Of a stretch of DNA of 64,000 nucleotides, positions 1 through 64,000 are shown one piece after another. The notes beneath the pieces were generated by a model that was not told the DNA's origin, ran no database searches, and worked only from the letters and a program-made list of their open reading frames with translations. The DNA comes from Phycisphaerae bacterium (GTDB taxonomy: Bacteria > Planctomycetota > Phycisphaerae > UBA1845 > Fen-1342): positions 186,001-250,000 of the forward strand of contig JAGNKU010000008.1 in NCBI GenBank assembly GCA_017999985.1, written 5' to 3'. Positions within the stretch are counted from its first letter, which is position 1. Each line of letters begins with the position of its first letter. Both the position numbers and the translations under genes were made by a program.

Positions 1-2631
1 GACCTGCCAGGGCCGGAGCCAACAATCCCCGGTTACGACATCGTCCGCCCGATTCACCGCGGCGGGCAGGGAGCGGTGTATGAGGCCGTTCAGCGCTCCA
101 CTGGGCGCACGGTTGCGGTCAAGGTGCTTCCAGGGACGCATTTTGCCGACGCACGTCACCGCGATCGGTTTGATCGGGAGGTCAAAGCGCTGTCCAGCCT
201 GCGTCATCCGAACATCGCCGCCATTCACGATAGCGGCTCGCGGCCGGGCTTCGGCTACATCGTGATGGACTACGTGGACGGCCAGCCTCTCGATGTGCTG
301 ATCGTAGAGGATCCCAGGCCAGCGCCGAACCGGGTTCTGGAACTCTTCGCGACGATTTGCGACGCGGTCAACGCCGCACACCTGCGGGGGATCATCCATC
401 GCGACTTGAAGCCGAGCAACATCCTGATCGATGCCCAGGGCCGGCCGTACGTACTGGATTTTGGCCTGGCCAAGCTGGTTGGTCGCGATGCCCCGGAAAC
501 CGGGGGCGAGCCGCTGACCACCACGGGCCAGTTCGTCGGGACACTTCCGTGGGCCAGCCCGGAGCAGGTGGAGGGTTTACGCGACCAGATCGACCTGCGC
601 ACGGACGTCTACTCGTTAGGCGTAATCCTGTTTCAGTTGCTGACCGGCACGTTTCCGTACGCCGTCGACGGACGGACCAGCGAGGCCATGCAGAACATTT
701 TGCATGCCCAACCGCAGCGCCCCAGCGCCCTGCACCGTCAGGTCCCCCGCGACGTAGACACGATCGTGCTGAAATGTCTGGCCAAGGAGCGTGAGCGCCG
801 CTACCAGACTGCCGGCGAGATAGCGCGCGACGTGAACCACCAACTGCACGGCGAGCCGCTCGACGCCAAGCGCGACAGCAGCCTGTACGTGCTGCGCAAG
901 ACGCTTGCGAAGCACTGGCTGCCGACCATAATCGTGGTCGCGTTCGTCACGCTCGCCGTCGTCTCGGCGCTGACGCTCTCGATGCTCTACAGCCGTCAGA
1001 GCCGTCTGCTACATGATATAACCGCCGCGCACACGGCCGAAGTCGCCGCCCGGCGCAGCGCCGATCGTGTGCAGGAAACACTGCGCGGCCTCTTGTTGAA
1101 GGTAGCCGAGGTCGGGCGCGGCTCGGATATCGCGCTGCGCCGTGCCCTGCTCGACGAGGCGACCCGTGGGGTCGACATGCAGCTCGGCGACGAGCCTGCG
1201 GCGCTTGCGGCAGCCCATGAGGCAATCGGCCAGACATATCAGAATATCGGTCTCTACACCGAGGCCGAGCAGCACTTGCGAAGGGCGCTGGCGATTCGCG
1301 TCGAGCTGTTCGGGGGCGAGCACGCGATCGTGGCAGCGAGTCTAAACAGCCTCGGCCTGCTATTGCTTGACAAGAGCGCTTTCGCCGAAGCTCAGCCGCT
1401 ACTGGAGGAAGCGCTGGCGATCCGACAACGGGTGTGTGCCGACGATCCCACGGCAGTTGCCGAGAGTCTCGACCATCTTGGCCTGGCCAGGCAGTATCGG
1501 CAGCGGTACGAGGAGGCTGCGGCGCTGCACCGGGAGGCCTTGGCTATCCACCAGGAGATCGGCGGGAACGACCGGCCGGAGTTTGCCACGTGCCTGTCAC
1601 ATCTGGCAATGGCGTTGTTCAATGAGGAGCAGTACGCTGCAGCCGAACCGGTTTTTCGTCAGACGCTGGAGATGCGCCAGCGCCTGTTGGGCGAAGGCCA
1701 CCGCGACGTGGCCGGCAGCAAGATCGCGCTCGCCAAGTTCCTGCACGTCAAAGGGGACTATGCCGCTGCTGAACCTCTGTATCGTGAGGCGATTGAGACG
1801 TATCGCACCCTGCTGGGGGACAGTCACGACAATGTTGCTTGGGGCCTGCACCGACTCGGTAACCTCCTGCACAGTCGCGGTCGGTACGTCGAAGCGAGGT
1901 CTGCACTGGAGGAATCGCTGAGCATCTATCGCCGCTGCCTCGGAAACGACGATCCCTACGCCGCGATGGTGCGCGACAGCCTTGGTACGCTACTGCTCGA
2001 TATGGGATCATACGACGCGGCCGAGCCGTATTTCCTGGAGGCGTTGCATATTCGGCAGGCCAAGGCCGTCTCGGAGCAGGACGATCCGTGGCGATTGAAC
2101 CGCATCGGCGAGTTGCGCCAGCTTCAGGGTGACCACCCGGCAGCCGAACCCCTGCTGAGGGCGGCACTAGAAAACCGAGCGGGCCAGGCCAGCGTCGAGT
2201 TTGTCTACTTGGTTCGAGCATTGCGCAGTCTGGCAACGTTGCTCATGGACCAGGGCGAATTCAGGGAGGCCGAAGCACTCTGCCAGGAGATCATCGATCT
2301 GCGACTCGGCCAGTTCGGAGAAGAGCATCCCGACAGCGCAAATGCGCTCGTCCTGCTGGCACGAGCACGCCAAGGTCAGGGCGACTACGCAACTGCTGAG
2401 CAATTGACGCGCAGAGGTCTGGAACAACAAATCCGCTTCCTTGGCGACGAGCACCCCCTGGTTGCGCAAACGCTCTACCAACTTGCTCAACTCGAAGCGC
2501 ACGCGGGGCAAGGTGAGCAGGCCAAATCAACGCTCATTCGGGCGATTGAAATCTGTGACCGCACACTGCCGGTCGATCATCCGTTGCGATTGGCGCTCTT
2601 GCGAGCTTGTGAAGGTGATTTCGACAACTGA
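1..2631 (+). CDS. Ser/Thr protein kinase with TPR sensor domain, 5' end outside window
   Basis: Membrane-anchored eukaryotic-type kinase. The frame is open to the left edge, so the start is missing; 876 residues are visible. A glycine-rich loop precedes the ATP-binding Lys (codon 41, VAVKVL), followed by the catalytic loop HRDLKPSN (codons 133-140), DFG (153-155) and SPEQ. One transmembrane segment (about codons 306-331) separates the cytoplasmic kinase from a long tail of tetratricopeptide repeats with the pattern of kinesin-light-chain-type TPRs (about codons 395-860). Family knowledge: planctomycete kinases of this shape are often encoded next to an ECF sigma factor; any such partner would lie left of the window. 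The substrate is unknown. Confidence 0.95.
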   Translation, partial: DLPGPEPTIPGYDIVRPIHRGGQGAVYEAVQRSTGRTVAVKVLPGTHFADARHRDRFDREVKALSSLRHPNIAAIHDSGSRPGFGYIVMDYVDGQPLDVLIVEDPRPAPNRVLELFATICDAVNAAHLRGIIHRDLKPSNILIDAQGRPYVLDFGLAKLVGRDAPETGGEPLTTTGQFVGTLPWASPEQVEGLRDQIDLRTDVYSLGVILFQLLTGTFPYAVDGRTSEAMQNILHAQPQRPSALHRQVPRDVDTIVLKCLAKERERRYQTAGEIARDVNHQLHGEPLDAKRDSSLYVLRKTLAKHWLPTIIVVAFVTLAVVSALTLSMLYSRQSRLLHDITAAHTAEVAARRSADRVQETLRGLLLKVAEVGRGSDIALRRALLDEATRGVDMQLGDEPAALAAAHEAIGQTYQNIGLYTEAEQHLRRALAIRVELFGGEHAIVAASLNSLGLLLLDKSAFAEAQPLLEEALAIRQRVCADDPTAVAESLDHLGLARQYRQRYEEAAALHREALAIHQEIGGNDRPEFATCLSHLAMALFNEEQYAAAEPVFRQTLEMRQRLLGEGHRDVAGSKIALAKFLHVKGDYAAAEPLYREAIETYRTLLGDSHDNVAWGLHRLGNLLHSRGRYVEARSALEESLSIYRRCLGNDDPYAAMVRDSLGTLLLDMGSYDAAEPYFLEALHIRQAKAVSEQDDPWRLNRIGELRQLQGDHPAAEPLLRAALENRAGQASVEFVYLVRALRSLATLLMDQGEFREAEALCQEIIDLRLGQFGEEHPDSANALVLLARARQGQGDYATAEQLTRRGLEQQIRFLGDEHPLVAQTLYQLAQLEAHAGQGEQAKSTLIRAIEICDRTLPVDHPLRLALLRACEGDFDN

Positions 2632-2697
2632 CTGGCCGAAAACGGGTGCAAAGCGGCGGCCGCCCGGAACGTGCGCCGCCCAAGTGGAGAGACGAAG

Positions 2698-4239
2698 ATG
2701 ATTGCTTCAACACAACTTCGTCGCGCAGGTCAATCGGGCGCGATCGTCGCGCTGGTCATGGCGTGCGTTGCCTCGGCGTCGGGCCAGTGTACCACCCGCG
2801 TCAGCGTCGCCTCCGACGGAACGCAGGCTAACGGAGCCAGCTACTCCGCGTCTGTCTCGGCTGACGGCCGCTATGTGGCGTTTCACAGCACCGCCATGAA
2901 TCTGATCCCTGACGACTGGACCAGCTACGCCGACGTCCTTGTCCACGACCGCGCGACGGGCGCCACCACCATCGTCAGCGTGCGCTCGGATGGCACCCAC
3001 GGGAATCTGAACAGTTCGTCGCCGTCCCTTTCAGCCGACGGACGCTACGTGGCGTTCCAGAGTGACGCCACCAACCTCGTGGCCGGTGACACGAACACGT
3101 ATCGGGACGTTTTCGTCCACGACCGGACGACCGGCGTCACCAACCGCGTCAGCATCGCCTCCAACGGCGCGCAGGCCAATTACCCCAGCCAACGCCCCGC
3201 CATCTCCGCGGACGGACGCTTCGTCGCGTTCACCAGTACCGCTTCAAACCTCGTCCCCGGCGACACGAATGGCTATGAAGACGTGTTCGTCCACGACCGC
3301 GAGAGCGTCACAACGACCCGCATCAGCGTGGCCTCCGATGGAACGCAGGGCAACAACCGTAGCGGTGATTATCTCACCACTGGCCCCGGCATCTCCATTT
3401 CAGGCGATGGGCGCTATGTGGCGTTTCAAAGCCGGGCCTCCAACCTCGTGCCCGGCGACACGAACGGCGAGGACGACGTATTTGTCCACGACGGCGACAG
3501 CGGCACCACGACCCGCGTCAGTATCGCCTTTGACGGAACGCAGGGCGGCACCGAGAGCCTGTATGCATCCATCTCGGCCGACGGGCGCTATGTGACGTTC
3601 CAAAGCTACGCGAGCAACCTGGTCCCCGGCGACACGAACGGTCGTTACGACGTTTTCGTCCGCGACCGCGAGAGCGGCACCACGAGCCGGGTCAGCATCG
3701 CTTCAGACGGAACGCAGGGCAACTCTGACAGCGGTTCATACGGTCTTTCTATCTCCGCCGATGGGCGCTACGTGGCGTTTGCAAGCGCGGCTTCCAACCT
3801 GGTCCCCGGCGACACGAACACCTTCCACGACGTTTTCGTCCACGACCGCGACAGCGGCGCCACCAGCCGCGTCAGCGTCGCCTCCGACGGGGCAGAGAGC
3901 AATCACGAGTGCTGGTACCCCGCCATTTCCGGCGACGGGCGCTACGTGGGCTTTCACAGCCTGGCGTCCAGCCTCGTGCCCGGTGACACCAACGGCTGGA
4001 CAGATGTCTTCGTTCACGACCGTGGCGCCGGCTGCCCCGCGCTCGGCGACTGGAACGGCGACGGCGACGTGGACTTCGAAGATTTTGCGGAATTCCCGAC
4101 TTGCATGAGTGGTCCGGTGGGCTCGCCGGACTGGGTCATGCCGTCGCAGATGTGCCGGGACGTATTCGATTTCGACGGGGATACCGACGTGGACTTCGCG
4201 GACTTCGTTCAGTTCCAGCTTGCCTTTGGCGGCCCGTAG
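2698..4239 (+). CDS. Secreted PD40/TolB-like beta-propeller protein with C-terminal dockerin-like module
   Basis: 513-residue exported protein of unknown role. I chose ATG 2698 (MIASTQLRR) because GGAG lies just upstream and a signal peptide ending near SASGQC follows; an in-frame GTG at 2671 would only add a polar extension. The body is seven near-identical repeats with core DGRYVAF, NLVPGDTN and DVFVHDR, which suggests a seven-bladed propeller. The last ~60 residues contain two DxDxDxDxxDF loops (GDGDVDFEDF, GDTDVDFADF), typical of type-I dockerin-like calcium modules on planctomycete secreted proteins. It starts 66 bp after the kinase gene on the same strand and may share its transcript. 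Confidence 0.9.
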   Translation: MIASTQLRRAGQSGAIVALVMACVASASGQCTTRVSVASDGTQANGASYSASVSADGRYVAFHSTAMNLIPDDWTSYADVLVHDRATGATTIVSVRSDGTHGNLNSSSPSLSADGRYVAFQSDATNLVAGDTNTYRDVFVHDRTTGVTNRVSIASNGAQANYPSQRPAISADGRFVAFTSTASNLVPGDTNGYEDVFVHDRESVTTTRISVASDGTQGNNRSGDYLTTGPGISISGDGRYVAFQSRASNLVPGDTNGEDDVFVHDGDSGTTTRVSIAFDGTQGGTESLYASISADGRYVTFQSYASNLVPGDTNGRYDVFVRDRESGTTSRVSIASDGTQGNSDSGSYGLSISADGRYVAFASAASNLVPGDTNTFHDVFVHDRDSGATSRVSVASDGAESNHECWYPAISGDGRYVGFHSLASSLVPGDTNGWTDVFVHDRGAGCPALGDWNGDGDVDFEDFAEFPTCMSGPVGSPDWVMPSQMCRDVFDFDGDTDVDFADFVQFQLAFGGP

Positions 4240-4308
4240 CGTGGCAGCCGTGTAGGCACACCACGCTGGCGCTCAAGACTGCTCAACTGGGGATTCTCCG
4301 CCCATCGG

Positions 4309-7300
4309 CTACTTGCCGAGGCGCGCCTTGATGTAGCCTTTCGTGATGTCCGCGTCGCACCGGCCGTCGTAGCCGCAGCGTGCCTTCATGGTTGATTGGC
4401 ACCACGCGTCGCAATTGGCATCGGCTGGCGCGTGGACGTTTGACACTCCGTATCCATAGTAGCGACCGTCCTTGTCTACTTTGATCTTGCCGTGTAGCGT
4501 GTCGTCCCAGTAGATACAGCAGCAAAGCTTGCCGGGCTTCGGCGGCTGCTCCTGCCGGGGGCTGTCGCGAGCGCCAGGTGGTTTTGTGCCAGGGGTTGTC
4601 GCCTTGCCATTTGGTCCGCGGCCTTCACCGAATGTGCCACGGTTTGAGCCGTGGGTTCCTCCCTCTCCGGGAACACCTCCAACCCCAGGCTCGGTCGGAA
4701 GAGGGCCACCGCTCGGATCGGGGTGGGGCCAGTGAATGCCGTGTCTCAACACGTCCCATTTCTCGGCCCACCACCCCCTCTTGCGAGCCTCGCGGGCCCG
4801 TTTGCAGTCCGGACATTCATGCTCGTCTCCTTCTTGCATCGACGGGTACATCGACCATTCGATGCCCCAACTGGTCGGGTTGTTGGCAAAGTAATCGTAC
4901 GCATTCCCGAGAGACCCGGGCGCGTGCCACATTACTGCCGCACTTCTCCCTACAAGTCGCCCGACGCCAGTGTCCATGTAAGCCACCTCAACACCGACTC
5001 CACCGGCACTGCTGTAGCTATAGAATTCCAAGGGATACAGTCCGGCCTTCGGGAGATTCGCGTACCAGGACCTCGGCTGCTGGTCATCCGCGCGCACGGC
5101 GTTTGAGATGAGGTAGAACCCGGTTTCCGAGTCATAGCGGTGCCCCCGGAACAGCCACGGGTTGCCGATGTAGCTCTGGCCAATCGGGTTGCCGTATTGG
5201 TCGAAAAACGACGGCTCGCCGAAGTCGCTGTAGCTGTAGCCCTCGACGACCGCGCCCGAGTAGTCGGTGATCTTCACCGCGCTGCCCAGGTCGTCTTCGT
5301 GATAGAAGTACTGCTGGCTCCCGCGCATCATCTGCAAGGGCACGCGGCCGCCCGCGCTGTAGACATAAGTGGCGAGCGTCGTACCAGCGCCGTCCTGCTC
5401 GGAGATCGTCTGCCGGCCGGCATAATAGAAGCGCGTGACGGTCCCGCCCACGTTCTTCTCGATCCGGCGGCCGAGGCAATCGTACCGGTACGTGGTCGTT
5501 TGGCCGATGTCGGCCCGGAAGAACTCCACCAGTTGGTTGCGGTAGTCATAGGTGAACGTGCGTGTAGCGCTGTCCTGGTCGATGAGATTGCCGTTGTGAT
5601 CGTACTGGTGGACGGTGCTCCCAGACCCATGCAAGCCGTTGAGCGCCCCATCAAACGAGTCGGCAACGCAGAGGTCGTCGATGGTCTGGTTGGACGTTCC
5701 CGCGGAAGGCGTGGCTTGTCTCAGCGCGTAGGCCGAAAGGGCGTAATGCACGGAGCCGGTGTGCGTAATGCGCGGACTGGCCTCGCTGATTGGGTCAACC
5801 CAGAGTTCCACGTTGCCCGTGTCGTACTCGTACGACGTGACGATGCGGTAAGTCATGCCGAAGGTCAGGCCGGCGGGCCAGGTTGCGCCGATCGTGCCCG
5901 AGGTGCCGCTCAGGCCAACGGTATAGTCGCCCAGGCTGTTGCTGGTGATGAACACGCGCGAGGCGAAGTTGGACGTGCCGGCGTCCTTGAAGTGGGCGAA
6001 ATATACGTTGCCGTTACCGCCGGTGTTCGTCAGGTCGAAGGCGGCGTAGAACTTCTGACCGGCGCCCAGCGTCGCGCTCAGCAGCGCGTTCACGTCCTCA
6101 CGCGAACCTGCGCCCTGCGCGAGCCGGGCGCTCCCGCCGAGGACTTGAACCGGATAGAGTCCGCTAGCACTGTGGGCCGTCCAAGTGCCGTTTCCGACGA
6201 GGTTCCCATCGGGATAATCAAAGGGCTCAGCGAGGAGAGTCGGGGGCGGCGATGAACCGCTGGAGGGCGTCGTGGTGTACTGGTTCATCTGGTAATCGCC
6301 CGGCTCGCAGAGCGTCGGATCCATCGTGTACAGGCCAGGAAGAGAACCGCCCACGACCTCCTCACGGTTACCGACGCCGTCGAGCAGGTACTGGGTCGAG
6401 GTGAACGGCGGCGTGATCTGGTCGGAAAGAGTGAGGCGGTTGGCCGCGTCGTACGTGTAGTTCCGAGTGTCGGGCGGAGTGGTAACACCGCCATGAGTCT
6501 TGTTGTGCATCGGGTCCCAGGCGTAGGTGCGCTCGTCGAAACTCTGGCCGCTGGCAATCACCGTGTGATGCGTGCCCATGATTCTGCGGACGCCGTCATA
6601 GGAAACTCCCAAGCGCGTGCCGTTGTTGTAGTCCCGGCGTTCGACGCGGTCGCGGCCCACATAGTTGAAGGTCGCAATGACTGAACCGGGGTAATCGCTG
6701 ACCGTCCGGGGCCGATTCAGGCTCTCGTAGGTCTGGTCGATCATGCGACCGCCGGGATAGAAGAGCCGTGTCAGGTTGCCCTCGCCGTCGTACCAGCCGT
6801 TGAGGGTGCGATTGAAGCCGCCGGCGATCTGCTGGACCTCGGTGGTGACGTTGCTGAGCGAGTCGTAGGCCCACGTCACCAGGGAGTCATTGTCTTGGGC
6901 GCGGACCAGGCGCGATAGCCCGTCGTAGGCGTAGCTCTCGAACGTCGTATCCGCCGATACACCGGGACCGGGTGTGATTGACCGGTCGGTCAGCCGGTCA
7001 AGCAGGTCGTAGGTGCTGGCAACGATGCTGCCGTTGCCGTCGACGGTGCTCACGGCATTGTCATACACGTCATAGATCGCCGAATCCGCGGTGCAGTCAG
7101 GGTAGTCGGTGCCGATGCGCCGGTTGAGCGGGTCGTAGCTGTACGCGGTCGTGTTGCCGTTGTCGTCGGTCTGGGCGACGAGTCGGGACGAATCGTCCCA
7201 GCCTTGGGTCGTCACGATGTCGGGATTGCCGTCGCCCGGCCAGGCATCGTCCGGCCCGTCGGCGTCCATGTCGCCTACGGTTCGCACCACCCGGTTTAGG

Positions 7301-10300
7301 CCGTCGTAGTGGTAGCGCGTCTGGTTGTCGCGAGCATCGATGTGCAGGGCCAGGTTGTCGCGCGAGTCGTAGCGGTACTGGTGGGTATTGCTGACGTTGT
7401 CGGACGTCTGGATCAGGCGGTCCAGGTTATCGTAGACGCGCTGCGTCACGAAAGACTGGTCCGGGTTGCCCAGATCAGATTTGTCCACCTCGGTCGCCGC
7501 GATGATGTTTGAACTCGCGTCGTACGAGTAAGCGACTGTGTTGCCCCGGGCGTCGGTCACGACCGATTGCCGGTTGGCCGTGTCATAAGCGTATGAGGTG
7601 GTGTGGCCGTTGTCGTCGGTGACGGCCAGGACCTGGGAATTGTCGCTGTAGACCCACTGGGTCGTCGAAAAACCGTCGCCGATCGGGGCCTGGGTCAGCG
7701 TGTCGAAGTGGAAGTATTCTCGGTGCACGAGCGTATCCATGGCGTCATACTGGCCATACTCTTCCGCGAGCCGCTGGTTGCCGGCGCTTCCCGGGGCGTC
7801 CGTCAGTTCGCCGTCACGGCGCACCGAAATGCGGTTGCCGTTGGCGTCGTAGTGCCAGGTCGTCACGTTCCCCATCGGATCCGTCTGCGTCGTGCGCCGA
7901 TCGTACCCGTCGCATGTGTACAGGGTAATTCGCGGGCTGGCATCCTCGATTCCGCGCCGCGTCGCGCGGACGTTGCCGTTGCCGTCGTAATCGGTCTGCG
8001 CCGTTGACTGGCTCGGGTGTCCCTCGGCACGGGTCTCGCGGAACACCAGGTCCCGCTCGTCGTAGGACGTGCGGACGATATTGTACGGATCGCTTCCGCT
8101 GGTCGCCTGGCCGAACCGTTCCAGCGTCCGATTGCGGTTGGCGTCGTAGCCGTACTCGGTGATCGCGTACAGGCCGTCCGACACCTCGCGGCTCGTACGA
8201 ATAAGCCGGTTGAGGATCTCATAGTCGTACAGGGTCGTAAAGTACGCGTTCGGCTGGAGCAATCCTTGGTCGTCGATGTTCTGCACGTCCACGCGAACCA
8301 CATTGTCGTCCGCATCGTAGTACGTGTCCCGCTGGTAGCGCACGCCGCTCCCGTCCATGATCTCGCGCGAAATCTCGCGGACGATCTGGTTTAGCTGGTT
8401 CACCACGTATTGGGTGTCGTGTCCCCGCGGGTCGGTCACGCGGACCGCGTTCCCGGCGACGTCGTACTGGTAAGTGGTTGTGAGCGCAAAGCCGCCCGCG
8501 TCCACGATCGTGCTCTGCTGGTACCCGTATTGCGCACCCGTGTCGTAATACGTGTACTCATCCCGCCGCCGGTGGCCGCTCCCGTTCTCGGGCAGGGTAT
8601 GGGCCGTGACCTGACCATACGCGTTGTACTCCCAGTCTTCCACAATGCTCGGAATCCGGTGCTGGGTGTGTAGGCGGTTGCCGTGCGCGTCGTAGCTGTG
8701 CAGCGTTTCGTACTCGCGCCCATCCACATGGCGCGTGACGAAATTGGTGCCGCAGCAGCCGCCGAAGCCCGTATCGTACTCGAACAGCTCGATGATCTCG
8801 GTCTGATCGCCCCCCAGCGGTCCCGGAAGGCGATGAAGTTCCCGCAGATTGCCGCGCGAGCGCCGCGGTGCGTCGGGATCAAGCTGGAGCTCATAGACGT
8901 TGACGGTTGAGTTGCCGTTGGGGTGGCTGATACGTGTCGGCAATGCGTCGACGTTCCACTCGTAGCGCGTCTCGAAGAACTCGGGGTCGTCGGCTCTCAG
9001 CCGGCCGGTTGGGCGGTTCTCCGTCTCGGTGGTCGGCAGGTTCGGGTCGGCCCGGCCGGTGTACTCGCGCTGCGAGACGAGCCGGTTGTACGCGTCGTAC
9101 AAGCACTCGCGGACGTTCCCCGCGCGATCATTCACGATTGCTTTCACAATCGCGTAGCTCGCGGGCGGCGCGGGCATCTGCGGAACGTACGCGAAGTCGA
9201 TGATGTCGCCGGGGTCTCCCCAGACTTGGCGCACCACGCGGTCGAACTCGACGGTGCCAGGATCCGTGGTCGTGGCGTAGACGTTCTGAAGGTAGGTTTG
9301 GCCCTTGGGGTCAGTGATCGTCAGCAGGTTGTGGTTGAGACGCTCGTCAGCAAAGCCCCGTGAGTACGTGTAGAAGTTCGTCTTGCCCGTGGGGAAATCG
9401 TTGCCGGTCGGCGTGCCGATTACGATCGGGCTCGTTGCCGATTTGAGATCTCCGGACGAGCCGCCGGCGTCGCCGTCGTGATAGTAAGCGTAGGAAACCT
9501 GTCGTCCCGTGAAGTCCGTCACCGCGGCGATGAATCCGTCGGCGTTGTATGAGATCGAAATGTCGCGGCTGTGCGCCGGCGTATCGAGTGTGTCGTGAAT
9601 GGTCACCAGCCGGCCGAGCCCGTCGTAGTCAAAGGTCATCGTGTTGCCGTTGCGGTCGACGATCCTGCCGAGTTTGCCCGCCAGCGGGCTGCCGTCGAGC
9701 GCGTGCAGGTTCCACGTTCCCGTGTCGGGGAACGTCAGCATGTAGCTGCCATCGACGTTTTGCGTGATCTCGCGGAACGACTCACGCCGCGCCCAGGTGC
9801 CGTCCGGCTGAATGTGGTACAGGTCGCGCCTGGAATTGCCGTCGTGCAGAACCAGGTTGAGCCCCTGGGCTTCGACCCAAATGTTGTATGAGAAGTCCCA
9901 GCCGTTGCCCATTGCCGTGCTCGGACCGATCCGCGAGCGGTACCTGCGGGCCCAAACGAAGTCGAATCCGCGACCGGGAATCCGCAGGTCCTCGGCGACG
10001 TAGTAGTATTCACCTGAGAACCCGTAGATCCCCGGGCTCGCATCCGGCGTTGCCCCGCCCGCGCACGTCCCGCATGGAGCGGCCGCCGGACCATGCAGCG
10101 TCCCCGGCTCCACCAGGTTCTCCACCAAACAAGCGGCGCCCGGGGCTTGGTTCGGCCCGGCGAAGCACACCTGCAGGGCGGCGAAATCGTGCAGATCCAC
10201 GTCGCCGTCCTGGTCCACATCCGTGTCATCCCGGTCATGCTCGGCCGGCGGGCGATCCGGACCATTCATGGTGGCGGTCTGGATAACGAAATCGTCGGCG

Positions 10301-10539
10301 TCTACGTCGTAGTCGCCGTCGAAATCGCTTTGCGTACGACACCCTGATAGGGCGGCGAGCAGGCATGCGTGCAGCGCGATGCGGCGCAGCCCGGCACTGA
10401 GGCCGCCGCCGTCCTGGCGAACCGCGCTGGTGGCCCGCGGCGCGAGCATGCAGCCGTGCGCGAACACCGCGGGACTTGCCAGCTTGCAATGGTGTGAAAG
10501 CAGTGCCAAGTTCGAGCCGTTTTGGACGTGGGCAGACAT
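4309..10539 (-). CDS. Giant RHS/YD-repeat lipoprotein with inserted LamG-like domain
   Basis: 2,076-residue cell-surface protein. Start ATG 10539 is preferred over 10575 because GGGGAGG sits 8-9 bases upstream. A late hydrophobic stretch ends in the lipobox LAALSGC, predicting lipidation. Two dockerin-like Ca loops follow, then a DUF6531-like RHS entry region (FSGEYYYVAEDL..., PGRGFDFVWARRYRS) and many YD repeats (YDxxGNxxxxxD). Between about 6,250 and 5,640 the repeats are interrupted by a ~200-residue non-RHS domain starting FDYPDGNL, after which YDHNGNL repeats resume. The RHS core (HEDDLGSAVKITD, RGHRYDSETG) is followed by a Gly/Pro linker and a Cys-rich tail. RHS shells can encapsulate a C-terminal effector; no toxin family or immunity gene is recognised here. 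Confidence 0.9.
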   Translation of the reverse strand: MSAHVQNGSNLALLSHHCKLASPAVFAHGCMLAPRATSAVRQDGGGLSAGLRRIALHACLLAALSGCRTQSDFDGDYDVDADDFVIQTATMNGPDRPPAEHDRDDTDVDQDGDVDLHDFAALQVCFAGPNQAPGAACLVENLVEPGTLHGPAAAPCGTCAGGATPDASPGIYGFSGEYYYVAEDLRIPGRGFDFVWARRYRSRIGPSTAMGNGWDFSYNIWVEAQGLNLVLHDGNSRRDLYHIQPDGTWARRESFREITQNVDGSYMLTFPDTGTWNLHALDGSPLAGKLGRIVDRNGNTMTFDYDGLGRLVTIHDTLDTPAHSRDISISYNADGFIAAVTDFTGRQVSYAYYHDGDAGGSSGDLKSATSPIVIGTPTGNDFPTGKTNFYTYSRGFADERLNHNLLTITDPKGQTYLQNVYATTTDPGTVEFDRVVRQVWGDPGDIIDFAYVPQMPAPPASYAIVKAIVNDRAGNVRECLYDAYNRLVSQREYTGRADPNLPTTETENRPTGRLRADDPEFFETRYEWNVDALPTRISHPNGNSTVNVYELQLDPDAPRRSRGNLRELHRLPGPLGGDQTEIIELFEYDTGFGGCCGTNFVTRHVDGREYETLHSYDAHGNRLHTQHRIPSIVEDWEYNAYGQVTAHTLPENGSGHRRRDEYTYYDTGAQYGYQQSTIVDAGGFALTTTYQYDVAGNAVRVTDPRGHDTQYVVNQLNQIVREISREIMDGSGVRYQRDTYYDADDNVVRVDVQNIDDQGLLQPNAYFTTLYDYEILNRLIRTSREVSDGLYAITEYGYDANRNRTLERFGQATSGSDPYNIVRTSYDERDLVFRETRAEGHPSQSTAQTDYDGNGNVRATRRGIEDASPRITLYTCDGYDRRTTQTDPMGNVTTWHYDANGNRISVRRDGELTDAPGSAGNQRLAEEYGQYDAMDTLVHREYFHFDTLTQAPIGDGFSTTQWVYSDNSQVLAVTDDNGHTTSYAYDTANRQSVVTDARGNTVAYSYDASSNIIAATEVDKSDLGNPDQSFVTQRVYDNLDRLIQTSDNVSNTHQYRYDSRDNLALHIDARDNQTRYHYDGLNRVVRTVGDMDADGPDDAWPGDGNPDIVTTQGWDDSSRLVAQTDDNGNTTAYSYDPLNRRIGTDYPDCTADSAIYDVYDNAVSTVDGNGSIVASTYDLLDRLTDRSITPGPGVSADTTFESYAYDGLSRLVRAQDNDSLVTWAYDSLSNVTTEVQQIAGGFNRTLNGWYDGEGNLTRLFYPGGRMIDQTYESLNRPRTVSDYPGSVIATFNYVGRDRVERRDYNNGTRLGVSYDGVRRIMGTHHTVIASGQSFDERTYAWDPMHNKTHGGVTTPPDTRNYTYDAANRLTLSDQITPPFTSTQYLLDGVGNREEVVGGSLPGLYTMDPTLCEPGDYQMNQYTTTPSSGSSPPPTLLAEPFDYPDGNLVGNGTWTAHSASGLYPVQVLGGSARLAQGAGSREDVNALLSATLGAGQKFYAAFDLTNTGGNGNVYFAHFKDAGTSNFASRVFITSNSLGDYTVGLSGTSGTIGATWPAGLTFGMTYRIVTSYEYDTGNVELWVDPISEASPRITHTGSVHYALSAYALRQATPSAGTSNQTIDDLCVADSFDGALNGLHGSGSTVHQYDHNGNLIDQDSATRTFTYDYRNQLVEFFRADIGQTTTYRYDCLGRRIEKNVGGTVTRFYYAGRQTISEQDGAGTTLATYVYSAGGRVPLQMMRGSQQYFYHEDDLGSAVKITDYSGAVVEGYSYSDFGEPSFFDQYGNPIGQSYIGNPWLFRGHRYDSETGFYLISNAVRADDQQPRSWYANLPKAGLYPLEFYSYSSAGGVGVEVAYMDTGVGRLVGRSAAVMWHAPGSLGNAYDYFANNPTSWGIEWSMYPSMQEGDEHECPDCKRAREARKRGWWAEKWDVLRHGIHWPHPDPSGGPLPTEPGVGGVPGEGGTHGSNRGTFGEGRGPNGKATTPGTKPPGARDSPRQEQPPKPGKLCCCIYWDDTLHGKIKVDKDGRYYGYGVSNVHAPADANCDAWCQSTMKARCGYDGRCDADITKGYIKARLGK

Positions 10540-11069
10540 GTCACAATCCTCCCCGCGGCAGAATCGCATGGCCAACCGACGTGTTCGGCTCGCTTTCGGC
10601 GGCCCAACGCATCGGCGCGGCCGATGTGTTTGCCCGGCCGCGGACTACCGAATCGCACCCGCATGCAGTATACCGCCGCAGGCCGGTCCAACACACTGCA
10701 GAAACCGCTCGCCGAGCACGCTTACAGGCGGAGAGAGCAGGAGAGATCGCGCGGCAATGGGTGCCCCCTACTTGTTGCTGCGTTGGACTGGCTACCAGAT
10801 TCGCGGAGGGCTGCATCACTACGCCTGAGCGGCCTGGGTGCGAGAGGCTCATCGATCGACGCCCGGACCCGCGCGGCAAGTCCGCGCCGATACTCCGGGA
10901 AACGCCCTCGCAAGAATGGCGCACATCCCTCGAGAATCCGCGTGCCCGGTGCTGCGGTAGTCCACTTCTCCACGCCATGGCAGCGAGCCGAGAATCGGTC
11001 TTCGCGCAAGGGCTGGATGACGTTTTGGAGATGAGCACTTTTTCGGCAACGAGAGGCCCCGGGTGAGTA
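10540..11069. other. 530-bp intergenic region with no supported gene
   Basis: Lies between the stop of the metallopeptidase gene and the start of the RHS gene, both on the minus strand. Open frames here have no plausible start signals or recognisable protein composition. It presumably carries the RHS promoter, but I see no convincing -35/-10 pair. Confidence 0.5.
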
Positions 11070-14000
11070 CTATCCCATGAACGCTGCCTGAAACTCCGCG
11101 GCGTCGCGCAAATCAACATCCCCGTCCTTGTCCAGGTCGAGGCAATCACAGCCGGGGACCACGCCGTTGTCGGGGCCTTGCAGGCAACCGCCCAGCGTCG
11201 CGAAGTCGTCGAGATCGAGGGCGCCGTCGGAATCGCAGTCGCCGCCGATCACCGTTAGCGTGACCGCGTTCCCACCGTAGTCAATGTCCAGGATCTTCGT
11301 CGGCGGCAGGTTCGTCACGGCCACGCTGCCGAACGTCCCGCTCAACGTCGCCCCGGAGGTCACGACGACGAAGCTGTCGCCGTGGCTCGGCTCGAACGGG
11401 GGCACGAATGTAACCGCCAGGTCGCCGGCGAGCGAGACGTTGCCCGTGCAAACGAGCGTGTCGTATGCGCCCGGCGTTGTATCGGTCAACTCGATGTCGA
11501 GCGCGGCGCCGGCCTGCTGCGCACAGGTGCCGACGATGTCAATCTGTCCGATCGGCAGCCCCGGTGCCATCGTGCCGGCCGTGTTGACGACGTTGCCGGT
11601 GATCGTCCCGGCGCCGGTCAACAGGCCGCCGCTGATCTGGAGTGAGGCGGGGCCGGACATGAGCAGATTGCCGCCGTTGAGCACGGTTTGACCGGCGGTC
11701 TGGACATAGCTGCCGCCGTAGCCCGTGTAGAACCGGAGCACTCCGGTTTTGACCTCAACTGTGCCGGTGTTGTTCATGGACGCTTGGATCGTGCTCGTGC
11801 CGGTTCCGGCGGACTTGACCATCGTGCCCGCATTGTTGAGGGGCAGGCCGTAGCCGCCGATGACGGTGACGTCGGCTTGGAAGTCCATCACGCCGGTGGC
11901 GAGGTTGTTGACCACCGCCGAGGTGGGCCGGTTGAATCCACCGAGGAACGTGGCCGTGCCGGCGTTGTTGAACGTGCAATTGCGGAGCGACTTCTCGTCA
12001 CCGTTTATGTTAACCAGCACATCGCCGTTGGCATTCACGGTTCCCGGGCCATTGAATCCGCCGCCCTGGTTCCAGGTAAGCAATCCACTGATCGTGACGG
12101 GGCTGGGACCTTGGAGAGACCCGCGTCCGATGGTGAGGTTTGCGATTTCCGCCGGGTCGCCGCTGTTGAAGTTCGCCGTTGCCCCGGTGGCTGCGGGGCC
12201 CACGCTGAACGTGTCGAAATGGATCGGCCCGCCGATGGGCGCGTTGAAGTTCACGGTCCCCGCCGGGACGTAGAACGACGAGCCGTAGCTGACGATGCCT
12301 GCGGAGGAGTCGAAGGTCACCTGGCCGCCCTGCACGGTGGTCGGCCCGGCGACATCCCAGGTCCCGTAGACGCTGTTCCAGCCGCCCCCGCCGCCGCCAA
12401 AGATGACCGTGTGGGCGACGACGCTGGAACCGGCGTAGAACACAAAGCCGCCGTCGACGAAGTGGAGCGTGGTGCCCGGGTCGCCGAGGAAGTCACCGGT
12501 GCTGCTTCCGTACAGGTAGAACTTCAGCGTGCCGGTCTGTACGTGGATCAGCCCGTTGTTCTCGGTGAACATGTAGATGGTGCTGGATCCGGGGTCGACC
12601 GATTTGATCAGCGTGCCGCCATTGACGAAGCGGTCGCTGAACCAGCCGTTGAAGAGAAGCCCGCTTCCGCGGTGGTCATAGGTCGAACCGGGCCGAATTT
12701 CGAACACGGCTGGACCGGCGAAGTCGACTCGTCCGGAAATAGTGACCGACGTGCTGTTGCCGTTGAGCACGAGTCGGTGCTGATCCAGGTGCACGATGCT
12801 GCTGATTCCCACCCCGCCGTTGGCATACGTGACGCCGGCCCCCTTCAACTTCGCGCTGTTGCTGGAATTGCTGCCGGTCCACTCGAACAGGCCGGCGATG
12901 TCGAGTTGCTGGTTCACTTGGAGCACGCTGTCGTTGTTCGCGAGGCGCAGATAGCCCCGGACGAAGGAGGGCTCGGTGACGGTGAGCGCGCGCGCGCCGG
13001 TCGTGCCTTCGATCGCCAGATTCTCGCTGCACGCCAGCGTCGCGACCTGCAGCGTGCCGGTCGAATAGGTGATCGTCTCATCGCCGAGCACGTCGATGCA
13101 GACTTCGGAGTCAGTGGTCGGCGGCGTCCCTTCAAGCCAGTTGGCCGGCGTGTGCCAGGATCCGCTGGAACCGCTCCAATGGAACATCGTCTGGCACTCG
13201 TCGGGAACACCGTCCAAATCGCAATCCGCGCTGAAGCCGCTGGCGATGTCGCACTCGTCGGGAATCAGGTTGCCGTTGCAATCCTGCGCGGATCCGCAGC
13301 CCGCCACGTTGCAGAAGTTCGGATCTAACTCGCAGTCCAGGTCCGCGGCGGACTGATCGCAGGCGATTTCGCATATGTCCAGGATTCCGTTGTTATTGCA
13401 TTCTCCGACTACAAACGGGCCGAAGGTCGCCCGTGAACCCCAGTGGCCGGCGCAGTCCCGAGCGCGAATAGAGAGGTAATATTCACCCGGGTAGAAAGGC
13501 CCGCCGTGAATCCGCAAATCGCAGGACGAGAAGTCAACCAGATCCGGCAACACGTCCGGAGGCTCTCCCTCGGGATCCGTGGTCCACACATAGCTGTACT
13601 CACAAGCTCCGGTCACGTCGTCTTCCACGTCGAATTGCGGTCGCCACTCCACCGTGATACACGGCAACACGCCGAAGCTGCCCAGCGGATGCGAGGGCGA
13701 ATCGAGCGACAACATGCTGGGGGGCTCGGTGTCGTCCCCTGAATCTCCGGCGAACCACGGCGAGACGTTGAACGCGGTGGGCCACAGACCGTCCGCCAGC
13801 CCGGGGTAGGCGCCGATCCACGCATCAAGAAACTGCAACACGTCCATCGGATCTTGCTCGCCGATCACCAGGAGATTCGGCGCGTCGCCAAAGCAGGTCG
13901 AGTCCCGGATGCCGTCGCCATCGTGGTCGTCCTGCCCGTAGTCGGCCATGTCCACGAGCAAGGCCGCCGCAAATCCCTCGGTCAACCGGGCATCATGGAA

Positions 14001-15365
14001 GTTCGCCGGATCCTCCAGACATGTTTGCGGGGTTTCGAAGGAGGCCGTGTACAGCGGTTGGTGCGGGGCTCCGCCCACGTCGAACACGTAGTCCTCCGCG
14101 AACGTTGGAGGAATCCTGTGCGAGAAGTACTGCGCGACCCCCTCCATCCAGGCAACATAGAGGCTCTCCTGGCACCAGGCACAATGCGTGCAGTCCTCAC
14201 CCGGCACCTCGTCGCACCAGTCGCCGTCGTTGCAATAAGTCCACTCGGGTTCGGGCATGTCCGTACTGCACTCAAAATGGTGGCCGTACTCGTGGCATAC
14301 CACGTCTTCGCACCACTGGTGATCAGCTCTCATGTGGATTTCGGACTCGTCGCCGCCCCAGCATTGGTACCAGCCGGGTGAGCTGCTGGAATCGTCCGGC
14401 CATTCCACCTCGACCTGGGGCATGTTGTAGTAACCGTTGGACCGCGTATCGACCCAACGCCGGGCGCGCGTGACGGTGCTGAGCAGATGCAGCGCCGGCA
14501 TCAGGTCGGGCGCTACGGTGAGGTTGCCGAAATCGTGATACGTCCCCTGAAAGTTCCCGATCTCCTCGGTTTCCCACCAATACGTCCATTCCTCGACGGA
14601 ATTGTCGTGCACGTCCACCCAGTTGGTTTCCGTCTCGAAGTAGACGACAAGGTCGGGGGGATCGCCGGAGTCATCCCACGAAAACGACCCGGTATCGAAG
14701 TAACCGGTGCTGTCCGTGTATCCCTCCCACATCGTCTCGTGACCAATCGTGTCGCTGTCCCAGATCCGTACGTCGAGCCGGTCCGCGCCGACCCATTGGC
14801 CGTCGGGCCGCTGGTACACGATGCGTCCCTCGAAGCGCAGCGTCGTGCGCCCGTCGCCGTCCTTGCCCCGGGCCCCCTCACCCTCCCCGGCGACATCGCC
14901 GACAGGCTTTCGAACCGATCGCGGCAGCTCGGACTCGGGAACGGGCACGGCGCGGTACCCCTGGCCGCGCCGGGCAAAGTACGCTCGGCCTACCTCGATC
15001 GGCTTGTTTTGCTTGAACCCGTTGAATCTCAGCGACACGACGATCGGCTCGTCGGCGTCGCGCGGCAGCGCCCGGAATGGGATCCGCAGAATGCCGGTCT
15101 GCACGCGCAGCGGCACGGCCGGCGCGTCGAAGCTGAGCACCGTCCACCCCTCGCCTCCCAAGGATAGTTCGGTCAGAATCCCATCAGTGCCCAGGTGCAA
15201 TTCGAGCGCCCCGTCGTACTCCTGGCCCGACACCGCCGGCTGCGTGTCGAGCGGTATCTTGATATCGACCGGCGGGGCGACGTCTGCCTGGGCCTCTACG
15301 CAGAACGCCAGTATCGACACGCTCAGCAGGCGCGACGCGGTGCGGCAAGCTCGCCACGATGACAT
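11070..15365 (-). CDS. Secreted zinc metallopeptidase fused to repetitive beta-strand passenger and dockerin-like module
   Basis: 1,431 residues. ATG 15365 has an AAGGAGG site 7 bases upstream and is followed by a signal peptide (LLSVSILAFCVEAQA). An N-terminal beta domain precedes a peptidase-like segment with the HExxH motif CHEYGHHFEC (about residue 355) in a Cys-rich setting. Next come planctomycete-type DxNxNxxxDxCD loops (about 645-720), then ~640 residues of Gly/Asn/Thr-rich beta-strand repeats similar to autotransporter-associated repeats, beginning with FHWSGSSGSWHTPANW. The C-terminus has two dockerin-like Ca loops (DSDGALDLDDF, DKDGDVDLRDA). Probably acts at or outside the cell surface; substrate unknown. 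No autotransporter barrel is present. Confidence 0.9.
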   Translation of the reverse strand: MSSWRACRTASRLLSVSILAFCVEAQADVAPPVDIKIPLDTQPAVSGQEYDGALELHLGTDGILTELSLGGEGWTVLSFDAPAVPLRVQTGILRIPFRALPRDADEPIVVSLRFNGFKQNKPIEVGRAYFARRGQGYRAVPVPESELPRSVRKPVGDVAGEGEGARGKDGDGRTTLRFEGRIVYQRPDGQWVGADRLDVRIWDSDTIGHETMWEGYTDSTGYFDTGSFSWDDSGDPPDLVVYFETETNWVDVHDNSVEEWTYWWETEEIGNFQGTYHDFGNLTVAPDLMPALHLLSTVTRARRWVDTRSNGYYNMPQVEVEWPDDSSSSPGWYQCWGGDESEIHMRADHQWCEDVVCHEYGHHFECSTDMPEPEWTYCNDGDWCDEVPGEDCTHCAWCQESLYVAWMEGVAQYFSHRIPPTFAEDYVFDVGGAPHQPLYTASFETPQTCLEDPANFHDARLTEGFAAALLVDMADYGQDDHDGDGIRDSTCFGDAPNLLVIGEQDPMDVLQFLDAWIGAYPGLADGLWPTAFNVSPWFAGDSGDDTEPPSMLSLDSPSHPLGSFGVLPCITVEWRPQFDVEDDVTGACEYSYVWTTDPEGEPPDVLPDLVDFSSCDLRIHGGPFYPGEYYLSIRARDCAGHWGSRATFGPFVVGECNNNGILDICEIACDQSAADLDCELDPNFCNVAGCGSAQDCNGNLIPDECDIASGFSADCDLDGVPDECQTMFHWSGSSGSWHTPANWLEGTPPTTDSEVCIDVLGDETITYSTGTLQVATLACSENLAIEGTTGARALTVTEPSFVRGYLRLANNDSVLQVNQQLDIAGLFEWTGSNSSNSAKLKGAGVTYANGGVGISSIVHLDQHRLVLNGNSTSVTISGRVDFAGPAVFEIRPGSTYDHRGSGLLFNGWFSDRFVNGGTLIKSVDPGSSTIYMFTENNGLIHVQTGTLKFYLYGSSTGDFLGDPGTTLHFVDGGFVFYAGSSVVAHTVIFGGGGGGWNSVYGTWDVAGPTTVQGGQVTFDSSAGIVSYGSSFYVPAGTVNFNAPIGGPIHFDTFSVGPAATGATANFNSGDPAEIANLTIGRGSLQGPSPVTISGLLTWNQGGGFNGPGTVNANGDVLVNINGDEKSLRNCTFNNAGTATFLGGFNRPTSAVVNNLATGVMDFQADVTVIGGYGLPLNNAGTMVKSAGTGTSTIQASMNNTGTVEVKTGVLRFYTGYGGSYVQTAGQTVLNGGNLLMSGPASLQISGGLLTGAGTITGNVVNTAGTMAPGLPIGQIDIVGTCAQQAGAALDIELTDTTPGAYDTLVCTGNVSLAGDLAVTFVPPFEPSHGDSFVVVTSGATLSGTFGSVAVTNLPPTKILDIDYGGNAVTLTVIGGDCDSDGALDLDDFATLGGCLQGPDNGVVPGCDCLDLDKDGDVDLRDAAEFQAAFMG

Positions 15366-15475
15366 TCCGGCTCCTCCTTCGCATCAGCCCGCCCCCCGCG
15401 CCCTGACCGATAAGCCGCCTGATTTCCCGTCGGAATGTCTGCCATCGGGCGCGACAAATCGGCTCTCCAAACCGG

Positions 15476-15481
15476 TATAAT
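15476..15481 (+). promoter_or_regulatory. Candidate -10 box (TATAAT) upstream of the ECF sigma factor
   Basis: A perfect TATAAT lies about 135 bp before the sigma factor start and points toward it. The -35 region is poor (nearest resemblance is GACA at an imperfect distance), so this is a weak prediction. Confidence 0.35.
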
Positions 15482-15615
15482 GGCGCATGGCGGGTTCGAA
15501 TCGGGGCCGGGCCGCTGCCCGGTTCCGCGAGCCGCCATACTTATCTCCGCCGTTCGTCGGCGAGGGCCATCAAAATGCGCAGGTTTTCTTGATGGGGAGC
15601 GGGCAGGAGGGAGAC

Positions 15616-16185
15616 GTGACGCGCGTTCTGCAAGCGGTCGAGGCCGGCGACACCCGGGCCGCGGCCGAGTTGTTGACCTTGGTCTATTCTGAGCTGCGCA
15701 GGCTGGCGCGGGCGCGGATGGCCAGGACTCCCCCAGGAAACACCCTCCAACCCACGGCCCTCGTCCACGAAGCGTATGTGCGTCTAATGGGCAAGGACGA
15801 GCCAAAGGTCGGCAGGAGCCGAGGGCAGTTCTTCGCAGCGGCCGCTCAAGCCATGCGCGACATCCTGGTGGAGCAGGCCCGCCGCAAGAAGCGACAGAAG
15901 CGCGGTGGCGGTCGGAAACGGCTCGACCTGGACCCTGCGGACCTGGCGGACGCGTCACTCCGGTCGCCCCCCGAAGAGATCCTGGCGTTGGATGAGGCGC
16001 TTCGGAAACTGGAGCAGGACGACCCGCGCCTGGTGGAAGTCGTCAAGCTGCGCTTCTTCGCCGGACTGACGGCTGCGGAGACGGCGGCTGCGCTGGGACT
16101 CTCTGTACCGACGGTGGAGCGGGACTGGCGTTTCGCGCGCACGCTGCTTTACACGTATGTGGCGGGAACGCGAGCGGATTTGTAA
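15616..16185 (+). CDS. ECF-type RNA polymerase sigma factor (planctomycete TIGR02999-like)
   Basis: About 189 residues. The GTG start at 15616 is supported by GGAGG 5 bases upstream and gives the family's usual N-terminus (TRVLQAVEAGD); an in-frame ATG at 15592 is the alternative. Region 2 is visible as LVYSELRRLARARM and NTLQPTALVHEAYVRL, and region 4 as VEVVKLRFFAGLTAAETAAALGLS, a sigma-70 HTH. It lies 13 bp before the kinase-WD40 gene on the same strand. Planctomycete ECF sigma factors paired with Ser/Thr kinases are a recognised arrangement, so the kinase may control this factor by phosphorylation (inference). No anti-sigma factor is encoded beside it. Confidence 0.93.
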   Translation: MTRVLQAVEAGDTRAAAELLTLVYSELRRLARARMARTPPGNTLQPTALVHEAYVRLMGKDEPKVGRSRGQFFAAAAQAMRDILVEQARRKKRQKRGGGRKRLDLDPADLADASLRSPPEEILALDEALRKLEQDDPRLVEVVKLRFFAGLTAAETAAALGLSVPTVERDWRFARTLLYTYVAGTRADL

Positions 16186-16198
16186 CGGCCCGAAGACC

Positions 16199-19100
16199 AT
16201 GCTGGGAAACCGACTGCAACGGGCCAGGACGATCTTCGAGGGGCTGGTCGATGTGCCGTCTGATCAACGCGCCACCTTGCTGGCCAGAGAGTGCGACGGC
16301 GATCAGGAGCTGCGAGCCTTCGTGGAGCAACTCCTGGCCAATGATGGATGTATGGGGGAGTTCATGGCGACCCCGGCCCATGCCCCGGATTCCGATGCGC
16401 CTCCAACGGGTGGCGTCCGGGCACCGCAGCGCATCGGACGCTACGAGATCGTTCGCGTGGTGGGTGAGGGCGGCATGGGCGCGGTTTACGAGGCCCAGCA
16501 GGAGAACCCGAAGCGGCGTGTCGCGCTGAAGGTCATTCACCCCGGCCTGACGGCAGGCCGGGTGCTGCGGCGTTTTCAGCGCGAGGCCGACCTGCTCGGA
16601 CAACTTTCCCATCCGGGGATTGCACAGATATACGAGGCCGGAATAGCGGAAGTCACTACCGAGACGGGTACCGGCGCTCGCCAGCCCTTCTTAGCAATGG
16701 AACTGATCCGTGGCGGCACGCTGAATGAGCACGCGCAGAGGGCTCGCCTCGGCACGCGTGAGCGTTTGGAACTCGTGGCGCGCGTCTGCGATGCCGTGCA
16801 GCACGCCCACCACAAGGGTGTCATCCACCGCGATCTCAAGCCTGGCAACATCCTGGTGGATGAGTCGGGGCAGCCGAAGATCCTGGATTTCGGCATAGCC
16901 TGTGTCACCGATTCGGGCATGCGGTCCGTCGCGTCACAGACCCAGATGGGCCAGATCGTGGGCACCTTGGCCTACATGAGCCCCGAGCAGGCCGCTGGTG
17001 ACTGGCGACAGGTGGACACGCGGGCCGACGTCTATTCGTTGGGAGTGATCCTCTTCGAGCTCCTTAGTGGCGCACTGCCTCACGACGTGCGCACCACGTC
17101 GATTCCCGAGGCAGTTCGGAGAATATGCGCTGCCGAGCCGGTTCGGCTTGCAGCGGTCGACCGGTCGTTTCGTGGCGAAATCGAGAACATCGTCAGCAAG
17201 GCTCTGGAGAAGGAGAAAACGCGGCGCTATCAGACTGCGTCTGATCTGGCCGCAGACATCCGCCGCTACCTGCGCGGCGAACCCATCGCAGCCCGCCGTG
17301 ATTCGGCGTTGTATCTGCTCCGGAAGACGGTGACGCGCTACCGCGGGATCGCGCTGACGGCGGGGCTCCTAGTCATCCTTCTGACCACGTTTGGAGTTGT
17401 TTCATTTGTTCAAGCCGAGAAGAACCGCCGCCTGGCTGCCAGTGAGCGCAAGGCGCGCGAGAACACCGTTGCGGCCCTTGAGTTGGCTCAGCGCGAAGAG
17501 CAGCGCGCCGATGCCGCCTCGGCTCGACTGCACGCCGAGCTCACCGCCAGCAACATCGAGCGTGGGCGCCTGCTCGGCCGGAAGGGAGACCTGTTTGCTG
17601 CGGAAGAGCTCATCTGGGGCGAGCACTTGCGGAACCCCGCCTCAGACCATTCTTTCTGGGCTCTCTGGGAACTGTATTCGCATAACCCCAGCCTCGCCAC
17701 GCTGGGCATGCACGAGCGGACGGTGCGCGCCGTTGCGTACGCGCCGGATGGTCGGATATTCGCCTCTGCCAGCGACGATGGCGTCGTGAAGCTCTGGGAT
17801 GATGCCGGCTGCAAATGCCTGGCCACTCTTGCTGAACACACGGCTCCTGTGCATGGACTCGATTTCAGCCCCGACGGGCGCTATCTCGCATCGGCGAGCC
17901 TCGATGGCACCGTCATCATCTGGGACCTCGCGACTAACGCGCCGGTGCGGATGATTGGAGGTCAGATAGACGCTCTCTACTCCGTCCGCTACACCCGCGA
18001 TGGCACGCAACTGGTTTGTGGGACCGGCGACGGAGCCATCCGTGTCCTTGATGTCACGGGCGGTGAGGCCGTCAGAACGCTCAGTGGCCACGACGCTGCC
18101 GTTGCATGCCTGCGCTTCAGCCGAGATGGTTCGCTGCTCGCTTCCGCCTCGGCCGATCAGACCATCAAGCTCTGGCAGGGCCTCATGGGCCCGCCGATCG
18201 CTACGCTGTCAGGCCACGGTGGCAGCATTGCATCATTAGCTTTCTCGCACGATGGTCGACAACTGGCCTCGGGAAGCGTGGACAAGACCGTCAAGGTGTG
18301 GGACCTCGCGACGCATGAGTGTATGGGCACCATCAGCGCCGCGAACGGAACTGTCAGGTTCCTGAGCTATTCGCGCGACGAGCAGTCACTCTTGGTGGGA
18401 GGGTGGTGGCGCGTCGATGCCTGGGACTTGCGCACCCGCACGCGCCGGCCGTTGGCCGCTCATGGCGTCGAAGCTGCCGACGTCCGCCCGGACAATCGGG
18501 TCCTCGCGCGTGGCTGCGGCGATGTTCGCCTGGCGCCTGGCGCCTCCGTTCGCATTGAGGACCTCGCCACAGATGGCGGCGTGCTCACGCTCGGCCAGAG
18601 TTCCGGCCATTGGCCTGCCGCGGTCAGCCCGGATGGGCGCCTCGTCGCCGCCAGCGATGACAGCGGGCGCGTGCGCCTTTGGGAAACCGCTACTGGGTGC
18701 CTGCTCGGGGCGCTGGAGGGCCATGCCAACTACCGGTCTCGTTGCCACTTCCACCCCGCTGGCAGAATTCTGGCGACGTGCAGTCCCGGCCTGATCGAGT
18801 TCTGGGACCTTACGACTGGCGCCGTCATCAACACGCTGAGTGGCCATCACGCAGCAACCAATCACTCCCTGACCTTCAGCCCCGACGGAGACACGTTTGC
18901 AGCGACGTGGCAGGACGGAACCATCCAGATTCACGAAGTGACAGGCGGCGCGATCCTCACGACGATCCCGGCCCAGCAGTGTGAAGTGCTCAGCTTGCGC
19001 TTCAGCCCAAACGGCCGGACATTGGCCACAACGTACCGATCGGGGATGATCCGGTTGTATACGGCCCAGGGGGACTTGCTCGCGGAATTCGACGCGGCCC

Positions 19101-19696
19101 TCACACCCTGGACCACGGCATTCAGCGCTGACGGAACGAAACTCGCAGCCGCCTGCTGGAGTCGCCAGATTCAGATTTGGGATCTGGCAACGCGCTCGCT
19201 TGATCTGCGGCTGGAGGCGTCGCTGGCCGCGATCTGGGAGGTAGCGTATATGCCGGGGCATCCCAATCTCCTGGCCTCATGCAGTGACGACGGCTATGTG
19301 CAACTCTGGGATGTGCCAGCGCGTCGCAATGTCCTAACGATTGACCGCTTTGAGGATTCTGCCAGCTCCGTGTCGTTCACCCCCGACGGCAGGACGCTCA
19401 TCGTCGCGGGGCACGGTGACGCGCCGCTTCGCCTCTGGGACCTCGATTACTACGACCGCCACATCGCTGGCAATCTCGAGCATCAGATTGCTCGTCGTCG
19501 CGACCCATTGGAAAACAGCGGGCCAACAGAACAACTGCGCGCCTGGGCCGCAGGCGTGTTACGCCGTCCCTGGCCGCGCATCGGCCCTCACGCTCCGTCG
19601 ACCCAGCCCCCTCTTTCGACAAGCGCGCCTGCCGGCAGCGTGGATCCTGAGGTGATTGCCCGCTGGGGACGCCGCGGAGGCTGCGGGCGATCTTAG
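16199..19696 (+). CDS. Ser/Thr protein kinase with C-terminal WD40 propellers
   Basis: 1,165 residues from ATG 16199 (MLGNRLQRAR). An N-terminal helical segment common in planctomycete kinases precedes the kinase domain (about 80-360): VGEGGMGAVYEA P-loop, VALKVI lysine, HRDLKPGN catalytic loop, DFGIA and SPEQ. A transmembrane helix (about 381-404, GLLVILLTTFGVV) and a short coiled coil lead into more than a dozen WD40 repeats (FSPDGRxLAS...xxxLWDL) to about residue 1,085, enough for two propellers. Co-directional with the ECF sigma gene just upstream. The last ~10 codons overlap a transposase remnant on the opposite strand, so the natural C-terminus may have been altered. Confidence 0.95.
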   Translation: MLGNRLQRARTIFEGLVDVPSDQRATLLARECDGDQELRAFVEQLLANDGCMGEFMATPAHAPDSDAPPTGGVRAPQRIGRYEIVRVVGEGGMGAVYEAQQENPKRRVALKVIHPGLTAGRVLRRFQREADLLGQLSHPGIAQIYEAGIAEVTTETGTGARQPFLAMELIRGGTLNEHAQRARLGTRERLELVARVCDAVQHAHHKGVIHRDLKPGNILVDESGQPKILDFGIACVTDSGMRSVASQTQMGQIVGTLAYMSPEQAAGDWRQVDTRADVYSLGVILFELLSGALPHDVRTTSIPEAVRRICAAEPVRLAAVDRSFRGEIENIVSKALEKEKTRRYQTASDLAADIRRYLRGEPIAARRDSALYLLRKTVTRYRGIALTAGLLVILLTTFGVVSFVQAEKNRRLAASERKARENTVAALELAQREEQRADAASARLHAELTASNIERGRLLGRKGDLFAAEELIWGEHLRNPASDHSFWALWELYSHNPSLATLGMHERTVRAVAYAPDGRIFASASDDGVVKLWDDAGCKCLATLAEHTAPVHGLDFSPDGRYLASASLDGTVIIWDLATNAPVRMIGGQIDALYSVRYTRDGTQLVCGTGDGAIRVLDVTGGEAVRTLSGHDAAVACLRFSRDGSLLASASADQTIKLWQGLMGPPIATLSGHGGSIASLAFSHDGRQLASGSVDKTVKVWDLATHECMGTISAANGTVRFLSYSRDEQSLLVGGWWRVDAWDLRTRTRRPLAAHGVEAADVRPDNRVLARGCGDVRLAPGASVRIEDLATDGGVLTLGQSSGHWPAAVSPDGRLVAASDDSGRVRLWETATGCLLGALEGHANYRSRCHFHPAGRILATCSPGLIEFWDLTTGAVINTLSGHHAATNHSLTFSPDGDTFAATWQDGTIQIHEVTGGAILTTIPAQQCEVLSLRFSPNGRTLATTYRSGMIRLYTAQGDLLAEFDAALTPWTTAFSADGTKLAAACWSRQIQIWDLATRSLDLRLEASLAAIWEVAYMPGHPNLLASCSDDGYVQLWDVPARRNVLTIDRFEDSASSVSFTPDGRTLIVAGHGDAPLRLWDLDYYDRHIAGNLEHQIARRRDPLENSGPTEQLRAWAAGVLRRPWPRIGPHAPSTQPPLSTSAPAGSVDPEVIARWGRRGGCGRS

Positions 19697-19979
19697 GCCG
19701 CCCCACGCGCTTGGGCTTCCGCCCTGTACGCTGCTCCTCAACGCAACGACAATACGTCTGCGGCGTGACGATGCCGATCACGTCCGCGACGTTGTGGTTG
19801 AGCTCCTGACCGATCACAAGCAGCCGGGCACGGTCGTCCGGGCTCGGAATGACGCGGTTACCGCCCAGCTTACGACGGAGGATCTCGACCTGGGCTTAGA
19901 GGAATCGGATGCGGGCGTCCCGGCGAGCGGCGCCAGCTTCGACAAGGAGATGAGCGAGGACGTAGAGCCACCGTAGCAT
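19680..19979 (-). pseudogene. N-terminal remnant of a transposase/integrase-core protein with internal stop
   Basis: Reading from ATG 19979 gives MLRWLYVLAHLLVEAG, then RIRFL, an in-frame TAA at about 19,895, and then in the same frame AQVEILRRKLGG, a Ser/Pro-Asp-Asp segment, and RKPKRVGRPKI. This layout (hydrophobic N-terminus, LxAQVxILRxKL helix, GRPxI hinge) resembles N-termini of an integrase-core transposase family common in planctomycetes. The catalytic domain is absent, because the frame runs into the end of the kinase gene. The nonsense codon and missing 3' part make it a pseudogene. Identification is by pattern only. Confidence 0.55.
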
Positions 19980-20256
19980 CGCGAGTGAATCCTGAATGAA
20001 GAGCGTTGCAACTGCCGTGATTAACAGCCTTCGACATTTTGAACCCCCTCTCAGAATCAGGCAAACGCCCGGCTCGGCCCGGCGGCCGCTGGCGATCGGT
20101 GCCACTATCTTCCCATTGCTCTACGAAGGAGCGCAACTGGAGCCGTTGACTTGCAACTAATTCGCAACTAAAACCCCACTCGACATGCACGGCATGCGCC
20201 GCATGCTGGCGTCTTTCGGAGTCCCTAAGTTCTTGCCTCTACTGTAACTTGCGCAT

Positions 20257-20655
20257 TTGGAAGCACTTCCGCGCTTTGAGCAGCTCGGGCTCATAACCCG
20301 GAGGCGCGCGGCGACGGCGCTGCGCGTGGGCGCTCAGCGCGGCACGCGGACGTCTGAACTGGCGGTGGCCTGCTGCGGGGCGGCGCGGATCGTGAGTTTC
20401 GACACGACGGCCGCGGCGGTGGACGCGCTGGTGGCTGGGGCGGTGGACGGGGTCACGCTGGACGACACCGAGCTGGCGGGCCAGCGGGCGCGCTCGCCGG
20501 GGCGGCTGGCGGTGCTGCCCGGTCCGGTGGCGGATGAGGTGGCGGCCTACGTGTTGCCACTCGGCGCGGACCTGACGGACGCGCTGAACGCGGCCGCGTA
20601 CCAGTTGCAGGCGGAAGGGGAGACGGCGGCGCTGCTCGAGAAATGGAGCCGGTAG
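20257..20655 (+). pseudogene. C-terminal part of a family-3 solute-binding protein
   Basis: About 132 codons. RVGAQRGT, IVSFDTTAAAVDALVAG, DGVTLDD and the final ALNAAAYQLQAEGETAALLEKW match the second lobe of SBP_bac_3 amino-acid-binding proteins (canonical VGVQxGTT, ALxxGxVDAVxxD, LNxALxxLxxDGTxxxLxxKW). The first lobe and signal peptide are missing, and the frame begins only after a TAA at 20245. No ABC permease or ATPase lies nearby. I read it as a truncated remnant in a scar region; expression as a short protein from TTG 20257 cannot be excluded. Confidence 0.55.
20278..20304 (+). other. tRNA-Met-like anticodon-arm fragment
   Basis: GAGCAG is followed by a 5-bp stem closing the 7-base loop CTCATAA, exactly the anticodon loop of tRNA-Met(CAT), then GAGG. 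Compared with initiator tRNA-Met it looks like a D-arm fragment plus a complete anticodon arm with the D loop deleted. There is no acceptor stem or T arm, so it is not a functional tRNA. It also overlaps the solute-binding protein remnant, so chance similarity is possible. Confidence 0.3.
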
Positions 20656-20774
20656 TGGGCGCGGCTTGTCGTCGGTCTGGCGTATCAGTATGCTCGCGGC
20701 GCGCCGGGTAGCGCGGCTTGGTCGCAGAATGTCCGTTGGTCGTGCCCACGGCGTGCACTTTCTCGAGGCCGAAC

Positions 20775-22067
20775 ATGTCTCCTGATTCTCCCGGCGTGTC
20801 AGCCCTTGGATGGTCGGTTGTCCAGCCGCGGGTGGGCCGCCACCCGGCCTGGCTGATCCTGTTGCTGGTGGGCGGCGGTCTGGCCGGATGCGACCGGCAG
20901 GCGCTCGCTCCGGCCGCGGCTGCGCCGCCGGCGGAGGTCACGGTCAGCCGGCCGCTGGTGCAGGAGGTGACGGATTGGATGGAGGGCACGGGGACGACCG
21001 CGCCGCTCGAAGAGGTCGAGGTCCGGGCGCGCGTAACGGGGTTCCTGCAGCAGGTGCACTTTGAGCCGCGCGCCCGCGTGAAGCCCGGGGAAGTGCTCTT
21101 CACGATCGACCCACGGCCGTTCCAGAACGCGCTCGACAGTGCGACGGCGGCACTCGCGGCCACGCAGGCGCAGCTCGTGAAGGCGCAGGCGGACTTGGAG
21201 AAAGTGCAGCGCCTGATCGAGCGCGGCGCGGCCAGCGAGGACGAGCTGACGAGCGCGCTGGCGACCCGCGACTCGCTGAAGGCGCAGGGCAGTGCCAATG
21301 AAGCCACCATCGCCAACGCCAGGCTGCAACTGGAGTGGTCCAGCGTGACGGCCCCGATCCATGGGCGGATCAGCCGCAACCTGGTCGATCCCGGGAACCT
21401 GGTCGCGGCGGATACGACGGTGCTCGCGACGATCGTGAACGACACGAGCATATTCGTGTATTTCAACGCGAACGAACGCGGGGTGCTGACGCTGCGCGAA
21501 CACGTTCGCCGGCAACTGGCCGCCGCGGGGGCCCCGCCGGACAAGCAGCCGGAAGTACGTGAGGCGAATTGGCCCGCGTACGTGGGGCTGATGACGGAGG
21601 AGGGATGTCCGCACGCCGGGGTGATCGACTACGTCGCGCCGGCCCTGGATCCGGGCACGGGTACGCAGCAGTTGCGCATGGTGATTCCCAATGAAGGCGG
21701 GCTGCTGCTGGCGGGGCTGTTTGTGCGGGTGCGCGTGCCGGTGAGCAAGCCATACGCGGCGCTGACCGTAACGGAGCGGGCGCTGGGCTTGGACCAGGGG
21801 CAGCGTTACCTGCTGGTCGTGAATGACCAGAACGTCGTCGAGTATCGCCCGGTCACGGTGGGTACGCTCAACGCGGGCCTGCGCGGCATCACGGCCGGGC
21901 TGGCGCCCACGGACCGGGTGATCGTGAACGGGATCCAGCGCGTCCGGCCGGGTCTGACAGTCAAGCCGATCGAGGCGCCGATGCCGGTGGGACCGGATAC
22001 CGCGCGCGACCGGCCGGCCGCCAGCGCGCCGGCCGCGTCTCCGGCCACGCCGCCAAAGGTCCGCTGA
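20775..22067 (+). CDS. RND efflux periplasmic adaptor lipoprotein (membrane fusion protein)
   Basis: 430 residues from ATG 20775. The signal sequence ends in lipobox LAGC, so it is probably tethered to the inner membrane. The order is typical of AcrA/MexA-type adaptors: first lipoyl half (VRARVTGFLQQVHF), an alpha-hairpin coiled coil (AALAATQAQLVKAQADLEKVQ), second lipoyl half (SVTAPIHGRISRNLVDPGN), then beta-barrel and membrane-proximal domains ending in VNGIQRVRPGLTV. It is 13 bp upstream of the RND pump gene and almost certainly co-transcribed. It bridges the pump to an outer-membrane channel, for which no gene is seen here. Confidence 0.93.
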   Translation: MSPDSPGVSALGWSVVQPRVGRHPAWLILLLVGGGLAGCDRQALAPAAAAPPAEVTVSRPLVQEVTDWMEGTGTTAPLEEVEVRARVTGFLQQVHFEPRARVKPGEVLFTIDPRPFQNALDSATAALAATQAQLVKAQADLEKVQRLIERGAASEDELTSALATRDSLKAQGSANEATIANARLQLEWSSVTAPIHGRISRNLVDPGNLVAADTTVLATIVNDTSIFVYFNANERGVLTLREHVRRQLAAAGAPPDKQPEVREANWPAYVGLMTEEGCPHAGVIDYVAPALDPGTGTQQLRMVIPNEGGLLLAGLFVRVRVPVSKPYAALTVTERALGLDQGQRYLLVVNDQNVVEYRPVTVGTLNAGLRGITAGLAPTDRVIVNGIQRVRPGLTVKPIEAPMPVGPDTARDRPAASAPAASPATPPKVR

Positions 22068-22080
22068 ACGAGGATTCACC

Positions 22081-25000
22081 GTGCTCTCACGCTTCTTCAT
22101 CGACCGGCCGATCTTCGCCGCCGTGCTCTCGATCGTGATCACGATCGCCGGCGGAGTGGCCGTGTTCACGTTGCCGATCGCCCAGTACCCGGAGATCACG
22201 CCGCCGACAGTGAACGTGTCGTGCAGCTATCCGGGCGCCAGTGCCCAGGTGGTGGCGGACACGGTGGCGGCGCCGATCGAGCAGCAGGTGAACGGGGTGG
22301 AGCGAATGCTGTACATGTCGTCGCAATGCACGAACGACGGCACGTACAGCCTGAACGTCACGTTCGAGTTGGGCGTCGACCTGGACATGGCCCAGGTACT
22401 GGTGCAGAACCGCGTCTCGATGGCGACGCCGTCGCTGCCGGACGTGGTTAAGCAGACCGGCGTGACGACGAAGAAGAAGTCGCCCAACATCATGCTGGTC
22501 GTGAACCTGTTCTCGCCGGACGGGCGCTACGACCAGCTCTACCTGAGCAACTACGCGACCATTCAGATCCGGGACGAGCTGGCGCGGCTGTCGGGCGTCG
22601 GAGACGTGTCGTTCCTGGGGCAGCAGGACTACAGCATGCGTGTGTGGCTGGATCCGGAGCAGCTCTGGGCCCGGAACCTGACCACCACGGACGTGGTGAA
22701 CGCGGTCAAGGAGCAGAACGTCCAGGTTGCGGCCGGTCAGATTGGTCAGCCCCCGGTCCCCGCAGGGCAGGATTTCCAGTACACGATGAGCACGCTCGGG
22801 CGGCTGAAGGAGCCGGAGGAATTCGGTGCGATCATCGTGAAGACCGGCACCGCGGGCCAGGTGACGTACCTGCGCGACGTGGCCCGCATCGAGCTGGGTG
22901 CGAAGAGCCAGGACCAGTCGTGCACGCTGGACGGACAGCCGGCGGTCGGGCTGGCGGTGTTTCAGTTGCCCGGCTCCAACGCGCTCGCGACGGCCGACGG
23001 CGTGCGGGCCAAGATGGACGAGCTCAAGCAGCGTTTCCCGGCGGGTCTGGATTACGCGATCGTCTACGACACGACGCCCTTTGTGCGCGAGTCCATCCAC
23101 GAGGTGTTCAAGACCCTGATCGAGGCGTTCGCGCTGGTCGCGGTCGTCATCATCGTGTTCCTGCAGAGCTGGCGCTCGACGCTGATTGCGCTGATCGCGA
23201 TCCCCGTGTCGCTGATCGGCACGTTCGCAATCATGGCGGTGCTGGGCTTCAGCTTGAACAACCTGTCGCTGTTCGGGCTGGTGCTGGCGATCGGCATCGT
23301 CGTCGACGACGCAATCGTCGTCGTCGAGAACGTGGAGCGCTGGATCGAGCATGGCTTGTCGCCGAAAGAGGCAGCCTACAAGTCGATGGACGAGGTGACG
23401 GTGGCCGTCATCGCCATCGCCTTCGGCCTGAGCGCGGTGTTCATCCCCACCGCGTTTCTCTCCGGGATCACGGGGCAGTTCTTCCGGCAATTCGCCTTGA
23501 CGATCGCGACGGCGACGCTGATCTCGGCGTTCAATTCGTTGACGCTGAGCCCGGCGCTGGCCGCCTTGCTCCTGGCGCCGCACGGAGCAAAGAAGGACGT
23601 CCTCACGCGCGCGCTGAACCTGGTGCTGGGCTGGTTCTTCCGCGGGTTCAATGCCGTGTTCAACTGGGGCACCGGCGTCTACGCGCGGCTGGTGACATAC
23701 TGCCTGCGGGGTGCCGCGGTTGCGATGCTGGTGTACTTCGGCCTGCTGGGCCTGACGTACCTGGGTTTCAAGACGGTGCCGACCGGGTTCATTCCCACGC
23801 AGGACAAGGGCTACCTGCTCGCGAACGTGCAGCTGCCGGACTCCGCGTCCCTGGAGCGGACGGTGGACGTCATGCGCCGGATCGACGAGATTGCCCGCCA
23901 GACCCCGGGCGTGAAGCACACCGTCGGGATCTCCGGGCAGTCATTTCTGCTCAACGCCAACGGCTCCAACTTCGGCTCGCTTTTCGTGACGCTCGACGAT
24001 TTCGACCGGCGACACAGCCCCGAGCTGCATGCCGACGCGATCAACGCCCGGCTGCGGCGACAGTACCACCAGGAGATCCAGGAAGCGCTGATCGCCGTGT
24101 TTGGCGCTCCGCCGGTGGATGGTCTGGGCACCGCCGGCGGCTTCAAGATCATGATCGAAGATCGCGGCAACGCCGGTTTGCAGATGCTGCAGGGCCAGGT
24201 CGATAACCTGGTCGAGAAGGGCAGCCGCACGCCGGGCCTGGCGGGCCTGTTCACGCAGTTTCGCGCCAACACGCCGCAGCTGTACGTGGACGTGGACCGC
24301 GTGAAGTGCAAGACGTTGGGCGTGGGGCTCAACGACGTCTTCAACACGCTGCAGACCAATCTGGGCGGGTACTACGTCAACGACTTCAACCAGTTCGGGC
24401 GGACGTGGCAGGTGAAGCTGCAGGCCGACGCCGGCTTCCGCTATCGGCCGGAGGACGTGAGGCGGCTGTACGTGCGGAACGCGGCGGGCAACATGGTGCC
24501 GCTCGGGACGGTGGCCAATGTCACGGAAGTCAGCGGGCCGGTGCTGATCAACCGCTACAACATGTACACGTCGGCCGCGATCAACGGCGCGCCCCTGCCG
24601 GGGGTCAGCTCCGGGCAGGCCATCAAGTTGATCGAGGGCCTGGCCAGGCAGGAGCTGGCGTCGTCGATGGCCTTCGAGTGGACCGAGATCACGCTCCTGC
24701 AGCTCCTGGCGGGGAGCACGGCGATCCTGATCTTCCCATTGTGCATCCTCTTTGTGTTCCTGACGCACTCGGCGGAGTACGAGAGCTGGCTGCTGCCGCT
24801 GGCGATCATCCTGATCGTGCCGATGAGCATCCTGTGCGCCCTCGCCGGCGTGTACCTGCGCGGCATGGACAACAACCTCTTCACGCAAATCGGCTTCGTG
24901 GTACTCGCGGGGCTGGCCTGCAAGAACGCCGTGCTGATCGTGGAGTTCGCCAAGCAGCAGCACGAGCACGGTCTGGATCGGCGGCAAGCCGCGATCGAGG

Positions 25001-25266
25001 CGTCGCGCCTGCGCCTGCGGCCGATCATGATGACCTCGTTCGCGTTCATTCTCGGCGTGCTGCCGCTGGTCGTGTCGGCCGGGGCGGGTGCCGAGATGCG
25101 GCGGACGCTGGGCACGGCCGTGTTTGCGGGCATGCTCGGCGTGACGTTCTTCGGCATTTTCCTGACGCCGGTGTTCTATTACATCCTGCAGTGGTTTGCG
25201 GACCGGCGGGCCGCTGGGGGCGCCGGCGAACGGACCGGACAGAGTGTCACCGTTCACCCGGCGTAA
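22081..25266 (+). CDS. RND multidrug efflux pump, HAE1/AcrB family
   Basis: 1,061 residues, normal length for the family, from GTG 22081 with GAGG upstream. The N-terminus FFIDRPIFAAVLSIVI is the classic HAE1 start. The proton-relay residues are present: the Asp pair in TM4 (GIVVDDAIVVVEN) and the Lys in TM10 (GLACKNAVLIVEF). Two large periplasmic porter/docking loops separate the two sets of six transmembrane helices. It should export hydrophobic compounds or drugs across the envelope together with the adaptor just upstream. No TolC-like channel gene follows, so the outer-membrane partner must be elsewhere. Confidence 0.96.
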   Translation: MLSRFFIDRPIFAAVLSIVITIAGGVAVFTLPIAQYPEITPPTVNVSCSYPGASAQVVADTVAAPIEQQVNGVERMLYMSSQCTNDGTYSLNVTFELGVDLDMAQVLVQNRVSMATPSLPDVVKQTGVTTKKKSPNIMLVVNLFSPDGRYDQLYLSNYATIQIRDELARLSGVGDVSFLGQQDYSMRVWLDPEQLWARNLTTTDVVNAVKEQNVQVAAGQIGQPPVPAGQDFQYTMSTLGRLKEPEEFGAIIVKTGTAGQVTYLRDVARIELGAKSQDQSCTLDGQPAVGLAVFQLPGSNALATADGVRAKMDELKQRFPAGLDYAIVYDTTPFVRESIHEVFKTLIEAFALVAVVIIVFLQSWRSTLIALIAIPVSLIGTFAIMAVLGFSLNNLSLFGLVLAIGIVVDDAIVVVENVERWIEHGLSPKEAAYKSMDEVTVAVIAIAFGLSAVFIPTAFLSGITGQFFRQFALTIATATLISAFNSLTLSPALAALLLAPHGAKKDVLTRALNLVLGWFFRGFNAVFNWGTGVYARLVTYCLRGAAVAMLVYFGLLGLTYLGFKTVPTGFIPTQDKGYLLANVQLPDSASLERTVDVMRRIDEIARQTPGVKHTVGISGQSFLLNANGSNFGSLFVTLDDFDRRHSPELHADAINARLRRQYHQEIQEALIAVFGAPPVDGLGTAGGFKIMIEDRGNAGLQMLQGQVDNLVEKGSRTPGLAGLFTQFRANTPQLYVDVDRVKCKTLGVGLNDVFNTLQTNLGGYYVNDFNQFGRTWQVKLQADAGFRYRPEDVRRLYVRNAAGNMVPLGTVANVTEVSGPVLINRYNMYTSAAINGAPLPGVSSGQAIKLIEGLARQELASSMAFEWTEITLLQLLAGSTAILIFPLCILFVFLTHSAEYESWLLPLAIILIVPMSILCALAGVYLRGMDNNLFTQIGFVVLAGLACKNAVLIVEFAKQQHEHGLDRRQAAIEASRLRLRPIMMTSFAFILGVLPLVVSAGAGAEMRRTLGTAVFAGMLGVTFFGIFLTPVFYYILQWFADRRAAGGAGERTGQSVTVHPA

Positions 25267-25549
25267 TCACGTCGGCGGAGCTTAGCGCCATAGCTGTATG
25301 ATAAATAAAGACTTAAAGGTCATCGTGACGTCGGGAGCGGTGCGCGGTGCCGGAGTTGGTTGCCTGCGTCGGAGCGCTGCGTTGCAGGGGGCCGCGCTGG
25401 ATGACGCGTTATATTTGTGACGCCGGTCCGCTGTGTGGCACCGCGGCTGTGACAGGGTCCGGCGTGACTGACGTTCGGTGCGCGACGCGCGTTGTCGCCG
25501 TCGCGACCGGGGATCCCATTAGCCCGCACGCGAAGGAAGGTGGATTCAC

Positions 25550-26590
25550 ATGTGCCAAGCAAGACTGAGCCTGAGAGCGTGGTTCGTGCCGATGGTCTGT
25601 GCCATGTGGCTGGCGTCGCCGGCGCTCGCGCAGATCCCGGGCCTCGACAAGGCCAAACGTGTCATCGAGAAGAGCACGCAGGACTCCAAGGACAAGGACA
25701 AGCCGGCACCGGCGAAGGGAGCTGCGCCGGAGCAGGCGGCTCCCACCGGGAGCAGCATCGTCTTCTCGGCGACGCCGATCGACCCGGCGAAGCCGGCCAG
25801 CCTCGCGACGAGCTTCGAGAGCGGCGGCTACATCTACGGCCTGGTGCAGGTGGAAAAGACCTGGCGCGATCTGCTGGGCAAGGGCCGCGAGGATGTGACG
25901 GAAATCCAGGTGCCGATCGATATGCTGGTGGACGGCGAACAAGTCGACTTCCAGTACATCACCATCAAGAAAGCGGAGGCGCTCGACACGAAGTACCTGG
26001 TACTCGATATCGCCCCGGACCCGGAGAAGATGACCGCGTACAAGGACCCGGGGTTCTTCTACGCCGAAGGCAAGGGCCATCGCAAGATTGGACCGGACCA
26101 GTACACCTACATCCTCGGCAAACTCGCGGGCGGGAAGCACACCATTCGCTTCCAGATCCGCAGCTACGGGGACATCTTCTCGGCCGGCGAGTTCACGCTG
26201 ACGGGCGACGACTACAAGTTCTACACCGAGCTGCGTGAGAAAGTGCTGGCGGCCGCCTTCCAGGTCAGCACCATGCCCAAGGCACAGATGGTCAACAAAG
26301 AGATGGAAGCGACCATGCGCAAGCTGCTCGAGAACGCCGGCTGGAAGGACATCCGCAAGCTGGTCATTACCGACAAGGACTGGTGGCTGGACCGCGCCGA
26401 GGGCGGCGACTCGCCGATCGTGTCGCGGCACATCGCGGCCGCGGCGGCCGCGAAGGGCGAGGATGGCAACTTCTTCTGGTGCATCTGCACGTTCCACCAG
26501 CAGAAGCTGATCGATGGCTCGTTCGGCCCGCTCGAACTGACGGATCAGGGCCAGAAGAAGCCGATCAAGGAAGAGAACATCGACAAGTAG
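25550..26590 (+). CDS. Secreted protein of unknown function
   Basis: 346 residues from ATG 25550, preceded by an AAGGAAGG-type ribosome site. The signal peptide (LRAWFVPMVCAMWLASPALAQ) is followed by a Lys/Asp/Pro-rich low-complexity linker (about residues 35-65). The folded region has no motif I can name: a probable beta domain (about 65-225, GGYIYGLVQVEKTW) and an alpha/beta part with the pattern WKDIRKLVITDKDWW, FFWCICTFHQQK and a basic C-terminus. It stands alone, 283 bp from the RND gene, and ends at a strong hairpin shared with the convergent prepilin-type gene. Confidence 0.8.
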   Translation: MCQARLSLRAWFVPMVCAMWLASPALAQIPGLDKAKRVIEKSTQDSKDKDKPAPAKGAAPEQAAPTGSSIVFSATPIDPAKPASLATSFESGGYIYGLVQVEKTWRDLLGKGREDVTEIQVPIDMLVDGEQVDFQYITIKKAEALDTKYLVLDIAPDPEKMTAYKDPGFFYAEGKGHRKIGPDQYTYILGKLAGGKHTIRFQIRSYGDIFSAGEFTLTGDDYKFYTELREKVLAAAFQVSTMPKAQMVNKEMEATMRKLLENAGWKDIRKLVITDKDWWLDRAEGGDSPIVSRHIAAAAAAKGEDGNFFWCICTFHQQKLIDGSFGPLELTDQGQKKPIKEENIDK

Positions 26591-26617
26591 CGTGAGTCCG
26601 CGCGACTGCGCGGCAGA

Positions 26618-26642
26618 CCCCTCCCCCGTCACGGGGGAGGGG
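26618..26642. terminator. Bidirectional terminator-like hairpin
   Basis: Perfect 12-bp inverted repeat (CCCCTCCCCCGT / ACGGGGGAGGGG) with a one-base centre, lying between two convergent genes. There is no clear T-run on either side, so it may be a dispersed intergenic repeat acting as a terminator. Confidence 0.5.
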
Positions 26643-26675
26643 CGGAAAGGCGGGCGACGCCGGCGTGGGGGACGC

Positions 26676-27617
26676 TCAATACCGCCACGGCAGCGGGCTG
26701 TCGGGGTGGCTCTTGTAGTCCACGTGCGGGTCGAGGTAGTGCAGGGGGCCGTCCGGATCGGCGCCCGGGTCAAAACCCAGACCGTTCCAAAGCCCGTTGT
26801 CCTCGTAGGCCTTTCGCGGTGCGAGCCGATCGCCGTGACCGTCTGCGAAGATCGCGTTGCTCTGGCCCAGGTGCCGGTCGGACAGGTACGTGCGCGTCGT
26901 CTTCCAGGCGTACGGTTCGAGTACGCCGTCCGAGTACGAAACCAGGCTGCGCAGTGGAATGTACGTCGGATCCAGGACGTAGGCGTGATTGCCCAGCCGG
27001 TGCGGGTCGTGGTCCGCGGCGGGATGGTCCGGGCCGCGCTCCGGGCCCCAGGGCATCGTCCAGCCCGTGCCGTCGGAGTCGGCAAACGCGATCGTGCGGC
27101 CCGGTGAGCGCAACTCCTTCACCGGGAACGTCTCGTAGCGATGATATGGATTCCCGGGACCGAGGTTGTCGCGGGCACTCCCGAGATACTTGTAGTTGTA
27201 GCCATACGAGTTGTTTCGGCCGACGTCCCACTCCGGCGTCGCGGGACAGGCCTGCACGGACGCGCGGCGCGGCAGGTCGGCGCTGAGCGAGCCCGTGGCC
27301 GGTGCGCCGCCCAAGTACAGCGACATCGCGTTGAACCAGCGCAGGCGCACGTTGTCGGGCAGATACCACTGGTGGGCCGGGTAGTTGCCGTTTTCGCTGT
27401 GGTAGAGCGTCATGCCGTGGCCCAGCTCGCGGCACTGGCCGAGGCACTGGACCGAACGCGCCTGCTGGCGGGCCCGCGCCAGCGATGGCAGCAGAATCGA
27501 AATCAGCAGCGCAATGATCGCGACGACCACGAGCAGCTCGATGAGCGTGAAGGCGCAGGCAAGCCGCCGACGGCTTCCTCGCCCGGGAGTGGACCGTGGT
27601 GGAAGGACCGTCCGCAT
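26676..27617 (-). CDS. Prepilin-type N-terminal cleavage/methylation domain protein
   Basis: About 313 residues from ATG 27617 (MRTVLPP); ATG 27638 is possible. The class-III signal [19 protein letters not shown] has the expected Glu five residues after the cleavage site and a hydrophobic helix, so prepilin peptidase should process it. After [20 protein letters not shown] comes the beta-rich C-terminal domain typical of the many planctomycete pseudopilin-like proteins, ending in an [11 protein letters not shown] segment (the family's HxxG/DGH-type motif). Such proteins are usually present in many paralogous copies; the role is unclear. Monocistronic. Confidence 0.9.
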
Positions 27618-27786
27618 GTTGGCAATCCCCGTGTGCAATCAGGTTGCGGCACAACCGGCGCGGCCAGCGCTCGCGCGCTGTACGCACGCGCGTGGCGCGC
27701 AGTGTACGGACCCGGCGTGGCCGCGTAAAGTGCACATGCTGCGGCCAGCATAGAACGTACGGCGCGCGGCTCAGCGTGAGGTCGGA

Positions 27787-28812
27787 TCAGCCCGGCAGCG
27801 TGTTGCCGCCTTGGATCCACGCGCTGTAGATGGGCTCGGTGAAGAGCTCGTTGGCCACGGCTGCCGGGCTCGTTCCGAAAGTCAGCGCGTGAATAAAGCC
27901 GTTCCTCTCCACGAGGACGGTGTGCAGGATCTTGTTGTTGGGGTTCTTGAAGAGCTGGATGTCGAGTCGACCATCGAGCGCGTGGCAACGCTTCCGATCA
28001 GGGAGTTCCGCGCACTCCAGGCGCGTCAACTGGCCGCAGCGGGCGATCATTTCCACCGTGCGGCGGTATGTGCCACCGTTCGGGCCGACGACCTTCTTTC
28101 CGTCCACCTCGATCTCGCGGTCGTCGTAGGCGACCACGCCGGCGTAGTGGCGCGGGCTGCGCTGGAGCCATTCGAGCAGCTTCTCGGCGTGGCGCTCGTC
28201 GTCGCTGTAGCCGTAGTTGGCGTCGAGCCAGACGATGCGCTCCAGCCAGTCCGGGAGCTGCGTGACCGCGTTGAGGTAGCCGTTGAGGAAGCTGCCGCCG
28301 CCGCTGTGGGCGGTGAGGGCGACGGTCGTACGCTCGTCCGGGAACAGGGCGCGCAGCTCGTCGACGAGCGCGACGATGCGTGCGCTGCTGTCGGCGTGCT
28401 TCTTGCGCCAGGTGGGCCAACTGCGCCCGCCGGCCTCGAGGTAGGCGACCACGAGGTTCACGTCGGTGCGCCGGGCGCGCAGCAGGCGTGTCTGGGCGCC
28501 GATGTGCTGGATGTAGAAGTGCCAATCGAGGTCGGGGGCTTTCTGGCAGCCGATCGTCTGCGCGATCGTGTTCCCATTGGGCAGGGCGTAGATGACGAGC
28601 AGCGTCGGTTTGCGGGCGTCGAAGGCGGTCGCGGGCGGCGCATTGATGTGGACCGTCACCTCCGGCTCGCATATGTACGTCCGCACCTGCTCATCGAAGT
28701 AGGGGCTGCGCGTGAAGCCGGTCAGCGTCGTGTTACGCTGGGCGCAGCCGCCTGCGACCAGCAGAATCGCGCACATTCCAACGCCCAGCTCCCATCCTCG
28801 CATTGACCGCAT
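27787..28812 (-). CDS. Putative alpha/beta-hydrolase-like lipoprotein
   Basis: 341 residues. ATG 28812 (MRSMRGWELG) is chosen because GAGGG lies 8 bases upstream. The signal ends in the lipobox LLVAGGC. The sequence TVALTAHSGGGSFLNGYL has the form of a nucleophile elbow (Ser in AHSGGG), LLVIYALPNGNT fits the oxyanion-hole strand, and a C-terminal HTVLVERNGFIHALTFG could supply the catalytic His. Together these suggest a serine hydrolase, but this is a pattern-based inference and the substrate is unknown. The following minus-strand gene upstream is 107 bp away, so an operon is possible. Confidence 0.65.
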   Translation of the reverse strand: MRSMRGWELGVGMCAILLVAGGCAQRNTTLTGFTRSPYFDEQVRTYICEPEVTVHINAPPATAFDARKPTLLVIYALPNGNTIAQTIGCQKAPDLDWHFYIQHIGAQTRLLRARRTDVNLVVAYLEAGGRSWPTWRKKHADSSARIVALVDELRALFPDERTTVALTAHSGGGSFLNGYLNAVTQLPDWLERIVWLDANYGYSDDERHAEKLLEWLQRSPRHYAGVVAYDDREIEVDGKKVVGPNGGTYRRTVEMIARCGQLTRLECAELPDRKRCHALDGRLDIQLFKNPNNKILHTVLVERNGFIHALTFGTSPAAVANELFTEPIYSAWIQGGNTLPG

Positions 28813-28918
28813 CGTCGCGACCCTCACGTCTCTGTCAGCCCCTAACTCGCATGATATGTCCACCGCGCCGCGGTGCACAGCGCCCGGCGGCGGGCCTGCG
28901 CGGTGGCCAACGCGATGT

Positions 28919-30316
28919 TCACTCGGTCACCTCCGGCGCTGCCCCTGCCAGGCGGTGACTGGCCACGGCTTCCATAGCCATGGCGGTGGTCAGCGCGGCG
29001 GACATCCAGATCGCCTCCGGCCCGCCGTCGAACCGCCCGCGAAAGAACGCGCCGGCGTCCCAGGAGCCGTCGACAGGATTCTGCTCCGCCAGCAGATAGT
29101 CGACCGCCCGCGACGCGATATCCCGCCGGCGGTCCGCTTGCAGCAAGGCGAGTGCGCCGAACGCCGTGTTGAGGTGGGGGTCCCCCCGGTTCCAGAACAC
29201 CGTTCCGGACGCGGTGGTCTGCATCGTCGCCAGGAGGTCCGCGACGAGCATCTCGACGGCGGGTGCCAGTGCGGCGACGCCACCCTCGCGATACGCCCGC
29301 GCCACGCAGTAATGGAAACACAGGTTGTCCGGGTAGTAGAGGCTGATGCTATCGGGAGCGCTCGCCAGCGCCCCGCTATCCGCGGCTGCTACGATCAGGT
29401 CCACTGCTTCGGCTACGCCCGGGGTTTCCAGCCGTCCATAGCGCCCCAGCGCGTAGAGCACGTTGGCATTCACCACGGCGTCCACGTCGTTTGGCCGCAC
29501 GCTCTGAGCGCCGTCGTCATAGGCCAGCCACGTCAGGAACGCTCCGCTCGGTATGGGCACCCACGGCGCAGCATTGCGCTGCGGCACCTGTCCGAGGTCG
29601 CGCCAGTCTCCAAAGCAGCGCTCGAAACAGGTCGTCACCGCGGCGCCGCCGTCCAGCAGGTGATGATCCAGGAGCACCGCGTAGATGGTCGCGGTATCAT
29701 CCGCATCACTGGGGACCGCGAAGCCGGGCGGGATGAATGACACGTTCACCGGTGCCCGTGATCCCCACAACTGCGGTCCCTGGGCCTTCAGAACGAACAC
29801 CGCCGCCAGCAGCATGTCACCGGGCAGCCATACGTCGTTCTGCGGAGGCCAGAAGCCATACTTGCTGGCGTCGATCCCCGGCGGGTCGTGGCGGAAACGG
29901 GCCATGAGGTCCACGGCCGCGACCCGCATGGCGCGTGCGGCGGCGACATCCTCAGCGCTGACCGCCAGCGCGTCTCGATTCGCCGCGCTCACCATTGCCA
30001 GGGCATGGTGCACGAAGGTGGCCATGAAAGGGCTCGCGTCCCGCAGCCACGGCCCGCCGCGATGCCGGGCCGCGCATTGCGGCCAGTCGCCGGCATAGTC
30101 CACCTGATGGATGACGCGTTGGTCGGTGGACAACTGCGTGCCGCGCAAGTAGTGCAGAGCGCGCTGAATGCTCGAGCGGGTCTCGTCGGGCCTGTTGACC
30201 TGCATCGCTGCGCCGCCCGGCGGGGCACACTCGTCCTGGAACAACCCGAACAGGCCGCAGCCGCCGGACGCCAGCGCCAGCATGAAACCAACCAGGCATG
30301 TGGATCGGCGGATCAA
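28919..30316 (-). CDS. Lipoprotein with alpha/alpha-toroid (terpene-cyclase-like) repeats
   Basis: 465 residues. The start is inferred as TTG 30316, which has GGAG ~10 bases upstream and places a short basic n-region (LIRRS) before the signal helix and lipobox LALASGGC. The longer frame toward 31,777 runs antisense to the amidohydrolase gene and has no signal for initiation. The body has repeated helical pairs with motifs such as IQRALHYLRGTQ, DLMARFRHD, YLLAEQNPVDGSWDAG and LNTAFGALALL, typical of secreted planctomycete proteins with a squalene-cyclase-like toroid. Catalytic residues of cyclases are not evident. It is divergent from the amidohydrolase gene. Confidence 0.75.
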   Translation of the reverse strand: MIRRSTCLVGFMLALASGGCGLFGLFQDECAPPGGAAMQVNRPDETRSSIQRALHYLRGTQLSTDQRVIHQVDYAGDWPQCAARHRGGPWLRDASPFMATFVHHALAMVSAANRDALAVSAEDVAAARAMRVAAVDLMARFRHDPPGIDASKYGFWPPQNDVWLPGDMLLAAVFVLKAQGPQLWGSRAPVNVSFIPPGFAVPSDADDTATIYAVLLDHHLLDGGAAVTTCFERCFGDWRDLGQVPQRNAAPWVPIPSGAFLTWLAYDDGAQSVRPNDVDAVVNANVLYALGRYGRLETPGVAEAVDLIVAAADSGALASAPDSISLYYPDNLCFHYCVARAYREGGVAALAPAVEMLVADLLATMQTTASGTVFWNRGDPHLNTAFGALALLQADRRRDIASRAVDYLLAEQNPVDGSWDAGAFFRGRFDGGPEAIWMSAALTTAMAMEAVASHRLAGAAPEVTE

Positions 30317-30478
30317 TCGTTGACCGCTCCAGATGATGGTGCCAGGGCCGCGCGTTGCACCGGCGGGCTGGTCATTCTTGGGTCTTGAGCCGCGCGCGTC
30401 AAAGGCGCGGCGGTGAAACTGGCCCTGCGGCAAGGTACCATGCACCGGTTCATGCATTGGCCTATGCAGGAGCGGGCG

Positions 30479-31912
30479 ATGTCCAGCGAAAAGACACGTA
30501 TCACGCGGCGCAGCGCGTTGATGGCGATGGGGGCTTGGGGAACCGCGGCGACGGTCGGGCCGGCGGCGCGGGGCGAGCCGCCCGCCGAGCAGATGCCGGC
30601 GGAGCGGCACGAAAGCTTCCAGCACGAACTGCAGCGCCTGGTGGACCAGACGCCGCTCGTGGATACGCACGAGCATCTCCCCGACGAGGAGGAGCGCCTG
30701 CGTGGCGAGTGGGTGCCCTGCGACGACTGGAGCGTGCTGCTGAGCCACTATCTCGACTCCGATCTCGCCACCGCCGGTATGCCGGACCACGATCTGGAGC
30801 GGCTGCTGTCGCGGGACGTGGATCCGGTGGCCAAGTGGCCGCTGCTGGCGCCGGTGTGGCCCGCCGTGAAGAACACGGGTTACGCGCGGGCCGTGCGGAT
30901 CGCGATGCAGGAGCTGTACGACATCGACGAGCTCAGTGAGCAGACCGTCGCGCGGCTGCAGGCCGGCTACGAAGCGGTCCGCCAGCCCGGTTTCTACCAG
31001 CGCATCCTGGTCGATCTGGCGCGCATCGAGTCCTGCCAGGTAGACAGCCTGGGCTCGTTTCGCGAGTCGCGCCAGCCGCTTCTGCTCATGCAGGACCTGA
31101 ATTTCCTCGGGATGCACATGGGGCCGGACATTCAGGGCCTGGCCGGCCCGACCGGGAAGGAAGTGCGCAGCCTCGACGATTGGCACGCGGTGATCCGCTG
31201 GTGGTTTGACCAGTACGGCCCCTACGCGGTGGCGGTAAAGAGCCAGGCCGCCTACCGGCGTGGCCTGGACTACGAGCAGGTGCCCGCGGAGACCGCCGCG
31301 CCCGTCTTCCAGCGTGTGCTGGAGGAAGCGCCGGTGTCGCCGGAGGAGCGCAAGCGCCTGGAGGATCACCTCTTTTGGTTCGCCGTGGAGCAGGCCACCC
31401 GGCACGGTTTGCCCGTGAAGCTGCACACCGGCTACTTCGGGGGGCACAACTACATGCCCCTGGAGCGGCTGGCGGGCAATGCAGCGCAAGCGGCCAACCT
31501 GTGCCGCCGGTCGCCGGACACGCAGTGGGTGTTCATGCACATCGCGTATCCGTATTGGCAGGAACTGCTGGCGGTGGCGAAGCACTACCGGAACGCGCAC
31601 ATCGACATGTGCTGGGCGTGGATCATCGACCCCGTGAGCTCGACCCGCTTTCTCAAGAGCCACCTGCTGACCGCACCGGCGAACAAGGTGTTCGTGTTCG
31701 GCGGCGACTACATCCCGGTGGAGTGCGTGCTGGGCCACGCGCGGCTGGCGCGGCAGGGTGTCGCGCGGGCGCTGCATGAACTGGTTGAAGAGGGCTATCT
31801 GAGCCGCGACGACGCCGTGGCGCTCGTCGAGCCGCTGCTGCGCGGCAACGCACGGAGCCTCTATCGCTTGTCGGCCAAGGCGGAGAAGCTCCGCCAGGCG
31901 CCGTGGGCGTGA
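30479..31912 (+). CDS. Amidohydrolase-family metal-dependent hydrolase, probable Tat export
   Basis: 477 residues from ATG 30479 with CAGGAG 7 bases upstream. A twin-arginine-like leader (TRRSALMAMGAW) precedes the TIM barrel. Metal ligands expected for the amidohydrolase superfamily are visible: HxH after strand 1 (VDTHEHLP), a later His in KLHTGYFGG, His in FMHIAYPYW and Asp in FGGDYIPV near strand 8. The overall layout is closest to the Amidohydro_2 / uronate-isomerase-like branch. The substrate is unknown; nearby beta-helix and xylose-isomerase-like genes would fit carbohydrate or acid-sugar metabolism (inference). Confidence 0.85.
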   Translation: MSSEKTRITRRSALMAMGAWGTAATVGPAARGEPPAEQMPAERHESFQHELQRLVDQTPLVDTHEHLPDEEERLRGEWVPCDDWSVLLSHYLDSDLATAGMPDHDLERLLSRDVDPVAKWPLLAPVWPAVKNTGYARAVRIAMQELYDIDELSEQTVARLQAGYEAVRQPGFYQRILVDLARIESCQVDSLGSFRESRQPLLLMQDLNFLGMHMGPDIQGLAGPTGKEVRSLDDWHAVIRWWFDQYGPYAVAVKSQAAYRRGLDYEQVPAETAAPVFQRVLEEAPVSPEERKRLEDHLFWFAVEQATRHGLPVKLHTGYFGGHNYMPLERLAGNAAQAANLCRRSPDTQWVFMHIAYPYWQELLAVAKHYRNAHIDMCWAWIIDPVSSTRFLKSHLLTAPANKVFVFGGDYIPVECVLGHARLARQGVARALHELVEEGYLSRDDAVALVEPLLRGNARSLYRLSAKAEKLRQAPWA

Positions 31913-31945
31913 AGCGGTGCGGTAGCGTGCGGGAGGCGCGGGTCC

Positions 31946-33127
31946 TTACTCCGGCAGCACGTCACGATCTGGCAGCGAGATACGAGCGGCGTGCTTCGCG
32001 CTGACCGGGCCGGTCAACTGGCCGTCAATCCGCTCGATGTTGATGTTGGCGCCGGTGGTGGCCTCGACGCGGCCCACGTCGCCGTTGAACCGTCCCACGA
32101 ACATCGAGCCGCTGCTGGCCCACAGGCAGTAATCATACTTGCCGCGCAGCTCGACCGCGTTGCACGTGAGCGTACTGGCTTTCTGGAGGGCGATCGCCAT
32201 GTCGTTGGCGCTGGTGATGATCACGCGGGCGCCTTCACCGAGCAGGTGCCCGTCGTGCTCCAGGCCGATCGGCGTGTTGCGGCGCTGCTTTGCGTCGAGC
32301 GTCAGGGTTGTGTTGTGCAGGTCGATCCGACCGCTGTTGTTGATCGCCAGGTTGTTGGACTGCTCGTTCCAGCTTGTGATCCGCGCGGTCGCGCAGCCCA
32401 ACTCGATCACGCCATAGTAACGCGCCGAGAGGCTCCCGTTGCCCATATCCAGCGACGCCCCGTCGCGTTCCCGGAAGCGGACCACGCCGTGATACTCGGC
32501 GACGATCCCGCAGAACGTCTCCGGGTCCGCTTGGGCGTGCAGGTGGTCATTCAGCGCGATGTGGCCGCGCAGCTCAACCTGTCCGCCCCGCTGGGCATGG
32601 ATGCCGGCGTCGCTCAGGCTGCGCAGCCGGAACGCGACGTTCTTGAGCGTGACCTCCCCGGGGCCGGTCACCTGCACGCCGCGCCGTTGACGCGTGGTGA
32701 ACGTGCCGATCTGCAGATTCTCAAGCCACCACGCGCCCTCGCGGACGTCAATCAGCGCCGTGTCGCTCTCCCACGCCAGGATTGGCGGCGCCCCAGCGCT
32801 CACATCGCCCACCATGCGCACCAGCACACCGGGGCGCGTGCGGCGCATGAGCTCGAGCCGCGACTCAGGCATGCCGCGCCCGCCCGTGGTCGTATATTGA
32901 CCGGGCGCGAGGTGGATCGTCACCGATTGTTCCAGCGGGTCGGGCAGCAGGGCGAGCGCCGCCGATATCGTCTTGAGCGGCTTCTGTTCGCTGCCCGCAT
33001 TCTGGTCGTTACCCTGCGCCGGGTTGACCCAGATTGCATCCGGCGTGGCCGCCAGCGTGCCGTGCGCCGCGCCGCCACCGACTGCCCAGGCACAAATGAG
33101 AGTCGTCACGGCTGTCATCCGTCTCAT
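31946..33127 (-). CDS. Secreted right-handed beta-helix protein
   Basis: 393 residues from ATG 33127 (MRRMTAVTT), with AGGAG 6 bases upstream. The signal peptide is followed by the typical start of parallel beta-helix proteins, AIWVNPAQGNDQNAGS and KTISAALALLPD, then many short turns of the form GxVxLxxV/GxIxLxNTT. This resembles DUF1565 / pectate-lyase-like folds. No pectate-lyase catalytic signature is evident, so it may be a binding protein or polysaccharide lyase relative. It is 61 bp downstream of the TIM-barrel gene on the same strand, so co-transcription is likely. Confidence 0.75.
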   Translation of the reverse strand: MRRMTAVTTLICAWAVGGGAAHGTLAATPDAIWVNPAQGNDQNAGSEQKPLKTISAALALLPDPLEQSVTIHLAPGQYTTTGGRGMPESRLELMRRTRPGVLVRMVGDVSAGAPPILAWESDTALIDVREGAWWLENLQIGTFTTRQRRGVQVTGPGEVTLKNVAFRLRSLSDAGIHAQRGGQVELRGHIALNDHLHAQADPETFCGIVAEYHGVVRFRERDGASLDMGNGSLSARYYGVIELGCATARITSWNEQSNNLAINNSGRIDLHNTTLTLDAKQRRNTPIGLEHDGHLLGEGARVIITSANDMAIALQKASTLTCNAVELRGKYDYCLWASSGSMFVGRFNGDVGRVEATTGANINIERIDGQLTGPVSAKHAARISLPDRDVLPE

Positions 33128-33188
33128 GACTGTCTCCTGTCCAACAGTACTGCGCGTGTGCACCGGCTTCTTTGGATGACGACGGCGC

Positions 33189-34133
33189 TCAGGCCAATGT
33201 GCTCCGCAGCAGTGCGAGGCTCTTCGGCACGCCGGTCGCGGCGTCCTCTTTTCCCTCGAACTCCAAGGAGATCCAGCCTCTGAAGCCGGCCTGGCGGAGG
33301 ATGGTGGCCACGCGGGCGTAATCGATGTCCAGCGTGTACCATTCGCCGCCGCCGAAGTACGTCTTGGCCTGGATCATCTCCGCGTGCGGGGCGATCTGCG
33401 CCATCTGCTCGTACGTGTTGTCGAGGAAGTTGCCCGTGTCCAGCAGCAGTTTGAGCCAGGGCGACTGGATGGCGTGGTAGATGCGCAGGAGGCCGGCCGC
33501 CGTTCGCCCGATTCCCCAGTGGTTCTCCAGCGCGAGCGTGACACCGCACTCCTCGGCCCTGGGCAGGCACTGCTCGATCGAATCAATGCACCACTTGAAG
33601 CCTTCATCCTCCGTGTGGCCGGGGAGGATGGGCTCGATGCCCCGGTTGGCCATGAGTTCGTCGAAGCTCGCGATCGTGTTCCAGTGGCCGGTGTTGAGTC
33701 GCAGCACCGGGATGCCCATCTTGTACGCCAGCTCGATGCAGTGGTGGGTGTGCCTGATGTTCTCCTGGCGTTTTTCGGCGTCGGGATAGACGAAGCCCTG
33801 GTGGATGGAAAAGCCCATCAGACACAGGCCGTTGGCGTGGGCCCGCCGCTTGAGGTCCTGCAGGTAACCGTCACTCTCGCTGCTCATCTGCCGGTGGAGG
33901 ATTTCGATGCCGTCAAAGCCCATCTCGGCGGCGCGGTCGATGCAGTTGGCGACCTCGATCTTCTCGTCCTTGAAGTGCCAGAACGAATACGTAGAGACGC
34001 CGATATGCCAGGGGCAAGTTCGGCTTGGGTGCGTGGTCGGCGTGTCCGCCGCTCTGCCCAGCGCGCTGCTGACCGTGCTCGCGGCCAGCGCGCCCGCCGC
34101 CGCGCCTATCATCTCTCGTCGGGTCAGTTGCAT
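33189..34133 (-). CDS. Sugar phosphate isomerase/epimerase-like TIM barrel, probable Tat export
   Basis: 314 residues from ATG 34133 (MQLTRREMIGAAAG), a Tat-type leader. The xylose-isomerase-like TIM barrel (AP_endonuc_2 family) is shown by IGVSTYSFWHFK, AAEMGFDGIEILH, LALENHWG (metal-binding Glu), LLLDTGNFL (Asp), QAKTYFGGGEW and WISLEFEGKED (final Glu). These acidic residues are the expected divalent metal ligands. Members of this family in planctomycetes are commonly secreted oxidoreductase or epimerase partners in sugar breakdown. It is the middle gene of a probable three-gene minus-strand unit with the beta-helix and the large secreted protein. Confidence 0.88.
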   Translation of the reverse strand: MQLTRREMIGAAAGALAASTVSSALGRAADTPTTHPSRTCPWHIGVSTYSFWHFKDEKIEVANCIDRAAEMGFDGIEILHRQMSSESDGYLQDLKRRAHANGLCLMGFSIHQGFVYPDAEKRQENIRHTHHCIELAYKMGIPVLRLNTGHWNTIASFDELMANRGIEPILPGHTEDEGFKWCIDSIEQCLPRAEECGVTLALENHWGIGRTAAGLLRIYHAIQSPWLKLLLDTGNFLDNTYEQMAQIAPHAEMIQAKTYFGGGEWYTLDIDYARVATILRQAGFRGWISLEFEGKEDAATGVPKSLALLRSTLA

Positions 34134-34167
34134 CACATGCTCCCTATCGCCGTTCACTGCCGGCGTG

Positions 34168-36141
34168 TTATGAGGGTTGTTTCGCCAGCAATTCCAGCCC
34201 AGTTCGCGGCGCCGGCTCCACGTCCAGGTTCACGAGCACCGCATAGGCCAGCTTGTGCTCGACCAGCACCCAGCCGACCAGGCTCTCGTGTGCCGGCCGC
34301 CCCCTTGTTTTCAACAGGTGCATCAGCGGCTCGGCCACGTCGAACCGCAAAAGCACCAGGTCCTTTTCCGGCCCGGTGCGACCAGGTACCCGCAGCCAGG
34401 CCATGGACTTCCAGTTGTAGTCGAGATCATTGTTGAGCGCCGCATTATCCTCGGCCGGCGCATCGATCCGCGGCGAAGTCACGGCGTCGGCCGGCACCTC
34501 CAGGAAAAGATGCTGCGGCGGTTCGTATTCCTCGCCGTCGGCGCCGCGTCGCGGCGCGCCGTTGGTGCGAATCCGCAGCCCATCGATGCCGGTCAGTGCA
34601 CGCAATTCCGCTTCGCCGAGCCGCGGCAGCTTCGTCCACGGCATGTCGTTCACATCCGCCCAGGCATGGAAGCGCGGCTGCCTGAAATCGTGCACCGCCG
34701 GGGTGGCGAGCGCGACCGGTGTGCGCTCGCCGCGCTGCGGAAACGTCGTGATCCCCGCCGGCAGCCGGCCCGAGGCGTCCGTGTCGCAGAACCGCACGCG
34801 GAATTCGACCGCCGGGCCGTCATTCGGCAACACCAGCACGAGCGTATTCACACCCTGCTCCAGCGTCGCGTACGTGACCTTCTCGATCAGGCGGCCATCA
34901 TCATCCGCATAGTTCCAGCCCCAGCCGTCGCGGATCTGCACGCCGTTGAGCCAGAGCTGAAATCGTTCGTCGCCGGCCGCCCAGAGCCGCACCTCCTGGC
35001 GCTGCTCCGACGCCGCGTAAGTGCGGAAATAGTACGTCCCATTCGCGATCTCCGCGTGTTGCCCATCCGGCGTTTGCGCCGTGGCGAGATTGAACTGTGT
35101 GTACTTCTCCATGGGCATCGCGACCAACACGCCATCGGCATCGGCGGCGGTCGTCAGTTCGCGCGCTCGATCCGGTGCGGTCGGTCCAAACATGATCCAC
35201 TGCCCGATGGCCGTCGAGACGTACGGGTCGATCGCGGTCCAGCGCCGCCACATGCCCGGCCGGATGATCTGCGTCATCGTATCCCGCCGAAGCGAGAGCC
35301 ACGGCCAGTCGTCCAGCGCGACATCCTCGCGGTAACCGATCCTCTCGAGCACGTAGTTGTTCCAGAGCGTTTCGCCGTCCGGGTATGGCATCATATTGCT
35401 CGTGGCGGAGCACTGCTGGTTCAGCCATTCGTGCAGGGCCACGTAACCGGTGCGGTTGGCCACGCGGCCCTCGCCGAAGTACGCCGTGTCCGACGTGCCA
35501 CAGCCCTTGATGCCGCCCACGGCGCCGACCGTCCCGCCGTGCGGATTGGCCCCCAGCTCCTTCGAGCAGTAGATCGAGTTGTAGCTCTGGTAGTCGCCGC
35601 GCTCGAACGGCACGTACTTGTCCAGCAACTCGCGGTGCTGCCCGGCCCAGAATTCCCAGTTCTCGTCGGTCCGCACCTGGATCGGCTGGTCGATGATCTT
35701 GACATCGGTGCGCAGCCAGGCGTTGCCCCCCGAGTACACGTACACCATGTCCTCGAACTGCCGCCATTGCTCGAGCGTCGACTTGATCTCGGCCGCGGTC
35801 ATCTCTGCCGAGCGGTGCCCGATCACAACCTCGCGCTCGCCGTCCGGTTTCACCGCGGTCGCCTCCACGCGCGGCAACACGAGCAGAACGGCCCGGAGCG
35901 TGTTCGGCGGTGCGGGATTCGCCGCGGCCTTCTTTTTCAACAGCGCGTACTGCTCCCACACCAGATTCGGCGTCGGCCAGTTACGGCCGAGGTCGCCGTA
36001 CTGGTTGACCTCGATCTTGTAGTCCCCCCAGACGAGGTACTGACCGCGCGGATTCTCGATGGGCGCCCCGAGTGGCACATCGGCCGACGCGGCCGCCAGC
36101 ACGTGGGCGCACATGATGAGTGGGGCGACGAATCTGGCCAT
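34168..36141 (-). CDS. Large secreted protein of unknown family
   Basis: 657 residues. ATG 36141 (MARFVAPLIM) has GGAGG 6 bases upstream and a signal peptide ending near AAASA; longer frames to 36,417 lack support. The N-terminal half is alpha/beta and carries GYVALHEWLNQQCS, which resembles a degenerate HExxH-type helix (HEW without the second His), so activity as a peptidase is doubtful. The middle (TYYFRTYAASEQRQ, FQLWLNGVQIRDGW, LEQGVNTLVLVL) is a beta-sandwich of the type found in carbohydrate-binding or PA14-like domains. The C-terminus is a second beta domain (LLRFDVAEPLMHLL). It starts the three-gene minus-strand unit ending at 31,946. Confidence 0.75.
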   Translation of the reverse strand: MARFVAPLIMCAHVLAAASADVPLGAPIENPRGQYLVWGDYKIEVNQYGDLGRNWPTPNLVWEQYALLKKKAAANPAPPNTLRAVLLVLPRVEATAVKPDGEREVVIGHRSAEMTAAEIKSTLEQWRQFEDMVYVYSGGNAWLRTDVKIIDQPIQVRTDENWEFWAGQHRELLDKYVPFERGDYQSYNSIYCSKELGANPHGGTVGAVGGIKGCGTSDTAYFGEGRVANRTGYVALHEWLNQQCSATSNMMPYPDGETLWNNYVLERIGYREDVALDDWPWLSLRRDTMTQIIRPGMWRRWTAIDPYVSTAIGQWIMFGPTAPDRARELTTAADADGVLVAMPMEKYTQFNLATAQTPDGQHAEIANGTYYFRTYAASEQRQEVRLWAAGDERFQLWLNGVQIRDGWGWNYADDDGRLIEKVTYATLEQGVNTLVLVLPNDGPAVEFRVRFCDTDASGRLPAGITTFPQRGERTPVALATPAVHDFRQPRFHAWADVNDMPWTKLPRLGEAELRALTGIDGLRIRTNGAPRRGADGEEYEPPQHLFLEVPADAVTSPRIDAPAEDNAALNNDLDYNWKSMAWLRVPGRTGPEKDLVLLRFDVAEPLMHLLKTRGRPAHESLVGWVLVEHKLAYAVLVNLDVEPAPRTGLELLAKQPS

Positions 36142-36757
36142 GGGCCGCCTCCGAGATAACGATGGCTCCAGCCTTTCGCGCCGGCTCGCGCCGGTGGGCA
36201 TGTCGGCCCCAGCCCGACATTCGACCGGCGGCAGAGGGAGCGCCTGATCGTACAGCGGGCCGGCTCCGCCGCGTAGCCCGCGACGGAGCTCCACCTGGGG
36301 CGGACGCTGCCGCTGCGGGACCGATTGTCTTGGCTGACAGCGCCGCTGCGCAGCCCCCAAGCAGCGGCGACGGGTAGCCAAGTCGACTATTATCAGACAT
36401 ACCTGTTGCTGGGCCAAGCTTTGCGCGGCTCGGTGAGCCAGCCCGGTGATCGGCGCAGCAGCGTGGCCGGTGGGCTTCCACTGAAAACAACGCCAGGACC
36501 GGGAATCTGGCTTGCCCTCGCCGCGCGCGACGCGGTAGCATGCGCACTTAGGATGGAGTGCGCCGCGGCTGGCTGCGGCAGGGGCTGCCTCGCGGGGAAG
36601 GATGCAGTCACCTTGAATCGCCGCTGGGGCGACTGAGCGTCCCGGCTCGTGCGTGCCCAGCCGCGCACGTCAATCGTGTCGTCTCGAGGAGGCGGGAAGG
36701 ACAAGTCTCGCGCGTCTGGTATTGTGGAATCATTTCACTTTGCGAGGAGGAAGCGTC
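36142..36757. other. 616-bp divergent intergenic region with no supported gene
   Basis: Separates the minus-strand large secreted protein from the plus-strand PEP-CTERM gene. Short open frames here have no ribosome sites or protein-like composition. It should hold the promoters of both genes; no confident hexamers were identified. Confidence 0.5.
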
Positions 36758-37348
36758 ATGAAGTTATTGGGTTTGTTGGCGGTTCTGGCAGTCGCGCCGC
36801 TGCTCAGTGCCCAGGCGTTGCTCGATATCGACATCAACTCGTCGACGCCGGGTTTGACCGGCCTGACGTTCGGGATGGACGATATCCTCAACCAGGAAGT
36901 CGGCAAGAAGTACTTCGCGGGCTGGGGTTGGCCGGTCTTCGAGCTGACGTTTGCCCCGGTGGACGTGACCGGCGGCGACATCGATCTGCTGCTGCACAGC
37001 CGTTACCACCGAGACGACGGGAATTATGCCGATGCCCAGATTTGGCTGCTCGTCTTCGATGCCGACGGCACCGAGCTCAATCTCGAGTGGAGCGGGCACC
37101 CGGACAACGGCCAGGGACACTGGACCGGGGACTATTGGCGGTACGAGCTGCGCGACCTGGATCTCTGGCTACAGACCGCATCGCCCGCCTTCGACGGCAC
37201 CCAGGTCAGCAAGCTCATGGTTCGCTCGACGAACTGGGGCGGCAACCCGGCCGTGGATTATCTGGCGTTCTCGAACCTGACGATCACGCCGGAGCCGGCC
37301 TCGCTGGCCGCGCTGGCCTTGGCGCTGGTTGTGCTGCGCCGCCGCTAG
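36758..37348 (+). CDS. PEP-CTERM sorted secreted protein
   Basis: 196 residues from ATG 36758, with GAGGAGG just upstream. A signal peptide (MKLLGLLAVLAVAPLLSAQA) leads to a compact beta-rich domain (DIDINSSTPGLTG, FELTFAPVDVTGGD). The last 22 residues are a PEP-CTERM tail: TPEPAS, a hydrophobic helix (LAALALALVVL) and RRR. An exosortase would recognise this, cleave it and anchor or release the protein; no exosortase gene is in the window. Monocistronic and followed by a Rho-independent terminator. Confidence 0.88.
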   Translation: MKLLGLLAVLAVAPLLSAQALLDIDINSSTPGLTGLTFGMDDILNQEVGKKYFAGWGWPVFELTFAPVDVTGGDIDLLLHSRYHRDDGNYADAQIWLLVFDADGTELNLEWSGHPDNGQGHWTGDYWRYELRDLDLWLQTASPAFDGTQVSKLMVRSTNWGGNPAVDYLAFSNLTITPEPASLAALALALVVLRRR

Positions 37349-37788
37349 CTGAACGGCGCGGGTCGACGACGGGCTGCCAGCGAGCGCTGTACCGCCGGGT
37401 GCGCTGGCGTCGATTACGTGCCTGACGCCTGGAGCCGGCGCAGCGTTTGAATGGGCTTTTCGCGAGCGGGGTCTTGGCGAATTGCGAGACCCCGCTCGTT
37501 TTGCGCGCGGCGCTTTGTCCGTGCGGCGGGTTTGATCATTCTGCCCCGTGAACGGTGCCCGTAAGGACGCGCACCTGGCGTGATTGGCTCGCGCGGGCGG
37601 CGGACGCGGACTGCGGGACTCTCCACTTGTTGCCTGCGTGGTGCACCAGCAGAATACGCGCGATCCTGCGGTCCGCGACCCAGCGCCGGGTTCATGCCAC
37701 CTGGCTCCCGTGGCCGCCAGTCGCGCGCGGAGGACCAGGACCGGCCCACGTGTGACGGGGCGCGCCGTGGGCCGCAAGGAGTGCGAGC
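37349..37788. other. 440-bp intergenic region containing one terminator
   Basis: Apart from the hairpin at 37,463-37,498 I find no gene here. The right end carries the AAGGAG ribosome site of the DUF202 gene. Confidence 0.5.
37463..37502 (+). terminator. Rho-independent terminator after PEP-CTERM gene
   Basis: A perfect 12-bp stem (CGAGCGGGGTCT with AGACCCCGCTCG) around a 12-base loop, followed directly by TTTT. It lies 115 bp after the stop codon of the PEP-CTERM gene. Confidence 0.85.
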
Positions 37789-38172
37789 ATGCGACGCGCA
37801 CCGTACAGTGAGTTTCGCGGGCAGAAGTTGACGCTCAACGACTATCTCGCTATCGATCGGACCATGCTCGCTAACGAACGCACACTGCTCGCGTATGGCC
37901 GGACGGCCCTCGCGCTCGCCGTCGTCGGCGGCAGCGGCATGAAGTTCTTTACCGCAACCTGGATCCAAGTGGTCGGAGCCCTGTTCATTCTCGCCGGCGT
38001 GCTGGTGGCAGCCCGCGGCTGGCAGCGTTACGCGTACACCAAGAAGCTCCTGGCGGCCGCGCTGGAACGACAGACCGGCGCCGCGGAGCACCCGCTGCAG
38101 GAGGAGGTTAAGCCGTCGCCGGAAGAGGCTGCCAAAACAGCAGAATCAGGGGCAGACCCACGCCCCAGGTGA
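37789..38172 (+). CDS. DUF202 family inner-membrane protein
   Basis: 127 residues from ATG 37789 with AAGGAG upstream. The conserved DUF202 signature LANERTLLAYGRTALALAVVG is visible, followed by a second hydrophobic segment (WIQVVGALFILAGVLVAARG) and a charged cytoplasmic tail. Such small proteins resemble YidH; their function is unknown. The last 65 bases overlap the 3' end of the convergent transporter gene, so the two transcripts are antisense at their ends. Confidence 0.85.
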   Translation: MRRAPYSEFRGQKLTLNDYLAIDRTMLANERTLLAYGRTALALAVVGGSGMKFFTATWIQVVGALFILAGVLVAARGWQRYAYTKKLLAAALERQTGAAEHPLQEEVKPSPEEAAKTAESGADPRPR

Positions 38173-39895
38173 TCAGCGTCACCGGCAGACCGAGCCGGAC
38201 ATAGTCGCTGAAGCGATACCCGCCCGGCCCGAGCACGAGGGTGTTCGATTGATGGCCGATCGGCGTGAGGTACGCGGAGGAGGCCCCCAACGCCACGGCC
38301 ATCAGCAGGGGGTCGGCCGTGATTGACAGGCCCTCGGCGATGCGGATGGCGAGCGGCGCCATCAGGACGGCTGCGGCGGCATTGTTGATCGCGTTGGAGA
38401 GCAGCGTCGTCCCGATGAGCAGCATCGCGATGGTTGCCGCCGCCGGGAGGTCCCGCGACAGCGTGAGCAGGCCCGTGGCGATCACCTGTGCCCCGCCGGT
38501 GGACTCCAGGGCCTCGCCCACCGGGATCATGGCCGCCAGCAGCACGATGATCGGCCAGTCGATGGCTGCATAGGCCTCGCGCAACGTCAGGAGCTTCGTC
38601 AGTACCATGGCAGCCGCGCAACTGGACAGGGCGATCTGCACCGGGAGCCAGCCGAGTGCCATCGCAGCCAGCGCCGCGACAAACAGCCCAAGCGCGATCA
38701 GCACCCGCCGCGGCTGACCCAGGCGCAGTCCACGGCGTGCGAGCGGGAGGCAGCCGAGCGTGCTGACCGCTTCCTGCAGCGCCTGACCGTCGCCCTGCAA
38801 GAGCAGGATATCACCGACCCGCAGGCGGACATCGCGCAGCCGCTGCCGCAGCCGCCGGCCATGCCGTGCCACACCCAGCAGATTCACGCCGAAACGCCGC
38901 CGCAGGTTGAGCTGCGCGACGGTGCGCCGCTCAATGTAGGAATTGGGCGTTACGATCGCCTCGGACACCTCGATCGCCTCCGATTTCAGCAGCTCCTGTC
39001 GCAGCTCCTTGTCGCCGACGAGCTCCAGTCCGAGCGCATCGGCCAGCGTCTTGATGGACTCGGCGTCGCCCTCCACCAGCAGCACGTCATCGGCGGCGAG
39101 GGTCTCGTACAGGGCGGGCATCGCGACACGCCGTTTGCCACGCGCCAGCCCGACGATCGACGCCTCCGCATCGACCTCCTGCGCGATCTGCCGGATCGTC
39201 ATCCCGCCGGCCTTCGAGTCCTTCGTCACCCGCAGTTCAGACGTGTACTTGTCGATTTCGAACAACTCTTCGGCGGATCTGTCGCCCGGGCGGTCGGGGA
39301 TCAGGCGCCATCCGCCGAGGCTGATGAATAGAATGCCGGCCAGCGCGACCCCGACGCCGACGTACGCGAAGTCGAACATGGCGAACGGCGCACCGCACAC
39401 GTCGGCGCGAATGGTGGCGATGATGACGTTGGACGGCGTGCCGATCAGCGTGGTCAAGCCCCCGAGCAGCGAGCCGAACGCCAGTGGCATCAGCAGGTAC
39501 GAAGGCGAACGCCGTGACCCGCGCGCGAGCTGGATGGCGGCCGGCATGAGAATGGCCAGCGCGCCCACGTTGTTCATAAACCCGGAGCACAAAGCCACCA
39601 GCAGGGCCAGCGCCCCGACCTGGATGCTGCGCGACTCGCCCACGCGTTCCAACCCGCGAATCAGCACATCAACTACGCCGGAGCTGCGCAGGGCCGCAGA
39701 GATGATCAGCACGGCCGCCACGGTGACCACGGCGGGATGCCCAAAACCCAGGAATGCGGCTGCCGGCGGCACTATTCCCGCCAGGCACAAACTTAGCAGT
39801 GCGAGTAGGGCCACGAGGTCGTACCGCCACGTGCCGCGGACGAACAGCGCCAGGGCGGCGACGAGTGTTCCGAAGACGATCCAGCGCTCGACCAT
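38108..39895 (-). CDS. SLC13-like anion/cation symporter with two RCK_C (TrkA-C) domains
   Basis: 595 residues. Hydrophobic halves (about 1-200 and 400-595) carry the repeated signatures of the DASS/SLC13 family: FMNNVGALAILMPAAI, IGTPSNVIIA and, in the second half, LSNAINNAAAAVLMAPLA with SSAYLTPIGHQSNTLV. Between them are two TrkA-C-like regulatory domains (ELRVTKDSKAGGMTIRQI...DDVLLVEGDAE and AIVTPNSYIERRTVAQL...GDILLLQGDG). Family knowledge: such proteins transport sulfate, dicarboxylates or similar anions with Na+. The substrate cannot be assigned from sequence. Confidence 0.9.
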   Translation of the reverse strand: MVERWIVFGTLVAALALFVRGTWRYDLVALLALLSLCLAGIVPPAAAFLGFGHPAVVTVAAVLIISAALRSSGVVDVLIRGLERVGESRSIQVGALALLVALCSGFMNNVGALAILMPAAIQLARGSRRSPSYLLMPLAFGSLLGGLTTLIGTPSNVIIATIRADVCGAPFAMFDFAYVGVGVALAGILFISLGGWRLIPDRPGDRSAEELFEIDKYTSELRVTKDSKAGGMTIRQIAQEVDAEASIVGLARGKRRVAMPALYETLAADDVLLVEGDAESIKTLADALGLELVGDKELRQELLKSEAIEVSEAIVTPNSYIERRTVAQLNLRRRFGVNLLGVARHGRRLRQRLRDVRLRVGDILLLQGDGQALQEAVSTLGCLPLARRGLRLGQPRRVLIALGLFVAALAAMALGWLPVQIALSSCAAAMVLTKLLTLREAYAAIDWPIIVLLAAMIPVGEALESTGGAQVIATGLLTLSRDLPAAATIAMLLIGTTLLSNAINNAAAAVLMAPLAIRIAEGLSITADPLLMAVALGASSAYLTPIGHQSNTLVLGPGGYRFSDYVRLGLPVTLITWGVGLPLILLFWQPLPATA

Positions 39896-40155
39896 GCGGC
39901 CACATCCGCGACCAGCGACCGGCTCAGCCGCAGTCTACCGCGGGCGGCTGCGGGCAGCACGCGGGAGCCCCGTGCTGAAATCCGCCGCACGGTGGGGTGG
40001 TGCCACCCGACCATCGTGGCGGCGCTGGGCTCTCCAGCCGCACAGGCTGCTGCGACATGCGCCCGGTCGCCACGCGCATCGTGGTTGCGGGCGGCGTCGG
40101 CTGCGGGGTAGGATGCCATGGTGCCGCGCGGCAGCACAGCAGCAGAGCGATTGTC

Positions 40156-40764
40156 ATGCACGTAGTCGCCTTTAATGGTAGCGCTCGCGCGGGGGGCAAC
40201 ACGAGCATCCTCCTCGAGCACGTCCTCGCGCCGATCCGGGCCCACGGTATTCAGACTGAGGTGCTTCAGCTCGGCGGCAGCGATATCCAGCCTTGCCGGG
40301 CATGCCACACCTGTACGCGTACGCGAGACGGTCGCTGCGTCAACGATGACGATGTGGCCAATGTCTTCATCGCCAAGATGGTCGCCGCGAACGGCATCCT
40401 GCTCGGCTCGCCGTCCCACTTCGCCAACCTCACCGCGGAGACAAAGGCGCTGATCGCCCGCGCCGGTGCCGTGGCCCGGGCGAACGATGGCCTGTTCAGG
40501 GGCAAGATCGCGGCCGCGGTGATCGCCGCCCGCCGCGACGGGGAAATCCACGCGTTCGACGCGATCAACCACTTCTTCCTGACGAACCAGATGATCGTGC
40601 CCGGCTCCTGTCACTGGAACGTGGGGGTAGGACGGGAGAAAGGCGACGTCACGCGGGACGAGGAAGGGCTGCGGACGATGCGGGTCCTCGGCGAGAACAT
40701 GGCGTGGCTGCTGCAGTGCGTGGCGCGGCAGCCGCAACCCAGCGCCACCGCGGCGCGGCGGTAA
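40156..40764 (+). CDS. Flavodoxin-fold NAD(P)H-dependent FMN reductase-like protein
   Basis: 202 residues from ATG 40156. The N-terminus MHVVAFNGSARAGGNTSILL is the FMN-phosphate-binding loop of the NADPH-dependent FMN reductase/flavodoxin family. A Cys pair follows in QPCRACHTCTRTRDGRCVNDDD, as in iron-sulfur-flavoprotein-like members, and NGILLGSPSHFANLTAETKALIARAG is the second flavin loop. It probably catalyses two-electron reduction of small substrates. Standing alone; no ribosome site is obvious. Confidence 0.85.
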   Translation: MHVVAFNGSARAGGNTSILLEHVLAPIRAHGIQTEVLQLGGSDIQPCRACHTCTRTRDGRCVNDDDVANVFIAKMVAANGILLGSPSHFANLTAETKALIARAGAVARANDGLFRGKIAAAVIAARRDGEIHAFDAINHFFLTNQMIVPGSCHWNVGVGREKGDVTRDEEGLRTMRVLGENMAWLLQCVARQPQPSATAARR

Positions 40765-41197
40765 ACGGTCGTCGGTTTGCGTGGTGCTTCGGCAGGCTGA
40801 TGCTGGTTATTATCGGTCATTTTCCGCGGCCGCGGCGTCTTCTTGGCTGCTCATCACGAGATCGCGACCCGCCACTGGAAGACGCGGCGCCCTGCTCCAC
40901 GCGTGTGTTCTGAGTTGGGGGCTGCCGTGAGTTGCACCTGCGCGCCGGCCCAGATCAGCGGAAGATTCTCGGACGCTGGCCCGCGGGACCGGCCGAACCC
41001 GCCCCTGCAGCCGCGGGGCCCGCACAATAATCGGAACAATGTATGCGCAAGTCGGCTGTGGCTGTATAATGACAATGCGTGGCCCGGCGGAGGAGTCGGG
41101 CCGGTCATGTCGGTTGTGTGCAGGCAGGCGGAAGGAAACTCACACTCCCTGCGTCACATTTCTCGTCTGGGCATCGGCCCCGGACAGGAGGACTGGT
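40765..41197. other. 433-bp intergenic region upstream of second PEP-CTERM gene
   Basis: No supported coding sequence. It contains a TATAAT box at 41,065 and the CAGGAGG ribosome site at its right end. Confidence 0.5.
41065..41070 (+). promoter_or_regulatory. Candidate -10 box upstream of PEP-CTERM gene
   Basis: TATAAT preceded directly by TG, 128 bp before the ATG at 41,198. A matching -35 hexamer is not evident. Confidence 0.35.
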
Positions 41198-41872
41198 ATG
41201 AGACAAGTTTTGACAGTGCTGGCTGTGCTCACTCTCGCAGCCGCAGCCGCCTCGGCGAACTGGTTGGACGACTTTGATGCCTACGCGCCCGGCTCCATCA
41301 ACGGGCAGGGCGGGTGGCAGGGCTGGGACAACTCGGCCGCCGCGGCAGGCGTCGTTTCCGGTGATCAGGCGCTGAGCCCCACTCAATCGCAGGCCATCTT
41401 CGGCGGCGCCGATTCGGTCCACCAGTATTCCGGCTACACGTCGGGACAATGGACCTACACGGCGTGGACGTATATCCCGAGCGCCAGCACCGGCCTCACG
41501 TACTTCATCCTGCTGAACACCTACAACGACCTCGGGCCGTACAACTGGAGCGTTCAGCTCCCCATGGACTTGGACACCAACCTGCTGAACGATGATATGG
41601 CCGGCGGAACGGAGAACATCCCGCTGCTCAGGGACGAGTGGGTGAAGCTCCAGTTCGACATCGACCTCGATGCCAACACCGTTGTGACGTGGTACGGCGC
41701 CACGCTCGTGTCCACCCATGCGTGGCAGGACGGTACCGGCGCGAATGCCATCGCGGCGGTCGATCTGTACGCGAACGGCGCTGAAGTGGTCTATTACGAT
41801 TCAATGTCGCTCACGCCCGAGCCGGCCGCGCTGGCGTTGCTGGCCCTGGGAGTGCTGCTCCGTCGCCGCTAG
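41198..41872 (+). CDS. PEP-CTERM secreted protein with LamG-like fold
   Basis: 224 residues from ATG 41198, with AGGAGG upstream. The signal peptide ends at ASAN; DDFDAYAPGSINGQGGWQGW is a common start of concanavalin/LamG-like beta-sandwich domains in planctomycete secreted proteins, related in pattern to the domain inserted in the RHS protein. The tail TPEPAALALLALGVLLRRR is a complete PEP-CTERM sorting signal. Ends at a strong terminator 34 bp downstream, so it is monocistronic. Confidence 0.9.
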   Translation: MRQVLTVLAVLTLAAAAASANWLDDFDAYAPGSINGQGGWQGWDNSAAAAGVVSGDQALSPTQSQAIFGGADSVHQYSGYTSGQWTYTAWTYIPSASTGLTYFILLNTYNDLGPYNWSVQLPMDLDTNLLNDDMAGGTENIPLLRDEWVKLQFDIDLDANTVVTWYGATLVSTHAWQDGTGANAIAAVDLYANGAEVVYYDSMSLTPEPAALALLALGVLLRRR

Positions 41873-41882
41873 GCAAGCGGCG

Positions 41883-42428
41883 TCACGGAAACGAGGGACA
41901 GACGCACCGGGCCGCTGCGGCGGCCCGGCTTTTTGCGCCAGCGTGGTTCCACCGTCCGCGCATTCGCGCGATGCGGGCTGGTCCCCTGAGTTCCGCCTGA
42001 TCCATAGCCGCCAGCGTCGATCCTCGCCAGCGCCGGTTACTGGCAAACCAGATCGCAAGGGTTGGGGTCGCGCGATGCGGCCTTTTACCCAGTCGTGGAC
42101 GGCATTGGACAAACGCCGCTGCCGCAGTACATCCAGTATGTGGTCCATCCGGGGGCCCGATCGCTTTTTCCTGGATAACTACCAGCCAACTCTCGTAGAA
42201 GAAGAGCCAGTAACAAAGCCACGGCACGATCGTGGTCGCAAGTGGCAAGTCGGATCGGAAATCGCTGTGAAAGAGGCACGGACAATCGTCTGCGAACGTG
42301 TGCGGGATGCGCTCTTCCGGTTTTCGACGCCGGAGTTTTGGCTCCTCGACCCACACTTTCGGCCTCTCCCGGATGCCGTATTCGATTCGCACACGATAGC
42401 TCGAGTTCATCGGTGTGGGCTTTAGCAC
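41883..42428 (-). pseudogene. Remnant of an E2-like (prokaryotic ubiquitin-conjugating fold) gene
   Basis: From 42,428 downward the frame reads LKPTPMNSSYRVRIEYG, RPKVWVEEPKLRRR, IPHTFADDCPCLFHSDF and LATTIVPWLCYWLFFYESW. This matches, from memory, the pattern of short prokaryotic E2-like proteins (L.PTP.SR.YRVRI.Y, IPH.Y.DG.LCLY, ADTIIPW..EWL.YYE.W), with the Cys of the LCL-type motif at the expected catalytic position. The usual N-terminal strand is missing, since a TAG lies four codons before 42,428. The usual GGG/His C-terminal motif is also not seen, and the downstream frame runs into a terminator. A GTG start at 42,428 or ATG at 42,410 could still give a short protein. Relatives occur in CBASS-type loci; no CD-NTase is nearby. 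Confidence 0.5.
41907..41934 (+). terminator. Rho-independent terminator after PEP-CTERM gene
   Basis: Perfect 9-bp GC stem (CCGGGCCGC / GCGGCCCGG) with TGCG loop, followed by CTTTTT. Confidence 0.88.
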
Positions 42429-45400
42429 AGATGGGTGCTACGATGTATGTATTGAGGATCACCCAAGTTACAAACCCGAGATCGACGCGGACTATCATCC
42501 CGACGGGACGACCTGGGTCGTCGTAAACGACGCGACCGATGCGCCTCGACGGCTTGAGCTCTATTCGGGTTGCGGGCCCTGCCGGTTGATTGAGAATCTG
42601 CCGGAGGACTCACAGGACAAGCAGGCGGTGGCGTGGTCGCCGGATCGCACCCGGATCGCCTACGCGTATCGCGATCGGGGGTTTTCACCATCCAAGGCGA
42701 TGCTGAAGATCCGAACCGCCCCGACCTGCTCGGACAGCGGAACCGTGGTGGCGTCGATCGAGATTGCGAGCGGGGTGAGTCCTGGCGGAGTCGCTTGGTC
42801 ACGCGATTCGGCGTTGGTTGCGGTGGCGAACGGTGAAGGACTTGTTCGTATTTACAACCGCGATGGTGGCACTGAAGGCGTTCCTGTAACGAATCTCATA
42901 CTGGAGGTGCAATATGCCGGTTCGCTGGCCTGGTCGCATGATGGGCAGTACTTAGCGGTTCATCCAAACTATCGCCCGGTGTCAGTCTTCGACACACTGA
43001 CGGGTGTGGAGGTGATTAGGTGCAACGGACCCACTGGCGACGACACGGACACGGATGACCTCGCTTGGTTGTCAGACCGACTGGTGCTTGTCACCACCGG
43101 ACAATTCGCGGGCCCGATACGGGTTTTCGCGCCATTTGACGGAACGGAGCCCGAGCTGAGTGTCTCGAGCCCGGCTCCGGGGACGATCACGGACGCGGGC
43201 AGCATTGCTGTGACTGGGTATGCGATCGATGAGACAGGTCTGTTCCCGGGGAGCCTGAGGTGGCGCATAGATGGAGGGGGCTGGGAAACGACATCGATTG
43301 CGCAGGATGGGCAATTCGAGGTCGATGTAACGCTGTCGCTTGGATTGCATACGATTCAGTTGGAGCTAACTGATCTGGCGGGCAACATCGACACGGAGTC
43401 GTTGGTGGTCGAGCGGGTCCCACCTGCCGGCATCGTCGTCTGGCTTGGCGAGACCGAGATTGCTGATGGACAAGGCGTTCCGGTCGATTTCGGCATCGTG
43501 GAACAATGTCTGGCCGGTACAACTCGAGCGTTTACGGTCTGCAACACCGGAGGCATGCCTTTGACGCTCGGCCCCATCGATCTTGCTACGGGCTACAGTC
43601 TTGCTGGCGAGTTCCCGGTGACCATAGGTGCGGGCCAGTGCGGTGTATTCACCGCGCGGCTCGACGCCGGAATCGCCGGCACGTGGGTCGGTGAAATCAG
43701 CTTTGCGACAAATGTTCCTGACCACAACCCCTTCAACTATCCGGTGACGGGCACGGTCCTGCCTGGAGAAGTCGAGATCGTTGCTAACCCCAGCGACCAG
43801 ACCACATGTGAAGGTGGAGCAGCGGAATTCTGCGTTGAGGCGGCCGGGACGCCACCCCTGGAGTTTCAATGGCAGCGAGACGGTGCCGATATACCCGGTG
43901 CGACGGATCCTTGCTACACGACCGCCCAGGCTGGTGAATACCGCTGTGTTGTCGGCAACGGTTGTGGCTCACTTCTCAGCGGGTCGGCGACGTTGACGGT
44001 CGAAGCGCGGCCGGCCATCTCGCAGCAGCCCCTATCTCAGGTCGCCTGCGAAGGAGGCGCAGTCACGTTCAGCGTCGCGGCGGGCGGTACCGTGCCGCTG
44101 AGCTATCAGTGGCGGAAGTACGGTCAGCCGATTGCCGGCGGTACGGGAGCAACGTATACCATCAACCCCGTAGGGCCGGGTGACACCGGAGTCTATGACG
44201 TCGTGATAGCCAACGAGTGTGGCATGGTGATCAGCAATGCCGCGACCCTCACCGTGTGCGGCGCCGTCCCGAGCATTGAGGACCAACCGGACGACGCAGC
44301 GGTTTGCGCCGGTGACAGTGCCACGTTCATTGTCCAAGGAGCGGGCTGTGGTCCGTTGGCGTATCAGTGGCACAAAGATGGCGAGCCTGTCGGCGGCAAC
44401 ACCCCTGCGCTGGGGCTCGAGAACGTGCAGCCGTCGGACGACGGCGCTCAAATCACCTGTCTTGTGACGGATGACTGCGGGGCGGCCGTAAGCGATGCCG
44501 CGGCGCTTGCGGTCAACACCCCGCCGTCGATCATGGATGATCCAGACTCTGAAACGATCTGCGCGGGCGAGTCGCACGAATTCTGCGTCAGCGCCGGCGG
44601 GACGGTCCCACTGAGCTACCAGTGGCGCCGGAGCGGCTCGGACATCCCCGACGCCACATCGTCGTGCTACGTCGCCACGGAGGCAGGGTCGTACGATTGC
44701 GTCGTAAGCAATGCCTGCGGGTCGGACACCAGCGCGGCAGCAACGCTGACGATCAACATGCCGCCCTCGGTCACACATGGGCCGGATTCGGCGACGATCT
44801 GTCAAGGGCAGTCGCACGAGTTCTGCGTGAGCGCCGGCGGGACAGCCCCACTGGGCTATCAGTGGCGCCGGAACAGCTTGGACATCCCCGACGCCACGTC
44901 GTCGTGCTACGTTGCCACGCAGGCTGGATTGTACGATTGCTTCGTCAGCAACGCGTGTGGCTCGGACACCAGCGCGGCGGCAACGCTGACCGTGGAGGTC
45001 GCTCTCCGGTGGTATCGCGACGCGGACGGCGACGGGTACGGCGACGCTGCACAGTACGTCGATCAGTGCGACCAGCCGGCCGATTACGTAGCCAACGACG
45101 ACGATTGTGACGACGGCTGTGCGACGTGCCATCCGGGCGCCGCGGAAGTCTGCGACGGGGTCGACAACGACTGCGATGGCCAGATCGATGAGGGCGGCGT
45201 CTGCGATCAACCTGATTCCGACGGCGACGGCGATCCCGACGACACCGACTGTGACGATTCAGATGGGAGCATCCACCACGCCGCCACTGAGGTCTGCGAC
45301 GGGGTCGACAACGACTGCGACGGCCAGATTGACGAGGGCGGCGTGTGCGACGAGCCCGATTCGGACGGTGACGGCGATCCCGACGACACCGACTGCAACG

Positions 45401-46128
45401 ATTCAGACCCGAGGATCCATCATGGCGCGACTGAGGTCTGCGACGGCCGGGACAATGACTGCAATGGCCAGGTCGATGAGGACGGCGTCTGTGATCAACC
45501 TGATTCCGACGGCGACGGCGAGTCCGACATGACCGACTGCAACGCGTCCGATCCGGCCATCCATCACGGCGCAACCGAGGTCTGCGACGGTGTCGACAAC
45601 GACTGCGACGGCCAAGTCGACGAGGGCGGCGTGTGCGACGAGCCCGATTCGGACGGTGACGGCGATCCCGACCCCACCGACTGCAACGATTCAGATCCGA
45701 GGATCCATCATGGCGCGACTGAAGTCTGCGATGGCCGGGACAATGACTGCGATGGCCAGGTCGATGAGGGTGGCGCCTGCGACCAGCCGCGCACTTGGTA
45801 CCGCGACGCCGACGGCGACGGGTACGGGAACCCGAGCGTGACGACGCAGGCGGTTCAGCAGCCGGTAGGCTATGTGTTGACCGACGACGATTGCGACGAC
45901 AGCGACGCGGACGTCAACCCGGCGGCGACTGAGCTCTGCAACGAGATTGATGACGACTGCGACGGTGAGATCGACGAAGGCGGCGTATGCGACAATGGCC
46001 AGTCCGGGCAAGGCCAACCTGGCGGCCTGTGTCCGGTTGTGGCCACGATCCTGCTTGCGGTTCCGTGCGTCGGACTAGCGCGCAGTCGTCGCAGCCGTCG
46101 GGACGTTGGGACTGACATGAACCAGTGA
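42415..46128 (+). CDS. Ig-like and MopE-repeat surface protein, apparently truncated at its N-terminus
   Basis: 1,237 codons from GTG 42415. There is no signal peptide, although every later domain is extracellular in type, and the frame opens only after a TAG at 42,397, so the true 5' end is probably lost. Order: WD40/PD40-like blades (about 20-240), a beta domain, a choice-of-anchor-like domain (FTVCNTGGMPLTL), and five Ig-like domains (CEGGxxxFxVxAxGTxPLxYQWR...CxVxNxCG). Six MopE/putative metal-binding repeats follow (EVCDGxDNDCDGQxDEGG), with WYRDADGDGYG at both ends. The C-terminus GLCPVVATILLAVPCVGLARSRRSRR looks like a membrane sorting tail similar to MYXO-CTERM. Confidence 0.85.
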   Translation: MGFSTDGCYDVCIEDHPSYKPEIDADYHPDGTTWVVVNDATDAPRRLELYSGCGPCRLIENLPEDSQDKQAVAWSPDRTRIAYAYRDRGFSPSKAMLKIRTAPTCSDSGTVVASIEIASGVSPGGVAWSRDSALVAVANGEGLVRIYNRDGGTEGVPVTNLILEVQYAGSLAWSHDGQYLAVHPNYRPVSVFDTLTGVEVIRCNGPTGDDTDTDDLAWLSDRLVLVTTGQFAGPIRVFAPFDGTEPELSVSSPAPGTITDAGSIAVTGYAIDETGLFPGSLRWRIDGGGWETTSIAQDGQFEVDVTLSLGLHTIQLELTDLAGNIDTESLVVERVPPAGIVVWLGETEIADGQGVPVDFGIVEQCLAGTTRAFTVCNTGGMPLTLGPIDLATGYSLAGEFPVTIGAGQCGVFTARLDAGIAGTWVGEISFATNVPDHNPFNYPVTGTVLPGEVEIVANPSDQTTCEGGAAEFCVEAAGTPPLEFQWQRDGADIPGATDPCYTTAQAGEYRCVVGNGCGSLLSGSATLTVEARPAISQQPLSQVACEGGAVTFSVAAGGTVPLSYQWRKYGQPIAGGTGATYTINPVGPGDTGVYDVVIANECGMVISNAATLTVCGAVPSIEDQPDDAAVCAGDSATFIVQGAGCGPLAYQWHKDGEPVGGNTPALGLENVQPSDDGAQITCLVTDDCGAAVSDAAALAVNTPPSIMDDPDSETICAGESHEFCVSAGGTVPLSYQWRRSGSDIPDATSSCYVATEAGSYDCVVSNACGSDTSAAATLTINMPPSVTHGPDSATICQGQSHEFCVSAGGTAPLGYQWRRNSLDIPDATSSCYVATQAGLYDCFVSNACGSDTSAAATLTVEVALRWYRDADGDGYGDAAQYVDQCDQPADYVANDDDCDDGCATCHPGAAEVCDGVDNDCDGQIDEGGVCDQPDSDGDGDPDDTDCDDSDGSIHHAATEVCDGVDNDCDGQIDEGGVCDEPDSDGDGDPDDTDCNDSDPRIHHGATEVCDGRDNDCNGQVDEDGVCDQPDSDGDGESDMTDCNASDPAIHHGATEVCDGVDNDCDGQVDEGGVCDEPDSDGDGDPDPTDCNDSDPRIHHGATEVCDGRDNDCDGQVDEGGACDQPRTWYRDADGDGYGNPSVTTQAVQQPVGYVLTDDDCDDSDADVNPAATELCNEIDDDCDGEIDEGGVCDNGQSGQGQPGGLCPVVATILLAVPCVGLARSRRSRRDVGTDMNQ
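45120..45790 (+). repeat. 144-bp tandem repeats encoding MopE metal-binding units
   Basis: Five in-register copies with a 144-base period (48 residues), each encoding EVCDG-DNDC-GQ-DE followed by an Asp-rich SDGDGDPD segment; a sixth divergent copy follows near 45,930. High identity between copies suggests recent duplication or gene conversion. Confidence 0.8.
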
Positions 46129-46603
46129 CGCGCTTGGAGGGCATCCCGGCGAACGGCGGGCTCGGTATCGAAATCCCCGCGAGCGATCAGCGCTCCGAAC
46201 GCGTGAGTTAACCACGAGAGCCGCGGCGGGGTGAGAGTCTGAGAGTTGGTCCCTGATCCGGGCCGAAGACGGCCCGTTCGGCGCCGGCCCCGGCGTCGTA
46301 TCATCAAAACCGAGAGCGCGGGTCCGACCCACCAGAATCGCCGTAACTCTTTTCCAGCAACGGGATATAGCCGCCAGCGGCTGGTCGGCCCGCCGCTCGC
46401 CCCCTGTAAACAAACCGGTCCGCCTCGGCTTGAGACGGACCCTCGTATCTCCCCGAGGCCGCGTCGCCGGTCGTAGCGCCCATCGACGCCGACGGCGATG
46501 CGTGCAATTTCAACCTCCCCGCGACCGAGCCGCCGGTCAACGCGCCCATCGAAATCGTGGCCGTGCTTGCCCCCGTCCTGGTCTGGAAGGCCGCGTAGCC
46601 GTC
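46129..46603. other. 475-bp region between surface protein and mobile region
   Basis: No gene with a start is supported. One plus-strand frame near 46,470-46,598 ends in a protein-like stretch (APIDADGDACNFNLP, ending VLVWKAA) and may be the tail of a lost gene. This could be the left boundary zone of the integrated region, but I see no direct repeats to prove it. Confidence 0.4.
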
Positions 46604-47218
46604 TTATCGGCCAACTCGACGCGGTCGGGCGTCAATGCCGATGCGGGCTGACTCGGCATCGAATCTGGCTCCGCGCCGCCTGAAGAAGTCGATGGCGTCT
46701 TCACGCTCCGTGTCCGGGAGCAGTCGGATGAAGTCCTCCACCAGGACGCGGACGTGTCCCGCCAGCGCTCCCTCCCGATCCAGTTGACCGAACCCGATGG
46801 CGTCGTCCTCTACCCCGCGCTGGAGTTTGACGGGCACTCCACCGTTTTTGATCCGCAGCCAGTGAGCCAGGCAATTCGCGCGGGTCGCAGACACTCTCGT
46901 GATCGCCCTGTCCGGTGCCTGCTTCTGCGTGGGAAGGACTGCATCCAGCAGCGTGTCGTCTACTCGGACCCGCCTCGCCTTTAGCATGGCTATCGCGCCG
47001 GATCGTTCACGCTTGGGCAGGAGGAGCACGAAAACTTCAGCAAGGACGGTGACGCAGTAAACGTGCTGGCCGTCTGTAGCGAACCAGTGGAACGTCAGCA
47101 CATCGTCCTCAGGTCCACGGACGATTCCGATCCGGCCCGTGGAATCACGGAGCCCCTTCCAACATCGAAGGCAGTTAGCTCTCGACGCTTTCACAATGAC
47201 GACCTTGCACTTTGGCAT
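46604..47218 (-). CDS. Unknown protein with internally duplicated domain
   Basis: 204 residues. ATG 47218 (MPKCKVVIVKAS) is chosen because GAGGG lies about 8 bases upstream; the longer frame to 47,377 has no ribosome site. Two ~85-residue halves are clearly related: ASRANCLRCWKG, PEDDVLTF, LAEVFVLLLPKRER and AIAMLKARRVR in the first match ATRANCLAHWLR, VEDDAIGF, VEDFIRLLPDTER and AIDFFRRRGAR in the second. I recognise no family. It is the last gene of a minus-strand run that starts at the integrase at 49,426. Confidence 0.65.
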   Translation of the reverse strand: MPKCKVVIVKASRANCLRCWKGLRDSTGRIGIVRGPEDDVLTFHWFATDGQHVYCVTVLAEVFVLLLPKRERSGAIAMLKARRVRVDDTLLDAVLPTQKQAPDRAITRVSATRANCLAHWLRIKNGGVPVKLQRGVEDDAIGFGQLDREGALAGHVRVLVEDFIRLLPDTEREDAIDFFRRRGARFDAESARIGIDARPRRVGR

Positions 47219-47265
47219 CGGGACAGCCCTCGGCCCGTATGGGCTGGTCTGTGGGTGGTTGGACG

Positions 47266-47571
47266 TTACGCGGTGGGCAGCGCCAAGTAGACTTCGAGCG
47301 GCATGTCGATGAGGCCCTCGCCCAACTCGGCCAGTTCTCGCGTTCGCTTGCCGTGGACGGGCAGGATCACGATGCACCGCATGACGTTCGCGTAGGGGCC
47401 AGATTCCTGCTTGTGAGCGTGTGCCTCCACGACCGGCAGTTTGACGGTCGGATCGAGTCCGGCGATGTAGTCGTCCGTTAGGAACTGGTTGAAGTGGAAC
47501 GTGTCGGTCTCCAGCGACCGGATCTTGGTCAGGATGCTCTTTGTTACATACGCCACAGGATTGTCATTCAT
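47266..47571 (-). CDS. Small protein of unknown function
   Basis: 101 residues. ATG 47571 (MNDNPVAYVTKS) has GGAG 8 bases upstream. The sequence is mixed alpha/beta with no nameable motif; PVVEAHAHKQESGPYANVMRC is the most distinctive stretch. It lies 47 bp before the duplicated-domain gene and 74 bp after the ACT-domain gene on the same strand, which suggests one transcript. Confidence 0.55.
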   Translation of the reverse strand: MNDNPVAYVTKSILTKIRSLETDTFHFNQFLTDDYIAGLDPTVKLPVVEAHAHKQESGPYANVMRCIVILPVHGKRTRELAELGEGLIDMPLEVYLALPTA

Positions 47572-47645
47572 GTTTGCACTCCGCAACAACTACCAGGAGC
47601 GTGGTAAATCTCCGGGTTTTGGGCAAAACGGACACATCGAAATTG

Positions 47646-48086
47646 TCATGGCCGGTCCCGCCTCGATTGCTCGGTCGTCGGATGCGCTTCACGGCTGCAC
47701 GGGCTCGCCACTTTGAGTGCAATCGCCGAGGCCCGCTTCACGTCGCTCGTTCCCAGCACGACCAGATCGCCGTTGCCCGTGTAGCTGTATTCCACCGGGA
47801 TCGCCTGACCCGCCAGCACGCCGGTGAGCCGGCTCAGCCCGTTCAGATCCGATCCGATGTGCAGCGCCAGCACCTTCTCCGTCGAAAACTGGAAATCCGC
47901 CTTGCGCAGCGCCTTCTTGGTCAGCCCGAGCGGCATGACGATCATCCGGGCGACTTGAGCCCCGCCATCGGTTGCGAACGCTGCGGCTTCGACCGCGACC
48001 CCGGCTCGGCGCAGGGTGGAAATCAGCTTCGCGAACGAACGGGCGTCGTCGTCAATGTTGACCACGAACTGGTCTCGCTGTGGCAC
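47646..48086 (-). CDS. Tandem ACT-domain-like protein
   Basis: 146 residues from GTG 48086, with AAGGAG 8 bases upstream. Two ACT-like units are seen: FVVNIDDDARSFAKLISTLRRAGVAV followed by strands, then VLALHIGSDLNGLSRLTGVLAGQAI and VEYSYTGNGDLVVLGTSD. ACT domains bind amino acids or other small ligands to regulate enzymes; no catalytic domain is attached, so this would be a stand-alone regulator. Its position next to an integrase is unusual for an ACT protein. The last 20 residues are polar and may be poorly conserved. Confidence 0.6.
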   Translation of the reverse strand: MPQRDQFVVNIDDDARSFAKLISTLRRAGVAVEAAAFATDGGAQVARMIVMPLGLTKKALRKADFQFSTEKVLALHIGSDLNGLSRLTGVLAGQAIPVEYSYTGNGDLVVLGTSDVKRASAIALKVASPCSREAHPTTEQSRRDRP

Positions 48087-48229
48087 GGTTCTGCTCCTTC
48101 AGTAAGCACGGCCGGGCGTCGCCGCTCGCCGTGGGAGGCGAACGCGCTCGGACCCACGCGGGTCCGATATAGCGGGACGCCCGATAGCTCGGGCTCATGA
48201 TGGCAGGTTTCAAATGAATTTCTGGAGCG

Positions 48230-49426
48230 TCAAACGCTGGGCGCGGCCACGGCGCAGGAGCCATCGCGTTCGGGTAGCGCCGCTGGACTGAGCCCGGCCA
48301 CAAACCGCCGCATCGCCTTCTGTGCGAACTCGTTCCGCAGGCGGTAGTAGTGCATGACCATCGCCATCTCGTCGTGCCCGACCCACTCCATCACGGTCGC
48401 CATCGGGATGCCGACTTCCGCGCAATGGCTGACAAAGAACCGGCGGAAGTTGTGCAGCGTCAGCTTGCTCTCCTCGATCCCCGTCGCGGTGGCGAGCGCC
48501 TTCAACCGGCCCAGGTAGGTCCGCTCGAAGTAGTCGGCGCGTGAACCGACCGGCGGCAGCGGGACCACGTAGCCGCCTTGACTTTCGGTCCCCAACTCGT
48601 CGAGCGCCTGCCAAACCAGCGGGCTGACCGGAATGACGCGGTCAGTCTTGTCCTTGGGTAAAAAGTAGACGCCGTCGGCCGTGATTTTTCGACGGACCTG
48701 CAAGATGTTCAGGTCGCGGTCGAGATCGCTCCACTCCAGCATGCCGAGTTCGGAGCAGCGCATGCCCGTGCTGGCGAGCATCACGAAAACGGAGCGGTCG
48801 CCCGGTTCGGCGGCGTCCCTGATCCGTCGATACTCGGCTTCGGTATAAGTCACCTTACGCGGCGATTCCTCGTCAAAAAGCAGGCGCACTCCGTAGCGTT
48901 GCTGCGATGCTGGGTTGACGTGGAGCCGGCCCGTCGCCTTGCACCAGTTGAAGAAGCTGCGCAGCGCAATGAGCTTGTTGTCCACCGTCACCCGGTCGTT
49001 GCCCTGGTCGAGCGACCACTGTCGGAAGTCGAGCACGGTCTCGGTCGTGATGCTGGGCAGCCGCGTGATGGATCGCTTGGTGGACAGGAACTTGCGGAAG
49101 CCGGCGACGATGCTGCGGTAGCTCGAATACGTGTTTGGCGTGTTCTGGACGCGCTGGTATTCGAGCCAGCCGTCGAGCGCCGACTCGACGCGATCATCGG
49201 CCCGAAGAGCCGGTGGCTCGGGTAGGCCGAACTCGGCCCGCGTCAGCTTGAGCGACATGCCCTCCGCCCAAAGAAGCGCACCCTTCTTGTCGCGGTGCCG
49301 GGTTGAGAGACTGCGCCACACGCCCCGTTCGTCGCGGAAGTGAAAATGCCAGATGCGTTTGAGCTTCCGCAGGATGCCCCTGCCCGCATGCACCTTGTCC
49401 TGTTCGTTCTTGCTCCACTTTGGCAT
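48230..49426 (-). CDS. Tyrosine recombinase / integrase
   Basis: 398 residues. ATG 49426 (MPKWSKNEQDK) has GGAG 8 bases upstream. N-terminal arm-binding-like region, SAM-like core-binding domain (ALDGWLEYQRVQNTPNTYSS) and catalytic domain with Arg in STGMRCSELGMLEW, a Lys in PKDKTDRVIPV, HNFRR (H-x-x-R), and GH...YY (WVGHDEMAMVMHYYR) holding the nucleophilic Tyr. All catalytic residues are present, so it should be active. It probably mobilised the surrounding region; no att site next to it could be identified. Confidence 0.92.
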   Translation of the reverse strand: MPKWSKNEQDKVHAGRGILRKLKRIWHFHFRDERGVWRSLSTRHRDKKGALLWAEGMSLKLTRAEFGLPEPPALRADDRVESALDGWLEYQRVQNTPNTYSSYRSIVAGFRKFLSTKRSITRLPSITTETVLDFRQWSLDQGNDRVTVDNKLIALRSFFNWCKATGRLHVNPASQQRYGVRLLFDEESPRKVTYTEAEYRRIRDAAEPGDRSVFVMLASTGMRCSELGMLEWSDLDRDLNILQVRRKITADGVYFLPKDKTDRVIPVSPLVWQALDELGTESQGGYVVPLPPVGSRADYFERTYLGRLKALATATGIEESKLTLHNFRRFFVSHCAEVGIPMATVMEWVGHDEMAMVMHYYRLRNEFAQKAMRRFVAGLSPAALPERDGSCAVAAPSV

Positions 49427-49532
49427 GATCGGTTCTCCAGTTTGGACGTGTTCTGTGCGTCGGCATGGGGCCAATGGGAGCCCCACCGAGCGGCCGCTTT
49501 GCTGGAATTATCAATCGCCAGGAAGGAGAGAC

Positions 49533-49814
49533 ATGATCGACCCCGCCACCGAACAGCTTTTCTTGCTCACAGAAGCCCCCGCAATCATCAACCCGTCGCA
49601 CCCGCCGCACATCGCGACAATATGGCGATGGGCAATCGGCGGCCTGAAAGGCGGAGTTCGACTCGAATCCATAAAAGTCGGCGGCCAGCGGTTCACGAGC
49701 CGCGAAGCGATCCGGCGGTTTCTGGTGCGGATTAACGAGCCGGCTGCGATGCCAATGGAGCCGAGCGCGGCAGCCATTGCGGCAGGAAAGAAACTGGAGG
49801 AGATGGGGGCGTGA
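49533..49814 (+). CDS. DUF1580-like / excisionase-like small protein
   Basis: 93 residues from ATG 49533 with AAGGAGAG upstream. LLTEAPAIINPSHPPHIATIWRWAIGGLKGGVRLE and VGGQRFTSREAIRRFL fit the planctomycete DUF1580 pattern, a helix-turn-helix resembling MerR/excisionase folds (wing residues GGQRFTSREA). Divergent from the integrase gene 107 bp away, as expected for an excisionase or directionality factor (inference). Confidence 0.75.
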   Translation: MIDPATEQLFLLTEAPAIINPSHPPHIATIWRWAIGGLKGGVRLESIKVGGQRFTSREAIRRFLVRINEPAAMPMEPSAAAIAAGKKLEEMGA

Positions 49815-49867
49815 TTGAACACGTGCCTGTCATGGCCGGGTTATGCGCCGCCCAACGTCTCGGTCTC

Positions 49868-50170
49868 TCAGCCTCCGCCCTGTGAAGTTGCGGGGCTTAC
49901 TTGCGTGGTCGGCACCGCAGCGGGCTTCGCCGCCGTCGCGGACGCCCAGCGCCAGACCGCCGTGCCCGCAACAACGCCCAGCGACAGGAGAACGACGACA
50001 AGCGCCGCGAGCCAGCGGTGCTTGGGCTTGGGTGGCGGCGCAGCGATGCGACGGAGGATGCGCTCTCGTTCGGCTCGGTCACCGGGTTGCACGTCCACCA
50101 CCACCTGCCCGAGGCGGTTGAGCGCCCCGAAGTCATCCGCAACCTCGCGCACTTGTGGTGGCGTTTCCAT
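49868..50170 (-). CDS. Small single-pass membrane protein, unknown
   Basis: 100 residues from ATG 50170 (METPPQVREVADDFG). A polar N-terminus with DRAERERILRRIA is followed by KPKHRW and a strong transmembrane helix (LAALVVVLLSLGVVAGTAVW), then an Ala/Thr/Pro-rich tail. The arrangement recalls small anti-sigma-like membrane proteins but nothing specific can be claimed. It overlaps the amidoligase remnant on the opposite strand by about 110 bp, so one of the two is unlikely to be intact here. Confidence 0.45.
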   Translation of the reverse strand: METPPQVREVADDFGALNRLGQVVVDVQPGDRAERERILRRIAAPPPKPKHRWLAALVVVLLSLGVVAGTAVWRWASATAAKPAAVPTTQVSPATSQGGG

Positions 50171-50653
50171 CCTGTGATTTACGGCCTCGTCGCCCCGAGC
50201 CGACAGAACAACCAATACTGTCGGAAACCAACGCAAGCCGATGCGACGATGTTCGACCACGTTCGAACGTATCCAAATTTGACCGCGAAGCTGGCCCGCT
50301 GCGACCGCTACATGGGCCTGAACCTGACGAACCTGACCAACCGCGACCGAATGACAGTCGAGTTTCGCGTTCACGGCGGCAGCACCGATTGGACGAAGAT
50401 CGGCGCTTGGATTCTCGCCACGCAGCGTTGGGTTGAGCATGCCGTCGCCCGATCTTGCCACTACCGCCCCGAGCCGGTGCCCAACACGCAGGCTGGGCTG
50501 AATGCGTTGCTGATCGCGACTGGCTTGAAACCGAACAGCCGGATTTACAAGCGGATCGATAAGCCGCTGCGGCAGGCCGGACGTTTTCTGCTGCGGCGCT
50601 GGCAGCACTTCAACCGGCCGCCGGAACCGAAGGCCAAGGGCGAGGCGGCATGA
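50060..50653 (+). pseudogene. Amidoligase (Amidoligase_2) C-terminal remnant
   Basis: About 197 codons. VTGLHVHHHLPE corresponds to the GxHVH metal/ATP-binding strand, and LWWRFHPVIYGLVAPSRQNN plus YC, YMGLNLTNLTN, MTVEFRVHGGSTDW and KIGAWILATQRWVEHAV follow the amidoligase pattern closely. These are COG-GS (glutamine-synthetase-like) ligases that form amide bonds to peptides or amino acids. The N-terminal third (the GxExE strands) and a credible start are missing; upstream in-frame sequence is Arg-rich nonsense. Its TGA overlaps the next ATG (ATGA), so it was the first gene of a coupled operon. Confidence 0.6.
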
Positions 50654-51147
50654 CGAAAATCGTGGCACCGAAAAGGAGAGCAGCCGTGCGGATGGACGGA
50701 TACCCGGCAACCGTCGTGGAAATTCTGGATGATCGGATGACCTTCAGGCCCGCCGCTCTGCGAGCAATGCGGGAATTTCGTGCATCGCATCCGTGGCGTG
50801 GCGATAACGACCAGCGCAAGGCCAAGTTCCAGGAGTTGGTTGTCGGTCTGGCCGAGGCGTATCAGGTCGCCGCGCCCGAGCTACTCATCGACCGCCTGGA
50901 CGGCTCCAGCAGTGGGGCGAGTTCCTACGACCCGTCGCGGCACCGAATTGTCCTGCGGGGGCGACTGAGCGTGATCACCCTGCTGCATGAGTTTGCCCAT
51001 GGGGGCGTTCCCGGCGCTCGTGCCCGGCGACGGGATCGTTCGCGGCGTTGTGCTCGACATCAACCCCGACGGGCTGCTGATCACCGACCAGGTCGAGGGA
51101 CACCGGCCCGACGCGCGAGCTTGCTTCTACCAGCGACAGAAGGTTGA
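50650..51147 (+). pseudogene. Broken zinc-metallopeptidase-like gene (HEFAH)
   Basis: Begins at ATG 50650, overlapping the amidoligase stop. Coding quality is good through YDPSRHRIVLRGRLSVITLLHEFAHGG (about 51,005), where HEFAH is an HExxH-type zinc site. After that the frame becomes Arg-rich and biologically implausible, while another frame becomes the cyclotransferase-like protein. The peptidase therefore lacks its C-terminus, including the third zinc ligand. Probable deletion joining it to the next gene. Confidence 0.55.
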
Positions 51148-51277
51148 GATCCGCCTGGACGACGGTGGAACCTTGCGGGGTTGGACCTACTTCTACGGCC
51201 GCCCTGTTTCCGTGTCTGACTCCCGCCGACTTGTGGTCGGTGAGCAGGACGGCGTTCCTATCTATGCGTGGAGATGA
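50987..51277 (+). pseudogene. Gamma-glutamylcyclotransferase-like (AIG2/GGCT fold) gene lacking its N-terminus
   Basis: GAFPALVPGDGIVRGVVLDI, DQVEGH and RGWTYFYGRP match the second half of the GGCT/AIG2 family (FPALVPGxGxVxGEVYxV, LDRLEGH with the catalytic Glu, WTYxY). The family's N-terminal VFVYGTL strand and first ~45 residues are absent; the frame opens inside the peptidase sequence at ATG 50987. Family knowledge: amidoligases and GGCT-like proteins co-occur in gene neighbourhoods thought to make and break gamma-glutamyl or similar amide bonds. Confidence 0.55.
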
Positions 51278-51471
51278 AGATGAAAGCTGGCGAGAAACTG
51301 ACCTACTCCGAAGTGTGCGAGCGAATCCGACTGGCGGTGGCGTCGATCCTGGACGATGCCGACGACGCAGCGAAACTGCACAATGAAGTAGCCCAGGGGA
51401 AGGTCATACTGGACGAGAGCGACCCCACACGCGACACCTACGTCTGCGTTGAGGGCGACGAGAGCGACTGA
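51274..51471 (+). CDS. Small acidic protein of unknown function
   Basis: 65 residues. ATG 51274 overlaps the TGA of the cyclotransferase-like gene (ATGA), indicating translational coupling; an in-frame GTG at 51268 is the alternative. The sequence (YSEVCERIRLAVASILDD, then an Asp/Glu-rich C-terminus) is helical and acidic. No family recognised; probably part of the amidoligase cassette. Confidence 0.5.
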   Translation: MKMKAGEKLTYSEVCERIRLAVASILDDADDAAKLHNEVAQGKVILDESDPTRDTYVCVEGDESD

Positions 51472-51848
51472 GCATCGTGTCGCTCAGGGGCATCCGGCTG
51501 CGATACTTGGTCCCGGATGTCCCCCGCAGGCATCCGCGTTGAACACGGGGCTCGTGTGTTGCTCTGGCGGGCCTTCTGCGAGGGGGATCGGGCCGCGGAC
51601 GCGGCCCCGGCCCTATCCCGTGCGATGCGCCTCGTCGAGCACCTGGCCGGCGCATGCTCCACCTGACATCAGTGCGCGTGAGGGGCCTTGAGCTACGCCG
51701 ATTCTGCCCTTGAAAAACCGGGCAAAGCGTGGCGCACTGCGATGATGAGAAAATCGCGGGAAACATCGGATTCGACTTGCGCGACGACCAAACCGCGCGA
51801 ACACTCTACGTATGTGATGTAGATGAGGCGACGACGGAGAACTGCCCG
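51472..51848. other. 377-bp intergenic region
   Basis: I see no gene or strong hairpin. The right end carries the GGAG site of the RuvB-like gene. Open frames extending that gene leftward to 51,729 have no ribosome site and unlike composition. Confidence 0.45.
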
Positions 51849-52802
51849 ATGCTGATGCCGCCGACGGTCGATCATTTCCAGGGACAACCTGAAGCTGTTG
51901 CTCTACTGCGGACCGCGCTGGAGGCCGCGTGGAACGACGGCACGCGCTTGCCGCACATGCTGCTCACCGGTCCACCGGGTGTCGGCAAAACGACGCTGGC
52001 CAACCTCGCTGCCCGTGAGATGGGTGTCGTCGTTCACGAGCGGCTGGGACAGACGCTTGAAGTGCCCGCGATGGTCAACGGCGTGCTGATGGAGGCGGAA
52101 GATAAGGATGTCGTCTTTGTGGATGAAGCGCACGAGCTTCCCCGGCAGTGCCAGACCGTGCTGTATCGGGCGATGGAGGATCGCTCGGTCTTCCTTCACA
52201 ACCAGCAGCGGAACTCGCTGAAGCTGCCGCTGGCGGACTTCACGCTCGTCCTGGCGACCACCGACGAATACTGCCTGCTGCAACCGCTGCGGGATCGCTG
52301 CAAGCTGACGATTCCATTCCGCTGGTATCAGCCCGATGACCTTGCCACCATCGTGCGGCAGCGGGCGCACATGATGAGCGTTGAGATCGCCGACGGTGTC
52401 CCCGACATGATCGCCAGCCGGGCCAAGGGCACGCCACGACTCGCCATCCGCCTGCTCGAAGCTTGCCACCGTTATGCCCGCAGCCGGAACGACCAGTCCG
52501 TCGGGGCGGAGCATTTCAACGCGACCGTGGCGCTGGAACAGATCGACGAGTTGGGGCTCGGCCGCGATGAACGGCGCTATCTTGCGCTGTTGGCGGAGAA
52601 ACATGGCGAGCCCGTGCGGCTGATCACGGCCGAATCCGCCCTCGGGCTGCACCGCCGGACGATACAAACGGTGCTGGAGCCGTTCCTGATCCGCACCGGC
52701 CTCTGCGAACGGCTGCCGACGGGACGAGCGATCACGCCCAAGGGGTTGCACCACTTGGCCCGCAGCGCCGAGGGTTATCAATCGGACGCACGAGAGGAAT
52801 GA
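51849..52802 (+). CDS. RuvB-like AAA+ ATPase
   Basis: 317 residues from ATG 51849 (MLMPPTVDHFQGQ), with GGAG upstream. Walker A GPPGVGKTTL, Walker B VVFVDEAHEL, sensor 1 LATTDEY, arginine-finger region QPLRDRCKL and sensor 2 GTPRLAIRLL are all present. The C-terminal winged helix ends GLCERLPTGRAITPKGLHHL, as in RuvB (GLIQRTPRGR). It is similar in length to RuvB, but no RuvA or RuvC is nearby. In a mobile element it may drive branch migration or replisome loading (inference). Two bases separate it from the downstream HTH gene. Confidence 0.88.
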   Translation: MLMPPTVDHFQGQPEAVALLRTALEAAWNDGTRLPHMLLTGPPGVGKTTLANLAAREMGVVVHERLGQTLEVPAMVNGVLMEAEDKDVVFVDEAHELPRQCQTVLYRAMEDRSVFLHNQQRNSLKLPLADFTLVLATTDEYCLLQPLRDRCKLTIPFRWYQPDDLATIVRQRAHMMSVEIADGVPDMIASRAKGTPRLAIRLLEACHRYARSRNDQSVGAEHFNATVALEQIDELGLGRDERRYLALLAEKHGEPVRLITAESALGLHRRTIQTVLEPFLIRTGLCERLPTGRAITPKGLHHLARSAEGYQSDAREE

Positions 52803-52803
52803 A

Positions 52804-53307
52804 ATGCCGTTGAACGACGCTTCACCACCTAAAGAAATCGTGACGGTCAGCGAGATGGCGTGGACGCTCGGGCTGTCGCGTGCCCGGTTCTACCAACTTG
52901 TCGGTCAGGGCGTTTTTCCCACGCCGTCCCGGAATCCGACGACACGACGACCGTTCTACTCGCGGGATCAGCAGGCGCAATGCCGCGAGATTCGGCGGAC
53001 GAATCGGGGGGCCAACGGCAAGAGCGTCCTCTTCTACGCCGTGGCACCGAAACCACCGCCGGCCCCGAAGAGATCACGTTCAGCGAAGCAGCCGGCGTCT
53101 GCCGCTGCGCTATCGACCGACTTGCTGGACCACCTGCGCGACGGGCTCGGGCAGCTTGGGCTACGCGATGTCCCCGACGCTCGGCTGCGGGCCGCGTTGA
53201 CGGAGGCCTGTCCGATTGGCCACGACGGCGTCGAGCCAGCAGCGCTGCTGACCGCCGTTTACCGCTGCCTGAAGCGCCAGAATTCTCCAGATAATGTGGC
53301 GGGATAA
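52804..53307 (+). CDS. HTH DNA-binding protein partnered with RuvB-like ATPase
   Basis: 167 residues from ATG 52804, immediately after the RuvB-like gene. The N-terminal VSEMAWTLGLSRARFYQLVGQGVFP and RPFYSRDQQAQCREIRR form a MerR/excisionase-like winged HTH. A Pro/Lys/Ala-rich linker (about 80-100) joins a C-terminal helical domain (LLDHLRDGLGQLGL, AALLTAVYRCLKR). Probably positions the ATPase on DNA or regulates the module. Its stop overlaps an inverted repeat region upstream of the next recombinase. Confidence 0.7.
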   Translation: MPLNDASPPKEIVTVSEMAWTLGLSRARFYQLVGQGVFPTPSRNPTTRRPFYSRDQQAQCREIRRTNRGANGKSVLFYAVAPKPPPAPKRSRSAKQPASAAALSTDLLDHLRDGLGQLGLRDVPDARLRAALTEACPIGHDGVEPAALLTAVYRCLKRQNSPDNVAG

Positions 53308-53396
53308 CAGCCATTATCCCGCGAGTAAGACCGAGGAACTGTCTACTGTGTGTCTGATTTCTGTGGAGAAGGCGTTGAACATTCGCCAGATAATGT
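53287..53396. repeat. Direct and inverted repeats upstream of a recombinase gene
   Basis: The 11-mer CCAGATAATGT occurs at 53,287-53,297 and again at 53,386-53,396. Next to the first copy is a 9-bp inverted repeat GCGGGATAA / TTATCCCGC (53,299-53,322, 6-base spacer). No T-run follows, so it is more likely a protein-binding or recombination site than a terminator. Confidence 0.5.
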
Positions 53397-53412
53397 TTTC
53401 TGAGGGGTCCAG

Positions 53413-54150
53413 ATGATCCTGCCCAGCACCGTTGAGCAATACCTGACCAGCCGGGATTTCAGCCCACACACTCAAAAGGCGATCCGGGCGGACCTGCGGA
53501 AGTTCGCGGCGTGGTTCGTCGCGGCCAACAACGAGCCATTCAACGTCACGAGGATCACCGTGGCCGACCTGACCGCATTCCGCGACCACCTGGTCGGCGT
53601 CCGTCGTCAGGCCGTGGCGAGCGTCAACCGGGCACTGGTTTCGCTGCGGCGGTTTCTTGGGCATCTTGTGCAGAGCGGCGAGCTTCCGACAAACCCCGCG
53701 ATAGCGGTGAAAGAGCTTCGCCGCGTGCCTCTGGCACCGAAAGGTCTGACTGCGGCCCAGATCCGGCGGATCATGCGGGAGATTGAGATCCGGCAGGACG
53801 TGCGGGCGGGAGCGATCATCGCGCTGATGGCCCTTGGTGGTCTCCGCGTGTCCGACGTAGTCGGCCTGGACCTTCAGGATGTCGTGATCAACCCCCGTTC
53901 GGGCAGCGTCATCTGCCGGCACGGGAAAGGGAACAAGCAGCGGGTCGTTCCGCTCTGCCGCGAGGCCCGTCGGCTGCTGACTGCATACCTGGAGGTCCGG
54001 CCACCGACGGCCGCAACCCGCGTGTTCATTGGCGAGCGAGGCCCGCTGACCGACGACGGCGTGCGGGCAATCTGTGAGCGATACGCCGCGACTTGCGGCG
54101 TGGACTTCACGCCTCACCGCCTGCGGCACGCTGCGATGCGTGGTGCGTGA
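53413..54150 (+). pseudogene. Tyrosine recombinase truncated before its catalytic tyrosine
   Basis: 245 codons from ATG 53413. XerC/D-like: N-terminal SAM-like domain (FSPHTQKAIRADLRKFAAWF, ALVSLRRFLGHLV), catalytic Arg in ALGGLRVSDVVGLDL, Lys in RHGKGNKQRVVPL and the start of the H-x-x-R box in TPHRLRHAAM. The frame then stops, so the remaining H/W and the nucleophilic Tyr (normally ~35 residues later) are missing and it should be inactive. Immediately afterwards the sequence switches to the tail of a serine recombinase. Confidence 0.8.
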
Positions 54151-54704
54151 ACGTCGAGAAGCTGAAAAAGTTCATATTCGGTGAGATTCAGCGGCGGGTC
54201 TCGACGGAGGAGTTTCGGGCAGCGCTACGGGCATACCTGGTGGGCCGCCTTGGGCAGTTGCTCCGGAGCGAGGTGCTCGACACCCGCATGATCGACCGCG
54301 ACATCGCCCAGGCCGAGCAGAGGAAGCGGCGGCTCATCGACAGCATCGCCGAGGGCCTCCTTGACCGGCATGACCCCGTCGTGGCCCGGAAGCTCGCCGA
54401 GATCGACGACGAGCTACTCATCCTGGCCACCCGCCGGGAAGAAATCATCCGCGTCGTCGGCTGTGACCTGGACGCCGACGCCATCGCGGCCAGGTTGCTG
54501 GAGCGGGTCAACGACCTGGCGGGCTTCCTGGAGAGCCAGGACGTAGAGACCCAGCGGACGGCCCTGTTCGCCTTCTGCCGCCGGATCGTGGCGGACGCTC
54601 GGAAGAAGGAAATCGTGATCGAGACCGACCTGCTTGGGCTGGCGCAAAATGAAACCCCGCCGGGACTTCCAGCGGGGTTGTGCATAAATCGACTCCCCGA
54701 GTAG
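54147..54704 (+). pseudogene. C-terminal fragment of a large serine recombinase
   Basis: From GTG 54147 (VNVEKLKKFIFGEI) the frame gives ~185 residues with a coiled-coil segment (DIAQAEQRKRRLIDSIAEG, LAEIDDELLILATRREEI) and FCRRIVADARKKEIVIE near the end, as in the zinc-ribbon/coiled-coil tail of large serine recombinases. The resolvase catalytic domain, Recombinase domain and zinc ribbon are missing. The last ~20 codons run through a tRNA terminator and the tRNA 3' end, so the natural stop is also lost. Confidence 0.65.
54653..54679 (-). terminator. Rho-independent terminator, probably of a tRNA gene
   Basis: 8-bp stem AACCCCGC / GCGGGGTT with an 11-base loop. Read on the minus strand it is followed by TCATTTTG, and it lies 14 bp beyond the tRNA 3'-end sequence, the usual place for a tRNA terminator. 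Confidence 0.7.
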
Positions 54705-54712
54705 GACTCGAA
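54693..54712 (-). other. tRNA-derived attachment site (3' end of probable tRNA-Asn)
   Basis: On the minus strand these 20 bases read as T-loop TTCGAGT, T-stem CCTAC, acceptor strand TCGGGGA and discriminator G, an exact tRNA 3' end without encoded CCA. The 5' half of the T-stem is not matched, so identity stops at the T-loop as expected for an att core. G73 with a UCCCCGA-type acceptor fits tRNA-Asn. It lies 88 bp from the 3' end of an intact integrase gene. Confidence 0.7.
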
Positions 54713-54799
54713 GCTATCGCACGAAACCGCCTCAGCGCTCGCAGAATGCCGTTTTTGCCTTGTTTTATAGGTGTTTTTCATCATTGCACCTTTGCCAGC

Positions 54800-55972
54800 C
54801 TATGCCATCTGGCGCCCTTCCGTGCCGATCATTGGGTGACGTATTGCGTCCGGCGCCGCCTGTCTGTACTCCGGCAGTCGCCCGACGGCGCCCGCTGTGT
54901 CCAGTACACGCGGGTCAGTGTACGTGCCGGCCGTGAGCTTGTAGTCCGTGTGCCGCATCAATTGCATGATCGTGCGAGGCGATACGCCGGCCCGTTCCAG
55001 CTCGGAGCAGAACGTCACACGCAAGCTGTGAAAGCCGACTGTCAGCACGTCGCCAACGCGGCACTCGATTCCCGCCCGCTCGCAATCGGCCCAAAAGGTT
55101 TCACACCTGGGGATCGTGACGAACACAGGGGCGCCAGGATCAACGCCAGCCGGCCTAGATTCGCGCAGGCGCAACGCAAGCCCCGGGGGTAGGGGGATCG
55201 TGTCAGCCCGCCGGCTTTTCGTGGCTTCCGGCCGCAGCTCCAGGCGCGGACGGTCATCGTCTAGCCGCACGTCCTGCCATTGGAGCTTGCCGAGTTCGCC
55301 CAGGCGCAGCCCGGTCCCGAGCGCCACGCGATAGAGCAACTCACGCGGACCGGCCACGGCCAGTAGCCGGAGCACTTCGTCTGGAGCAAGCGCCCGCCGC
55401 TGGCGCCGCCGGCAGCCCCGGTCGTCAATCGTCGGCAGCGAGGCGAGGGGGTTTCGGTCCAGCCGGCCGGCGCCCACGGCCCACAGACAAAACGCAACGG
55501 CCGTCGCCCGGTCGTTTTTGATCGTCCTGGGCGACGCACCGGCAGCCCGGCGCGATTCAAGATACTGGATCATCGCCTCGCGGCCCACGTCCGGCAGCCG
55601 GCGCCAGCCACACGCGGAGCCAATCGCAGTCAACGCCGCATTCACGTGTGCAATGTAGGCCGGGTCACGTCCGCCCAACCGCAGCTCCGCAACGTAGTCC
55701 GCGACGTTTTCAGCGAACGTCCCGCGCCGCTTGTTCGTCAACTTGTCCACGAGCCCGAACGATTCCAACAGGCGCCGGGGGAGCGTCCGCTCCATGTCCG
55801 GCGTGATAGGATCACCGGCCGCCTTGCGGTCCACCGCCTGTTGCAGCATGGCGTGCCACCGCGCGGATACCGAGCGGTCCGCACAGAACCTGGCCCGCTT
55901 GTGCGCGTATGGCCCCAAGGCAATCGAGCCGTGCCAATCGTCGCGCCCCGCAACCTTGATTAGCTTCGCCAC
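54800..55972 (-). CDS. Prophage tyrosine integrase
   Basis: 390 residues. GTG 55972 (VAKLIKVAGRDD) has GGAGGG 7 bases upstream, and the upstream gene stops 4 bp before, so they are coupled. Core-binding domain (YVAELRLGGRDPAYIAHVNA) and catalytic domain with Arg in GTGLRLGELGKLQW, Lys in EATKSRRADTIPL, HSLR box, RH (LMRHTDYKLTAG) and Tyr in TYTDP. All catalytic residues are present. It should insert the element at the neighbouring tRNA 3' end. It is the last gene of the minus-strand run. Confidence 0.93.
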   Translation of the reverse strand: MAKLIKVAGRDDWHGSIALGPYAHKRARFCADRSVSARWHAMLQQAVDRKAAGDPITPDMERTLPRRLLESFGLVDKLTNKRRGTFAENVADYVAELRLGGRDPAYIAHVNAALTAIGSACGWRRLPDVGREAMIQYLESRRAAGASPRTIKNDRATAVAFCLWAVGAGRLDRNPLASLPTIDDRGCRRRQRRALAPDEVLRLLAVAGPRELLYRVALGTGLRLGELGKLQWQDVRLDDDRPRLELRPEATKSRRADTIPLPPGLALRLRESRPAGVDPGAPVFVTIPRCETFWADCERAGIECRVGDVLTVGFHSLRVTFCSELERAGVSPRTIMQLMRHTDYKLTAGTYTDPRVLDTAGAVGRLPEYRQAAPDAIRHPMIGTEGRQMA

Positions 55973-55976
55973 GACG

Positions 55977-56543
55977 TTACCCTCCAGCGTTCGCCTGCTT
56001 CGTCTTCGATTCGGCCAGCCACTCATCAAAGCTCGCAATCATGATCCGCTTCGCTTCCCCGAATGCGATTTTGCGTCGCACGAGCAATGCCTCCGCGAGT
56101 TTTCGAACGGCGTAGTGGTTGTGTTGGATCATGTTCCGCGCGCGGTATTTCAGATAGGCTAAGTAGGCGTCGAGTTCCATCGTGTCGCGTGACGCGCGCC
56201 CCTGCATGTAGGTCAGATAGCTTAGGCACTCGCATGCGTTGCCATAGTCGGCATCGGCGCCGCATTCGTCAAAGTCCTCCCCGATGCACAATCCGGCGCC
56301 GGCCGCACCAGCCAGAGAACACAGCGCCAGCGATTCCACATACGCCCGGTCGCGCGCTTTCGGCTTAAGTTCGCTCGCCAGCCGTTCGCGTCGCTTGGGA
56401 TCATGGGTTTTCTTATGCAAAACGTGCCCGAGCGAGTCGCCCTCGGGCTCAATCGTGACATGCCGACACGCTAGCCCGAGCAGCCACGCCACGACAGCGT
56501 GCCCGGCCTCGTGATACGCCGTTCGCTTTTCGTCCTGTTCCAC
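55977..56543 (-). CDS. FtsH/M41-like zinc peptidase domain protein without AAA+ domain
   Basis: 188 residues. GTG 56543 has a perfect AGGAGG 7 bases upstream; a frame to 56,567 is less supported. TAYHEAGHAVVAWLLG is the HEAGH zinc-binding motif of FtsH-family (M41) peptidases, followed by VTIEPEGDSLGHVLH, as in FtsH (RVSIVPRG.ALG). A later Asp in GEDFDECGADADY could be the third ligand. There is no ATPase or membrane segment. Sits directly before the integrase. Role unknown; it could process a phage or host protein. Confidence 0.8.
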   Translation of the reverse strand: MEQDEKRTAYHEAGHAVVAWLLGLACRHVTIEPEGDSLGHVLHKKTHDPKRRERLASELKPKARDRAYVESLALCSLAGAAGAGLCIGEDFDECGADADYGNACECLSYLTYMQGRASRDTMELDAYLAYLKYRARNMIQHNHYAVRKLAEALLVRRKIAFGEAKRIMIASFDEWLAESKTKQANAGG

Positions 56544-56566
56544 GCCGCACCTCCTAGTTTTCGCCA

Positions 56567-57115
56567 CTATGATGCATTTCGCATTTCACGAGTGCGACAA
56601 TTGCGGCCCGTTACTCGATCAGCAGCAACGTGGTACAGGCCACAGAGCGGACATCGCCAAACCCCCAGGCGCACGCGATTCCAAAAGCCTTCAAAATACC
56701 GCCGGTTTAACTCACAACATGCTGTCACGTCCGGCAGGCACACCCGATGCCAGCTCAAGTGCGTAGGCGCCGGCCAGCCGCGACGCTGCCACGCCGTCCG
56801 ATTGTCACGCGACAGCGCGACCGCCAGCGATTGACGCCCGACGCCCCGCGCCAGCGACCGCGACAACCTGGGGTAGCCGTGGTCATCGAGCCAGACCGCC
56901 ACCGCCGGCCGATCAGCCGGCGCCAGCTTCGCGAGTTCACGCGGAGCCAGGCGATACGGCAGCTCGGCGCAGCACTCGACACACCACGCCCCGGGGTAGT
57001 GGCCCGAGCCGTCCCGGTACTGCTCGCCAACCGGGACCGGACCGGAGTGCCAGGGGCAGGAACACGCGAACACAGCCAACGCCGGGGGGCCGGTCGGAAA
57101 GTTCAAGTCGTCCAT
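56567..57115 (-). CDS. Cys-rich protein with zinc-ribbon-like motif
   Basis: 182 residues from ATG 57115 (MDDLNFPTGPP), with GAGGG 7 bases upstream. Cys pairs are spread along the chain (CSCPWH, WCVECC, ACCEL, WRCPLCGLYHVAADRVTGRNC), the last resembling a zinc ribbon. The rest is Arg- and Pro-rich. No family recognised; perhaps a nucleic-acid-binding accessory factor of the element. Same strand and close spacing as the peptidase and initiator genes. Confidence 0.6.
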   Translation of the reverse strand: MDDLNFPTGPPALAVFACSCPWHSGPVPVGEQYRDGSGHYPGAWCVECCAELPYRLAPRELAKLAPADRPAVAVWLDDHGYPRLSRSLARGVGRQSLAVALSRDNRTAWQRRGWPAPTHLSWHRVCLPDVTACCELNRRYFEGFWNRVRLGVWRCPLCGLYHVAADRVTGRNCRTREMRNAS

Positions 57116-57346
57116 GTTGTCACCCTCAGAACGGGGCTCGGCGAGGGTCGGCTATTCGCCCACAAGTGGCGACCGGGGCCTTACGGCTTGCCGCGACACC
57201 TCGCCGAGCTGTTCATCGCGCGCGAGAAAGCGCGCTTCCGGTAAATGGGGGGCTTGTGGTTCATAGCACCTGAAGTATCGGCCATGTTTTGGCCCGCGTC
57301 AAGTTCCCGAGCAGAAAAACAACGCCAAGCCGAACACACGGGGGGG

Positions 57347-57994
57347 TCAAAACGGCAGCCCGTCGCTTTCGTCTGGCGCCCCTGGCTCGCCGGCTACGCT
57401 CGGGCTACGCCGGCGAGCTTCGTCGTCGTCATAGAACAAGTCGCGCGGGTCGGGCACGTCGTCGGGGTATTCCTCGTCATCAGGGCGATGTGATTCTCGA
57501 GAGTCTTTCCCTGTAATGGGGGACACGGCCGCCGCTCTTGCGGCGTCGGCCGTGTTCCCCTTCTGTAGTTCTGTAAGGGGGGCACTTTTTGTCCCCAATA
57601 ATGGGTACTTTTTGTCCCCCATCGGGGTACTTTTTGTCCCCCATCGGGGTACTTTTTGTCCCCTATCATTGGGGTACTTTTTGTCCCCTATATGGGGGCA
57701 CTTTTTGTCCCCTATTGGCAACGCCAGCACCAGCACCGCCGGCCCGGTCGCGCGGCTGCCCGGCGTGACCACCGTCACGAGCCCGAGCCGCCGCAACTTC
57801 GTCAACGCCCGGCGCACCGTCCGCACGTGACACCCGAGCGCTCGCGTGATGCGCGACTGCGAGACTGATACCCGACCGTCGCGGTCCGCGTGTCGGAACA
57901 GCAGCAACCAAACGGCCACGGCAGCCACGCCAAGCCCGTGCGCATGATGATCCGCAAAGTCGTTTAGCATGGCCCACCGGCTACCCCGTTCCAT
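57347..57994 (-). CDS. Winged-helix replication-initiator-like protein with iterons in its coding sequence
   Basis: 215 residues from ATG 57994, with AGAGG upstream. The N-terminal ~85 residues form a winged helix (VWLLLFRHADRDGRVSVSQS, HVRTVRRALTKLRRLGLV), as in phage and plasmid initiators or replisome organisers. Residues ~95-140 are encoded by six DNA repeats and read as GDKKYP, GQKVP or GTKSTP depending on frame. The C-terminal third is acidic and disordered (DDEEYPDDVPDPRDLFYDDD) and ends in DESDGLPF, like the SSB acidic tip. Overlaps the upstream HTH gene by 14 bp. Role inferred from architecture, not from homology search. Confidence 0.7.
   Translation of the reverse strand: MERGSRWAMLNDFADHHAHGLGVAAVAVWLLLFRHADRDGRVSVSQSRITRALGCHVRTVRRALTKLRRLGLVTVVTPGSRATGPAVLVLALPIGDKKCPHIGDKKYPNDRGQKVPRWGTKSTPMGDKKYPLLGTKSAPLTELQKGNTADAARAAAVSPITGKDSRESHRPDDEEYPDDVPDPRDLFYDDDEARRRSPSVAGEPGAPDESDGLPF
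57577..57715. repeat. Six iterons, candidate replication origin
   Basis: Six copies of (T/C)ACTTTTTGTCCCC at 57,583, 57,606, 57,628, 57,650, 57,675 and 57,699, spaced 22-25 bp (about two helical turns), each preceded by a run of G that makes GGG...CCCC flanks. They lie inside the initiator-like gene and are translated in all three frames, which indicates conservation of the DNA itself. Confidence 0.75.
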
Positions 57995-58187
57995 CCGTCA
58001 CCTCTACGCGGTCCGGTCGCTTGCAGCCGCACTCGATAAACCGCGCCAAGTCCGAAGCACGCCACCGACACGAGCCGCCAAGCTTCACGGCCGGGGGAAT
58101 GTCACCGCTGGCCGCCAGCCGCCACACGCTACGGACGGCCACGCCGAGCAGCTCGGCTACCTCGCGCACCCTCAAAAGCTTGTCCAT
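57981..58187 (-). CDS. AlpA/excisionase-type HTH protein
   Basis: 68 residues from ATG 58187 (MDKLLRVREVAELLG). The motif LRVREVAELLGVAVRSVWRL, AASGDIPPAVKLGG and CRWRASDLARFIE is the classic MerR-fold excisionase/AlpA pattern (HTH plus wing). Overlaps both neighbours (58 bp upstream, 14 bp downstream), so it is translationally coupled to the initiator-like gene. Probable directionality factor or early regulator. Confidence 0.8.
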   Translation of the reverse strand: MDKLLRVREVAELLGVAVRSVWRLAASGDIPPAVKLGGSCRWRASDLARFIECGCKRPDRVEVTDGTG

Positions 58188-58374
58188 CGTCCAGGACCAC
58201 CACGCCACCGCCCGGGCACCGAGCCCGCGCCGCATCGCTGATAACCCGCGAGTCGAAGTAGACCCGCCGGCCACGCCGGATCACGTCCAGCGAACCAATC
58301 CGCGCCCAACGCCGCACCGCGTCGGCGCTCACCCCCAGCACCTGGCCCGCCTCGCGAGCCGTCAAAAGTCGCAC
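58129..58374 (-). CDS. HTH (MerR/excisionase-fold) DNA-binding protein
   Basis: 81 residues from GTG 58374, with AAGGGG upstream. LLTAREAGQVLGVSADAVRRWARIGSLD and RVYFDSRVI give an HTH plus wing close to the downstream protein but with a different tail (GGGVVVLDDGQAFEGA). Two overlapping excisionase-fold genes in a row suggest a lysogeny/excision control pair. First gene of the coupled operon leading to the initiator. Confidence 0.7.
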   Translation of the reverse strand: MRLLTAREAGQVLGVSADAVRRWARIGSLDVIRRGRRVYFDSRVISDAARARCPGGGVVVLDDGQAFEGARGSRAARRGRP

Positions 58375-58625
58375 GCGTCACCCCTTATTGAGAATCAACT
58401 ATCAATCAAACTAACCGCTAGAATTGATTCATCCCGGACGAGTCGGGAGCGCTTTTTGTTTTTTGTAGTACCTTCAGGGCCACTCAAACCGCTCCCGATT
58501 GTTTTGGGGGGTAGTTTGGTACCACCCTGGCCCGTTGCGTCGAACCTTGTCGCCAGATGTACGCCTGGTGCGTGTCTGTGGCGATTGTGGGGCCCGCGTG
58601 TCATCTAGTGGAGCGAAGCTCCGCT

Positions 58626-58823
58626 TCAATGGCACGCCTTGGCTTGAGCCATGCGGGCGAGCTCGCTCTTGATGCGCGGCAACTGATCGGAGCTGTAGAC
58701 GAATTTCCCGCCAACCGTGTCAATTGGCTGAATGTGTCTTGACTTCAGGCAATAGCGCAGGACGTGAATCTCAACGCCGCATTCCTTCGCTAGCTGGCCG
58801 ATGCTGTAAATCTGTTTTGTCAT
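58626..58823 (-). CDS. Small MerR-fold regulator
   Basis: 65 residues from ATG 58823 with AAGGA 8 bases upstream. YSIGQLAKECGVEIHVLRYCLKSRHI is a MerR-type HTH, followed by a short wing (GGKFVYSSDQLPRIK) and a helical end. No effector or dimerisation domain. It is separated from the HTH operon by about 250 bp containing a hairpin with T-runs, and from the tape measure gene by about 240 bp. Confidence 0.75.
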   Translation of the reverse strand: MTKQIYSIGQLAKECGVEIHVLRYCLKSRHIQPIDTVGGKFVYSSDQLPRIKSELARMAQAKACH

Positions 58824-59066
58824 TGCAAAATCCTTTCTTCAACGTGATACCAAAAGCCAAAAAAGGGGGACCGGGGGGGGTCGCTGGCGTGGGTTAGTAT
58901 CACCAGGCGTTGCCACGCCCCGGTCTTGTGTCCTATGCCCGCCGCCGATCCAGCGTTAGAGGCAACCTCGAAGCCAGACCACCGGCCGACGGCGAGCGAA
59001 ACAGGCCCCAGACTGCGGGGGACGAACAAGAGGCAAGAGGGAGCTCCGCAGCCTGGGGGGAGCGGG

Positions 59067-61643
59067 TCACGCGTCCGCCGTTAACACCTGTTCCAGATTG
59101 CCGGCTGCCCGCTCGCTGATCTGCACAAGCTTCTCGACGCCGCGTGCCGTCCGTTCGGCTGTACTGGCACCCGCCAGGCCGCCGACGCTGGACGCCAGGA
59201 ACGTACCTTGCACGGCTATCTTCTGCTCCATCGCTGCCGCAAGGTTTGCTGCGGTTGGCAACGCCATAGCCGGCATCGCCGGCAGCTCGCCTAATGCACC
59301 GGGAGCTGCCCAGCCCTCGGCCGATTCACGCAGCAACTTCGCCTGTGCGAGCGCATACCGCAGCCGGCCTTGCGCTTCCTTCAATGCCGCTTGGGCCGCG
59401 TTGATGCGCCCGGCCGATGCGGTCACCAATGCAGACTCAAACTCCGCTTGGGCATCGGCTACAGCTTTCATCGCCCGGTCGCGCTGGCCCTTGGCAACGT
59501 CGGCCGCGTCCCGGCGGGCTTGCTCGATCTGTGCCCGCTTGGCGTCCGCCTCGTCGGCAATCCGCGCTTGCCGCTGGTCCGCCCGCTCGCTCGCCGACGC
59601 CCTCGCGGCCTCAACGTCATACCACGGATCGACCGTGCCGCGCAGCTCGATCCATTCCTCCTCGACACGGGCTACCAGTTTTCCCGTGGTGCCGAGGAAC
59701 CACTCGGTGAAGCCGACCCACAGTCGCTTCAAAAAGGCTATAACCTCGTGGATTGCGCGGGCAATTCCGTAGCATGTGTAAATGAACACGCGCTCCATCC
59801 GCGTCGCGAAATCAGACATCGCGGTATACGCGCCCGTGCGCAGGTTTTCGAGCACCTCTAGCAAGCCCGCCGCCCCGGTTTGCCACGTGGCTTTGAGCGC
59901 TGCCCACAAGACAACCGCCGCCGCTTGCACGTCGCCGGTTGCCATTGCGTCGGCAATGCCGCCCATCACGCGGCCCGCGACCCGCTGGAGCTCACCAAAA
60001 CGCTGCATCAACCATTGCAACGCCGTCGCCGCTGTGCCAGTCTGGTAGACCACAACCGCGCCAAGCGTGCCCAAGGCCGCGACCACCAGGCCAATCGGGC
60101 TAGCCAGCGCAGCGAGAGCCGCACCGCCGGCTAACGTGGCGGCCTTCAAGCCGCCGAGCACGGCCGCCAAGCCAGAGATCGCAACGCCAGCCGTTTTGAA
60201 TGCTACACCGGCCGCAACCAGCGCAGCACTGGCCCCAATCACGCCGGCCGCGATGCCGCCAATCGTCACGACCAGGGACCGATTCGCATCGACCCAAGAA
60301 GCCACACCTCGCGCAACCACCGTCAGCCGCGTGATGATCTCCGTCAGCGCTGGTGCGAGCGCACCGCCGATGGTGAATACCGCCGACTGGAGCACCCGCC
60401 GCAAGCGACTGAAAGCGTCCGAAAGCCTGGCCGCCGCCGCGGCATCCTGTGTGCTAATCGTGATGCCGAGCGCTCGCGCTTCGGCCCGCATTGCCGCGAG
60501 CCCCCCCGTAGCCTCACGCACAAAAGGGAGCAGCGACCGAGCACCTTTGCCGAACACAGCCAGGGCCGCCGCCGCACGTTGACCAGGGTCGGGCAACTTG
60601 GCTAGTGCTTCGGACACCACGGCAAACTGTGTGTCCAGCTTCAGGCCCGCGAGGTCGCCGGCAGACAATCCCAAGCGTCCCAACGCATCGGCCGCCGTCT
60701 TGCTGCCGTCCGCTGCTGCCCGGATCGTCTGTGAAAGCTTGACGATCGAATCATCGACGTCATCGCGCAGCGCACCACCAGCCGCACTAGCCGCTTGACG
60801 CAAGCCAGCCAGGCCATCGGCCGCCGTTACCAGCGTTGGGAGCAACGCCCGGCCATTGTCGCCGAAGATCGAAAGCGCCAGGGCCGCACGCCTGGCCGGA
60901 TTCTGGACACGTGACAACGCATCGGCCACGGTTTCCGCTTTGCGACCAGCTCCCAACCCCGCGAGGGCCTCAGCACTAACGCCGAGCCCGGCGCCGGCCA
61001 ACGCCCTATCATTCACCACCAGGCCAAGCCGAGCCACCGCCGCAGCCGCCGTCCCGGCTGCATTCTCGACGCCAGCGAGCATCGGCAATAGGTTTGTGCC
61101 AGAGCGACCGAAGATCTGCAACGCAGCCGCCGTTCGCGTGGCCGGATCGGACACACGCGCGAGCGCTGCACTCACCGCGTCGAATTGCTGATCGGCGTTG
61201 AGCCGCATGAGCGCATCAACGCTCAAGCCAAGCCGCTGGAATGCTTCGCGTGCAACCTTGGAACCCTGTCCAGCTTCCACGAGCGAACGCTGCATCAACC
61301 GTGCAGCCTTTTCCACGTCGCCGATAGATGTTCCGCTCAGCTCGGCCGCATAAGACAGCTCCGAGAGTGACTCGACCGACATCCCGGTACGCTTGCTCAT
61401 TTTGTCCAGCGTGTCGCCCTGGCTCGCAAACGAGCGCACCGCTAGCCCGAGCGCACCGGCCGCACCCACGCCGAAAGCCGCCATGCGCACGCCGACGCGC
61501 TGAAATGAATCACCAATACCGCGCAGCGTCGCCGAGAATGCCAGAAGCCGCGCACGCGCACGCGCCAAGCCGGCCGCTATCTTGTCATTAACGCCGAGCT
61601 CGACGTAGGCGCGACCAGCCCGAATACCACCAGCATCAGCCAT
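59067..61643 (-). CDS. Phage tail tape measure protein
   Basis: 858 residues from ATG 61643. Start ADAGGIRAGRAYVELGVND, then a coiled/helical region with FASQGDTLDKMSKRTGMSVE (the TP901-type tape measure opening), three ~60-residue repeats (131-192, 213-276, 317-378) ending in IFGxxGxxLLP, a long hydrophobic middle (about 470-560) and a Lys/Arg/Ala-rich coiled coil. Tape measure proteins set tail length and are ejected with the DNA. The length predicts a short siphovirus-type tail. It lies 59 bp after the capsid gene with no tail-tube or chaperone genes between. Confidence 0.88.
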   Translation of the reverse strand: MADAGGIRAGRAYVELGVNDKIAAGLARARARLLAFSATLRGIGDSFQRVGVRMAAFGVGAAGALGLAVRSFASQGDTLDKMSKRTGMSVESLSELSYAAELSGTSIGDVEKAARLMQRSLVEAGQGSKVAREAFQRLGLSVDALMRLNADQQFDAVSAALARVSDPATRTAAALQIFGRSGTNLLPMLAGVENAAGTAAAAVARLGLVVNDRALAGAGLGVSAEALAGLGAGRKAETVADALSRVQNPARRAALALSIFGDNGRALLPTLVTAADGLAGLRQAASAAGGALRDDVDDSIVKLSQTIRAAADGSKTAADALGRLGLSAGDLAGLKLDTQFAVVSEALAKLPDPGQRAAAALAVFGKGARSLLPFVREATGGLAAMRAEARALGITISTQDAAAAARLSDAFSRLRRVLQSAVFTIGGALAPALTEIITRLTVVARGVASWVDANRSLVVTIGGIAAGVIGASAALVAAGVAFKTAGVAISGLAAVLGGLKAATLAGGAALAALASPIGLVVAALGTLGAVVVYQTGTAATALQWLMQRFGELQRVAGRVMGGIADAMATGDVQAAAVVLWAALKATWQTGAAGLLEVLENLRTGAYTAMSDFATRMERVFIYTCYGIARAIHEVIAFLKRLWVGFTEWFLGTTGKLVARVEEEWIELRGTVDPWYDVEAARASASERADQRQARIADEADAKRAQIEQARRDAADVAKGQRDRAMKAVADAQAEFESALVTASAGRINAAQAALKEAQGRLRYALAQAKLLRESAEGWAAPGALGELPAMPAMALPTAANLAAAMEQKIAVQGTFLASSVGGLAGASTAERTARGVEKLVQISERAAGNLEQVLTADA

Positions 61644-61702
61644 AGTCTATCCTCGCGAGGGGGGCGCGGTTTGCGCCGCGCCCCCCGAGTCTAGTGGTAT
61701 TG

Positions 61703-63601
61703 CTACTCAGCTTCGCCAGTACACTTCGTCGCCGCCAGGGGTTCAACCAGCGAGCAACCAACGTCGATATAGCCTCGCCATTGCAGGCCGAGCGTATTAA
61801 AGTCCTGCTCGGCTTGCTCGATAGTCGGCGAGTCTTTGCCGTCGAGGAAGCTCACAACCACCGCGCCGTCGGCCGGGGCCGCGAACAGATACCACGCCAC
61901 GGCAGACGTGCCGGTAAACAACGTGCTATTGCTCAGCCGGGGTTCAACCGCGAGCGTCAGTGCGTTAAAATGCACGTTGCCCTCGGGTTGCCGGTCCGTG
62001 CCGTCCGCGACGTAGCGCGCGACGGTTGTAGATGCGAGCAGTTCACGCGCGGAGTTTTCCAGGGCCGGCGGAACCAGCAGCACGCGCGCCCGCAAGTCGA
62101 GGTTGTGTCCGGCCGCGTCCGTGCGAGCCGCCATATCGGCCAGGGCAACCGTTAACGCGTGCGAAGAAAGCGCCGTGTCCGTGCCGGCCAGCAAGTTACT
62201 GTTGCCGACGCTGAAGAAGTCCGCGTCCGCGCTGTCCTTGTTCGCCAGCAGGCGCGTGTAAATCAGGTCGCTGACTGTGCGCGCGCCAGCCCGGCCGATG
62301 TGCGCGGCCGTCTGCTGGAAAATGCCGAGATCGTCGTTGATGATATCACGCCGATCAATGCTGAGCATCATCGCCCGCGTGCTAGCCGTGACCGTCTGCT
62401 GCGAATCCTCAAGCGTGCCGTGGTGAATCTCGCCGCCAGGTGGCAATTCGGAGAAGTCCGAGCCACACAAGATGCGAATCAGCTTTTTCGACTTGAAATC
62501 CGAGCAACTCACCACGTTTGCGAATGCGCGCCAACTCGACGGGGTTTCGCGATAGCTTTCAAGTGCAAACTTGCCGGCCGCATCGGCCAGCGCGTTGCTG
62601 AGATCGATGCTAGACAGCGCTGCGCGAATCAATCCCACCCGGTCACGCGGGGGCACCTGGCCAGACGCACGGACTGCCGTAGCGCAAATGTCCAGCAGCG
62701 AATGGCACCGCAAGTCCGCCGCTTGCTGCGCGACCCGCGCGCCGAGCTGCTTCTCGGCAATGTCCGGCCGCCCCGCCCGAAGCAGCAACGCTGCCGTGAG
62801 CAGCTCGTGCGGCTTCGCATATTCCTGCGGCGTGGTCGCGAAGCAAGGCTTGAGCACCGGCCGCTTAGCCCGCAGAATTTCCAGCTCCACCTTGTTCAAG
62901 TCCCAACCCTCGGCAATGGCCTTCGCCTCGATGGCGGGGAAAGCCGTGCCGCACAGCCGCGCGATGCCCGCCAACCGCTGTGATTCTTTCACGTCCACCG
63001 TTTCGGTGTCAGTCGCCACCGATTCATCATCGGTCGCGGTAATGATCCTGTCTTCGTCCAATCCAGTGTTTCCTGTGTTTGCTGCGGCGCGCCTCGCCGC
63101 CAGGGATACTCTTGTGTCAGCGTCCGCCGCCAGCGCGACGATGCTTACCTCTTTCAGCTCGCCCTTCGATACGAGCGTCAATCCGTTGGCCCCAGCTTCG
63201 ATGCTGCGGCCGTTCACGCGGACAGTTTGCCCCGGCTTGATGTAACTCGACACGTTCGGAGCGACTCCGACCGAAGCGCCGAGCCCCACACCAGCCTTGA
63301 GCAGGTCCGCGACGTGCACACCGGCCGACGTTCCAACCAACGTGCCGGTGATTGTGAGCTGATTATCCTTCACCTGGGGACGGCCCGTACCGACCACGGA
63401 GCCCAGCGCGTTTTCGTGGTCCGCGAGCAGTGTCAACTGCTCCGGCATCTTGAGCCCGCGCAGGTCGATTGCCACGTCGCCCCAGCCGTCAACCTTCATC
63501 GAGCCGCCGGTGTATGCCAGAATGCGCACACGCGGGGGGCCTTTGCCGGCCTTCGCCCGCACGAGCGTATCCGCCGCTGGAAATGTTAAAAGCTTGTTCA
63601 C
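61703..63601 (-). CDS. Prohead protease / major capsid protein fusion
   Basis: 632 residues from GTG 63601, which overlaps the upstream stop (GTGA) and has GAGGT upstream. An ATG at 63,718 in the same frame lies inside the preceding gene. The N-terminal ~180 residues have the layout of a prohead protease (WGDVAIDLRGLKMPEQLTLL, ADHENALGSVVG, GVGLGASVG, LKEVSIVALAAD). A linker rich in Asp/Thr leads to an HK97/Mu-gpT-like capsid domain: TLEDSQQTVTASTRAMMLS, INDDLGIFQQTAAHIGRAGA, LLVPPALENSARELL, VEPRLSNST and DVGCSLVEP. Such fusions are known in some phages. The protease probably frees itself after shell assembly. Confidence 0.88.
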   Translation of the reverse strand: MNKLLTFPAADTLVRAKAGKGPPRVRILAYTGGSMKVDGWGDVAIDLRGLKMPEQLTLLADHENALGSVVGTGRPQVKDNQLTITGTLVGTSAGVHVADLLKAGVGLGASVGVAPNVSSYIKPGQTVRVNGRSIEAGANGLTLVSKGELKEVSIVALAADADTRVSLAARRAAANTGNTGLDEDRIITATDDESVATDTETVDVKESQRLAGIARLCGTAFPAIEAKAIAEGWDLNKVELEILRAKRPVLKPCFATTPQEYAKPHELLTAALLLRAGRPDIAEKQLGARVAQQAADLRCHSLLDICATAVRASGQVPPRDRVGLIRAALSSIDLSNALADAAGKFALESYRETPSSWRAFANVVSCSDFKSKKLIRILCGSDFSELPPGGEIHHGTLEDSQQTVTASTRAMMLSIDRRDIINDDLGIFQQTAAHIGRAGARTVSDLIYTRLLANKDSADADFFSVGNSNLLAGTDTALSSHALTVALADMAARTDAAGHNLDLRARVLLVPPALENSARELLASTTVARYVADGTDRQPEGNVHFNALTLAVEPRLSNSTLFTGTSAVAWYLFAAPADGAVVVSFLDGKDSPTIEQAEQDFNTLGLQWRGYIDVGCSLVEPLAATKCTGEAE

Positions 63602-63822
63602 GTGAGCACCTCGCATTTTGGCCAGGTCGCGCGCTGCGGCGCTGGCTTTGTCTTTCTCTTGTGTCGCCGACCCCTGTACAGCTCGCGAGCCTCGTCGCAA
63701 TTGCGTGTGCCACGACATGGCGGATACAGACTACAGCCCCAGAATTGCCGGCCGCAGCTTTCGCGCAGCCGCATCGCCGCGCCGCAGAGCGGACACGGAA
63801 CGAAATACTCATCACGCGCCAT
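63598..63822 (-). CDS. Topoisomerase-type C4 zinc-finger protein
   Basis: 74 residues from ATG 63822 with GAGGGG upstream. VPCPLCGAAMRLRES and GRQFWGCSLYPPCRGTRN form the four-Cys zinc finger found at the C-terminus of bacterial topoisomerase I, here free-standing with a basic tail (GRRHKRKTKP). Its start overlaps the previous stop (TGATG) and its stop overlaps the capsid start (GTGA), so it is translated in a coupled chain. Probably binds single-stranded or packaged DNA. Confidence 0.8.
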   Translation of the reverse strand: MARDEYFVPCPLCGAAMRLRESCGRQFWGCSLYPPCRGTRNCDEARELYRGRRHKRKTKPAPQRATWPKCEVLT

Positions 63823-64000
63823 CAGCAGGCCCCTCGGGGCTGCGTTGCCTCGCGTATAAACTCGTCAGAGCATGCCCGGTCGCGCCTCGGCGTCTTCGGT
63901 TCGCGTGACAGTTTCCATTGCCTCGAAGCGAGCCCGATCCGCGCGAGTTCCTTCGCGACGTGGAGCAATGCTTCTTCGCGCTTTGCATCGCCGTCCGATG
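63822..64000 (-). CDS. C-terminal part of an unknown prophage protein, cut by window edge
   Basis: The frame that ends in TGA overlapping the zinc-finger ATG is open to the right edge and reads SDGDAKREEALLHVAKELAR, then a basic segment and DEFIREATQPRGAC. The coupling with the next gene and the amphipathic helix support a real gene. No family recognised from the 58 visible residues. Confidence 0.5.
   Translation of the reverse strand, partial: SDGDAKREEALLHVAKELARIGLASRQWKLSREPKTPRRDRACSDEFIREATQPRGAC

Follow-up and report, generated by a model that had tools for sequence, protein, structure and literature searches.

A probable tRNA-Asn(GTT) 3'-end scar between a truncated serine-integrase element and a tyrosine-integrase prophage region in a Phycisphaerae genome

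In the passages of PMC3146451 that deal with the tandem ssrA islands of Dehalococcoides, the gene of the serine recombinase DsiB is located beside the att site and the RNA-gene 3'-end is repeated as 20-bp copies. The crossover is placed near the T-loop, several islands stand in tandem, and remnants without an integrase are described. According to the relevant part of the Islander paper (PMC4383910), no integrases other than tyrosine integrases were known to target tDNAs. In the corresponding sections on Mycobacterium prophages (PMC8092301, PMC10654092) the reported tRNA and tmRNA sites are those of tyrosine integrases, and accretion of integrative elements is among the subjects reviewed in PMC5704250. 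A literature search for serine integrases targeting tRNA genes yielded one partial precedent, the Dehalococcoides tmRNA, which is no proof of absence of others.

Here we studied a 64-kb window, that is, bases 186001–250000 of the 292,697-bp contig C8 from a genome of 5.23 Mb in 31 contigs (G000). The sequence CTCCCCGAGTAGGACTCGAA on the plus strand at 54693–54712 is the complement of nt 53–72, from the T-loop to the discriminator, of tRNA-Asn(GTT). The 20-base minus-strand tRNA match described in the original prediction is therefore real and represents the last 20 bases of this tRNA. It is the single match to this sequence in the window with up to three mismatches allowed, and none of 100 shuffles gave one. 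When 127 kb of C8 were compared with the full set of tRNAs found in the genome, the reversed-sequence control gave no match longer than 15 bases vs 20 for the scar. No complete tRNA was found in the 64-kb window, and the Rfam scan of the window produced no family at the gathering score. The outer edge of the scar, 54712–54719 (AGCTATCG), is the complement of tRNA-Asn nt 5–12, by chance or as a remnant of a tRNA copy with an internal deletion. We consider it probable that the 20 bp are an attachment-site scar of the one tRNA-Asn(GTT) gene of this genome, two elements having inserted in succession at its 3'-end.

An intact tRNA-Asn(gtt) gene is located on the minus strand of contig C12 (positions 1–72), starting at the first base of the contig, and is the sole tRNA-Asn among the 49 tRNA loci examined. 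Its 3'-end (C12:2–20, minus strand) is the only other copy of the core in the genome within two mismatches. As in tRNA-integrated prophages and genomic islands, the fragment is thus identical to the 3'-end of an intact tRNA in that genome. Upstream of the gene, C12 aligns with the tRNA-Asn loci of relatives for three of the 12 flanks tried (63–76% identity, up to 4.7 kb). The tRNA had been named as probably tRNA-Asn on the minus strand, and this complete minus-strand gene with the same 20 bases bears the assignment out. Together with the aligning flanks of the relatives, it makes the expectation of a minus-strand tRNA-Asn elsewhere correct. The rightward extension suggested as a check did not reveal this gene on C8 itself; it was found at the start of C12. 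Past the window C8 has another 42.7 kb of phage and cargo genes and ends within a phage-type methyltransferase gene, and comparison of the contig ends found no overlap between the right end of C8 and the start of C12. C12 starts at the tRNA 3'-end, the scar and the intact gene lying on separate contigs. As C8 breaks off 52 kb farther right while still in phage genes, we infer the adjacency of C8 to C12.

The scar overlaps the C-terminal remnant of a large serine integrase (54147–54704, plus strand; phrog_95 positions 418–564), whose stop codon (54702–54704) is inside the scar. The remnant contains only the C-terminal part of phrog_95; no Pfam families were found in it, the Resolvase, Recombinase and Zn-ribbon domains not being present. 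A terminator-like hairpin of the serine-integrase element (54653–54679, minus strand; folding z-score −2.8) is located inside the 3' coding end of the integrase, on the same strand as the tRNA fragment and 13 nt beyond the discriminator. Search of 120 genomes with the remnant yielded 10 matches in 8 genomes. Seven of these reached the C-terminus (two in G016 and one each in the window, G026, G107, G002 and G109), and three partial matches short of it (G002:185349, G076, G054) were left out of the counts. The window remnant has 88% amino acid identity to a G016 copy and 85% to the G026 copy. The hairpin is conserved across the seven copies, with compensated changes in 2 of 11 pairs. Six of these seven copies are followed by the identical 20-mer core, into which their frames read LPE-stop, the stop being inside the tRNA sequence; the G109 copy has CTCCCCAAGT in its place. 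Relatives of the remnant were not found in viral contigs.

G026 encodes a whole serine integrase of 562 aa with Resolvase, Recombinase and Zn-ribbon domains, converging on an adjoining intact tRNA-Asn, and in G107, from another family, a serine remnant likewise converges on an intact tRNA-Asn. The element-free G016 locus (contig C95) and the element-bearing G026 locus (contig C113) have the tRNA upstream flank in common and diverge right after the tRNA 3'-end. In G016 a serine unit is accompanied by a damaged tRNA-Asn copy (pseudo-tRNA, contig C99), with a separate intact gene beside. In G002 the core and the serine unit stand alone and the tRNA-Asn adjoins a relative of the integrase at 54800, as expected for insertion between the tRNA and a serine element. 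Judging by gene position, this serine integrase is apparently a putative recombinase of tRNA-Asn.

The orientation of the fragment, its spacing and the terminator resemble a tRNA 3'-end, as would be the case if a single prophage were inserted at tRNA-Asn and the fragment and terminator were the displaced 3'-end and flank of the host gene, with ordinary chromosome to the left. However, G016, G026, G107 and G002 all contain the core, the terminator and the serine-integrase end as one recurring unit, and the native flanks of other relatives differ. Given the recurring unit, this explanation is already largely refuted, and we regard it as improbable; the model of a native terminator was dropped for the same reason. 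The terminator reported behind the fragment is present, but it recurs with the serine-integrase unit, and its reading as the tRNA's own flank is not supported. The original prediction had also stated that location of the fragment inside a larger conserved gene would speak against it, and this is partly the case, the serine-integrase frame ending at 54704 within the fragment. Since the core, the terminator and the integrase 3'-end recur together, they are part of an older element on the left. Hence an older truncated serine-integrase element (approximately 46.46–54.69 kb) lies on one side of the scar and a younger prophage region, which runs from 54.71 to beyond 106.7 kb, on the other.

In the left element, a RuvB-like ATPase (51729–52802, plus strand; Pfam RuvB_N and RuvB_C; 35% amino acid match in the G026 element) is followed by a truncated tyrosine recombinase (53413–54150, plus strand; PF00589, profile positions 3–136 of 172). 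The window and G026 have the gene order RuvB-like ATPase, tyrosine recombinase, serine integrase, tRNA-Asn in common. The window copy of the tyrosine recombinase is cut short and runs into the serine remnant, as if approximately 14 kb were lost; the tyrosine recombinases of the window and G026 gave no pairwise match. A further complete tyrosine integrase is encoded at 48230–49426 (minus strand; PF00589, PF02899).

In tblastx of the relatives' downstream flanks against C8 the results were noisy, and of the left-hand matches the one at 46.4 kb was taken up. Here CTCGGGGAG (46449–46457, minus strand), the last 9 bases of tRNA-Asn, forms a putative distal scar, and 46165–46448 (minus strand), with a terminator-like hairpin at 46417–46441, is the putative original downstream flank of tRNA-Asn. 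Directly after tRNA-Asn in G004, 293 bases are 71% identical to window positions 46457–46165, the match beginning inside the tRNA (CTCGGGGAG). In G010, TTCGGGGAG precedes the unit, which shares the strand of tRNA-Asn and lies 58 kb downstream of that gene. The unit adjoins tRNA-Asn in only one relative. Because it also occurs away from tRNA-Asn in G004, G006, G007 and G010, we assign moderate confidence only to the reading of 46165–46457 as the original flank, suggested by this sequence similarity. In general, it is a non-coding unit of approximately 290 bases, dispersed in these four genomes and often starting with TCGGGGAG. When G026 and G016 were searched, the displaced native flank was not found in G026, where the sole match follows a second, diverged tRNA-Asn copy.

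To the right of the scar, a phage arm (54713–54799) is followed by a tyrosine integrase of 412 aa (54800–56038, minus strand; PF00589, phrog_1). As had been noted, this open reading frame is intact, and 88 bp separate its final base from the fragment. The start of the integrase is overlapped by an M41-like protease gene (55977–56567, minus strand; PF01434). Farther on, the minus strand encodes a replication-initiation-like protein (57347–57994) and an excisionase-like protein (57981–58235), then a tape measure protein (59067–61643) and a head protease/capsid fusion (61703–63718). Prophage genes together with the integrase run rightward from the fragment to the end of C8, with a late-gene set at 86–104 kb (window scale). 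The fragment had been predicted to mark the left end of a prophage-like element. This stands as regards the phage genes running to the right, but the left side is probably the right end of an older element, its reading as plain chromosome not being supported.

The same region carries defence cargo at 66079–80210 in the window scale (L032:2079–16210), namely a CBASS-type cyclase and phospholipase, and a type I restriction-modification system with a helicase and a DUF2290 gene. Tape-measure and capsid-protease genes occur in the region as two sets that have diverged from each other (59067–63718 and window scale 88013–98076), both sets matching the same G010 prophage genes. A tRNA-Met(cat) gene is located inside the late-gene region (C8:286130–286202, window scale 100130–100202). 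Scars of other tRNAs, which could mark a second prophage border, were searched for from the fragment to the end of C8, and none exceeded the control except this tRNA-Met gene and its matches. The right-hand parts at 54.8–66 and 80–107 kb may be one element or two.

In G010, a prophage related to that of the window is located between tRNA-Asn and the putative native flank, and 16 genes of the 86.4–106.7 kb segment have homologues beside tRNA-Asn there. The orientation of the G010 phage relative to the tRNA is opposite to that modelled for the window. A different serine integrase of 519 aa (G010:C32:158632–160191) adjoins tRNA-Asn in this prophage.

We then compared the polarity of the 54800 integrase with that of its relatives. 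In 18 of 21 relatives an intact tRNA or tmRNA gene is located 119–269 bp past the end of the match; the three without any RNA gene nearby were left out of the polarity count. In each of the 18, the RNA gene nearest to the integrase lies on the other strand and faces it. The analysed genome itself contains seven integrase matches, and the three others listed with an adjoining tRNA (on C6, C28 and C29), compared by eye, all have the usual polarity. The window fragment, on the same strand as the 54800 integrase, departs from this family rule. Neither relatives of the integrase nor the exact junction were found in viral contigs; the named relatives (n = 3) are from Phycisphaerae or Phycisphaerales metagenome bins. 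The junction TAGC-TTCGAGT-CCTA looks like a symmetric core site, and an inverted overlap sequence would explain the reversed polarity. Alternatives are an in-place inversion or an unrelated junction.

Since the polarity is opposite to that in 18 of 18 relatives, this junction may not be the work of the 54800 integrase. The scar could then be a relic of the serine element only, for example an internally deleted tRNA-Asn copy comparable to the G016 pseudo-tRNA, the prophage adjoining it by another event and not being inserted into tRNA-Asn. The G016 serine unit, whose tRNA-Asn copy is damaged while an intact gene exists separately, as well as the match of AGCTATCG to tRNA-Asn nt 5–12, agree with such an origin. 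However, the spacing between the core and the end of the integrase match falls, by arithmetic, within the family range of 119–269 bp if measured at the same residues, the junction seems to have symmetric core arms, and the prophage at the G010 tRNA-Asn has 16 genes in common with that of C8. We consider a mere relic unlikely, though the least unlikely of the alternatives to two insertions. The unexpected polarity, and the start of C12 exactly at the tRNA 3'-end, as at a graph branch, would also suit a chimeric assembly at the core. In that case the serine element would in truth be joined to the C12 tRNA-Asn and the prophage would belong elsewhere. But the 127-base overlaps at several contig ends suggest long k-mers, and a 20-base repeat should not mislead such an assembly, and a chimera is very improbable.

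In several assemblies, contigs start or end at, or a few bases from, tRNA 3'-ends or att cores (C12, position 1, and C11, position 7, in the analysed genome; G008:C17, position 1; G006:C69 and G006:C12, at their right ends), as though reads diverged at these points, e.g. due to excision or strain differences. The tRNA-Met(cat) gene at C11:7–79 is likewise at a contig start. A 20-base match to its nt 28–47 (anticodon stem-loop) at 20285–20304 of the window is possibly the att site of another element.

Two successive insertions, the explanation that we prefer, would have proceeded as follows. A large-serine-integrase element would have inserted at the 3'-end of tRNA-Asn, as it is arranged in the relatives, and the integrase 3'-end, the element-borne terminator and the integrase stop codon would have come to overlap the regenerated tRNA 3'-end. 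The element would then have lost most of its serine integrase, probably by deletion. In the second step, the T-arm of this tRNA gene would have been the insertion point of a prophage region with a tyrosine integrase, at least 52 kb in length. The former tRNA 3'-end, now the scar, would have stayed with the serine element, and the complete gene would have been regenerated at the far end of the prophage, presently the start of C12. The fragment would thus be the left end of the prophage region and the right end of the older element at once. We infer the order of insertions, the regeneration of the tRNA by the phage and the deletion in the serine integrase. Points against this history are the absent link between C8 and C12, the integrase polarity, the dispersed flank unit, the absence of a displaced flank in G026 and the G109 copy without the core.

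A more specific proposal is tentative, the balance being slightly against it. The serine-integrase lineage, present in two families of this order, may be dedicated to tRNA-Asn and may have written its own stop codon and a tRNA terminator into the att site, sharing 3'-ends with the tRNA; a tyrosine-integrase phage would then have used the same core with the overlap inverted, integrating opposite to all examined relatives. A tRNA scar as such is nothing unusual; more unusual are the apparent dedication of a serine integrase to a tRNA gene and the flip of polarity. The scar illustrates how a tRNA gene that is present once, and presumably essential, can gather unrelated elements yet remain intact. 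If the serine integrase truly targets tRNA-Asn, it would be a counterexample to the statement in the cited part of PMC4383910 and possibly a new integration tool.

Compared with the Dehalococcoides ssrA islands as described in those passages of PMC3146451, the locus has a similar arrangement, which does not imply homology to DsiB: a serine recombinase beside the att site, a 20-bp repeat of the RNA-gene 3'-end, a crossover apparently near the T-loop, tandem elements and integrase-less remnants. The target there is ssrA (tmRNA), whereas here it is tRNA-Asn and the younger insertion is a tyrosine-integrase prophage. As in the tDNA islands outlined in PMC4383910, an intact tRNA and a 3' fragment in the same orientation would enclose an integrase and prophage genes; unlike them, the locus combines serine and tyrosine types in tandem, and the tRNA and the fragment are on two contigs. 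Finally, in contrast to the accretion cases covered in the pertinent part of PMC5704250, the resident element here is of the serine type and the incomer is a tyrosine-integrase phage in reversed polarity.

Follow-up and report, generated by a model that had tools for sequence, protein, structure and literature searches.

A six-copy array of a 13-bp sequence, GGGGACAAAAAGT, located inside a winged-helix (WH) gene of a Phycisphaerae bacterium, is interpreted here as a set of iterons which are bound by the protein of that same gene and which most likely form the replication origin of the integrated element carrying them. This reading, which was reached by sequence comparison and structure prediction, is given a probability of roughly 0.77. 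Positions refer to the window, the whole stretch of 64,000 nucleotides that was analysed; its features are collected in Table 1.

Table 1. Features of the element within the window, with the evidence for each assignment.
Feature	Position	Strand	Basis
Left attachment repeat, GTGACGTATTGCGTCCGGCGC	54836..54856	.	In integrase gene's 3' end
Tyrosine integrase	54800..56038	-	PF00589, 63.9 bits
M41-peptidase-like small protein	55977..56567	-	PF01434, 37.4 bits
Cys-rich 182-aa protein, matching no family	56567..57115	-	Pfam/PHROG
WH initiator-like ORF, 215 aa	57347..57994	-	Pfam, PHROG, AlphaFold
C-terminal extension of the WH ORF, predicted	57347..57574	-	GC by codon position
Long GC-rich hairpin after the putative iterons	57518..57560	-	Inverted repeat and folding
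Linker with TACAGAA direct repeats, TTACAGAACTACAGAAG	57560..57577	-	Position and sequence comparison
Putative iteron array, 6 x GGGGACAAAAAGT(A/G)CCC(C), period 22-25	57584..57712	-	Motif and genome-wide counts
Putative iteron copies	57584-57596, 57607-57619, 57629-57641, 57651-57663, 57676-57688, 57700-57712	-	
AlpA/HTH_17 excisionase-type regulator	57981..58274	-	PF12728, 50.5 bits; PF05930, 27.7 bits
Second HTH_17 regulator	58129..58374	-	PF12728, 29.1 bits
MerR-type small regulator	58626..58823	-	PF13411, 27.6 bits
Tail tape-measure protein	59067..61643	-	phrog_8462, E 1.4e-59
Prohead protease-major capsid fusion	61703..63718	-	PF25209, 124.7 bits; phrog_4523, E 3.8e-59

The six copies are exact over the 13 bp, with start-to-start distances of 22, 22, 23, 24 and 25 bp, and in most of them the core is extended to GGGGACAAAAAGT(A/G)CCCC. 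All lie within the WH ORF, so that the putative iterons are part of the coding sequence of their own candidate initiator; they fall in frames 0, 0, 1, 2, 0 and 2 and are translated, in the same order, as GDKKCP, GDKKYP, GQKVP, GTKSTP, GDKKYP and GTKSAP. A preliminary description of this DNA had reported six repeats in the WH gene, 22-25 bp apart, in all three frames and with the readings GDKKYP, GQKVP and GTKSTP. Copies, spacing, frames and peptides were all confirmed, GDKKCP and GTKSAP being encoded as well, while the length of the core had to be corrected from 14 to 13 bp. The sites are palindromic (GGGGAC-AAAAA-GTaCCCC). Two adjacent copies repeat each other in tandem and exactly over 22 bp (GGGGACAAAAAGTACCCCGATG), indicating that the array grew partly by recent duplication; elsewhere the spacers have drifted around an invariant core.

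In the 5.23-Mb genome GGGGACAAAAAGT occurs six times, each time in the array, and the reversed control sequence does not occur; with up to two mismatches allowed, seven matches were found, compared to 0.73 expected in shuffles. A generic hexamer shuffle test of the window array alone gave a p of 0.035, and this was counted against the best explanation. A scan of genome contigs with the window's own 12-mer pair gave no match, and the 13-mer was not found in the searched literature. AT content is 52% in the array and 55% in the adjoining 20 bp, as compared to 36% in the element, with no longer AT tract adjoining. GC skew, which had been suggested as a check for an origin, carried no origin signal and was uninformative.

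The domain encoded upstream of the array (approximately aa 1-94) contains the recognition octet CHVRTVRR at aa 55-62. Residues 20-73 match PF13730 (HTH_36) with 42.8 bits, against a cut-off of 25, and a Pfam search with the ORF gave no match to RepA_N (PF06970) at E <= 0.1. The best PHROG matches are replication-initiation families, with E values of 7e-7 and weaker. The AlphaFold model (pLDDT 89) resembles the plasmid initiators 4pql, 4pt7 and 5kbj, found among many general WH regulators, and its viral fold matches include phage O proteins. Downstream of the array the ORF is predicted to encode an acidic C-terminal tail with the ending ...DESDGLPF, which resembles the C-terminal tip of SSB; the GC content of this part by codon position (0.74/0.53/0.66) is coding-like and we infer that it is translated. 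No homologue of the tail was found among 101 relatives.

The WH domain belongs to a family of Planctomycetota that is carried on integrated elements. Homologues of the WH protein were found in 17 of these 101 related genomes, and approximately 20 strong members among 397 genomes of the class. The family is nearly absent from the phylum-wide sample, and sampling at the level of the phylum added one member. The family profile matches the window copy at E 7.7e-35, and in alignment A1, which includes that copy, the columns R6, N11, F13, D15, W29, L32, R34, G40, G54, L67, G79 and G84 are invariant. A comparison of the WH protein with GenBank phages and plasmids yielded no homologue, the GenBank phage collection contained neither a WH homologue nor a similar array, and a peptide-pattern search of viral contigs gave no confirmed match. 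A second WH relative is present in the same genome (L031, G000:C9:138893-139201; 45% identity); it has a degenerate array, AlpA-like and Zn-ribbon genes upstream, an integrase downstream, and neither primase nor helicase in its surroundings.

In nearly every member the WH domain is followed immediately on its 3' side by 3-6 repeats with a period of 22-26 bp, a trait that the window shares. The array of a typical relative consists of a palindrome, a half-site with an A/T run, and a palindrome. An automated repeat test was positive (p <= 0.01) in 32 of 48 members. Among 170 regions that follow other ORFs on the 3' side it was positive in 14, and of these six or more are themselves WH arrays. In most relatives the array is situated 3' of the stop codon, and by this comparison the in-gene position is a local variant within the family. 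The preliminary description had named two outcomes that would speak against selection on the DNA: homologues that keep the peptide and lose the repeats, or repeats produced by slippage and found in no relative. Neither was encountered, as the relatives keep the period and the position of the array and keep neither the encoded peptide nor the letters of the repeats.

Beyond the array, relatives carry a short hairpin, TCCCATAAGGGACCATAAG, or variants which preserve its stem (GTAC-AGAA-GTAC, GTACCC-TAC-GGGTAC), and the order in the family is the short hairpin TCCCAKAAGGGACCAKAA followed by a long hairpin of varying sequence. In the window the long hairpin and the TACAGAA linker are kept: the former has arms of 18 nt (57518-57535 and 57543-57560) that are 89% complementary, with a folding z of -6.57, and TTACAGAACTACAGAAG is the counterpart of the relatives' TCCCATAAGGGACCATAAG motif, in a version that lacks the short CCC/GGG stem. 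By single-sequence folding, 40 of the 44 long hairpins fold better than shuffles (z < -2); a combination of MAFFT and RNAalifold was abandoned, having recovered the short stem alone because the long stem misaligns. A search for the short hairpin in the genomes of 84,980 species returned 52 loci, mostly in Planctomycetota; of these and one viral contig, 35 have a WH domain just upstream. No Rfam family was found for the hairpins. A separate, sub-threshold match to c4-2 RNA, a family of phage antisense RNAs, lies on the minus strand in the gap that separates the WH gene from the following one (57135-57208; 33.2 bits against 41, E 0.003).

Were the repeats read by the WH protein, their letters would be expected to follow its recognition helix and not kinship. 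In a set of 37 members, in which half-sites were curated by eye, similarity of the half-site was correlated with that of the recognition octet once the rest of the domain had been removed (partial Mantel r 0.467; p 0.0002, the floor of the test), and the rest of the WH domain added nothing (0.057, p 0.17). With half-sites chosen by machine in 27 members of less than 75% identity, r was 0.355 (p 0.0001), and a scan of all 8-residue windows in this set peaked exactly at the octet. The best-scoring columns for bases 1, 3, 4 and 5 were 61, 56, 62 and 59, respectively. R62 pairs with C at base 4 (17/18 vs 0/15, Fisher 1.5e-8) and an aliphatic residue 61 with T at base 1 (8/9 vs 1/24, 5.6e-6), in residue-level tests that were chosen after the data had been seen and in which relatedness is partly controlled. 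When the helix columns are left out of the tree, base 4 is seen to change 12 times, and five of six supported independent pairs agree, with none opposing (p 0.06).

The three helices nearest to that of the window (RTVRR) pair with (A/C)GGACA; the relative closest to the window in the remainder of the domain has CGGAAG. Since the window helix predicts GGACA and the window repeats read GGGGACA, the WH protein is predicted to bind them, and the repeats of the array are very probably its binding site. The family-wide co-variation also supports the earlier suggestion that selection acts on the DNA. A residue-to-base code in which residue 61 specifies base 1, 56 base 3, 62 base 4 and 59 base 5 forms part of the family reading given below and, like it, is somewhat favoured.

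A mechanism can be proposed in which the GGACA half-site is read by residues R61, R62, T59 and H56 of the recognition helix. On the excised element, several WH protomers would assemble at the array, and the DNA, once bent and opened by them, would pass to the replisome. In most relatives the latter would comprise a DnaB-like helicase and an archaeal-type primase which the element itself encodes upstream, while the window element, which encodes neither, would recruit both from the host or from a helper phage; the lack of the relatives' primase and helicase was counted against the origin reading. The downstream hairpins may be part of the origin or may end the initiator transcript. The gene order in the relatives examined is AlpA, a DUF669/SSB-like gene, the primase small subunit (PF01896), DnaB_C (PF03796), WH, repeats, hairpins, HTH and integrase; the primase, DnaB-like and SSB-like neighbours, present for example in L032-L034, are common in the family and not universal. 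Several of these elements measure 9-10 kb and are flanked by repeats matching tRNA 3' ends. With respect to the initiator/iteron pair proposed in the preliminary description, the co-variation and the primase, DnaB-type helicase and SSB-like neighbours argue for the pairing, and we infer the replication step.

One alternative explanation is that the repeats are operators, i.e. that the WH protein is a regulator which binds the palindromes and controls its own operon and the downstream HTH and integrase genes. The co-variation of helix and half-site would then be regulatory, and the same pattern would be expected. The position of the palindromic sites in relatives, with the WH gene on one side and the HTH/integrase genes on the other, agrees with such a role, as does the promoter-like sequence that follows the hairpins there, but in the same relatives the WH gene ends a primase/helicase/SSB operon, and a run of 3-6 regular repeats with a hairpin behind it looks like an iteron origin. 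Similarly, most WH proteins of the family are 130-160 aa long, without an obvious helicase-loading domain, and many of the fold matches are regulators; the best PHROG matches, however, are replication-initiation families, and the coding sequence that houses the window array is an unusual site for an operator. Regulation is considered unlikely to be the explanation, as it fits less well than the origin reading with the primase and helicase neighbours and with the in-gene array.

Even less can be said for the view that the array is a functionless slippage artefact or a low-complexity stretch translated by chance: the two copies identical over 22 bp and the failure to find WH homologues or comparable arrays among the GenBank phages favour it, but the diverged spacers around an invariant core, the equivalent arrays with unrelated letters at the same place in relatives, and the prediction of the repeat letters by the recognition helix make it highly improbable. 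An equally slight chance is assigned to the repeats being arm-type accessory sites at which the integrase or the AlpA-like protein acts in excision and integration, since, although both proteins are encoded by the element and an integrase gene lies downstream of the array in relatives, the attachment repeats are 2.7 and 8 kb away and the repeat sequence follows the WH helix and not kinship.

The element on which the putative origin is located measures 10.85 kb (54836-65690) and is bounded by the 21-bp direct repeat GTGACGTATTGCGTCCGGCGC, the right copy of which (65670-65690) lies beyond the window end. In addition to the genes in Table 1 it encodes a Zn ribbon and a sigma-like protein. Genes for a primase, helicase, terminase or portal were not recognised between its ends, and the SSB-like neighbour of the WH gene is absent from it. 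It is an integrase-bounded element with capsid and tape-measure genes and not a complete phage; having only these two, it may be what is left of a prophage, or a satellite that brings its own genes for particle size. Relatives of the integrase are common, and the M41-like protein, used to find sister elements, had no homologue in 150 related genomes.

Several features were noted in the vicinity. A fuller-looking prophage is found 30 kb away on the same contig (G000:C8, ~268-290 kb; window coordinates ~82-104 kb, past the window end), with terminase-like, portal-like and tail genes as judged by eye; relative to it, the capsid fusion and the tape-measure protein of the element (59067-63718) are 33% and 36-49% identical, respectively. 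Just outside the right attachment repeat, at window coordinates 66079-80210 and likewise past the window end (L029, L030), is a defence-island-like cluster in which a patatin-like and a nucleotidyltransferase gene (a CBASS-like pair), an ImmA/IrrE-like gene and a type I restriction-modification system were recognised by eye. Two more integrase-type ORFs (48230-49486 and 53413-54150) lie to the left of the element, suggesting an insertion hotspot.

Iterons within an initiator gene are of a known sort. The repeats of lambda O are inside the initiator gene (PMC7466680), and the window protein shares with lambda O an N-terminal helix-turn-helix. Unlike in ori-lambda, a lambda P-type partner is not visible in the window element, and the arrays of the family usually lie after the stop codon, have widely varying half-sites and are followed by the conserved double hairpin; the lambda O-like in-gene position proposed in the preliminary description holds for the window and does not extend to most relatives. 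The Rep boxes of pSK41 likewise lie within rep and are bound by the N-terminal WH domain of its product, and the part of the protein whose codons make up the origin can be dispensed with (PMC5703833). The iterons of RepA_N initiators have the form of semi-palindromes that converge at a poly-A tract (PMC7145576), a layout matched by GGGGAC-AAAAA-GTaCCCC, and the structures 4pql and 4pt7 connect the window model with this group (pSK41; the RepA of PLE satellites); the window domain, however, is PF13730 and not PF06970, and the host phylum differs. The Rep of pPR9, whose rep region supports autonomous replication, has a PF13730 N-terminal domain (PMC5703833), as does the window protein, but carries the C-terminal domain of pSK41; it is likened here by domain and not by iterons.

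The window array also matches the Lactiplantibacillus plasmid pLB1-2C (NZ_CP025994.1) over 91% of its length (E 8e-16). Four 22-bp repeats (TGGACAAAAAGTACCCTATTGG) with the same GGACAAAAAGTACCC core are situated there beside a Rep_3 initiator gene, an example of this core in use next to a plasmid initiator. That initiator is Rep3_N/Rep3_C, an unrelated family, and the likeness of the repeats may therefore be a convergence. Two IMG/VR contigs (L001:5968-6060 and L002:1878-1946) contain GGGGACAAAAAGTCGA repeats in non-coding DNA, and on neither of these GGGACAAAAAGT-bearing contigs was a WH relative found; single 16-mers in nine other viral contigs were discarded as not being arrays. Repeats resembling GGGACAAAAAGT recur in this manner beside seemingly unrelated genes (L001, L002, pLB1-2C).

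Phage-inducible chromosomal islands (PICIs) and PLE satellites are small integrated elements with an integrase, an AlpA-like regulator and an initiator/iteron module (PMC6092414). The window element is like PICIs in having an integrase, AlpA- and MerR-type regulators and attachment repeats, and unlike them in having no pri-rep gene or primase, though an origin-like array is present; it also differs from both in carrying capsid and tape-measure genes. No paper was found in the searched literature that joins Planctomycetes with satellites and iterons, or with phage satellites.

With in-gene iteron origins already known from lambda O and pSK41 Rep, the earlier claim of a new origin-initiator pair is retained at the level of the family, where the specificity code and the conserved double hairpin would be the new elements. 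We lean, by a small degree, towards an undescribed, phylum-wide family of replicon modules on integrated elements of Planctomycetota, whose one-domain WH initiators would, on repeated occasions, have changed specificity in concert with their iterons. In the window the array would have moved into the reading frame, a tail would have been gained, and the primase and helicase would have been lost; the conserved double hairpin may be a second part of the origin or an RNA part.

Such a family would add a replication module to what is known of the mobile elements in Planctomycetota. Its more than 30 natural pairs of helix and iteron, built on one scaffold with many half-sites, would be enough to read a specificity code, and bear on the old question of how new origin/initiator specificities, and hence new incompatibility groups, arise. 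The comparison of helix and repeat sequences may likewise be used to find origins in other phyla.
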